Assembly (NCBI GenBank): GCA_030065655.1
Contig: JASJDT010000009.1
Location: forward strand, 1 to 33,220
Length of the DNA: 33,220 nucleotides
Source: Desulfocapsaceae bacterium
GTDB lineage: Bacteria > Desulfobacterota > Desulfobulbia > Desulfobulbales > Desulfocapsaceae
Direction: 5' to 3'
Shown: in pieces, positions 1 to 33,220 of the stretch
Layout: each line of letters begins with the position of its first letter
Position numbering within the stretch: the stretch's first letter is position 1
Program-made: the position numbers and the translations under genes
Notes under the pieces: model-generated
Seen by the model: only the letters and a program-made list of their open reading frames with translations
Told to the model about the DNA's origin: nothing
The model's database searches: none

Positions 1-305
1 AGCCTTGCCAGGATTTAGAGTGTTGAATTCAAGTGAAATATCCAAAAAATACCTATCTGAAAGTAAAAATAAATCAAATAATACTTGTGCTTTCGATAAT
101 AATCAATTAGGGTGCGCTCGCAATTTGCTGCTGGAGCACTCTTTGCACTATTCTCAGTTATATTCTCATACGAATCATACCTTGAAATTGTCTCATTGAT
201 GCTCTTGTACAAAAAACAGCTATTTGTTATCGAGTCCCGGTGGGAAAACCTTCTCATGGTTTTCTTCCTGGAAAAATACTGGAGCAATCCTATAGTTGAC
301 AGTTA
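1..305. other. Upstream region without a supported gene
   Basis: The ORFs listed here (64, 90 and 64 aa) overlap one another on both strands. None has a convincing Shine-Dalgarno sequence or a recognisable domain. The 64-aa plus-strand ORF that begins with GTG at 112 has a hydrophobic stretch but nothing else in its favour. I treat this as AT-rich intergenic sequence upstream of the cold-shock gene. It may include the distal end of a gene cut by the window edge. Confidence 0.4.
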
Positions 306-440
306 ATTGCCGGTTGGCAATACCAATATTTTTTGCTGGTTGACCTTTCGTATGGAGAGGCAACCTCTAACAATGGCTCTATGGAAGAGCCGATTTACAA
401 TCGTGCGCATTTATCGCACAACGAACAAGGAGTAGTAACA
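306..440 (+). promoter_or_regulatory. Hairpin-rich 5' leader of the cold-shock gene
   Basis: Four perfect short hairpins lie in series upstream of the csp start: ATTGCC/GGCAAT (306-321), AGAGG/CCTCT (356-368), GGCTCT/AGAGCC (375-391) and GTGCG/CGCAC (403-419). They are followed by the ribosome-binding site AAGGAG at 427-432. Long structured leaders are a known feature of cspA-family mRNAs, where temperature-dependent folding controls translation. That this leader acts in the same way is inference. I could not place a confident promoter. Confidence 0.5.
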
Positions 441-641
441 ATGGTTGAAGGTACAGTAAAATGGTTTAACGATGCAAAAGGTTTTGGATTTATCGAGCAA
501 GATGGATCCGGTGATGTTTTTGTGCATCATACAGCTATCCAAGGTGAGGGTTTCAAGACTCTTGACGAAGGCGAGCGAGTAACCTTTGAAGTTGTCGATG
601 GAGCAAAAGGACCGGCAGCTGAGAACGTCGTTAGAAGCTAA
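441..641 (+). CDS. Cold-shock protein, CspA family
   Basis: This 66-aa single-domain protein binds single-stranded nucleic acid and acts as an RNA chaperone. Both RNA-binding motifs are present: KGFGFI (RNP1-like) and DVFVHH (RNP2-like), in the usual order after the N-terminal GTVKWFN. The length matches the family (65-70 aa). The ORF track begins at 333, but the family N-terminus MVEGTVKWF and an AAGGAG site 8 nt upstream set the start at 441. The gene is monocistronic, with a hairpin-rich leader before it and a rho-independent terminator directly after it. A second cold-shock domain occurs as part of a fusion protein at 29509-30042. Confidence 0.95.
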
Positions 642-661
642 TTTTTTGCCTCTATAGTCGT

Positions 662-700
662 AAAAACCCGCCCTTGTGGTGGGTTTTTTTTTGCTTTTTT
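662..700 (+). terminator. Rho-independent terminator after csp
   Basis: The sequence AAACCCGCC, a short loop (cttgt) and GGTGGGTTT form a GC-rich stem followed by a run of T. It begins about 20 nt after the csp stop codon, so it ends the csp transcript. Confidence 0.85.
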
Positions 701-785
701 CTGAGGGGAGAACTACTCTAGGGAAGGATCTGATTTTTCTAGAAAAAAGATCTTCACATGCGTACTTACAGCCTAGGAGAAAGCA

Positions 786-1096
786 ATGATAACATTCGCA
801 TGGGTGGCTACTCCGGAAGCATGGGTTGCCCTTATCACACTGGTGGCCATAGAGATTGTACTGGGAATTGATAACATTTCTTTCATCTCTATTCTTGTTG
901 CCAGATTACCCGTTGTGAAAATAAATAAGGCCCCTTGTCTTTTCCACGCTCATTGCCATCTTCATCACTCCTCAAACCATTTATTGAACATCCTTACTGG
1001 CAGAATTTAGGTTTCCTTATTCTCATCATTACATTTATTTTTGGCTATCTTTATCATTCAATGGCGACTTTTATCAGTAATAATTATTATTTTTAG
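786..1096 (+). pseudogene. Decayed TerC-family membrane protein gene
   Basis: The first about 45 codons encode a typical TerC-family N-terminus: EAWVALITLVAIEIVLGIDN followed by FISILVAR, which carries the conserved acidic GIDN membrane motif. After that the frame becomes unrelated and stops at 1010, whereas intact family members run to more than 200 aa. Another frame (950-1096) stays open and encodes a hydrophobic segment (GFLILIITFIFGYLYH) ending at TAG. This suggests a large internal deletion plus frameshift rather than a sequencing slip alone. A plausible ribosome-binding site (AGGAGA) precedes the ATG. The TerC identity of the N-terminus is fairly sure. The origin of the downstream hydrophobic piece is inferred. 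Confidence 0.6.
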
Positions 1097-1167
1097 AGTT
1101 GATTAAGATATTAGCTCAATCTAGCGTGCCGTTGAGAGCCTGCCTCTCACCAGCCGGGAGGCAAAAT

Positions 1168-1854
1168 ATGAATAAAATAATAGTTATACTGCTAAATATA
1201 GTTATTTTGGCAATACCATTTACAGGACAAGGCAGCACGATAGTCTGTGCCAATCAACCTGAAGTCACGATCAATCATGCTCGACCGGAGATGATACCCG
1301 AGCTTTGCGCTTCTTCAGCCAAAGCATTAAGTATACTGGGTAGCTACGATCTGACTCCCAAACGGCAGATAGTAATTAACATAATCAATACTGAAATTAA
1401 TCACCTCGGCTACATGGCCTACGGTTCCTATAACAGCCGTACGGATCGAATAGAGTTAATGTCATATGAATCCATATTGAAACAGGACGATGCACCGGAG
1501 ATGTATGGTGAGTTTTTCGACCGGGTTCACTACAGAGGTGCCATTGCCCATGAAATCGCCCATGCGGTTTTTCATCACCATTCTCACAACATGTCACCCG
1601 GGCCGGCACCGCAAGAGTATCTTGCCCATGCCGTTCAACTCGCATCTCTGCCAAAGGAAAGAAGAAACAAAATTATCAGCAGCAAAGACTCAACATCTTG
1701 GGAATCGGGGGATGCCATCAGTGATGTCTATATGGCTCTCGAACCAACCGGATTTGCGGTAAAGTCATATATGCACTTGACCACTACGGAGAATCCCTTG
1801 GTGTTTATCGACATTCTTCTCAAGTCTAAATGGTTCTATGTATATATACCCTGA
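1168..1854 (+). CDS. Secreted HEXXH-motif protein, putative zinc metallopeptidase-like
   Basis: This 228-aa protein begins with a Sec signal peptide (MNKIIVILLNIVILAIPF...). The ORF track starts at a TTG at 1099, but GGGAGG sits just before the ATG at 1168 and the signal peptide begins there. The central motif HEIAHAVFHHH is a zincin-type HEXXH helix with extra histidines. The downstream EYLAHA segment resembles the region where zincins place a third ligand. I do not recognise a characterised family beyond a DUF-type group of exported HEXXH proteins. The location would be periplasmic or extracellular. The upstream neighbour is the TerC relic and metF converges from downstream, so the gene stands alone. 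Confidence 0.65.
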   Translation: MNKIIVILLNIVILAIPFTGQGSTIVCANQPEVTINHARPEMIPELCASSAKALSILGSYDLTPKRQIVINIINTEINHLGYMAYGSYNSRTDRIELMSYESILKQDDAPEMYGEFFDRVHYRGAIAHEIAHAVFHHHSHNMSPGPAPQEYLAHAVQLASLPKERRNKIISSKDSTSWESGDAISDVYMALEPTGFAVKSYMHLTTTENPLVFIDILLKSKWFYVYIP

Positions 1855-2032
1855 TGCCGGTAAGAGAGCTTGATAGAGCATATTTACTAGCATTTTTTAT
1901 GATAAAGATGGTTTGTGGAATGGGAAATCATTTTAAGAGCAGGCCATCTAATGTTCTAAAAATCTGCCGGTCAGGCACAACTTTGTAACTGTCAGGAAAA
2001 CTTGGAGAGGTAGAGTCGGTAATGTTGTACTA

Positions 2033-2059
2033 CCAATCCCGCTAGCTAAGCGAGATTGG
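2033..2059 (-). terminator. Hairpin downstream of metF (possible terminator)
   Basis: CCAATC and GATTGG, with inner CGCT/AGCG pairing around a 5-nt loop, form a stable stem 17 nt past the metF stop codon. It has no clear T-run on either strand, so it may be a 3' stability element rather than a classical terminator. Confidence 0.45.
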
Positions 2060-2075
2060 CAAAGCAGATCTATAA

Positions 2076-3590
2076 TTAAGCAGCTTTTTTATCCTTCGCT
2101 TGGTGATCTCTATCCAAGTGAAAATTAATCCAGGATGATGTATCCTTGAGTTCCCATAGTCGCGGTGGCACGAAGGAGCTGGCCAATTCATCGGTTTCGC
2201 TGTGTTTTTTCATGCGGTAGTAGGCTCGTACCCAGACGCAGAGCTTGTCTTCGTGGACCTCGCAATAGCCGTTATTGCTGCCACCACAGGCACCGTTTCT
2301 GGTGTGTTTTGGACACCCCGATTCCGGACATAGAAAGCCAACGTGCTGGATACCACAATCTCCACAGCTCTGGCAGGAGAGCATGAGTTTTTTAAATGGA
2401 TCTTCGAGAAAGAGTTTAAGAGCCCAGGATGAATTGGTTTTGTCCAGTGAACTTGATATTTTTTTATAGATTGGTGCTAATTTCGCATTCTTATCAAAGA
2501 ACCAATCATGAGCAGTACGAAGGAAAAGATAGTGGCAATTATCACCCACTTTGAGTTTGATTTTTTCTTTATATACCTGACCATTTTTTTGTTCATCAGA
2601 TTTTTTATAGAGATAAAACGATTTCGGATCATTTTCCTGGAATTCTTCGCGATAATCTTCCCAGTTGTGCTCTATCTCATCCATACGGTCAAGCACTTTA
2701 CCGACGGTATCAAAGCTGTCATGGATGCCACCCAAATGGATACCGTTGTAGCCGATACCTTTGAGTACAACGCCAAGGCGTGCAATACGCTCGATTGCGT
2801 GTTTTTTACCCTCGCCACTTTCGTATTCACTCAACACTTTTTGCAGCAGGTTATCAGATACATGTACACCTGGGACCTTGCCGGCATTCATTGGACGAGC
2901 GGGTCCTTTACCCAACAGATATAGAGAGGCAAGCACCGGAATATCAACATCATGCTCCTGGTTATAAATCAGCAGCTCTTCATATTTGTCGATGTCATAT
3001 CCCAGCTGAGTAATGGTGAATGAAGCACCGGCTTCAATTTTTCTTTGTAGCTTTCTATACTGAACAAGAGCCTCCGCCTCGGTATACTTAAACGGAGAGA
3101 CCGCGCATCCCGTCAGAAATATCTCGGAATGCCCTGTTTTAATAAGACGCATATTCAGATCGTTGAGCATGGATATAAGCACTACGGAATCAAAATCGAA
3201 AACAGGAGTTCCCCGGCCTCCGTATCCAAGTCCGGAATAATCACCTGTGAGGGCAAGAATATTTTTCATGCCCATATGCGCCAACTGCAGGGCTCTGCTT
3301 TCCATGCCGACACGATTGGTGTCGCGACAGGTGAAGTGCACAATGACATCCAGACCATAATTCTGCATTTCATAGCCAAGAGCATCCGGGCTTAAGGCCG
3401 GGTTACCGCCGGGATTATCGGTTATCGATACAGCCGTAATGCGACCGTCCTCAAAGGACTCCTTGGCTATACCCTTGATTTTATCCAATTTTTGACCTGA
3501 TACTTCGCGACCTGGTACCAGCTCAAGAGTAACAACAAAATTATCCGGGGTTGAAATGTCATCATTAAAATTACGTTTCACAGTTTCCAT
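2076..3590 (-). CDS. metF: Methylenetetrahydrofolate reductase with C-terminal cysteine-rich domain
   Basis: The enzyme reduces 5,10-methylene-THF to 5-methyl-THF with a flavin. In anaerobes it serves methionine synthesis and the methyl branch of the Wood-Ljungdahl pathway. Residues 1 to about 300 form the MetF TIM-barrel (SITDNPGGNP, LALTGDY, PFKYTEAEAL, IPVLASLYLL). Roughly residues 400-455 hold a dense Cys cluster (CQSCGDCG, CPESGCPKH, NGACGG, CEVHEDKLCVW) typical of the C-terminal metal-binding domain of MTHFR proteins in acetogens and sulfate reducers, related to MetV. At 504 aa it is much longer than E. coli MetF (about 300 aa). The ribosome-binding site is poor (AAGG abuts the ATG), so the start is a little uncertain. 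No metV or metH lies next to it. Confidence 0.9.
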   Translation of the reverse strand: METVKRNFNDDISTPDNFVVTLELVPGREVSGQKLDKIKGIAKESFEDGRITAVSITDNPGGNPALSPDALGYEMQNYGLDVIVHFTCRDTNRVGMESRALQLAHMGMKNILALTGDYSGLGYGGRGTPVFDFDSVVLISMLNDLNMRLIKTGHSEIFLTGCAVSPFKYTEAEALVQYRKLQRKIEAGASFTITQLGYDIDKYEELLIYNQEHDVDIPVLASLYLLGKGPARPMNAGKVPGVHVSDNLLQKVLSEYESGEGKKHAIERIARLGVVLKGIGYNGIHLGGIHDSFDTVGKVLDRMDEIEHNWEDYREEFQENDPKSFYLYKKSDEQKNGQVYKEKIKLKVGDNCHYLFLRTAHDWFFDKNAKLAPIYKKISSSLDKTNSSWALKLFLEDPFKKLMLSCQSCGDCGIQHVGFLCPESGCPKHTRNGACGGSNNGYCEVHEDKLCVWVRAYYRMKKHSETDELASSFVPPRLWELKDTSSWINFHLDRDHQAKDKKAA

Positions 3591-4057
3591 CCTTGTGTGG
3601 TTCAGTAATGCCTGTCTAAATCTTGGGTGGATAGGTCGTTGTAAGATATGCTTTTTAAGTGAATTCCTGGCAAATAAAACAACTGATCTGTCTCAACAAA
3701 AAACTCCCACGGCGTAGTATAAGCATTGTTTAGGTGTGCTGGAAGAAAAACATTAAAAATCGAGGGTATTCACTCATCTCGGTAAAATATGCTCCCTTTT
3801 TTACATCTATTTTGGGAAAAAATAACACCAGAAATACTTAAAGCAAAAATAATGATATTTGATATGTGGGAATCTTGTGCTAAAAAAGTATTGTTTGCAG
3901 GCTGTTACAATGTGGTAGCTATTTTTATGTGCTTGTTTGATTACGCCAAAATTTTAAATAGAAACTCACCTTTTTTCTATGGAAGGGCGAGCCGAGAGCG
4001 GGGAGAATTCAGATCATCCTGAATAAATGCGCACACTCTCCCCAATATTCTATCCCA
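3591..4057. other. AT-rich intergenic region between metF and sodN
   Basis: The only listed ORF (3789-4022, 77 aa) lacks a ribosome-binding site and any known motif. Near the sodN end, GGGGAGA (4000-4006) pairs with TCTCCCC (4037-4043) around an inner ATTCAG/CTGAAT hairpin (4007-4024). This is a possible 3' structure for the sodN transcript, without a T-run. The metF promoter must lie in this region, but I cannot pinpoint it. Confidence 0.4.
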
Positions 4058-4501
4058 CTAATCGTGGGAAGCAAAATAGAGTTTGGCAAAAGCGTCAATG
4101 TGCTCCTTGAGCTTCGCGGCGTTTTGAAGGTCGGTGGTCTGTTTGCATTTCATGGCATACACAAGCATCTGATGAAGATGCGTAAGCATTTCCTCGTAGT
4201 TTTTGTCATCGGCTTTAATGCGTTGGGTGAGAAAATATTGGCTTACTATTTCCTGGAATTCATTGGCATGTAGTTCTTTGTTCATAATCCAGCGAATATG
4301 CTGGTTGCTGTTCTTCCCATCAGCGGGATTGTTGATCTTGTCCATGGATTTTTCAATGGTGGCTACATGTTCTCTGAGCAGGCTGATACGCATCTCATCA
4401 TCATAGATACCGCAGGGAATTTCACAATGTGAAAATGCAGGAACAGCAATCAGTAGTGTAGCACCCAGCATAAGAATAACTTGCAGCAATATTCTGGACA
4501 T
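4058..4501 (-). CDS. sodN: Nickel superoxide dismutase, exported form
   Basis: This 147-aa precursor belongs to the Ni-SOD family, which disproportionates superoxide. The nickel hook HCEIPCGIYD matches the family signature HCxxPCGxYD, giving His1, Cys2 and Cys6 as ligands. Ahead of it lies a 24-residue Sec-type signal (MSRILLQVILMLGATLLIAVPAFS) ending in an acceptable signal-peptidase site, so cleavage would make the hook histidine the N-terminal residue. The rest (about 123 aa, helical) fits the normal mature length of about 117 aa. The ORF track starts at 4708, but AAGGAGGT lies 6 nt before the ATG at 4501. No SodX-type maturation protease is nearby. The protein should act in the periplasm. 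Confidence 0.88.
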   Translation of the reverse strand: MSRILLQVILMLGATLLIAVPAFSHCEIPCGIYDDEMRISLLREHVATIEKSMDKINNPADGKNSNQHIRWIMNKELHANEFQEIVSQYFLTQRIKADDKNYEEMLTHLHQMLVYAMKCKQTTDLQNAAKLKEHIDAFAKLYFASHD

Positions 4502-4806
4502 GGTTTTACCTCCTTGTCGGTTGATTCTGGTAAGAGAAATGGTTGTGACGGAAAATGAGCAGCAAATACATAGTCCAAACCTATTCATCTCATGGAGTAC
4601 ACAGTATGACTCCCTTTCGGAAAAACAAGAAAGGAATAGAGTCCTCTCTCTTTGATGATCTAACACCTGGATTCGGAATGATCTTCTTGATTTCGCCGGC
4701 GGTAGCATCTATGCTAAGCAAATAGTTACCGATACAGACACCCTGAAATGCGATGTAAAAAGAATAACCCATAATTCAATCTGCTAACCGATACTTCAGA
4801 AAATAC
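4502..4806. other. Divergent intergenic region, sodN / sensor kinase
   Basis: It contains the sodN ribosome-binding site (AAGGAGGT on the minus strand at 4508-4515). The promoters of two divergent genes should lie here. No clear -35/-10 pair or repeat could be assigned. ORFs listed on the minus strand here (4590-4772, 4726-5097) have no support. Confidence 0.4.
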
Positions 4807-7776
4807 ATGCGACTGCCGGAACTCTCCCTCGCTTCTGTTCCTTTTTATGTTTCCTTCATCGTAGTTACGACCCTGGGGCTGTTTGTCGGTAGCTTTTGGG
4901 CATTCAATGAATTCCATGCATACCGGCAGAGTGTTGCCAACCTGCAAGACAACTATCAAAAGCAATATGAAGGAAGAGTATTTGAGGAATTTGAAAGAAT
5001 TGTCAATTTTATAGAGTACCAAAGGGCGGAACAGAGCAGCAGGGCAGGAGATAAACTCAGAGAAAAGGTCCAATCCGCCATCTCCATCGCTTCCCATGTT
5101 AACAGTTTATACAGCGAGAGTGCTGCTCCTGTACAGTTGCATCATATGGTAGCTGAAATGCTACGACCAATTCGCTGGGATAATGGCCTTGGCTATTATT
5201 TTGCTGGCAGTTTATCTACCGGCAAATATGTGCTCCATGCTGACAGGCCCTCGCTTGAAAATGTAGGCTTAGTCCAGCATCAGAACAAAAACTATAGAGA
5301 GACAATAGAGGCATTCCTCAAGATCATTGAGGAAAAGGGTGCTGGGATGATCCGTTATAGATGGACCAAACCGGAGTCAACTGCAGATAATTATGAAAAA
5401 ATTTCCTTTGTCAAAGAGTTCCAGCCCTTTAATTGGTTTATTGGCACCGGTGTATATGTTGATGAGATGGAAAACAGAACGCAACAGGTTGTCCTCAGCC
5501 GCCTTCAAAACCTTCAGTTCGGCAAAACCGGAGAATTGATGATCTACAGTGGCGACGGCACCGTTGTTTGCAGTACCAATAGAAAATTATTAGGCAGGTC
5601 CTTTGCAGGGCTCGTAAATGATGGCCATTATGGGTTTGCCTCGGCAATTTCAGAATTGCAAAACTCTGGGCGTGGAAGCGGTTTCTACCAGTATTCTGTG
5701 GTAGATCGTGGCAAAAAAGGTGAGATGGAACGACTCGGCTACATGGCAGAATATCCAGAATGGAATTGGCTTATAGCCACAAGTATATCGAAAGTGGAAA
5801 TGAACAAGGCAATCCAAGCAGAGACCGAAACCTATGTTGACATCGCCTTCAAGAATTCCGCCCTTTTTATAATTCTCTTCATTATCGCAGTCTCCTCTCT
5901 TTTACTGGTCTCCTTTTTTTATTCACGAAAAATTCGGGGTAGTTTTAATCATTTCACCGAATTTTTTCAGCAGGCAACTGACTTTAGGGCACGGGTGAAG
6001 AAAGAGATGTTGGGTTTTCCTGAACTAGAGAAGTTAGGCGAATATGCCAACCGCATGAATGAAGACAGATTGGCCAAAGAAAAAGTTATTCTAAGGGATG
6101 AGCGGCGACTTGATACCCTGCTTCAACTTGGATTCATGGAGAGTGGTAGCCTTCGGAAAATGTATGAATTCACCCTGAGACGCCTTGTTGAGATTACCGA
6201 GAGCCGGGCTGGCTATTTTCTTACCATTGAAGATGGCAAGCCGGTTCTCCAATCACTGGCCCGCCGTGAAGATGATGTGGCCTTTGGTGTAACCGTGGAT
6301 CCGGATAAGGGGCCTCCCAAACGTTATGATAAAACTCTTGAACGAATACTCGCCCAAAAAGGTATCGTTTTTCAAACAAATGCCCAGCAGGCTGCCGATC
6401 AAACTTTTTTCCCCATTGATGGGGATGTATATCAGCGGGTTGACGTACCGATCTTTGAGAACGAACAGATAGTGGCAATTCTCGGTTTATGTAATAAATC
6501 AAAAGCCTATGGTGAAGAGGATGCCCGTCAGGCAACCTTGCTTCTTGAGGGTATGTGGCTGCACAAAAATAAGATAACCAGCAGCAAGGAAATGTTGAAG
6601 CTAAGGCAGCTGCTCAAAAACATTACCGACTCAATGCCCTCCATGCTCATTGGTATTGACCAATCTTACCGGGTTATCCAATGGAACCAGAGGGCTGAAG
6701 AAAATACCGGCGTTTCTGCGGCGCAGGCAGAAGGATGTTTGTTACATGAGGTTCTACCCAGAATCAAAAGTTATGAGAAAGAAATGCAAAAGGTCATTCA
6801 GTATGGCGAGCAAACAGAAATACGCAGGATCCCGAGTGGTACTGAGGAAGAAAAAAGGTATGAAACACTCACAGTCTATCCATTGATTGCCGGCGACATC
6901 CAAGGTGCTGTACTGCGTTTCGATGATGTTACCGAGCGGGTGGCCATGGAAGAGATGATGATTCAATCAGAGAAGATGATCTCCGTCGGTGGGCTTGCTG
7001 CGGGGCTGGCTCATGAAATCAACAATCCCCTCGCATCCGTCAAACAGAACCTGCAAATGGTGAAAAAAAGACTCCAATCTTCACTTCCTCTAAATCAGCA
7101 GGCGGCAGAAAAAGTGGGAGTTGAACTTGAGGATATTCATCGCTACCTGGACGAGCGTGGCATTAATCATATGCTTGATCTCATCGACAACGATTCTGCC
7201 AGAGCAGTCAAACTGATCCATAACATGTTGTCATTTAGCAGAAAAAGTGTCTCGGTTTTCAATTACGTCGACATTCGGGAATTGCTCGATAGTGCATTAG
7301 CGTTTAGTTTGACCGATTACGACCTGAAGAATAAATATGATTACCGACGGATAAAAATAGAAAAGGATTATCCGGGTAAAATGCGGGAGGTACAATGTGA
7401 GCAGAGCAATATCCAACAGGTATTTCTCAATTTGATCATAAATGCAACTCATGCAATGGTAGAAAAAATGCAGGATAGCGAGGAGCCGCCATGTTTGTGT
7501 TTGCGCGTTCAGGAAGAAGATGATATTGCCAGAATTGAAATCGAGGACAACGGTACAGGAATACCCCGGAAAAATCTCAAGTCGATTTTCGAGCCTTTTT
7601 TTACCACCAAGGAAATGGGTAAAGGAACCGGTCTTGGGCTTTCCATCTCCTATTATATCGTTACCGATCAACACAAAGGATCCTTGCAAGTGAGATCACA
7701 ACAGGGTAAGGGAAGTTGTTTTGTCGTTCGCCTGCCCTTTGAACAACAGAACAACGAAGAACAGACATCTAGTTAA
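4807..7776 (+). CDS. Membrane sensor histidine kinase (tandem Cache-GAF-PAS-HisKA-HATPase)
   Basis: This 989-aa kinase is membrane-bound. TM1 is at about residues 11-33 and TM2 at about 348-372. Between them lie two repeats with Cache features (GYYFAGS...[12 protein letters not shown] and GFYQYS...[14 protein letters not shown]), so a periplasmic tandem Cache sensor for small ligands is likely. After TM2 come a linker, a GAF domain (about 437-590) and a PAS domain (about 600-715). The HisKA H-box follows ([14 protein letters not shown], His at about 735), then an HATPase with N-box ([10 protein letters not shown]), DNGTGIP and GTGLGLS. All catalytic boxes are intact. It has no receiver domain and no adjacent response regulator. 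The ATG at 4807 has no strong ribosome-binding site. serB follows after 66 nt but is functionally unrelated. Confidence 0.9.
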
Positions 7777-7842
7777 AGTATCCTGGTTTTGCATAATCGG
7801 ATGGCAGAGATTTTTGTATTAAAATTATCAGGTTAAAGGATC

Positions 7843-9096
7843 ATGAGTGAACTCATATTAATCAATATTTCCGGTAAAGACCGACGTGGGCTGAATTCCA
7901 GATTCAGTTCCCTGATGGCACAATATGATGTCAACATCCTTGATATCGGTCAATCGGTTATCCATGAACATATATCTCTTGGTATCTTGGTTGAAATTCC
8001 CGAGGCCGGTGATTTTCCGGCTCTCTATAAGGACATACTCTACGAAGGGCATAATCTTGGTTTAGCGGTGGAGATAAAAGCTGTAGCTCATGACCGTTAT
8101 GAGTCATGGGTGAAAGCTCAGGGTCAGGAAAGGCGCAAAATAACACTTCTCGGCAAAAAGATTACCGCCCAGCAGATTTCCGGTGTTACCTCGGTGATTT
8201 CAGAAAATGGTTTGAACATCGACTCAATATCCAGGTTGACCGGTCGCATTTCCCTGGCCAATCCCCAGCTTAATCCACGAGCCAGCATTCAATTGACAGC
8301 AAGCGGAAAGCCGAAAAATATCAAAGAAATGCGTAGAAGTTTCATGGAGATTTCTAGGCAGACCGGCATTGATATCTCATTTCATGTCGATAGTATCTAT
8401 ACCCGCAACAGAAAGTTGGTTGTTTTTGATATGGACTCGACTCTCATCCAGGTGGAGGTAATCGATGAATTGGCCAAGCTGGCTGGAGTTGGCGCCGAGG
8501 TTGAAGCTATTACTACGGCAGCCATGCGTGGTGAACTCGATTTCAAGGAAAGCTTTCGTAGGCGGGTTGCTCTGCTCAAAGGGCTGGACGAGCACAAACT
8601 CTCCCTTATAACCGACTCGCTACCTCTGGCTGAGGGCACCGAGATTGTGACAAAAACACTGAAGGGACTGGGCTATAAGCTGGGTATCCTATCCGGCGGG
8701 TTCACCTTCGTGGGTGAGTATCTCAAAAGGAAACTGGGCTTTGATTACCTCTATGCCAATACTCTTGATATAGCCGATGGGAAAGTTACCGGAGAGGTAG
8801 TCGGAGACATCATTGACGGCGAGAAAAAGGCTGAATTGCTGGCGATGATCGCGGAAAAGGAAAACATTCATCTTGACCAGACCATTGCCGTTGGTGATGG
8901 CGCCAATGATCTGCCCATGATCAGCCTGGCTGGGCTCGGTGTTGCTTTTCACGCCAAACCGGTAGTCAGGGAAAAAGCGGGCAATACCATCACCAGTGTT
9001 GGCCTGGACGGTCTACTCTACCTGATCGGCATTCATGATCGGGAAATACGTCAGGAAGAAGAAACGCTCCAGGTTGATCTGGACCAGGAGCGTTAG
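7843..9096 (+). CDS. serB: Phosphoserine phosphatase with two N-terminal ACT domains
   Basis: It catalyses the last step of serine synthesis, phosphoserine to serine plus phosphate. Residues 1 to about 90 and about 98-180 are ACT-like regulatory domains (the start LILINISGKDRRGLNSRF is typical). The HAD phosphatase follows: motif I VVFDMDSTLI with nucleophile Asp196 and Asp198, motif II LSGGFT, and motif IV VGDGANDLPM. The length (417 aa) matches ACT-ACT-SerB proteins of Desulfobacterota and mycobacteria. AAAGGA lies 2 nt before the ATG at 7843. The ACT domains suggest feedback control by an amino acid, probably serine. Its 3' end faces the small riboswitch-controlled ORF on the other strand. 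Confidence 0.93.
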   Translation: MSELILINISGKDRRGLNSRFSSLMAQYDVNILDIGQSVIHEHISLGILVEIPEAGDFPALYKDILYEGHNLGLAVEIKAVAHDRYESWVKAQGQERRKITLLGKKITAQQISGVTSVISENGLNIDSISRLTGRISLANPQLNPRASIQLTASGKPKNIKEMRRSFMEISRQTGIDISFHVDSIYTRNRKLVVFDMDSTLIQVEVIDELAKLAGVGAEVEAITTAAMRGELDFKESFRRRVALLKGLDEHKLSLITDSLPLAEGTEIVTKTLKGLGYKLGILSGGFTFVGEYLKRKLGFDYLYANTLDIADGKVTGEVVGDIIDGEKKAELLAMIAEKENIHLDQTIAVGDGANDLPMISLAGLGVAFHAKPVVREKAGNTITSVGLDGLLYLIGIHDREIRQEEETLQVDLDQER

Positions 9097-9108
9097 CTCT
9101 GAGAGCCT

Positions 9109-9228
9109 CTATTTCTTGGTTGGTGTTGATCGCAGGATCAGGCAAAGGCGTAGAATGGCCTGATAGGTATCCCAATCTTTGGTAGCAAGAAGAGCTTGTT
9201 TAGTGAAGGCTATTTCATTTTTCAGCAT
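9109..9228 (-). CDS. 39-aa small protein under a cobalamin riboswitch
   Basis: This ORF was missed by the ORF track because of its length. It reads MLKNEIAFTKQALLATKDW...ILRLCLILRSTPTKK. An excellent Shine-Dalgarno (AAAGGAGG) lies 5 nt before the ATG. The peptide looks helical and cationic at its C-terminus, with a single Cys. It has no membrane segment and no signal peptide. Upstream, in order, lie a sigma-70 promoter, a cobalamin riboswitch and an intrinsic terminator. No other minus-strand gene follows within 4.6 kb, so this is the only visible coding product of that transcript. I do not recognise the family. It could instead be a leader peptide, or the transcript could act as RNA antisense to the serB 3' end. 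Confidence 0.6.
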   Translation of the reverse strand: MLKNEIAFTKQALLATKDWDTYQAILRLCLILRSTPTKK

Positions 9229-9265
9229 TGGTTCCTCCTTTGGTCCTGATTGAAGGTTCGCAAGC

Positions 9266-9301
9266 TAAAAAGCCCCGAACCAAAAAGGTTGATCCGGGGG
9301 C
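9266..9301 (-). terminator. Intrinsic terminator of the cobalamin riboswitch
   Basis: Read on the minus strand, CCCCG and AACC pair with GGTT and CGGGG around a TTTTT loop, followed by CTTTTTAG. It lies between the aptamer and the Shine-Dalgarno of the 39-aa ORF, so it is the likely expression platform: ligand bound, transcription stops. A further GACCTT/AAGGTC hairpin separates it from the aptamer. Confidence 0.8.
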
Positions 9302-9361
9302 CCTGATTTCACCACAGATACAAGATTTCGACCTTTTTCCGCGAAGGTCAGTCAAATGAGT

Positions 9362-9513
9362 TTGAGGCAGGTCTTCTGACTTCCGGATCATCCCTTACCT
9401 GCGCCTTCCCGGCCATTCGGCCAGTGGCAAATGCAGGTTCAGTTCCCGGTCACAGCGGCGGGCCCGTTTCCGAATTACACGGAATTCCCTATTATGTCGT
9501 TTCGACACCTCTA
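9362..9513 (-). promoter_or_regulatory. Cobalamin (adenosylcobalamin-type) riboswitch
   Basis: Read on the minus strand, the sequence contains all hallmark blocks in order: GAGGTG, AATAGGGAA, GGGCCCGCCGCTGTGACCGG, TTTGCCACTGG, CCGGGAAGG, and the B12 box AAGTCAGAAGACCTGCC. These match the cobalamin aptamer consensus (GCCACTG, GGGAAGG, AGYCAGRAGACCTGCC). The transcript predicted from the upstream promoter would begin at about 9513, exactly where the aptamer begins. In other bacteria this element controls cobalamin synthesis, uptake or B12-independent isozymes. Here the only gene downstream is the 39-aa ORF. Confidence 0.93.
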
Positions 9514-9520
9514 AATTCCG

Positions 9521-9549
9521 ACCATACCATAGCTTAAATTTGCGGTCAA
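9521..9549 (-). promoter_or_regulatory. Sigma-70-type promoter of the cobalamin riboswitch transcript
   Basis: On the minus strand, TTGACC (9544-9549), a 17-nt spacer and TATGGT (9521-9526) form a near-consensus promoter. The predicted transcription start at about 9513 coincides with the 5' end of the aptamer. Confidence 0.75.
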
Positions 9550-9695
9550 TTAGTATGTTTGTGTTTTTTAGGATACTCCATGTGGTATCTTCTTAGTTGA
9601 AAATCTCTAAGTACGGAGCAGCTTCACCTTGCAAAATTACAATTTAGACGTATATTCAGAGGTCTTTTGGCAGGAGATAGACCAAGTTCACGTGA

Positions 9696-9860
9696 ATTGT
9701 TGCTGAAAGCGATAACTTGTATAGGCAGGATATTGCCTCATTTTTCATCAGCAGAGCTTTGAGCACAGCAAAAGTAGGCAAGAGGAAAGCGACAGACATT
9801 GGCTTTGAACTTGCAAAGCTTATTATGTCTTTAGCGAGAATGAAACTATGTGGATCGTGA
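9696..9860 (+). pseudogene. Possible gene remnant upstream of the glcD-like gene
   Basis: The 346-bp gap between the riboswitch promoter and glcD contains a frame (about 54 codons, IVAESDNLYRQDIASFFISRA...LIMSLARM) that reads like an ordinary helical protein C-terminus but has no start codon at its beginning. Another frame just upstream (QNYNLDVYSEVFWQEIDQV, around 9632-9700) also looks protein-like and is out of register. Together they suggest a frameshifted relic. I recognise no family, and the 71-aa ORF on the minus strand is probably its shadow. Confidence 0.25.
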
Positions 9861-9895
9861 ATAAAGTACACAAAAATTTACGAGGTTTGTAGAGT

Positions 9896-11299
9896 ATGAA
9901 ACAAAACGTGTTGGCGGAACTGGTCGAAATTGTCGGTAGTGCCAATGTGTCGGAGGCTGCAAGCGATAGAATCACGCATTCCTACGATGCCACTAAAGAA
10001 CAGTTTTTACCAGATGTGGTCGTCTATGCTGAGAACAGCGAGCAGGTCAGTAAAATTGCCAGGTTGGCCAATACCAGAAAAATACCACTTCTGCCACGAG
10101 GAGCCGGCTCCGGGTTCACCGGTGGTACCCTTCCCATACGAGGTGGTATTGTCTTGGTGCTTACCAGAATGAACCGAATTCTGCAGATTGATAGCGACAA
10201 TCTGACGGCGGTGGTGCAGCCGGGTGTAGTGACCGCGGATCTGCAAAAAGAGGTGGAGAAACAAGGACTCTTTTATCCACCAGATCCTGCCTCCAAGGAT
10301 TTTTCGACCCTCGGCGGTAATGTCGCAGAGTGTGCCGGAGGTCCAAGATGCGTTAAATATGGAGTGACCAAAGATTTTATCATGGGGCTAGAGGTGGTTA
10401 CACCTCAGGGAGATATCATCCGAACCGGCGGCCAAACGTTAAAAAATGTGGTGGGCTATGATCTTACCAAACTGATCGTAGGATCTGAAGGTACACTTGG
10501 AATAATTACCGAAATTACCTTGAAATTGGTACCTAAACCCGAAGCCAAGAAAACCATGCTGGTTCAGTTTGAAACCATCGAAGGTGCAGCTCAGGCAGTT
10601 TCCGCCATTATTCGGGAGAAAATCATACCGACAACCCTTGAGTTTATGGATGCTGCAACAATAGACTGCATCAGGTCTATTTCGCCAATAGCCCTGCCGG
10701 CAACATGCAACGCTTTGCTGATAATTGAAGTGGATGGAGATCCGGAACTTATCGAGAAACAGGCAAAGAGGATTATGACCGTTATTGAACCGCTTGGCAT
10801 AGTCGAGGTCAAGGTTGCCGAAACCTCAACGGAGTCGGAAAAGATATGGCAGGTTCGCCGCAATGTCAGTCCCAGTCTGCGAAAAGTTAATCCCGATAAA
10901 TTTAATGAAGATATTGTGGTACCGCGCTCAAAGGTTCCCGATATGATCCGGGCCTTAGAGAAGTTGTCTAAAGATTATAATGTGCCAATTGTTAATTTTG
11001 GTCATGCTGGAGATGGCAATATCCATGTCAATGTCATGGTGGATTTGCGCGAGCCAGAGATGGAGGAGAAAGTTCACGAAGTGATGGAAAAAATCTTTGC
11101 AACGGCGGTGGGGTTGAAGGGGTCTCTCAGCGGTGAGCATGGTATTGGTACATCAAAAGCACGTTATCTTTCAATGGAGCTCGACTCCGCCACCATTTCC
11201 TATATGCAGGCAGTCAAAAATGCATTTGACCCGAATAATATATTAAATCCCGGCAAGATTTTTACGGCCGATCGGGAAGAGCAGATTAGTAGCGAATAG
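9896..11299 (+). CDS. glcD: FAD-linked 2-hydroxyacid dehydrogenase, GlcD/D-lactate dehydrogenase family
   Basis: This 467-aa flavoprotein oxidises a 2-hydroxyacid (D-lactate, glycolate or similar). The PCMH-type FAD-binding domain is at the N-terminus (LPRGAGSGFTGG, then GGNVAECAGGPRCVKYG, GSEGTLGIITE). The C-terminal FAD-oxidase domain carries the metal/substrate residues of this family (NFGHAGDGNIHVN, SGEHGIG). GAGG lies 10 nt before the ATG. The next gene starts 2 nt after the stop and encodes an iron-sulfur partner, so the two form a GlcD-GlcF type complex passing electrons to the quinone pool or another acceptor. The motifs cannot settle the substrate. Lactate is the commonest choice in sulfate reducers. 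Confidence 0.88.
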   Translation: MKQNVLAELVEIVGSANVSEAASDRITHSYDATKEQFLPDVVVYAENSEQVSKIARLANTRKIPLLPRGAGSGFTGGTLPIRGGIVLVLTRMNRILQIDSDNLTAVVQPGVVTADLQKEVEKQGLFYPPDPASKDFSTLGGNVAECAGGPRCVKYGVTKDFIMGLEVVTPQGDIIRTGGQTLKNVVGYDLTKLIVGSEGTLGIITEITLKLVPKPEAKKTMLVQFETIEGAAQAVSAIIREKIIPTTLEFMDAATIDCIRSISPIALPATCNALLIIEVDGDPELIEKQAKRIMTVIEPLGIVEVKVAETSTESEKIWQVRRNVSPSLRKVNPDKFNEDIVVPRSKVPDMIRALEKLSKDYNVPIVNFGHAGDGNIHVNVMVDLREPEMEEKVHEVMEKIFATAVGLKGSLSGEHGIGTSKARYLSMELDSATISYMQAVKNAFDPNNILNPGKIFTADREEQISSE

Positions 11300-11301
11300 A
11301 G

Positions 11302-12561
11302 ATGAGCAGCAACAAAAAACTGATAGATCTGGAAGAGCAAATTCGCCAGTGTGTAAAATGCGGTGTTTGCCAGGCACATTGTCCGGCATACCGGGAGAAT
11401 AGAAGAGAAGGAGATGTGGCCAGGGGAAAAATCGCCCTGGCGGCTTCACTGCTTGATGGCGAAGTTGGCCTGGAGAAGAGCCTGGAAGATGACATCAGCA
11501 TGTGTCTGATGTGCGGCTCTTGTGTTAATAAATGTCCAAACAGTGTTGCAACACCTGAAATTGTTGGAGCCATTCGTCGGGAAGTTACTGCGAACAAAGG
11601 ACTTTCTTTGTTTGGTAAATCCTTGGCCACGGTTATCAATTCTCCCGCATTGTTGAAAACACTCACCAAAGGAGGAGCATTTCTCTCTCCCCTGGTGTTA
11701 AAAAAGGTTCCGCAGTCAAGTGGCTTGCGCCTGCGTTTTCCAGCACCTCTCATGAAGAATAGAACGGTGCCAAAGCTGCCATTTCGTAACCTCTTTAATC
11801 TGGTTCCTGAATTCATTAAGGGTGTTGCTAATAAACCTACAGTTGGTTTTTTTGCAGGGTGTTCCATAACCTACGTCTTTCCGGCAATTGGCAAAACCAT
11901 GATCGATATACTGGTGAACATGGGCTATTCCGTTCACGTTCCCAAATCTCAGGGATGTTGCGGTATCCCGGCACTCTCCGCAGGAGCTGGTAGTATTGTC
12001 GAAGAACTGGCAGGTAGGAATAGCACAGCCTTCGGAAAATACGACAAAGAACATATCATCACCGCCTGTGCATCATGCAACGGTGGCATCGGTGAGTATT
12101 ATCAGACGATGCATGAAAATGATCAAAATTTCACAGATAAAGTCATCGATTTCACCGTCTTTCTGAAGCAAAACGGCATGGTGGAAAAGCTTGGAGCCAT
12201 GAAGCGGTGGTCGGAACGGGTAAAGGTTACCTACCATGATCCATGCCATCTGAAAACCCAGGGTATCACCGCAGAACCCCGGGACCTGCTACAGGCCTTA
12301 CCAAATGTCGATTTTGTGGAGATGGAAAACGCCTCGCTCTGTTGTGGACTGGGTGGTACATTTTCCGCTTACCACTATGAGTGCAGCAAGGCGATCGGTG
12401 CAAAAAAAATCCCTGGATTACAAGAAAGTGGTGCCCAACAAATAGCCACGGCCTGCCCGGGGTGCATAATCCAGCTTCAGGACATAATCAACCACGCTGG
12501 ACTCGAAGTGAAAGCCGTTCACCTTCTCGATCTGATCAGGGAAGCCTTGGCTAAGGAATAG
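11302..12561 (+). CDS. glcF: Iron-sulfur subunit of glycolate/lactate dehydrogenase (GlcF-like)
   Basis: This 419-aa protein has two N-terminal [4Fe-4S] motifs (CVKCGVCQAHCPAY and CLMCGSCVNKCPNS) followed by two cysteine-rich CCG domains (GCSITYVF...GCCGIPALSAG...CASC and HDPCHLKT...CCGLGG...CPGC). This is the heterodisulfide-reductase-D-like layout of GlcF, LutA and LldE-type proteins. It starts 2 nt after the glcD stop and is probably translationally coupled to it. It should accept electrons from the FAD subunit. No third subunit follows: transcription ends at a convergent hairpin. Confidence 0.9.
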   Translation: MSSNKKLIDLEEQIRQCVKCGVCQAHCPAYRENRREGDVARGKIALAASLLDGEVGLEKSLEDDISMCLMCGSCVNKCPNSVATPEIVGAIRREVTANKGLSLFGKSLATVINSPALLKTLTKGGAFLSPLVLKKVPQSSGLRLRFPAPLMKNRTVPKLPFRNLFNLVPEFIKGVANKPTVGFFAGCSITYVFPAIGKTMIDILVNMGYSVHVPKSQGCCGIPALSAGAGSIVEELAGRNSTAFGKYDKEHIITACASCNGGIGEYYQTMHENDQNFTDKVIDFTVFLKQNGMVEKLGAMKRWSERVKVTYHDPCHLKTQGITAEPRDLLQALPNVDFVEMENASLCCGLGGTFSAYHYECSKAIGAKKIPGLQESGAQQIATACPGCIIQLQDIINHAGLEVKAVHLLDLIREALAKE

Positions 12562-12568
12562 GCCAAGA

Positions 12569-12601
12569 CAGCCGTATTCCCATGGAGTAGGAATAAGGCT
12601 G
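12569..12601. terminator. Bidirectional hairpin between convergent genes
   Basis: CAGCC and TATTCC pair with GGAATA and GGCTG around a 9-nt loop, with one mismatch. It lies in the 68-bp gap between the glcF stop and the acyl-CoA dehydrogenase stop, so it could serve both strands. T-runs are weak. Confidence 0.55.
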
Positions 12602-12629
12602 CCTTGAGTATAGATCCATCTTCAGTTTA

Positions 12630-13967
12630 CTAAAACGTGACTTCCTTAAAGGCTTTATCAGGAAAGAAACAGTAGGGACATGCCGATGGCGGCGAATCAC
12701 CATAGTGGACGTAGCCACAGATGCGGCAGCGCCAAGTTTTTCCAGTATTAGGCGGAGTCTGGGCATCCAGGGGATCGTGCTCCCGGTGGAGGGCGAGATC
12801 CTCCAGTTTCGGCAGGCTGGGAGTATATTTTTTCATGAGATGATCGGAGAGAATCAGGCGTTGGATCTCACTGGTTCCCTCGTATATCCTTAGCAGCCTG
12901 ACATCCCGCAGTATTTTCTCAATGGGAAACATCTTGGTGTAGCCATAGCCGCCAAATATCTGCAGTGCTTCATTGACCACCTCCAGAGCGGCTTCCGAGG
13001 CATACATCTTCGCTGTGGAAGCGCTCACCGTGTTATCCAGTCCTTGGTCGGAGTCCCAGGCAGCCTTCAGAGTAAGCAGGCGTGAAGTCTCTATTTTTTG
13101 AAACATTTCCGCCAGCTTAAACTGTATTGCCTGAAAATTAACGATGGGTGCTCCAAAGGCTTGGCGTTTCTTGACATAATCAAGTGAGTATTCCAAGGCG
13201 GCTCTGGCAGCACCTACCCCAAACGAGCCGATGATTGGCCGCGTTCTGGCAAAAGTCTTCATGGCCAGAACGAACCCCTCTCCTGGCAGAGCAATGACAT
13301 TTTCCTTTGGCACACGGACATCCTTGAAATGAATGCCTACCGTGTTTGAACAACGCTGGCCCATTTTGGGTATATGGCGACCGGCAGTGACGCCAGGCCA
13401 CGCTGTTTCAATAAAGAAAGCGCAAATTCCTTTGTGTCGCGATTTTGGGTCGACGGTGGCGAATACAGAGAGATAATCTGCTATGCCGCCGTTGGTAATC
13501 CAATATTTTGTGCCGTTGAGAATATAATCCTCACCGTCTTGGGCGGCCTGGCAGCGGATACCGGCAACATCAGAGCCCATGGTCGGTTCCGAAGTGGCAA
13601 ATGCTGCAAGCTTATTGTCTTTGGCGATTTGATTAAGGTATTTTTGTTTGGCATCTTCATTTTCTGAAAGCAGCAGCGGTTCCATTCCCAGGGAGCTGTC
13701 GAAAATTGAAGTGGCCAGCCCCGAGCAGGCCGCAGCAATCTCTTCAGTAATAATTGCCGATTCGATCAAGCCAAGCCCCCGGCCCCCATACTTTTTGGGG
13801 ATGTCAGCGCCAACGAAGCCAGCCTGGAAAGCTTTGTTGATAATTTCCCGAGGAATTTCATCTTTTTCATCATAGTACCAGGCAACCGGCAGGACTTCTT
13901 TGAGGGCGAATTCCCGAGCTTGCTCTTGTATTTTCAGCTGTTCCGGGGTGAGATGAAAGTTGAGCAT
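12630..13967 (-). CDS. Acyl-CoA dehydrogenase fused to a C-terminal rubredoxin-like domain
   Basis: Residues 1 to about 380 form a complete acyl-CoA dehydrogenase that introduces a 2,3-double bond into an acyl-CoA using FAD. Visible motifs are CQAAQDGEDYILNGTKYWITNG, FATSEPTMGSDVAG, YVKKRQAFGAPI, QIFGGYGY and RIYEGTSEIQR, which holds the catalytic Glu. After a short linker, the last about 35 residues (CRICGYVHYGDSPPSACPYC) carry two CxxC knuckles (C414, C417, C430, C433), as in the rubredoxin domain of rubrerythrins. The tail could bind Fe and relay electrons, or bind Zn. AGGAG lies 7 nt before the ATG. No etfAB or CoA-ligase gene adjoins. The substrate chain length cannot be read from the sequence. 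Confidence 0.92.
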   Translation of the reverse strand: MLNFHLTPEQLKIQEQAREFALKEVLPVAWYYDEKDEIPREIINKAFQAGFVGADIPKKYGGRGLGLIESAIITEEIAAACSGLATSIFDSSLGMEPLLLSENEDAKQKYLNQIAKDNKLAAFATSEPTMGSDVAGIRCQAAQDGEDYILNGTKYWITNGGIADYLSVFATVDPKSRHKGICAFFIETAWPGVTAGRHIPKMGQRCSNTVGIHFKDVRVPKENVIALPGEGFVLAMKTFARTRPIIGSFGVGAARAALEYSLDYVKKRQAFGAPIVNFQAIQFKLAEMFQKIETSRLLTLKAAWDSDQGLDNTVSASTAKMYASEAALEVVNEALQIFGGYGYTKMFPIEKILRDVRLLRIYEGTSEIQRLILSDHLMKKYTPSLPKLEDLALHREHDPLDAQTPPNTGKTWRCRICGYVHYGDSPPSACPYCFFPDKAFKEVTF

Positions 13968-14240
13968 AGTGTCTCCTGTCAGTTAGATTGGTAGAGAGAA
14001 TGAGAAAACGGCCAGTGGTTTGTAGTAATAGTTATCAAAAAAACAGCGTAGCCGAAGATTGCCACGCTGGCAAGCAAATATGGCAACATTGTAAAAACCC
14101 TTGAGCAACCGGATTCGCCAAGACAAAATCAATTGCTTACCGAGTTCGGAACTTCGGCTTTGGTGGTTTTTACGAAACCGACAAATATAATGTGGCCAGA
14201 TTTCTATGTTGGCACACTTTGACAGTCTGATTACAATTGC
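13968..14240. other. Intergenic region with long-range inverted repeats
   Basis: GTAAAAACC (14091-14099) is matched by GGTTTTTAC (14165-14173). AGCCGAAG (14050-14057) is matched by CTTCGGCT (14152-14159). A small CCGA-GTT/AAC-TCGG hairpin (14141-14158) lies inside. The two long pairings are mutually compatible only in part. No ORF was seen. It may hold a structured RNA or the acyl-CoA dehydrogenase promoter region. Confidence 0.35.
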
Positions 14241-14270
14241 TTGTCATATTTGACTTATCGTTGCTATAGT
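14241..14270 (+). promoter_or_regulatory. Sigma-70-type promoter of the NarL-type regulator
   Basis: TTGTCA (14241-14246), an 18-nt spacer and TATAGT (14265-14270) lie 56 nt before the regulator start codon. Confidence 0.55.
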
Positions 14271-14326
14271 GCCACAATTGGTTGATAAAATGCGGTTTGA
14301 AACTTCCTTAATTCCACCTGAGAGCA

Positions 14327-14965
14327 ATGACCAAATCCATACTCATAGTCGATGATCACCCCATGATCAGCCATGGCCTGAAAAGCATTATCAGTAAACA
14401 CGCATCTTACAGGGTCATTGGTGAGGCAAATGACGGGAGAAGCTGCCTGAAGCTTATCGAGCAGAATAAACCGGATGTTGCTATTGTAGATATTACCCTC
14501 AAGGATGGTGACGGCATCAGCCTCGTCGTGAAAATCAGGGAGATTGCTGCAGAAACAAAAATTATCATGTACACCATGCACAGCAGCAAAGAATATGTTG
14601 GCAGAGCCTTTGTTGCCGGTGCCTTTGCCTATGTCCTTAAAAGTGATAAAATAGAGGACATTTTGACAGCAATCGATGCTGTGCTCCAGGGCAGGATTTA
14701 TTTAAGCAATTCCTTACCGCAGGAAATACTCAGCGAACTAATGGGTAAGAGAAATAGTGGTGAAAACAGCATGGATACGCTTACTCCGAGGGAATATGAA
14801 ATAGCTTCACTTATTTCCCAGGGCAGAACGCCCCAGCAAATTGGTGAGCTTCTGTGTATCAGCCCGAAAACAGTTAGGGTGCACCGCACCAACCTGATGC
14901 ATAAACTATCATGCAGTCATATTCATGAGCTGCTGCTACAACTCCACCACTATTTTCCACGCTAG
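14327..14965 (+). CDS. NarL/FixJ-family response regulator (REC-LuxR HTH)
   Basis: This 212-aa transcription factor has an N-terminal receiver (acidic pair in LIVDDHPM, phosphoacceptor Asp55 in VAIVDITLKDGD, conserved Thr and Lys in MYTMHSS and YVLKSD). Its C-terminal LuxR-type helix-turn-helix is at about residues 145-205 (LTPREYEIASLISQGRTPQQIGELL, SPKTVRVHRTNLMHKL). The closing segment resembles NarL relatives. The ribosome-binding site is weak (GAGAG). No histidine kinase lies next to it. The nearest kinase genes (4807-7776 and 18614-20404) are distant or have their own regulator. Its immediate downstream neighbour on the same strand is the cyclic-di-GMP riboswitch unit, a possible target. 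Confidence 0.92.
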   Translation: MTKSILIVDDHPMISHGLKSIISKHASYRVIGEANDGRSCLKLIEQNKPDVAIVDITLKDGDGISLVVKIREIAAETKIIMYTMHSSKEYVGRAFVAGAFAYVLKSDKIEDILTAIDAVLQGRIYLSNSLPQEILSELMGKRNSGENSMDTLTPREYEIASLISQGRTPQQIGELLCISPKTVRVHRTNLMHKLSCSHIHELLLQLHHYFPR

Positions 14966-15023
14966 CAACCTTCTTTTTTTCTGGCATAGCGGATCAATAA
15001 CCCACCAATCTAGTCATCCGGCT

Positions 15024-15048
15024 TAGGCTATTTTATGACAATAGCCTA
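15024..15048 (+). terminator. Hairpin after the response regulator
   Basis: TAGGCTATT and AATAGCCTA form a perfect 9-bp stem with a 7-nt loop, 58 nt past the regulator stop. The T-tract is weak (ttgtctt), so this is a weak terminator or an operator. Confidence 0.45.
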
Positions 15049-15138
15049 TTGTCTTACTGCGGGTGAACATCGTATCATACATCATGTTGTAGTATTCGGT
15101 TTACTGATGTCAAAATCAGCTACAGTTAGGACATAGTT

Positions 15139-15248
15139 AACCAGCTATAAATCAAGCTTGAAAAGGGCAATCCCTTCAAAAGGAGGGTTACGCAAAACCA
15201 CCGGCCTACGTCGCATTACAACGATAGGGCAGCGGAGTTACCTGGCTG
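15139..15248 (+). promoter_or_regulatory. Cyclic-di-GMP class I (GEMM-I) riboswitch aptamer
   Basis: The conserved GEMM-I blocks occur in order: AGGGCAA, the P2 stem CCCTTC/GGAGGG, ACGCAAAACCACCGGCCTA, the P3 stem closed by TAGG, and GCAGCGGAGTTACCTGG, with CCAG/CTGG closing P1. The middle G of AGGGCAA corresponds to the G20 that favours cyclic-di-GMP over cyclic-GMP-AMP. An oddity is that the P2 loop is AAAA, not the usual GNRA tetraloop. Downstream lie an anti-Shine-Dalgarno element and two small ORFs. In relatives this element controls motility, pili, cytochromes and exported proteins. Confidence 0.92.
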
Positions 15249-15252
15249 AGGC

Positions 15253-15310
15253 GTATCTCCAGATACATACTCAAGCAGGTTGAGGGGAAAGGAAAAAATA
15301 TTGGAGATAC
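15253..15310 (+). promoter_or_regulatory. Translational expression platform (anti-SD / SD pairing)
   Basis: GTATCTCCA (15253-15261), directly after the aptamer, is perfectly complementary over 9 nt to TGGAGATAC (15302-15310). That segment contains the Shine-Dalgarno GGAG of the 40-aa ORF. GTATC can alternatively pair with GATAC (15262-15266) in a local 5-bp hairpin that would free the ribosome-binding site. Two exclusive folds next to an aptamer are the expected design of a translation-controlling riboswitch. Which fold the ligand favours cannot be read from the sequence. Confidence 0.65.
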
Positions 15311-15314
15311 TGCC

Positions 15315-15437
15315 ATGATTAAAACCGAATGTTCAACTCAGAGACCAGCACGGGCGATGTGTTTTAAACTCTCTCGCGCCTCGTTAGTACTTGAGTATTC
15401 TGAACAGATAGGTCCGATTGTCTGGCAGAACTACTGA
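15315..15437 (+). CDS. 40-aa small ORF, first gene of the c-di-GMP riboswitch unit
   Basis: This ORF was not in the ORF track. It reads MIKTECSTQRPARAM...IGPIVWQNY. GGAG lies 8 nt before the ATG and is the predicted target of the riboswitch anti-SD. It has two Cys, a basic N-terminal half, no membrane segment and no signal peptide. I recognise no family. It might be a regulatory leader ORF coupled to the next one, which starts 24 nt later, or a functional peptide. Confidence 0.5.
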   Translation: MIKTECSTQRPARAMCFKLSRASLVLEYSEQIGPIVWQNY

Positions 15438-15461
15438 GATGCAAAGAAGAGAGGTAGCGCA

Positions 15462-15617
15462 ATGGCCGTCAATTTCTATAGACTTATTTTGTTATTATTA
15501 TTTCTTTCAGTTGGTTATCTGTTGTCAGCGGAAGGAGAGATCAATCAGAATGTTTTGTTGACTGGGGGAAATGACAATGTAGTTCACGACCAGCTCATAA
15601 ACTCTGATATAGACTGA
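15462..15617 (+). CDS. 51-aa small exported peptide, c-di-GMP riboswitch unit
   Basis: This ORF was not in the ORF track. GAGAGG precedes the ATG at a suitable distance. The N-terminus (MAVNFYRLILLLLFLSVGYLLSA) is a clear signal peptide or single membrane helix. Cleavage after LLSA would release an acidic peptide of about 28 residues (EGEINQNVLLTGGNDNVVHDQL...) rich in Asn and Asp. The unit ends in a strong terminator about 150 nt later with no other convincing gene, so this peptide is probably the main product of the riboswitch transcript. The family is unknown. A role at the cell surface or as an extracellular signal under c-di-GMP control is inference. Confidence 0.6.
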   Translation: MAVNFYRLILLLLFLSVGYLLSAEGEINQNVLLTGGNDNVVHDQLINSDID

Positions 15618-15764
15618 AGCAATACATTTGACCATAATGGCCAATACTGCAGTCAGCATTGACTTGAAAAAGTTCAGTATCGTAAAAGATAGGAACTAAA
15701 TAGTTTAGCCGGTTTATTAACAGAATTTTAAGAATTAGATATATGCTTGAATGCGGCAGGGGAG

Positions 15765-15809
15765 CCGCCCAACCCGTCATTTATCGAGGGTTGGGCGGTT
15801 ATTTTTTTT
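15765..15809 (+). terminator. Strong rho-independent terminator of the c-di-GMP riboswitch unit
   Basis: CCGCCCAACCC and GGGTTGGGCGG form a perfect 11-bp stem around a 12-nt loop, followed by TTATTTTTTTT. It closes the plus-strand small-ORF transcript just before the convergent 56-aa gene. Confidence 0.93.
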
Positions 15810-15823
15810 AGCTCTTGTCCATA

Positions 15824-15994
15824 TTATGAAATCTTCTGGGGTTTGCAGACATTTTCTGCTTTTGCTGCGCTCCTGCCGCAGCCCTGACAGAAATGAGTAG
15901 CCGGCTGGATCAGCTTGATATATGCTTGAGGATCTTTTAAATGAAGTTCTTCATCCACATGGGCGCAGAGGGTTTTTTGTTCATTGTCACTCAT
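15824..15994 (-). CDS. 56-aa small protein with a CxxC zinc-knuckle-like motif
   Basis: This gene was not in the ORF track. A perfect Shine-Dalgarno (TAGGAGG) lies 6 nt before the ATG. The sequence includes HFCQGCGRSAAKAENVC. Two Cys in CxGCGR, a third Cys 12 residues on (motif C-x2-C-G-R-x-A...N-x-C) and nearby His residues suggest a small metal site. Short proteins with a CGRAA...NLC-like ending occur in Desulfobacterota genomes as uncharacterised proteins, as far as I recall. There is one further Cys (TLCAHV) near the N-terminus. The gene lies 187 bp downstream of the TAXI gene on the same strand and may be transcribed alone. Confidence 0.75.
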   Translation of the reverse strand: MSDNEQKTLCAHVDEELHLKDPQAYIKLIQPATHFCQGCGRSAAKAENVCKPQKIS

Positions 15995-16181
15995 TGCTTA
16001 CCTCCTATTAAATTTGCTATTCTTGCTATATAGTGTGATTCTTAAGTAATCAAATAGTCTTCATAGTTGAAGACGTAGATTAAATGGTAGACACGTGAAC
16101 AGGTGTGTCAAGCAGGGCCTGTACTCAGTACTGTATTTGATCAAACTCGATGATTGCCTGCGTTTTTATTGAGTTGAAAAA

Positions 16182-17228
16182 CTATTCGATTATGAGCTGA
16201 TCGGGGATATCTATTCCCTGTTCTCGAAAAAAACGGGCCGCACCAGGATGGAGTGGGATAGGTAATCCGGATATGGCGTTCTGCAAGGTCATGGCGCGGG
16301 TTGCCTGGTGGATATTATTGAGGAAATCTAGATTATTGTAGATGGTTTTAACAATTTTGTAGACCGCTTCATCATCGACATCATAACGTACAGCCATAAA
16401 ATTAGGTTGAGCTATTGTACGTATTGTCTGATCCTGCAGTGGATAGGTGCCTGCAGGTATATCATATTCACTCCAGAGCCCATAGCCTTGGTTAATGCGC
16501 TCAAGTTGTTCCAAAGTGCATTCCAAGACCGTGATATCTTTTCCCAGAGCGGTAAAGGCACGAGCAACGGCACTTGCCGGTGGACCTGCCGGTATATTAA
16601 TGCCAGCAACTGACCCATTCATGAGGGCTTCAGCGCTCTCTCCATAGCCAAGATGGACGAGCTGGAAATCCCTCTCCGGAGTGAAGCCGAGCCGTTTAAG
16701 AATATGGCGACCGGATCCTTCAGTTCCTGAATTTTCCTCTCCTATGGAAAATCTCCTGCCGATCAAGAGTTCCATATCACTGAGATTTCCACTGCGGACC
16801 AGATCCGATTGGATGGTAAAATGTTCGACGTTGCGCCAGAGCATGGTAACCGAACGCAGAAATTTTTTTGGTCCGGTGTCGGTAAAAGCTCCTTTGCCAT
16901 TCCAGGCCCAGGCACCATAGAGGCCCTGTAAGATGGCAAACTGCGCCTCATTATTGCCAAGAAGTCGAATGTTTTCACCGGAACCGGCTGAACTGATTGC
17001 CGATAGTGAGATCTTATCCTTCGGTTCAAGCTTGATCTTGGTCAGGGTGGCAACGGCAACCCCAACCGGATAATACGTTCCACCCGTGGTGGCGGTGGTG
17101 AAAGTATAATTTCCCTCACTTTTTGACATTAATGGAGTGGCAAGGCAGAACAAAACAGCAATAACCGGCAGGAGCAGGGAATGGGAGGGGACACTGCCTC
17201 TACGGTCGACATGCCCTTTAAAGATCAT
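16182..17228 (-). CDS. TAXI-family TRAP solute-binding protein (orphan, after the two-component genes)
   Basis: The periplasmic binding protein of the TAXI family is recognised by FTTATTGGTYYPVG, the segment SAGSGENIRLLGNNEAQFAILQ, and later SIGEENSGTEGSGRHILKRLG. The signal peptide (LLLPVIAVLFCLATPLMS) is near residues 18-37. The track starts at 17270, but the ATG at 17228 has AGGA 11 nt upstream and overlaps the end of the sigma-54 regulator gene by 11 nt. The ATG at 17237 is an alternative. No permease follows, and the only TRAP permease is 8 kb away with its own TAXI protein. Its position as the third gene after a DctB/DctD-like pair suggests a sensing partner for the kinase or a second binding protein for the distant permease (inference). 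Confidence 0.88.
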   Translation of the reverse strand: MIFKGHVDRRGSVPSHSLLLPVIAVLFCLATPLMSKSEGNYTFTTATTGGTYYPVGVAVATLTKIKLEPKDKISLSAISSAGSGENIRLLGNNEAQFAILQGLYGAWAWNGKGAFTDTGPKKFLRSVTMLWRNVEHFTIQSDLVRSGNLSDMELLIGRRFSIGEENSGTEGSGRHILKRLGFTPERDFQLVHLGYGESAEALMNGSVAGINIPAGPPASAVARAFTALGKDITVLECTLEQLERINQGYGLWSEYDIPAGTYPLQDQTIRTIAQPNFMAVRYDVDDEAVYKIVKTIYNNLDFLNNIHQATRAMTLQNAISGLPIPLHPGAARFFREQGIDIPDQLIIE

Positions 17229-18609
17229 TATTTTCATTTTCCTGAAGAAAGTTTTTGCGGGATATTCCATGGTTTTTCATCTTCTGATTGAGGGTGCGCC
17301 GGGGTAGTTCAAGTTCTTCGAGTACCGCACTGACATTTCCCCGATGACGTTTCAATGAGTATTCAATTACACAACGCTCAAAGTTGGCGGCTTGATCGGC
17401 AAGTGAGAAAAATTCGGATTGTTTCTCCAGGGAACTATGCTGAAGGATATGTCTAACCCGCTGTTGTGGCGGCAGGGAAGAGAGAATATAACGCTCAGCA
17501 GCGTTTTTTAACTCACGAACATTACCTGGCCAGTTGTGGGTCATCATCAACCGAATGTTGTCATTGTCCAAAGGTGGCGTATCCCGTTCATAGCGTTCCG
17601 CTGCCTGAAGACAGTAGTACTCAAAAAGTAAGATGATATCACTGCCACGCTGACGCAGCGGTGGAATCTTGATTTCGGCGACATTGAGGCGATAGTAGAG
17701 ATCCTGACGAAAGCTTCCATCCGCACATGCCTGGCGCGGATCACCATTGGTGGCGCTGATGATTCGAATATCAATGGGAATTGCCTTGTTACTGCCTAGG
17801 CGCTCTATTTCTCTTTCCTGGAGTACGCGCAGTACTTTCACCTGCAGATTTGGCGGCATGGCATTTACTTCATCGAGAAAAAGGGTACCGCCGTTGGCTT
17901 TTTCAAACTTGCCGATGCGCCGCCCTTGGGCACCGGTGAAGGCTCCTGGCTCGTGACCGAACAATTCACTCTCAAATAACGTCTCCGGTATGGCACCACA
18001 ATTTATGGCCACAAAATTTTCTTTGCCTCTTCCGCTTATTTCATGGAGGCAGCGGGCAACCACTTCTTTTCCTGAACCGGTTTCGCCAACCAAAAATACA
18101 CTGGCATCCGTTGGTCCAAGGTCCTGGATTTCCTGATGTAGAAACTGGATGGGCTCACTATTGCCAAGCAACTTTTTTTCCAGGCCGGTCGACTGATCGA
18201 GCTTGCTTTTCAATGCTCTGTTTTCCAGAATAAGGCGTCTTTTTTCTCCGGCCCGGCGGATGGTTTCCAAGAGTATTTCCGGTTCGAAGGGCTTTTCAAT
18301 GAAGTCATAAGCGCCGCTACGCATGGCCGAGACAGCCATAGGAATATCACCATGGGCAGTGATAAAAACAACCGGGATTTGGTAATCTATCGCCAAAGCT
18401 TTTTCCATCAGTTCAATGCCATCCATGCCAGGCATACGGATATCGGTCACCAGTACCCCGTCAAAATCAACGGAGAGATGCGGTAAAACCGCATCGGCCT
18501 GGTCAAAACTTTCTACTTCATAGTCACTGAGACTGAGCCACTGAGCAATGGACACCCTCATGCTCTCTTCATCATCGACTACGAACACCTTCTCCACCCT
18601 GGTTGACAT
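17218..18609 (-). CDS. Sigma-54-dependent response regulator (DctD/NtrC family)
   Basis: This 463-aa activator has a receiver domain (residues 1 to about 120, VVDDEESM, phospho-Asp56 in VTDIRMPG). A sigma-54 AAA+ domain follows (GETGSGKE Walker A at about 173, GAFTGA loop that contacts sigma-54, GGTLFLDEV Walker B, GNVRELKN). A Fis-type helix-turn-helix lies at the C-terminus (NVSAVLEELELPRRTLNQKMKNHG). All key motifs are intact. The kinase gene ends 4 nt upstream and the TAXI gene overlaps the 3' end, so the three genes form one operon. The target is presumably a transport or catabolic promoter with a -24/-12 element. I saw no convincing one in this window. Confidence 0.93.
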   Translation of the reverse strand: MSTRVEKVFVVDDEESMRVSIAQWLSLSDYEVESFDQADAVLPHLSVDFDGVLVTDIRMPGMDGIELMEKALAIDYQIPVVFITAHGDIPMAVSAMRSGAYDFIEKPFEPEILLETIRRAGEKRRLILENRALKSKLDQSTGLEKKLLGNSEPIQFLHQEIQDLGPTDASVFLVGETGSGKEVVARCLHEISGRGKENFVAINCGAIPETLFESELFGHEPGAFTGAQGRRIGKFEKANGGTLFLDEVNAMPPNLQVKVLRVLQEREIERLGSNKAIPIDIRIISATNGDPRQACADGSFRQDLYYRLNVAEIKIPPLRQRGSDIILLFEYYCLQAAERYERDTPPLDNDNIRLMMTHNWPGNVRELKNAAERYILSSLPPQQRVRHILQHSSLEKQSEFFSLADQAANFERCVIEYSLKRHRGNVSAVLEELELPRRTLNQKMKNHGISRKNFLQENENNDL

Positions 18610-18613
18610 ACAT

Positions 18614-20404
18614 TCACTCCTGACCTGCTTGCGGCAGCTCCACTATAAATTGGGCACCACCTGCCTGAAGATTTTCAGCTCGAATACTTCCGTCCATGTC
18701 CTCAACAATACCATAGGCAATTGACAGACCCAGCCCCAACCCTTTGCCGATTTCCTTGGTGGTAAAAAAAGGATCAAACAGCGAGTCCATAACCTCGTCC
18801 GATATACCAGCACCACTGTCTGAAACTGTTAATATGGCTTTTTCATTGGTTGTTTGCAGCAAAACCTTAATAGTTTTGGACGATGCCTGTTGCACGGCAT
18901 CGAGACTGTTGTGCAGGAGATTACTCAGTACTTGCTCGAGCTGCAAGCTGTCGCCGCGGATCGAAACACGGCAATTCCTGTCCACTTCCGTGCTAAGTGC
19001 TACTCCCGCTTTACTGCATTGAGGTTCCAATTGACGAACAACATTGTAGATCAACGCGCCAAGTTCAATAGTTACCACCTTTCCTTTTCTCTTTCTGGCA
19101 AAGGTTTTTAGTTGTCCAGTTATTTTTCCCATACGGTCAGTGAGGCCGGCAATAAAGTCGAGGTTCTCGTTTACCTTGTCTACCTCATTGCGCTCAAGCA
19201 GTATTCGGCAACTGGCCACAAAAGTACGTATGGCTGTGACAGGCTGATTGAGTTCGTGAGCGATAGCAGCAGACATGCGGCCCAGGGCAGCAAGTTTATC
19301 TGCTTGAACGAGTTCTCTTTGGGTTTGGCGCAGATCGTTTTCTGTTAGCTGGTGTTTGGCAATTTCCAGTCTAAGCCGCTCGTTGATTTCACCAACGGCT
19401 TGGGCTCTTTTGGCTTCCTGACGGGAGATGAGTTTCTGTCTTCTCTCCCGAATGTAGAGAAATGTTAATAACAAAAACGAAGAGAGAATAGTTGCGACGA
19501 TAATAGCCAAAGCTTTGTTGTTTTTGACGGCTTCAAGACTCGAGAGATAATGTATTCGCCAGCCGTATTCAGGTAGTTGTAAGGCATTTTCGAGATATCT
19601 GGTGGTATCAAGCTGAAGGATATTATAATTTCTGACGCTGTGTCTCTCCAGTTGCAAGGTAGGGAGAGGGAGGTTGAGGTATTTTACCGCTTGCAGCCTC
19701 TGCGTAGTATGATCGGGTAATTCTCGTAGAGATGTATATTTCCATTCCTGATTACTGGTAAGAAAAATTACGCCGAAGGCATCGCTGACAATGACCGCTT
19801 CGCCACTCTTTTTCCAGGTTTCCTGCATTGCTTCCAGGTTGATCTTGACGACGATAACTCCCAGAAAGGATCCCTTATCCTTTACTGGATAGGATAGAAA
19901 AAAACCGGGTTGACGGGTTTGGAGGCCGACGGCGTAGTAGCCGCCGGTTTGCCCCGACCTGGCATCGGTGAAATAGGGCCGGAAGCTATAATTGTGGCCA
20001 AGCAGGCTTTGTGGTGTTCGCCAGTTGCTGGTGGCGACAGTGGTGCCGCCCTGATCGAGGACATAGATCAATGCTCCCGAAGCCCGGGCGAAATCCTCGA
20101 GGTGGGGATTAACCCTGATTGCAGGAATATTGTTCTGGAGCAGGTCAATAATTTTATCATTTCTTGCCAGGACGTAAGGCAGGTGACGATGTTTCTCCAT
20201 GGTGTTCCGCAGGGTGGTTGCATAGAGATTTAGCCGTAACTCACCCGTAGAGGCAAGCTGATCGAGTGTTCTTTTTTCGGTGAGTTCGGCAATTTGCCAG
20301 ATCGAGATGGAGAGTATGGAAACGGTCAGCAAAACAGCAAAAGTTTTGCTTTTAATCACATGGTAAAACTTCTGGTAAGGCTCTGATCTACCTGGACTTC
20401 TCAT
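18614..20404 (-). CDS. DctB-like sensor histidine kinase
   Basis: This 596-aa membrane kinase resembles C4-dicarboxylate sensor DctB. TM1 is at about 20-40 and TM2 at about 300-320. Between them lies a periplasmic double-Cache domain (HLPYVLARNDKI, YVLDQGGTTVATSNW, FRPYF, GYYAVGLQTRQPGFFLSYPV). A coiled-coil linker follows, then a HisKA box (ALGRMSAAIAHELNQPVTAI, His at about 380) and an HATPase with NLLHNSLDAV, DSGAGIS and GKGLGLGLSIAYGIV. The YPV/FFLSYP region is the ligand pocket in DctB-type Cache domains, so an organic acid ligand is likely but unknown. It precedes its cognate regulator by 4 nt and follows larA by 58 nt. The start ATG has a weak ribosome-binding site. Confidence 0.92.
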   Translation of the reverse strand: MRSPGRSEPYQKFYHVIKSKTFAVLLTVSILSISIWQIAELTEKRTLDQLASTGELRLNLYATTLRNTMEKHRHLPYVLARNDKIIDLLQNNIPAIRVNPHLEDFARASGALIYVLDQGGTTVATSNWRTPQSLLGHNYSFRPYFTDARSGQTGGYYAVGLQTRQPGFFLSYPVKDKGSFLGVIVVKINLEAMQETWKKSGEAVIVSDAFGVIFLTSNQEWKYTSLRELPDHTTQRLQAVKYLNLPLPTLQLERHSVRNYNILQLDTTRYLENALQLPEYGWRIHYLSSLEAVKNNKALAIIVATILSSFLLLTFLYIRERRQKLISRQEAKRAQAVGEINERLRLEIAKHQLTENDLRQTQRELVQADKLAALGRMSAAIAHELNQPVTAIRTFVASCRILLERNEVDKVNENLDFIAGLTDRMGKITGQLKTFARKRKGKVVTIELGALIYNVVRQLEPQCSKAGVALSTEVDRNCRVSIRGDSLQLEQVLSNLLHNSLDAVQQASSKTIKVLLQTTNEKAILTVSDSGAGISDEVMDSLFDPFFTTKEIGKGLGLGLSIAYGIVEDMDGSIRAENLQAGGAQFIVELPQAGQE

Positions 20405-20462
20405 TGGATGCAGTTATGATCATACGCTACTGAATGAATTTACCATCCCGGTAAAAGAGATA

Positions 20463-21695
20463 TCAAATCGACTTACGGACAAGTAGACTGGCATTGGCTA
20501 TATAGGCTGATTCTTCTTGTAAATTTGAGAGAAAGTCAAGAGCTTTACTCTTATCCCACTTTTCTACCCCGATCTTTTTACAGATATCCTCAGTCAGTTC
20601 CGTGACCATGGCAATGCGGATGCGGCGGGTTTTGGTCATCATGGCCAGGGCTGTACCACCGTTACCCTGATAATTCTCTGTAAGTTTGGCAAATGCCCTT
20701 GAAAAATCACCAAGCTCAAACCAGGGAAGAAAGGTGGTTGAGCCGATGTCATCTCGACATTCACTGAAGATGAGCAGTAGCCCGCCGTCTTCAACAAACA
20801 TCGCACTGTTATGAATAGCCTTATGGCTTTGGATGAAGTTGATGTCTTTGGGAAAGCCACCGCAGGAGGCTACTACCACAGGAAATTGGTGAGAGGCTGA
20901 TTCACAGAGACTGCCGTGGTAGCGGCAGGCTTCCAGGTAAGTTTCTCTGGTGGAGCCAATGAGGAAATCACAGACATCACCGTGCGAATTCATTATTCCG
21001 TGGATAGCAAGATCGGATTCCTTGCAATCGGCGATTTCGAAGAGGTCGTCGGCAAGGGGGTTGTCTGCCAGTACACCGGGCTGACAACCGATACTCAACT
21101 CGGCTGTGTTCCGGTCAAGATAGAGTCCATGGTTGGCATAAATCGCCTCGCGTTCACCACAGCCGGGAAAGATGAGTTTTCTTCCTCCTCCATAGCCGGC
21201 AAAATAGTGATGGCAGATAGGGCCAATTGTGATAACGCAGGAAGCATCCAGGATATCCTGACGTATGCGGATTGGCGTACCTTTGGAGGTTGTACCGAGA
21301 TCTTTGAAGCATTCGCCCTGGGTACAATCATGATGGATGAAGGTGAACTTATTATAGGTCTCTCCGTAACATTGATAGCTTTCTTCATCGCTTTGACGCG
21401 GGTGGGTGCCATAGGCGATGATGAAACAAAGCCTCTCAGCCAAGGTACCAAATTTTATTAAGGTCTCGGTCAATATCGGCAGGTAGGTGCCATATCCACA
21501 AACTCGAGTCTTATCGGCTACAATGACAACCGGAGCGCTAAGATCGGGCTGTCTCTCGTGAAGTGCATCATCAAGTATTTGTGAAAAGCGTTCCGGATTC
21601 ATGACAGCTTCAGGCTCACGAATAACTAGAAACGAAGTGCTGTCCGGCAGATCTGCCGGTAAAGATGTATTGCCGTAGGGGATGCTGACGTTCAT
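20463..21695 (-). CDS. larA: LarA-family nickel-pincer racemase/epimerase
   Basis: LarA interconverts 2-hydroxyacid stereoisomers using the nickel-pincer nucleotide cofactor covalently held by a lysine. The visible family motifs are ADKTR, AYGTHPR (catalytic His), GHHYFAGYGGGRK-type sequence (present as CHHYFAGYGGGRKLIFPG, with a His and the cofactor Lys), and KAIHNSAMFVEDGG. The length, 410 aa, is near the family norm (about 420). The LarA superfamily is broad (lactate, malate and other 2-hydroxyacids), so the substrate is open. No larB, larC or larE cofactor-synthesis genes lie in the window. It starts 22 nt after korC on the same strand and may share its transcript, although its base composition is less GC-rich than the kor genes. 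Confidence 0.88.
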   Translation of the reverse strand: MNVSIPYGNTSLPADLPDSTSFLVIREPEAVMNPERFSQILDDALHERQPDLSAPVVIVADKTRVCGYGTYLPILTETLIKFGTLAERLCFIIAYGTHPRQSDEESYQCYGETYNKFTFIHHDCTQGECFKDLGTTSKGTPIRIRQDILDASCVITIGPICHHYFAGYGGGRKLIFPGCGEREAIYANHGLYLDRNTAELSIGCQPGVLADNPLADDLFEIADCKESDLAIHGIMNSHGDVCDFLIGSTRETYLEACRYHGSLCESASHQFPVVVASCGGFPKDINFIQSHKAIHNSAMFVEDGGLLLIFSECRDDIGSTTFLPWFELGDFSRAFAKLTENYQGNGGTALAMMTKTRRIRIAMVTELTEDICKKIGVEKWDKSKALDFLSNLQEESAYIANASLLVRKSI

Positions 21696-21717
21696 TACCA
21701 GTAATAGTTACTTGTTG

Positions 21718-22266
21718 TTATCGCATTGAGAAATCAGCACCCATATCGATGCCAAGCTCACAGGCCTTGATGTTCATCTCGAGAAAGTCCCTTGGTACCC
21801 GGGCCTTGACGGCAGCGATCAGCGAGTCCGGCTTGATCATCTCGGTCAAGCCCACCAGGGCACCCAATACACAGATGTTAAAGACGATGGGCTTGCCGAT
21901 CTGCTCCATGACCTGCTCATACATGGGCAGCTCCAGCTGCTTGGCATCCACCTTGGTGGCCTGCTCGACAAAGCGTGAGTCGGTGAGCAAAATACCACCC
22001 GGCCTGATAATCGGGGCAAAGCTGGTATAGGCCGCCTGGGTCAGGCAGACCAGGATGTTGGGTTGGGTAACTCCTGGAAAATCAATCTCATCATGGCTGA
22101 GGATGACATCGCTTCTGGTCGCCCCGCCCCGGGCGGCAGCACCGTAGCTCTGCGACTGGGTGGCGTTCATGCCCTCATGAATGACCGCCGCCTCGGCCAG
22201 GATAATGGCGGCGGTGATTACCCCCTGACCGCCGGAGCCGGAAAAAACAACACGTGTCCGTTTCAT
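21718..22266 (-). CDS. korC: 2-oxoacid:ferredoxin oxidoreductase, gamma subunit
   Basis: This 182-aa gamma subunit carries the family N-terminus FSGSGGQGVITAAIILAEAA and the segment TQSQSYGAAARGGATRSDV seen in all KorC/VorC/PorG proteins. It acts with KorA, KorB and KorD in the oxidative decarboxylation of a 2-oxoacid, most likely 2-oxoglutarate, to its acyl-CoA with ferredoxin reduction, or in the reverse direction. Its start overlaps the korB stop by 4 nt (ATGA), indicating translational coupling. Confidence 0.92.
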   Translation of the reverse strand: MKRTRVVFSGSGGQGVITAAIILAEAAVIHEGMNATQSQSYGAAARGGATRSDVILSHDEIDFPGVTQPNILVCLTQAAYTSFAPIIRPGGILLTDSRFVEQATKVDAKQLELPMYEQVMEQIGKPIVFNICVLGALVGLTEMIKPDSLIAAVKARVPRDFLEMNIKACELGIDMGADFSMR

Positions 22267-23069
22267 CGCGCACCCCCCATGGCCTTGTCGACCAGTTTAT
22301 CATACTCTTCACAGTATTCGCCGCGTTCCTCTTCAACGAAGATTCCCCGCGGGATGAGATCAGGGTTCTTCTCCAGGGCCTTGGAACCGAGCTTGGCGGT
22401 GGTGTCTTTGTAGAGCTCCAGCATATCCGGGGCATCGCCCTCCTTGTTCTTGCGACCATAATGGGTAGGACACTGGGAGAGAATTTCCACCACGGAAAAA
22501 CCTTTATGCATGATCGCTTTTTTAAGATAGAGGGTCGATTCCTTGGCATGATAGGTGGTCGATCTGGCCACAAAGGAAGCACCGGCAGCCTTGGCCAGCT
22601 TGACCACGTCGAACTCCTGGTCGATGGTCAGAAACGGCGCCGTGGTCGCCCGTTTACCACAGCCGGACAGGGGCGAGAACTGGCCGCCGGTCATGCCGTA
22701 GATCCGGTTGTTCATGACAATGGCGGTAATGTTAATGTTTCTTCTAGCCGCATGGATGAAATGATTGCCGCCGATGGCCAGAGCATCACCATCACCCATG
22801 GGTACCAGCAGATTAAGCGCCGGCTTGGCCAGCTTCACCCCGGTGGCAAAGGCCAGGGCCCGGCCATGCAAAGTGTGCAGGGAGTGGAAGTCGACATAGC
22901 CGGAGATCCTGGCCGAGCAGCCGATCCCCGAGGTCATGACGATATCGTTTTTCGCCAGGCCCAGCTCTTCAACCGCGTGCAGCAGCGAGCTCAGCACGAT
23001 GCCGTGGCCGCAGCCGGGACACCAGATATGCGGAAAGAACCGCTGTCTGAGATAATCTTTGATAGCCAT
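22263..23069 (-). CDS. korB: 2-oxoacid:ferredoxin oxidoreductase, beta (TPP-binding) subunit
   Basis: This 268-aa subunit binds thiamine diphosphate: GDGDALAIGGNHFIHAARRN followed by the second TPP element NNRIYGMTGGQ. The N-terminal CPGCGHG motif contributes cysteine ligands for the catalytic iron-sulfur cluster. The size matches KorB (about 270-290 aa). It begins 2 nt after the korA stop. The substrate (2-oxoglutarate versus branched 2-oxoacid) is inferred from subunit sizes and the four-gene DABC order, and is not certain. Confidence 0.92.
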   Translation of the reverse strand: MAIKDYLRQRFFPHIWCPGCGHGIVLSSLLHAVEELGLAKNDIVMTSGIGCSARISGYVDFHSLHTLHGRALAFATGVKLAKPALNLLVPMGDGDALAIGGNHFIHAARRNINITAIVMNNRIYGMTGGQFSPLSGCGKRATTAPFLTIDQEFDVVKLAKAAGASFVARSTTYHAKESTLYLKKAIMHKGFSVVEILSQCPTHYGRKNKEGDAPDMLELYKDTTAKLGSKALEKNPDLIPRGIFVEEERGEYCEEYDKLVDKAMGGAR

Positions 23070-23071
23070 GT

Positions 23072-24220
23072 CTATACTCCTCTGCCCTGGATAACCCGCA
23101 GGAGCTGTTTAATATCGGTCGGGGTGATCAACTCGCCGTCGATCCTGTTGGCCAGGAAGACATTTTCCGGATGATCAACCGCACTCTTCACCTGAGCCAG
23201 AACTTGACCCATGTTCATCTCCACCACGATGACCGCCTTGGCCCCGCTGCACTTCTCACGGATCATGGCGGTGGGGAAGGGCCAGATGGACTGGAGCTCG
23301 AGCACGCCTATTTTCTCGCCGCGCTTGCGCCGGTTTTTAGCCAGATGGATGGCCGATCTGGCCGAAGAGCCGTAGGAGACCATGACATAATCGGCATCTT
23401 CTAAGAAATGTTCCTTGTGCCGGGTGATGGAATGGACGTTGTTTTCGATCTTATCGACGATATGATGGAGCAGTTCGTTGACCACCCGGGGATTGTTCGA
23501 AGGAAAACCCCACATGTCATGGAACAGACCGGTGACATTATAGCGGTGGACGTCGCCGAAGTCAGACATGGGCAGCCGGCCGTCTTCCCGGGGCAGGTAG
23601 GGGTGATAGTCCACACCCTTGCCCACCGAAGTGCGCAGCCGGTCAACAATAGGCAGCGCACCTTCTTCGGGGATAACCAGTTTCTCGCGCATATGACCGA
23701 TGGCCTCATCGAGCAAAAGGATGACCGGCGTACGGTAGGTTTCGGCCAGGTTGAAAGCATCCACGGTGATGGCAAAGACATCCTGATGGTTCGAGGCGGT
23801 CAGGGCGATGATTCCATGATCACCGTGGGTGCCCCAGCGTGCCTGGTTGACATCGCCCTGGCTGACATGAGTGGGATTACCGGTGGATGGGCCGCCCCGC
23901 TGGACATTGGCGATAACGCAGGGAATCTCCGCCATGCAGGCGTAGCCGATGGCCTCCTGTTTAAGCGAAAACCCTGGCCCGGAGGTGGCGGTCATGACCT
24001 TCTTACCGGTGAGTGACGCTCCGATGATGGCGCACATGGAGGCGATCTCATCCTCCATCTGGATGAATTTGCCACCTGCCCTTGGCAGTCTGCCGGAGAG
24101 TGATTCGGCGATCTCCGTGGAGGGGGTGATGGGGTAGCCGGCATAGAAGTTGAGCCCGGCATACAGGGCTCCTTCGACACAGGCTTCGTTGCCCTGGACA
24201 AAGCGGATATTATTTTTCAT
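23072..24220 (-). CDS. korA: 2-oxoacid:ferredoxin oxidoreductase, alpha subunit
   Basis: This 382-aa subunit has the typical start FVQGNEACVEGALYAGLNFYAGYPITPSTEIAE, then MEDEIASMCAIIGASLTGKKVMTATSGPG, and QRGGPSTGNPTHVSQGD. The track starts at 24403 with a low-quality GC-rich N-terminus. The real ATG is at 24220, where GGGAGG lies 6 nt upstream and the conserved N-terminus begins. It overlaps the korD stop by 11 nt. It forms the pyrimidine-binding half of the catalytic core with KorB. Confidence 0.93.
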   Translation of the reverse strand: MKNNIRFVQGNEACVEGALYAGLNFYAGYPITPSTEIAESLSGRLPRAGGKFIQMEDEIASMCAIIGASLTGKKVMTATSGPGFSLKQEAIGYACMAEIPCVIANVQRGGPSTGNPTHVSQGDVNQARWGTHGDHGIIALTASNHQDVFAITVDAFNLAETYRTPVILLLDEAIGHMREKLVIPEEGALPIVDRLRTSVGKGVDYHPYLPREDGRLPMSDFGDVHRYNVTGLFHDMWGFPSNNPRVVNELLHHIVDKIENNVHSITRHKEHFLEDADYVMVSYGSSARSAIHLAKNRRKRGEKIGVLELQSIWPFPTAMIREKCSGAKAVIVVEMNMGQVLAQVKSAVDHPENVFLANRIDGELITPTDIKQLLRVIQGRGV

Positions 24221-24440
24221 GATCGCCTCCCTCACCCTTTTCGGTGATGACCTCGATGGCGAGGTCGGGACACCGTAGTTCACACATTTTACAGCAGATG
24301 CAGTCCTCCGGCCGGACGGCAATACACCTGTCCTGGCGATCAAGTTCCAACACCTGGGTCGGACAGAACTTGATGCAGATGCCGCAGCCCTTACACCAGT
24401 CACCGTTGATAACCAGCTCTTTTAGTTTCTGCTTGGCCAT
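24210..24440 (-). CDS. korD: 2-oxoacid:ferredoxin oxidoreductase, delta subunit (2x[4Fe-4S] ferredoxin)
   Basis: This 76-aa ferredoxin-like subunit has two [4Fe-4S] motifs (CKGCGICIKFCP and CICCKMCELRCP) and would carry electrons from the catalytic cluster to soluble ferredoxin. The track starts at 24539, but GAGGA lies 6 nt before the ATG at 24440 and the residues before it look non-coding. It is the first gene of the korDABC operon. The order D-A-B-C is common for 2-oxoglutarate:ferredoxin oxidoreductases of anaerobes. Confidence 0.92.
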   Translation of the reverse strand: MAKQKLKELVINGDWCKGCGICIKFCPTQVLELDRQDRCIAVRPEDCICCKMCELRCPDLAIEVITEKGEGGDHEK

Positions 24441-24911
24441 TAAAGTCCTCTTCGTGGGTACACTCTCTAGAGATAAAAAATCCCTGTTAATCAGTTCATC
24501 CGATGTTGCTTGTTCGGTATTTCGAACCATGCAAAACATCCTGCTAGAGGCAACAAGCAGATAAACGCGAATAATATCTGGCTAGTCCTATGGCAATCTT
24601 TGTGCCTAAAATAATTGTATACCAAAAAAAAGTACAATTCACTAGTAGAGTATTATTCATGTGTAATTCCAAAGAGTAATGTCCAAAGTAGGGTTAACTC
24701 TTAACTTTCTTCCGTTGAGTCTTTGAAGGAGAAATTTGAGTAAATGATCAAATGTGGCGGGCTGAGAGGAGGTTGGTTGCTAAAATGTGAAATGATTACT
24801 TTGTCTTGCTGTTGTATTTGAGTATTTGGTCAAATTCACCCACTCCTGTGTCGCCTTTACCCTAAAATTATGGAGACGGAAAGAGCAGGTGAGTGAATAC
24901 CAAATTCTCTT
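24441..24911. other. Intergenic region upstream of the kor operon
   Basis: It is AT-rich, in sharp contrast with the GC-rich genes on both sides. It should contain the kor promoter, although no convincing -35/-10 pair was found. It holds the twin repeat described separately (24734-24836) and an AATTGTA/TACAATT inverted repeat near 24613-24638. A 25-aa plus-strand ORF at 24744-24821 is not supported. Confidence 0.5.
24734..24836. repeat. Twin 21-bp direct repeat, each an ATTTGA-N8-TCAAAT dyad
   Basis: ATTTGAGTAAATGATCAAATG (24734-24754) and ATTTGAGTATTTGGTCAAATT (24816-24836) match at 17 of 21 positions and start 82 bp apart. Each is an inverted repeat with identical 6-bp arms. The layout suggests a pair of operator sites for a dimeric regulator, placed between the usp gene end and the kor operon start. 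This is inference from symmetry only. Confidence 0.5.
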
Positions 24912-25406
24912 TTATTGATCAATATCCTTCTGAGCGCGTTGGCGGAGTTGCTTGGCGACATCGCCGCCGCGATAGGAAAGGATGGGGACCGGGCAGCGGC
25001 GGAACATCCGCTCAGCCACCGAACCGGTGAAGATATGGCGCAGCTCCCGGGTCTTTGTGCCCATGATCACCAGGTCGACCTTTTCATCGAGCACCAGACG
25101 CAGCAGTTCCATGGCCGGATCTCCGGCCAGCAGCTTGTAATCGTAGGCATCATCGGCCATGCCCAGCCGCTCAACCATCCCCTCGAACAGGGCAATCCGT
25201 TCTTCTTGAATGGTCGCCACATACTTGTCACCGTCGATCTTGTAGCCATGACTGGAAATCTTCTCCACCGCCTCCAGGCTCTTCTCGCTGATCACGTTGA
25301 CAATCAGCAGTTTCGCCCCATACGGTTTGGCCAGCCGCAGAGCATAGTCGAGAATGGACTCGGAATAGCTGGAAAAGGCAATGGGCACCAGTATCTTCTT
25401 GAGCAT
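24912..25406 (-). CDS. Universal stress protein (UspA family) linked to the TRAP transporter
   Basis: This 164-aa UspA-fold protein starts with KKILVPIAFSSYSESILDYA. Near the C-terminus it has the nucleotide-binding signature MGTKTRELRHIFTGSVAERMFRRCPVPIL, close to the G-x2-G-x9-G-S/T pattern of ATP-binding members. It begins 19 nt after the TRAP permease stop and is probably the last gene of that operon. UspA-like proteins encoded with TRAP systems (TeaD with TeaABC in Halomonas) modulate transport, so a similar regulatory role is likely here. A short charged tail extends past the fold. Confidence 0.9.
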   Translation of the reverse strand: MLKKILVPIAFSSYSESILDYALRLAKPYGAKLLIVNVISEKSLEAVEKISSHGYKIDGDKYVATIQEERIALFEGMVERLGMADDAYDYKLLAGDPAMELLRLVLDEKVDLVIMGTKTRELRHIFTGSVAERMFRRCPVPILSYRGGDVAKQLRQRAQKDIDQ

Positions 25407-25425
25407 GACGCTACCTCTTTTGAGC

Positions 25426-28017
25426 TCAGGCGGCCTCGGCCTGGGCGGATTGATTTTTGCTGATCCGGCCGCGCTGCAGACGATAGATCACCCCAAAGAG
25501 CAGCACCGCCGGAATAAACATCAGTTGCTTGGGCGGCCGCTCCGCCTCCAGCTGCACACTGAGGATCTCCTGGTCAAAGTCAACACCCGCTTTTTCAGCG
25601 GGACTGGCGAACATGACGTTGTCAACGATGGTCTTGCCCTCATCGACCCGGGTCTCAAAACCCATGCCCTCGATCCGGGCGGCGCCATCCTCCTCATCGC
25701 CCACCGGCAGCATCAGCGTCTTGGTATAGCTGTTGCCGTGAAAGTCCATACCCTCCACCATAATCATCATCTGGGAGCCGGGCGCCATGTTCCCGGCAAT
25801 ATCAGCGATCTCGGTGGCTGGCTTATCCACCAGCGGCGCATACACCTTATCCCAGAAAAATCCGGGCCGGAGCAGCAGAAAGGCGATGAACAGCATGGCC
25901 ACTGTCTCCCAGATCCGGTTATTGGTGAGCATGAAGCCTTGCGTGGCCGCAGCGAAAATCAGCATGGCGGATACCGAGGCGATAATTACGATGACCAGAT
26001 GGAACCAGTTCTGGATGCCGATCATCAACAGCTCATTGTTAAAAATGAAGATAAAGGGCAGAATCGCCGTACGGATATCATAGCCGAAACCCTGAATACC
26101 GGTGCGGATCGGATCACCCCCGGAAATACCCGCCGCCGCAAAGGCGGCCAGCCCCACCGGCGGTGTATCATCGGCGAGGATCCCGAAGTAGAAGACGAAC
26201 AGATGCACGGCAATCAGCGGCACGATAAGGCCGTTTTCCGCACCCAGGTTGACGATAACCGGAGCCATCAGGGTGGAGACCACGATATAGTTGGCCGTGG
26301 TCGGCAAGCCCATACCTAAAAGAAGGCTGATAAAGGCGGTGAATACCAAAATCAGCACCAGGTTACCACCGGAGATAAATTCGACAAATTCGGTCATCAC
26401 CAGGCCGATACCGGTGAGGGTAACCGTACCCACGACAATACCGGCGGCGGCGGTAGCCACGCCGATACCAATCATGTTACGCGCCCCGGAGACCATACCA
26501 TCGATCAGATCAACAAAGCCCTGCGCAGCGGAAAACTGGCTGCCGGTCGCCTTGCGGAGAAGGCCCTTCAGCGGCCGCTGGGTAATAACGATGAAAATCA
26601 GCAGTACCGTCGCCCAGAAAGCCGACAGTGAAGGCGACAGCCGCTCCACGGTGAGGCACCACATCAGCACCACGATGGGTAAAAGAAAATAGTAGCCAGC
26701 CTGGGCAGTGGCCCCGAGCGGCGGCAGTTCGGTGATCTCCGTGGTCAACTCCAGCTCCGGCACCTTGGTGGCCAGGTAGATCAGTGCCAGGTAAGCGACA
26801 GCCAAGAGAACACAGACAATGGCCAGGGTAAAATCGCCTGCCACCAGTTTGATCCAGCCCAGCCCGTAATAGGTAGCTGCGCCGATAACGAGCAAGACCA
26901 CGATGGTGGTGGCAAAACTGAGCAGGCTTTGGGCCAGCGTCCGGGTACGCCTTTTCGCCAAACCCTCAAGGCCAAGCTTGCAGGCCTCCAGGTGAACGAT
27001 GTAGACCAAAGCGATATAGGAGATGATCGCCGGCAGAAAGGCGTGTTTAATAACATCGACATAGGAGATGCCCACATATTCCACCATGAGAAAGGCGGCA
27101 GCACCCATGACCGGTGGAGTCAGCTGGCCGTTGGTGGAAGAAGCCACCTCGACGGCACCTGCCTTTTCCGCAGGAAAGCCTACTTTTTTCATCAGCGGGA
27201 TGGTGAAGGTACCGGTGGTTACCACATTGGCAATGGAAGAACCGGAGACCAGGCCGGTCATGGCCGAGGAAACCACCGCTGCCTTGGCCGGGCCGCCGCG
27301 CAGGTGACCGAGTCCGGCAAAGGCGGTACGGATGAAATAGTTGCCCGCTCCGGCCGCTTCCAAAAGCGAGCCGAAGAGCACGAACATGAACACCATGGAG
27401 GTCGATACCCCCAGGGCCACTCCGTAGACGCCCTCGGTGGTCAGCCAGTAGTGCGACATGCCCTTGACCAGGCTCGCCCCTTTATGGGCGATGACATCGG
27501 GCATATAGGCGCCCCCGAAGGTGTAGATGATAAATACCGTGGCCACCACCATCAGGGGTGGGCCCAGCGCTCTTCTGGTGGCTTCGAGCAGCAGGATCAG
27601 GCCGGTAACCGCCACCACCAGATCAAGGGTGGTCGGGTTGCCGGGCCGATCGGCCAGCTCGTTGTAGAACAGAAAGAGGTAGCCGGCGCAGAAGGCCCCG
27701 ATCAAAGCGATGATCCAGTCCTGGATGGGAATATAGTCCTTGGGTGATGATTTCAGCGTCGGAAAGGCGGTATAGGACAGGAAGATGGCAAAGGCCAGGT
27801 GGATCGAACGAGCCTCGGTGGAGTTGAGCACCAGGATATTGAACATGTAAGGCAGTGGCGAGGCGTACCAGAGCTGAAAAAGCGTCCAGGCCAGCGGGAT
27901 GAAAAACAGCACCTTCTTGGGGAAGCTTCCGGTGGGGTGGCGCCCGCCGCTGTCGGCCTGGGCCACCATTTCATGCAGCTTATCTGGTGACAGCTGGCTT
28001 TCACTGGGTTTGCTCAT
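25426..28017 (-). CDS. TRAP transporter fused permease (DctQM type, TAXI family) with C-terminal PDZ-like domain
   Basis: This 863-aa inner-membrane permease imports an organic acid using the sodium or proton gradient together with a TAXI binding protein. The small (4-TM) subunit forms the first about 170 residues and is fused to the large (12-TM) subunit. Family motifs include VVSSAMTGLVSGSSIANVVTTGTFTIPLMKK, GQLTPPVMGAAAFLM and LLLGMGLPTTANYIV. After the last transport helices comes a soluble segment of about 110 residues (SPAEKAGVDFDQEIL, PDZ-like, the DUF3394-type tail of TAXI permeases), then a final TM helix. The start follows GGAG. The binding-protein gene lies 181 bp upstream and the UspA gene 19 bp downstream. 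Confidence 0.94.
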   Translation of the reverse strand: MSKPSESQLSPDKLHEMVAQADSGGRHPTGSFPKKVLFFIPLAWTLFQLWYASPLPYMFNILVLNSTEARSIHLAFAIFLSYTAFPTLKSSPKDYIPIQDWIIALIGAFCAGYLFLFYNELADRPGNPTTLDLVVAVTGLILLLEATRRALGPPLMVVATVFIIYTFGGAYMPDVIAHKGASLVKGMSHYWLTTEGVYGVALGVSTSMVFMFVLFGSLLEAAGAGNYFIRTAFAGLGHLRGGPAKAAVVSSAMTGLVSGSSIANVVTTGTFTIPLMKKVGFPAEKAGAVEVASSTNGQLTPPVMGAAAFLMVEYVGISYVDVIKHAFLPAIISYIALVYIVHLEACKLGLEGLAKRRTRTLAQSLLSFATTIVVLLVIGAATYYGLGWIKLVAGDFTLAIVCVLLAVAYLALIYLATKVPELELTTEITELPPLGATAQAGYYFLLPIVVLMWCLTVERLSPSLSAFWATVLLIFIVITQRPLKGLLRKATGSQFSAAQGFVDLIDGMVSGARNMIGIGVATAAAGIVVGTVTLTGIGLVMTEFVEFISGGNLVLILVFTAFISLLLGMGLPTTANYIVVSTLMAPVIVNLGAENGLIVPLIAVHLFVFYFGILADDTPPVGLAAFAAAGISGGDPIRTGIQGFGYDIRTAILPFIFIFNNELLMIGIQNWFHLVIVIIASVSAMLIFAAATQGFMLTNNRIWETVAMLFIAFLLLRPGFFWDKVYAPLVDKPATEIADIAGNMAPGSQMMIMVEGMDFHGNSYTKTLMLPVGDEEDGAARIEGMGFETRVDEGKTIVDNVMFASPAEKAGVDFDQEILSVQLEAERPPKQLMFIPAVLLFGVIYRLQRGRISKNQSAQAEAA

Positions 28018-28156
28018 CTTCGCGCGCTCCTTGCAATTGTCTGCCGTGATCGATACAGGAGGCTGTCTGGAAAAGCGGCCAATTCACAGACACACTCGCA
28101 ACACTTATGCTCCAGCAGGAAAGAATGTGACACCACAGGCCGGGCCCGTCTGCATA

Positions 28157-28183
28157 ACCGGGGAGAGCGAAACTCTCCCCGGT
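28157..28183 (-). promoter_or_regulatory. Intercistronic hairpin between binding-protein and permease genes
   Basis: ACCGGGGAGAG and CTCTCCCCGGT form a perfect 11-bp GC-rich stem with a 5-nt loop, 16 nt past the binding-protein stop codon. There is no T-run, so it is better read as a 3'-end stabiliser or attenuator. Such an element would raise binding-protein output relative to the permease, as in other binding-protein-dependent operons. Confidence 0.7.
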
Positions 28184-28198
28184 ACTGCGGGAAAACGC

Positions 28199-29173
28199 TT
28201 ACATCAGGCCGGCTTCTTTGTAGTACTTGGCGGCGCCGTCATGCAGAGGAGCGGAGAGACCGTCTTTGATCATCTCTTCCTTCTTCAGGTTGGCAAACGC
28301 CGGATGCAGTTTCTTGAACTGATCGAAGTTTTCAAAGACCGCCTTGACCACGTTGTAGATCACCTTCTCGTCGACTTTGGCCGAGGTGACGAAGGTGGCG
28401 CCCACGCCGAAGGTGGTGGTATCACCATCGTTGCCGCGGTACATGCCGCCGGGAACGGTGGCGACGCGATAGTAGTCGTTGGCCTCGATCAACTCGGTGA
28501 TCGCCGGGCCGGTGACATTGACCAGGACGGAGTCACAGGAGGTGGTGGCTTCTTTGATGGAGCCGCTGGGGTGACCGACGGTGAAGACCATGGCATCGAT
28601 CTTGTTGTCGCACAGTGCCTTGGACTGTTCGGCGGACTTGAGCTCGGAGGCCAGTTTGAAGTCATCCTTGGTCCAGCCCTTCTTGGTCATGATCACTTCC
28701 ATGGTGCCGCGCTGGCCGGAACCGGGGTTACCGATGTTGACCCGCTTGCCTTTCAGATCATCGAAGTTCTTGATACCGGAATCGGCCCGAGCAACCACGG
28801 TGAACGGCTCGGGATGAACCGAGAAGACTGCCCGCAGATCCTTGTTGGCGCCGGCGTCCTTAAACTTGGAGGTACCGTTGTAGGCATGGTACTGCCAGTC
28901 TGACTGGGCAACACCCATATCCAACTCGCCTGCGGCAATAGCGTTGAGGTTATAGACGGAGCCGCCGGTGGATTCAACCGAGCAGCGGATACCATGCTCT
29001 TTCTTGCCCTTGTTGACCAGACGACAAATGGCGCCGCCGGTGGGATAGTAGACGCCGGTTACCCCGCCGGTGCCGATGGTGACAAACTGCTGGGCACTAG
29101 CCATCTGCACACCGCCAAAGGTCGTGGCAAAACCAAACATCGCTGCTGCTACTAATAATAAACTCTTTTTCAT
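28199..29173 (-). CDS. TAXI-family TRAP solute-binding protein
   Basis: This 324-aa periplasmic protein has a signal peptide ([15 protein letters not shown]...MASA, cleavage before QQ). The TAXI fold follows: [24 protein letters not shown], then [27 protein letters not shown] and [22 protein letters not shown]. The track begins at 29230, but AAGGAGAGG precedes the ATG at 29173. It is the first gene of the TRAP operon and shares the family, but little detailed sequence, with the orphan TAXI protein at 16182-17228. Some characterised TAXI proteins bind glutamate or 2-oxoglutarate-like C5 acids. The ligand here is unknown. Confidence 0.94.
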
Positions 29174-29296
29174 ACTTCCTCTCCTTGTTGTTAAGGTTAC
29201 ACCTCTTCCCAAAAGAAAGAGTCGAGACACCTGTTAAAAAGTTCTCGGGTGAAAGTTATGAAAGGCCTGAGAAAACATTGGAGATACAACACTTAA

Positions 29297-29334
29297 ATAA
29301 TCCCAAAAATTTGGCAACTTGTCAAATGTTTGGG
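29297..29334 (-). promoter_or_regulatory. Promoter and overlapping inverted-repeat operator of the TRAP operon
   Basis: On the minus strand, TTGACA (29320-29325), a 17-nt spacer and GATTAT (29297-29302) form a plausible sigma-70 promoter. It is overlapped by the inverted repeat CCCAAAAATTTG (29302-29313) and CAAATGTTTGGG (29323-29334), with one mismatch and a 9-nt centre. An operator covering both promoter elements would fit a repressor (inference). Confidence 0.5.
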
Positions 29335-29439
29335 TTGGTCGTTATCCGTTCAAGGTGATACTTTTACAGGGACATATCTCTGTCAAACATCTATGAATAT
29401 CGCAGTCGGGATGGGTGAGAGGAGAATACAAATTTACAA

Positions 29440-29475
29440 AAAAACACCCGTTACCTTTCGGTAACGGGTGTTTTT
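29440..29475 (-). terminator. Strong rho-independent terminator after the hibernation/cold-shock fusion gene
   Basis: A perfect 16-bp stem (AAAAACACCCGTTACC with its complement) and a TTTC/GAAA tetraloop are flanked by A-runs and T-runs on both sides, so it can work in both directions. It lies 33 nt past the stop of the minus-strand gene at 29509-30042. Confidence 0.93.
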
Positions 29476-29508
29476 AGATCTATTACAATCTAATTTTGGT
29501 TAATATGC

Positions 29509-30042
29509 TTATTTGGCTAAACGCACCCACGATGCCTGTGGACCTTTATCACCGGTCGTCTCCCCGTAGAATACCGTATCTCCTTCGGAAAGTTCTTCCA
29601 TTTCCACGTTTTTCAGGGCATTCTCATGAAAATAGACATCCCTTTCATCAACCGTGACTATAAAGCCGTAGGATTCATGAGGTGATAGCTTGCGGATGGT
29701 TCCGTAGCTATCGCCATCAGCCAGTGCATCTGTCGGTTTCTTATTTTTCCTTTTCTTTCTAAGGTTTTCTTTTAATTGCAAAGAAAGTACATCAAACGCT
29801 TCAACCAGAAGAGGCCGCACAGCGCCTCCTTTTCTTGTTACCACAACAGTATCATTTGGTACTGATGCAACCAGTTTGATCTCAAACCCTCCTTCTTTAT
29901 GATGAGTAGTGGCTTCAATGACTACTCGGAGATGCAGTAAGTAGGCGGCGAAATTACGAACGAGCTTGTCTTTTTCTTCCTCAACTCTATCTTGCCAGCC
30001 TTTCCGCAGCTCAACGTTACGGGTTTCGATCTTTAGTTCCAT
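29509..30042 (-). CDS. HPF/RaiA-like ribosome-associated domain fused to a cold-shock domain
   Basis: This 177-aa protein has two parts. Residues 1 to about 105 resemble the S30AE domain of ribosome hibernation factors (ETRNVELRKGWQDRVEEEKDKLVRNF, HHKEGGFEIKLVASVP) and end in a basic stretch (KKRKNKK). Residues about 112-177 form a cold-shock domain (GTIRKLSPHESYGFI, DVYFHENALKN, EGDTVFYGE) with RNP-like motifs in diverged form. GGAGG precedes the ATG. It probably binds the ribosome or 16S rRNA in stationary phase or stress, with the second domain binding RNA. It is monocistronic and followed by a strong terminator. Confidence 0.85.
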   Translation of the reverse strand: MELKIETRNVELRKGWQDRVEEEKDKLVRNFAAYLLHLRVVIEATTHHKEGGFEIKLVASVPNDTVVVTRKGGAVRPLLVEAFDVLSLQLKENLRKKRKNKKPTDALADGDSYGTIRKLSPHESYGFIVTVDERDVYFHENALKNVEMEELSEGDTVFYGETTGDKGPQASWVRLAK

Positions 30043-30505
30043 AGATTTCCTCCAATGAATACTTTAACGATGTCACCAACACATCGCCGCCTCATGTGCC
30101 TGTTCTCAGACACACTCCTAGATGAACCCTCCTGTGCAAAAATGGAAAAGAACTGTCCCCTGCAGAACAAGAGGTTTCACCTCTTTCTAGAATTATATTC
30201 TCTGGTGGCTGAGAATCAAGCCTGAGTGATTATTTTCTAAGAACTGTAAGGAATATCCAAGGTTTCATTACAGTAACTTTTGCAACATTAAAATTCTTGG
30301 AGTAGAGTGGATGTTCTTTATTTAGTGACTTACTTTCTCATTTCCGACACCCTGTTCCCCGTCCATTTGAGGGGTTTGCAAAGCAGAAAGCGGAAAGCAT
30401 TAGAAAACTCCGAGTTGGAGCAAGCTCCCAGGCAATTACACCCTTCTAGGGGGTACTGAACAGAGTCCCGCTTGCGGGGTTATCGAAATTGACGAGGGTC
30501 GTTTA
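30043..30505. other. Intergenic region with GC-rich hairpins upstream of hemH
   Basis: No ORF was found. Between about 30410 and 30485 three small hairpins occur in series: GGAGC/GCTCC, ACCC with GGGGGT, and CCCGC/GCGGG, followed by GAGGG before the hemH start. This could be a structured hemH leader. It matches no riboswitch class I can name. The promoter for the divergent hibernation/cold-shock gene must also be here. Confidence 0.4.
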
Positions 30506-31465
30506 ATGACTAAAAGCACAACCACCGGCGTTGTTCTGTTAAATATGGGTGGACCAGAGAAGCCTGAAGATGTTGCCCCGTTTCTCTACAATCTCTTCTC
30601 AGACCGGGATATAATCCGCCTAGGTCCTAAATTTTTACAAAAACCGCTGGCCTGGTACATTGCCCGTAAACGTGCTCCCAAGAGTCTGGAAACATATAAA
30701 AAAATAGGTGGTGGTTCTCCTTTAATAAAAATAACCCAGGATCAGGCTCAGGCGCTTAGCTCAGAACTGAGCGAATACGGCTCCTACAAAGTTTTGAGTG
30801 CCATGAGATATTGGCATCCTACGGCTGAGCAAGCTCTTGAAAAACTCTCTGCAGCAGGTATTACTGAAGTCATTGCCTTACCTCTCTATCCCCATTATTG
30901 CTGCGCGACAACTGGCTCGTCGCTGGCAGATTTACAACGTGCAGCTTATAGAAGTCGTGACTCATTTGACATTACCGAGATTAAAGGTTGGCCTGACAAT
31001 CCTAAGTATATTGAGTGTTTTGCCAAAAATATACTCGAGGGTATTGCTGAATTTTCAACAGAAGATATCACGGTGGTCTATTCAGCACACTCTCTTCCCG
31101 TATCCTTTATCACTGAAGGCGATCCTTACTGCGATCATCTCAATATCACTATCGAAAAAATAGAGGAGATTACAGGCATTAAGGGAAGACTGTGTTATCA
31201 GAGTAGGAGTGGTCCAGTCGAATGGCTTTCACCCTCTACCCCTGAGATGCTTGAGAGCCTTGCGGCAGAGGGTTGCAAGAACGTTCTCATGGTTCCCATA
31301 AGCTTTGTCTCCGACCATGTTGAAACCCTTTACGAGATTGACATGCTGTACCGAGAGATGGCGAGTAAGATGGGCATGCGCTGTCTATCATGTAAATCGT
31401 TGAACACCGATCCTTTATTTATTGAAAGTTTGCGGGATCTGGTCCTCCAGCACCGGGCTCATTAG
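30506..31465 (+). CDS. hemH: Ferrochelatase
   Basis: This 319-aa enzyme inserts ferrous iron into a porphyrin in the last steps of heme synthesis. Motifs: VVLLNMGGPEKPEDV at the N-terminus, GGGSPLIKIT, LPLYPHYCCATTGSS, the catalytic His in YSAHSLP, CYQSRSGPVEWLSPSTPE, and SFVSDHVETLYEID with the conserved acidic residue. The length is normal for bacterial enzymes (about 310-340 aa). GAGGG lies 8 nt before the ATG. No other heme genes adjoin. Its presence implies a porphyrin-based route rather than only the siroheme-based route of many sulfate reducers. Confidence 0.95.
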   Translation: MTKSTTTGVVLLNMGGPEKPEDVAPFLYNLFSDRDIIRLGPKFLQKPLAWYIARKRAPKSLETYKKIGGGSPLIKITQDQAQALSSELSEYGSYKVLSAMRYWHPTAEQALEKLSAAGITEVIALPLYPHYCCATTGSSLADLQRAAYRSRDSFDITEIKGWPDNPKYIECFAKNILEGIAEFSTEDITVVYSAHSLPVSFITEGDPYCDHLNITIEKIEEITGIKGRLCYQSRSGPVEWLSPSTPEMLESLAAEGCKNVLMVPISFVSDHVETLYEIDMLYREMASKMGMRCLSCKSLNTDPLFIESLRDLVLQHRAH

Positions 31466-31718
31466 CCTCCCACCTATCACATTATTTCATTCCGCAGATG
31501 CCAATATGGCTAAAGATTAAATGTGTTATCAGAGCAAATATCTCCAAGTTTCCGGGATATTGCTGCAAAGATATTAACCACTCTTGCTACTTGGCTAGCG
31601 AATCAAGAGCATTCAAATTGATTAATAAGTGAGTTTCAATAGCGTTTTCCGTTTTATTATCATTATTTATTTATAATAATAACATACACCTAAGTACCAT
31701 GGGTTTATTTCATAAAAA
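31466..31718. other. AT-rich intergenic region after hemH
   Basis: No gene is supported. It becomes increasingly AT-rich toward the promoter of the next gene and includes TTATTAT/ATAATAATAA symmetric tracts around 31653-31681. No clear hemH terminator was found. Confidence 0.4.
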
Positions 31719-31774
31719 ATTTTATAAAATATTTTATAAAATCATTGACAAGGTATTTTGTCATCGGCTATGCT
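31719..31774 (+). promoter_or_regulatory. Palindromic operator and sigma-70 promoter of the dehydrogenase gene
   Basis: A perfect 24-bp palindrome ATTTTATAAAATATTTTATAAAAT (31719-31742) ends 2 nt before TTGACA (31745-31750). This is followed by an 18-nt spacer and TATGCT (31769-31774). The palindrome also reads as two tandem copies of an ATTTTATAAAA-type element. Its position just upstream of -35 fits an activator site or an UP-like element. Confidence 0.6.
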
Positions 31775-31841
31775 TGAATTATCACCTACAGGCTCAAACC
31801 AATCATCGCATCCGCTAAAACATTTCCAGGGAGATTCGACC

Positions 31842-33146
31842 ATGGAATATCTCAAAAAAGCCAAGAAAAGTTTTGAGCAAGCAAGCAGTGAAAAACGTGA
31901 GACTGTTGCCAAGATTCTTCAGGACATAGAGGTACGGGGGGAGGCCGCTGTTCGCGAGCTAGCCGAAAAATTTGATAATTGGCAGGGAGACTTCATTCTC
32001 TCCGATGAAAAAAAAGAGCAGCTCATCGCCCAGGTTCCTGATGATGTGCGTCAGGATATTCGCTTTGCCCACGATCAGGTCTATAACTTTGCCCTTGCCC
32101 AGAGAAAATCCATTTCAGAATTCGAGCAGGAGACTCTTCCCGGAGTACGCCTTGGCCAAAAAATCATACCGATGGACACCGCTGGTTGTTATGTTCCGGG
32201 AGGCCGATTCGCTCATGCCTGCTCGGCGATCATGAGCGTTGCCACCGCAAAAGCCGCTGGTGTCAAAAACATCATTGCCTGTTCCCCACCCCGAGGAAAT
32301 AGTATTGCTCCAGCAGTAGTTTACGCTATGGATATTGCCGGGGCAGATATCATTTTAGAAATGGGTGGCGTTCAGGCCATCGCCACCATGGCCTTTGGAC
32401 TTTTTACCGGCAAGGCCGCGAATATCCTTGTTGGTCCTGGTAATGCTTATGTTGCTGAAGCAAAAGCAATTCTGGCAGGCACCGGAAAATGTGCAATCGA
32501 TGTTTTTGCTGGTCCTACTGAATCCTCGGTTATTGCTGACAGTACTGCAGACCCAATGACTATTGCCATTGATCTTGTCTCTCAGGCCGAACATGGCACA
32601 GACTCACCGGTTTGGCTGCATACTGATTCCAGGGAGATTGGTGAAGCCGTAAATAATCTGGTACCGGAACTTATAGCTCAAATGCCCGATCCAGATATTC
32701 CCCGCCAATCCTGGGAAGACTATGGGGAGATAGTTCTTTGTAGCGACCGCCAAGAACTTGTTGAAATAAGTGATCTATATGCTTCAGAGCATGTACAAGT
32801 AATGGCTGAAGATTTAGACTGGTGGGTCGCCAACCTCAGCAATTACGGCTCTCTCTTTCTAGGCGAGGGCAGTACCGTGGCACAAGGCGATAAATGTTCC
32901 GGGACAAACCACATTTTACCCACCCGTAAGGCGGGCTATATGTCGGGTGGGCTCAACGTTCACAAATTTCTGAAAATAACCACCTATCAGGAAATTTCAG
33001 CCCAAGCCAACAAGGTCGTCAGCGCTGCTGCCTCACGTCTTTCAAGGGTTGAAGGAATGGAAGGGCACGCCAGAGCATGCGATTGGCGGTTGCGAAAATT
33101 TTTCCCAGATGAGAAATGGGATTTTGAGGTGTACACTCAGCCCTGA
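31842..33146 (+). CDS. Histidinol dehydrogenase family, sulfopropanediol dehydrogenase (HpsN)-like
   Basis: This 434-aa zinc- and NAD-dependent dehydrogenase has family residues in QAEHG (Zn ligands Gln and His), SEHVQV (catalytic Glu-His), GDKCSGTNHILPT (Asp ligand) and MEGHARA (C-terminal His ligand). The track starts at 31758, but the promoter -10 box lies at 31769-31774, inside that extension, and GGGAG precedes the ATG at 31842. Its start (MEYLKKA), the RFAHDQVYNFALAQ segment, VMAEDLDWW and SGGLNVHKFLKITTYQE recall HpsN proteins that oxidise 2,3-dihydroxypropane-1-sulfonate to sulfolactate, more than biosynthetic HisD. No his genes are adjacent. Family membership is sure. The HpsN-like subtype rests on recalled similarity. 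Confidence 0.85.
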   Translation: MEYLKKAKKSFEQASSEKRETVAKILQDIEVRGEAAVRELAEKFDNWQGDFILSDEKKEQLIAQVPDDVRQDIRFAHDQVYNFALAQRKSISEFEQETLPGVRLGQKIIPMDTAGCYVPGGRFAHACSAIMSVATAKAAGVKNIIACSPPRGNSIAPAVVYAMDIAGADIILEMGGVQAIATMAFGLFTGKAANILVGPGNAYVAEAKAILAGTGKCAIDVFAGPTESSVIADSTADPMTIAIDLVSQAEHGTDSPVWLHTDSREIGEAVNNLVPELIAQMPDPDIPRQSWEDYGEIVLCSDRQELVEISDLYASEHVQVMAEDLDWWVANLSNYGSLFLGEGSTVAQGDKCSGTNHILPTRKAGYMSGGLNVHKFLKITTYQEISAQANKVVSAAASRLSRVEGMEGHARACDWRLRKFFPDEKWDFEVYTQP

Positions 33147-33198
33147 ATTTCGCCGATGCAACCATCGCAACTATTCTTAGCAATGCATGGAGTTTTCA

Positions 33199-33220
33199 AT
33201 GGCTGATAAGAAGATCATTC
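33199..33220 (+). CDS. Start of a gene cut by the window end
   Basis: An ATG at 33199 follows GGAG by 6 nt and opens a frame (MADKKII) running off the window. It is 52 nt after the dehydrogenase stop on the same strand, so it could belong to the same operon. Nothing can be said of its product. Confidence 0.45.

Follow-up and report, generated by a model that had tools for sequence, protein, structure and literature searches.

What does a cobalamin riboswitch regulate when the only gene behind it is an open reading frame (ORF) of 39 codons? Cobalamin riboswitches are thought to govern synthesis, transport or B12-free isoenzymes. The question is raised by the window, the whole 33,220-nt stretch of DNA analysed here, which comes from a draft Desulfocapsaceae assembly (84.5% complete, 286 contigs). 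A sequence-only reading of this DNA had proposed that the switch, with its own promoter and terminator, has a small protein as its sole product, or else drives an RNA running antisense into serB, and that it would be a new kind of target.

A self-contained riboswitch unit in the window

We found that positions 9549-9053 of the minus strand form a self-contained unit that runs from a promoter through an RF00174 aptamer, terminator 1 and a Shine-Dalgarno sequence to the 39-codon ORF and terminator 2, and that is flanked by convergent serB and a glcD-type gene (Table 1). The promoter, aptamer and first terminator thus lie in the order that the sequence-only reading gave, the ORF does have a strong Shine-Dalgarno sequence, and the Rfam covariance check that had been suggested returned the aptamer at full length. 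The nearest minus-strand gene with a family assignment is 4.4 kb off (positions 4058-4708, encoding a protein that resembles Ni-superoxide dismutase but is extended at the N-terminus; Sod_Ni spans residues 92-213, and the score is under the NCBIfam sodN cut-off). One small point of that reading had to be amended: the stretch downstream of the ORF is not open, as it is closed by a terminator of its own, overlooked before, which stops the transcript inside the last ~44 nt of serB.

Table 1. Features of the unit and its convergent neighbour, in window positions.
Feature	Position	Strand	Basis or score
Sigma-70-like promoter, TTGACC-17-TATGGT, extended TG before -10	9521..9549	(-)	predicted, consensus match alone
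Cobalamin riboswitch aptamer, RF00174	9349..9527	(-)	covariance model, 124.7 bits (gathering score 31.5), E 3.7e-31, model 1-189 complete
P13/L13-like hairpin after aptamer, loop CGCGGAAA	9329..9350	(-)	-7.1 kcal/mol
Terminator 1, expression platform, GGGCCCCCGGATCAACCTTTTTGGTTCGGGGCTTTTTA	9263..9303	(-)	-17.4 kcal/mol
Shine-Dalgarno, AAGGAGG	9234..9240	(-)	
39-codon small-protein gene MLKNEIAFTKQALLATKDWDTYQAILRLCLILRSTPTKK, E..K...DWD.FQ...R family	9109..9228	(-)	
Terminator 2, AACGCTCC...GGAGCGTT + TTCTTCTTCC	9053..9094	(-)	-16.1 kcal/mol, z -4.2
serB, ACT-ACT-HAD phosphoserine phosphatase, outside the unit	7843..9096	(+)	

A TTGACC/G-17-TATnnT or TAGnnT site at an equal spacing to the B12 box (166-168 nt) is found in three other genomes (G032, G142 and G174). 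A further small amendment is that the -10 box lies directly against the aptamer model at its 5' end, so that the outermost P1 pairs may fall outside the RNA. In the hairpin that follows the aptamer, the CGCGG of the loop could form a kissing interaction with CCGC of L5, a pairing read by eye; the L13 loop varies, so that a strict GCGG-loop expression matched in only 27 of 111 loci, and the kissing loop is therefore proposed as a possibility for the window alone. The expression platform itself is general, with an intrinsic terminator 5' of the small ORF in 108 of 111 loci.

Conservation of the small ORF in Desulfobulbales

The sequence-only reading had called for a search for similar peptides behind cobalamin riboswitches, and such peptides were indeed found in relatives. 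Among 58 relatives, homologues of the 39-residue peptide were recovered down to ~30% identity, nearly all of them shortly 3' of a same-strand cobalamin riboswitch. A profile (A1) built on 32 homologues has M1, D20 and Q23 invariant and E5, K10, D18, W19 and R27 almost invariant, giving the core E-x4-K-x7-DWDx(F/Y)Q-x3-R in proteins of 30-64 residues. This profile matched 116 of the 258 Desulfobulbales genomes searched (~45%), almost always in single copy; elsewhere in the phylum it found next to nothing, with four weak matches. Named carriers include Desulfofustis glycolicus (Desulfofustis is placed in Desulfocapsaceae, order Desulfobulbales), Desulfopila, Desulforhopalus and Desulfoprunum benzoelyticum. 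The start codon is conserved across homologues, as is the Shine-Dalgarno sequence (GGAG, GGAGG or AGGAGG before almost every one).

The window protein and 31 relatives had no family in Pfam, the window protein had none in NCBIfam and no match to PF06180 (CbiK), leaving it without a chelatase domain, and profile searches of PDB and Pfam returned no relative, only short chance matches. One of these, actin-like protein 6A (E 0.07), was rejected as a distant relative since the match is a short DWD-FQ coincidence. The family is likewise undescribed in the open-access literature searched. The small ORF was not found in G002, a genome of the window's own genus, which is uninformative because a serB query of that assembly was also empty. 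At 3001-3084 of L164, whose contig is labelled as Patescibacteria, lies a homologous peptide ORF, and RF00174 had no match in the 6 kb locus; this is either a case of misbinning or a riboswitch-free copy.

The link to the riboswitch was examined at 116 extracted loci, a few weak profile matches having been left out. At 111 of them a B12 box (≤3 mismatches) lies 87-462 nt upstream of the ORF. The remaining five are L099, which is spurious and stems from an earlier single-peptide search, L083, located at the edge of a contig, and three loci that have RF00174 matches by Rfam (L175, L230 and L240). When loci were sampled, 19 of 20 scored above the Rfam gathering threshold and the twentieth (L174) fell narrowly under it (30.4 vs 31.5 bits). 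The small ORF is always the first ORF behind the riboswitch.

Selection acts on the encoded amino acids

Within genera of the window's family, in which nearly all copies stand alone, pS was 0.68 and pN 0.16 in frame, a ratio of 0.24; shifting the frame gave ratios of 1.36 and 1.39. Ratios were 0.26 for copies preceding a TonB receptor gene, 0.17 for copies fused to CbiK and 0.13 in another stand-alone clade (f12 g50), all of them approximate as pS is close to saturation. Between the window and G001, 15.5 of 20 synonymous sites differ vs 6.5 of 70 nonsynonymous ones. Frame, start codon and Shine-Dalgarno sequence are thus conserved together with in-frame purifying selection, as in a protein-coding gene, and the substitution pattern indicates that selection preserves the amino-acid sequence rather than the RNA, equally where no B12 gene follows. 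Altogether, conservation, the B12 box and in-frame purifying evolution indicate that the ORF under the B12 switch is a real and previously undescribed small-protein family, and the claim of a self-contained cobalamin switch, promoter and terminator included, with a small protein as its sole product was upheld, the ORF being conserved, under coding selection and usually alone.

Genomic neighbours of the small ORF

About 71 of 115 loci have no close downstream partner and were classed as stand-alone; neighbour classes in this crude count were assigned mechanically, and a small number of its "convergent" neighbours are mechanical ORFs. The stand-alone form is that of the window's family, where the neighbours are genus-specific: serB in one genus only (G000, G001), a feoB-like gene in g6, and others elsewhere. 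Most genes that neighbour a stand-alone copy have no relation to B12. At 22 loci, spread over families f3, f4, f5, f8 and f12, a TonB-dependent receptor gene follows the ORF directly, mostly through ATGA or TGATG stop/start overlaps; the one receptor scanned (at L089) hits TIGR01779, a model of B12 receptors, with a score under the cut-off. In six genomes from two families (five f6 genomes and G003), one continuous frame runs from the small ORF through a signal-peptide-like segment into CbiK. PF06180 was confirmed for the fused relative L079 and the other CbiK fusions were recognised by sequence; mere adjacency behind one riboswitch may have caused the fusion.

Other neighbours recur more locally. 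The gene of the B12-dependent ribonucleotide reductase, nrdJ, lies ~400-900 nt downstream of the unit on the same strand at L073, L080, L182 and L206 (g13) and at L065 (G032). Upstream of the unit, hemC is found in G016, G028 and G029 (L071, L076, L078, L081 and others; genera g14 and g15), and immediately downstream there is often, in g14, a gene for a Gfo/Idh/MocA oxidoreductase. In G049 (L240) and G249 (L230), both of f14, the small ORF sits behind its own riboswitch. These two loci hold three cobalamin riboswitches in ~2.2 kb, one of them directly before the small ORF; they are separate switches within one B12 cluster.

The distribution of the family was compared with that of CbiD, which is present in 77 of 112 genomes with the small ORF vs 92 of 146 without it (Fisher p 0.36): 35 genomes have the ORF but no CbiD match, and 92 have a CbiD match but not the ORF. 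The small ORF is therefore untied to de novo B12 synthesis, and dependence on that pathway was rejected for lack of a CbiD association.

Other riboswitches in the same genomes and in the window

Further B12 riboswitches were sampled in G000, G001, G006, G014, G016, G022 and G023. None has the small-ORF motif; most stand before known B12 genes and some before unrelated ORFs. Known targets there are a TonB receptor, CbiK, a ThiC-family protein and an operon with BtuF-like, CbiA and CbiD proteins. The unit thus counts as one more member of the regulon. The ThiC-family protein (G000:C247, L092:11109-12449) matches ThiC at 570 bits and a BzaB-like model at 495 bits, below cut-off, and possibly serves B12 lower-ligand synthesis.

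The window has a second riboswitch with small-ORF-only output. A c-di-GMP-I riboswitch (RF01051, 58.2 bits) at 15156-15245 of the plus strand is followed only by ORFs of 40 residues (15315-15437) and 51 residues (15462-15617, signal-peptide-like), a stretch closed by a terminator-like hairpin near 15766-15810.

Alternative readings of the unit

A chance ORF behind an orphan riboswitch could have explained the locus, since 39 codons are not significant by themselves and no Pfam or NCBIfam match exists. This idea, to which we give virtually no credit, is refuted by the comparative data, as more than 100 genomes conserve the ORF with in-frame constraint and with its Shine-Dalgarno sequence and start. 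The transcript might instead act as RNA, antisense or small, against serB or other genes, with an incidental ORF. Antisense-acting cobalamin riboswitches have been described, Listeria AspocR against pocR among them, with many computational candidates besides (PMC9943018); the window unit resembles AspocR in that a cobalamin riboswitch transcript is aimed at a convergent gene, here serB. It differs in having a conserved ORF, its own terminator before the convergent gene and no conserved antisense target: within genera, synonymous sites have almost reached saturation but amino acids are kept, terminator 2 leaves only the last ~44 nt of serB to overlap, and the convergent gene varies by genus (serB, feoB, others). 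That amino acids stay constrained even in copies with no B12 gene behind them speaks against a noncoding or antisense role, which we consider very improbable, and the proposal of an RNA running into serB was not supported.

The stop/start overlap with the TonB receptor gene at most of about 20 operonic loci, and the invariable first place after the riboswitch, would suit a cis-acting leader that couples ribosomes to downstream btuB or cbiK, the stand-alone copies being relics left after the gene moved. Yet relics are expected to decay, and pN/pS in stand-alone copies (0.24 in the window's family, 0.13 in f12 g50) is as low as that of operonic ones (0.26) or lower, which argues against a pure leader-peptide role for those copies; a coupling ORF would not require the conserved DWDxFQ either, and most loci have no close downstream partner. 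We regard a leader as unlikely overall, while giving it more weight than the other rivals. Action on B12-dependent enzymes such as class II NrdJ, sparing or adjusting them at cofactor scarcity instead of serving uptake or cobalt insertion, would fit the placement of the unit in g13 and G032, a few hundred nt before nrdJ, and the independence of the ORF from CbiD. With nrdJ adjacent in only about five genomes, and the direct links (operon and fusion) pointing to the TonB receptor gene and CbiK, this seems improbable to us.

A model for the small protein

We consider it probable that the unit is a complete, stand-alone, B12-repressed small-protein gene, our best guess for the product being a cytosolic subunit, accessory or regulatory, that would serve corrinoid/cobalt acquisition. 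That assignment draws on the CbiK fusion in two families and the overlaps with TonB receptor genes. The architecture, terminators, conservation, coding selection, association and fusion are read in the DNA itself, whereas the OFF-type response, translation, the partner and the activity are inferences. In the RF00174 family, adenosylcobalamin binding favours termination. The bound aptamer would thus permit terminator 1 to form and transcription would halt; at low B12 the polymerase would read through, the strong Shine-Dalgarno sequence would be used and the small protein produced, transcription ending at terminator 2. Made only under B12 shortage, the protein would serve corrinoid/cobalt acquisition across the envelope, working with the signal-peptide-bearing chelatase CbiK, with TonB-linked B12 import or with both. 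An AF2 model has helices at residues 3-15 and 19-34, predicting a two-helix hairpin with modest confidence (pLDDT 72, pTM 0.39). More tentatively, and as a possibility that we hold short of probable, the dedicated riboswitch output may be a stand-alone, trans-acting small regulatory protein, a ~40-residue helical hairpin that would bind and adjust a corrinoid/cobalt component across the order under B12 shortage.

MntS-type small proteins are members of metal regulons, for example the E. coli MntR miniregulon. The window protein is alike in being a ~40-residue protein controlled by the homeostasis system that it would serve, a likeness by description, and differs in its riboswitch control vs a repressor there (the MntR miniregulon is cited in PMC9943018). 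Known delta-proteobacterial B12 elements target cbi, cbiK, btu and nrdDG genes, with a proposed cobalt transporter, cbtX, and the part of that survey available mentions no small-protein target (PMC545781). The window unit has three things in common with RF00174 switches on btuB, cbi/cob, cbiK, cbtX and nrdDG (PMC545781): the family of the aptamer, the B12 box and a platform built on an intrinsic terminator; the difference is that its only product is an undescribed small protein outside the described B12 gene families. Signal-peptide-bearing CbiK (PF06180) is fused in frame behind the small protein, under the same riboswitch, in f6 and G003, whereas elsewhere the two are separate. The expectation of a new kind of target therefore holds for the protein itself, which is undescribed, and less so for its role, which receptor operons and CbiK fusions tie to cobalamin/cobalt acquisition. 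The sequence-only reading had also allowed that the riboswitch of relatives might precede a normal B12 gene and the ORF not be conserved: the former is partly true in other families and the latter is false.

Small hypothetical genes behind antisense-acting riboswitches have been regarded as probable annotation errors (PMC9943018), a view to which this family is a counter-example in kind; behind "orphan" or "antisense-acting" riboswitches that face convergent genes, short ORFs may have been skipped by gene callers. An unnamed small protein controlled by a cobalamin riboswitch, found in CbiD-positive and CbiD-negative Desulfobulbales alike, adds a candidate component to the B12/cobalt acquisition of environmentally important sulfate reducers and suggests a new player in B12 handling by sulfate-reducing Desulfobulbales.
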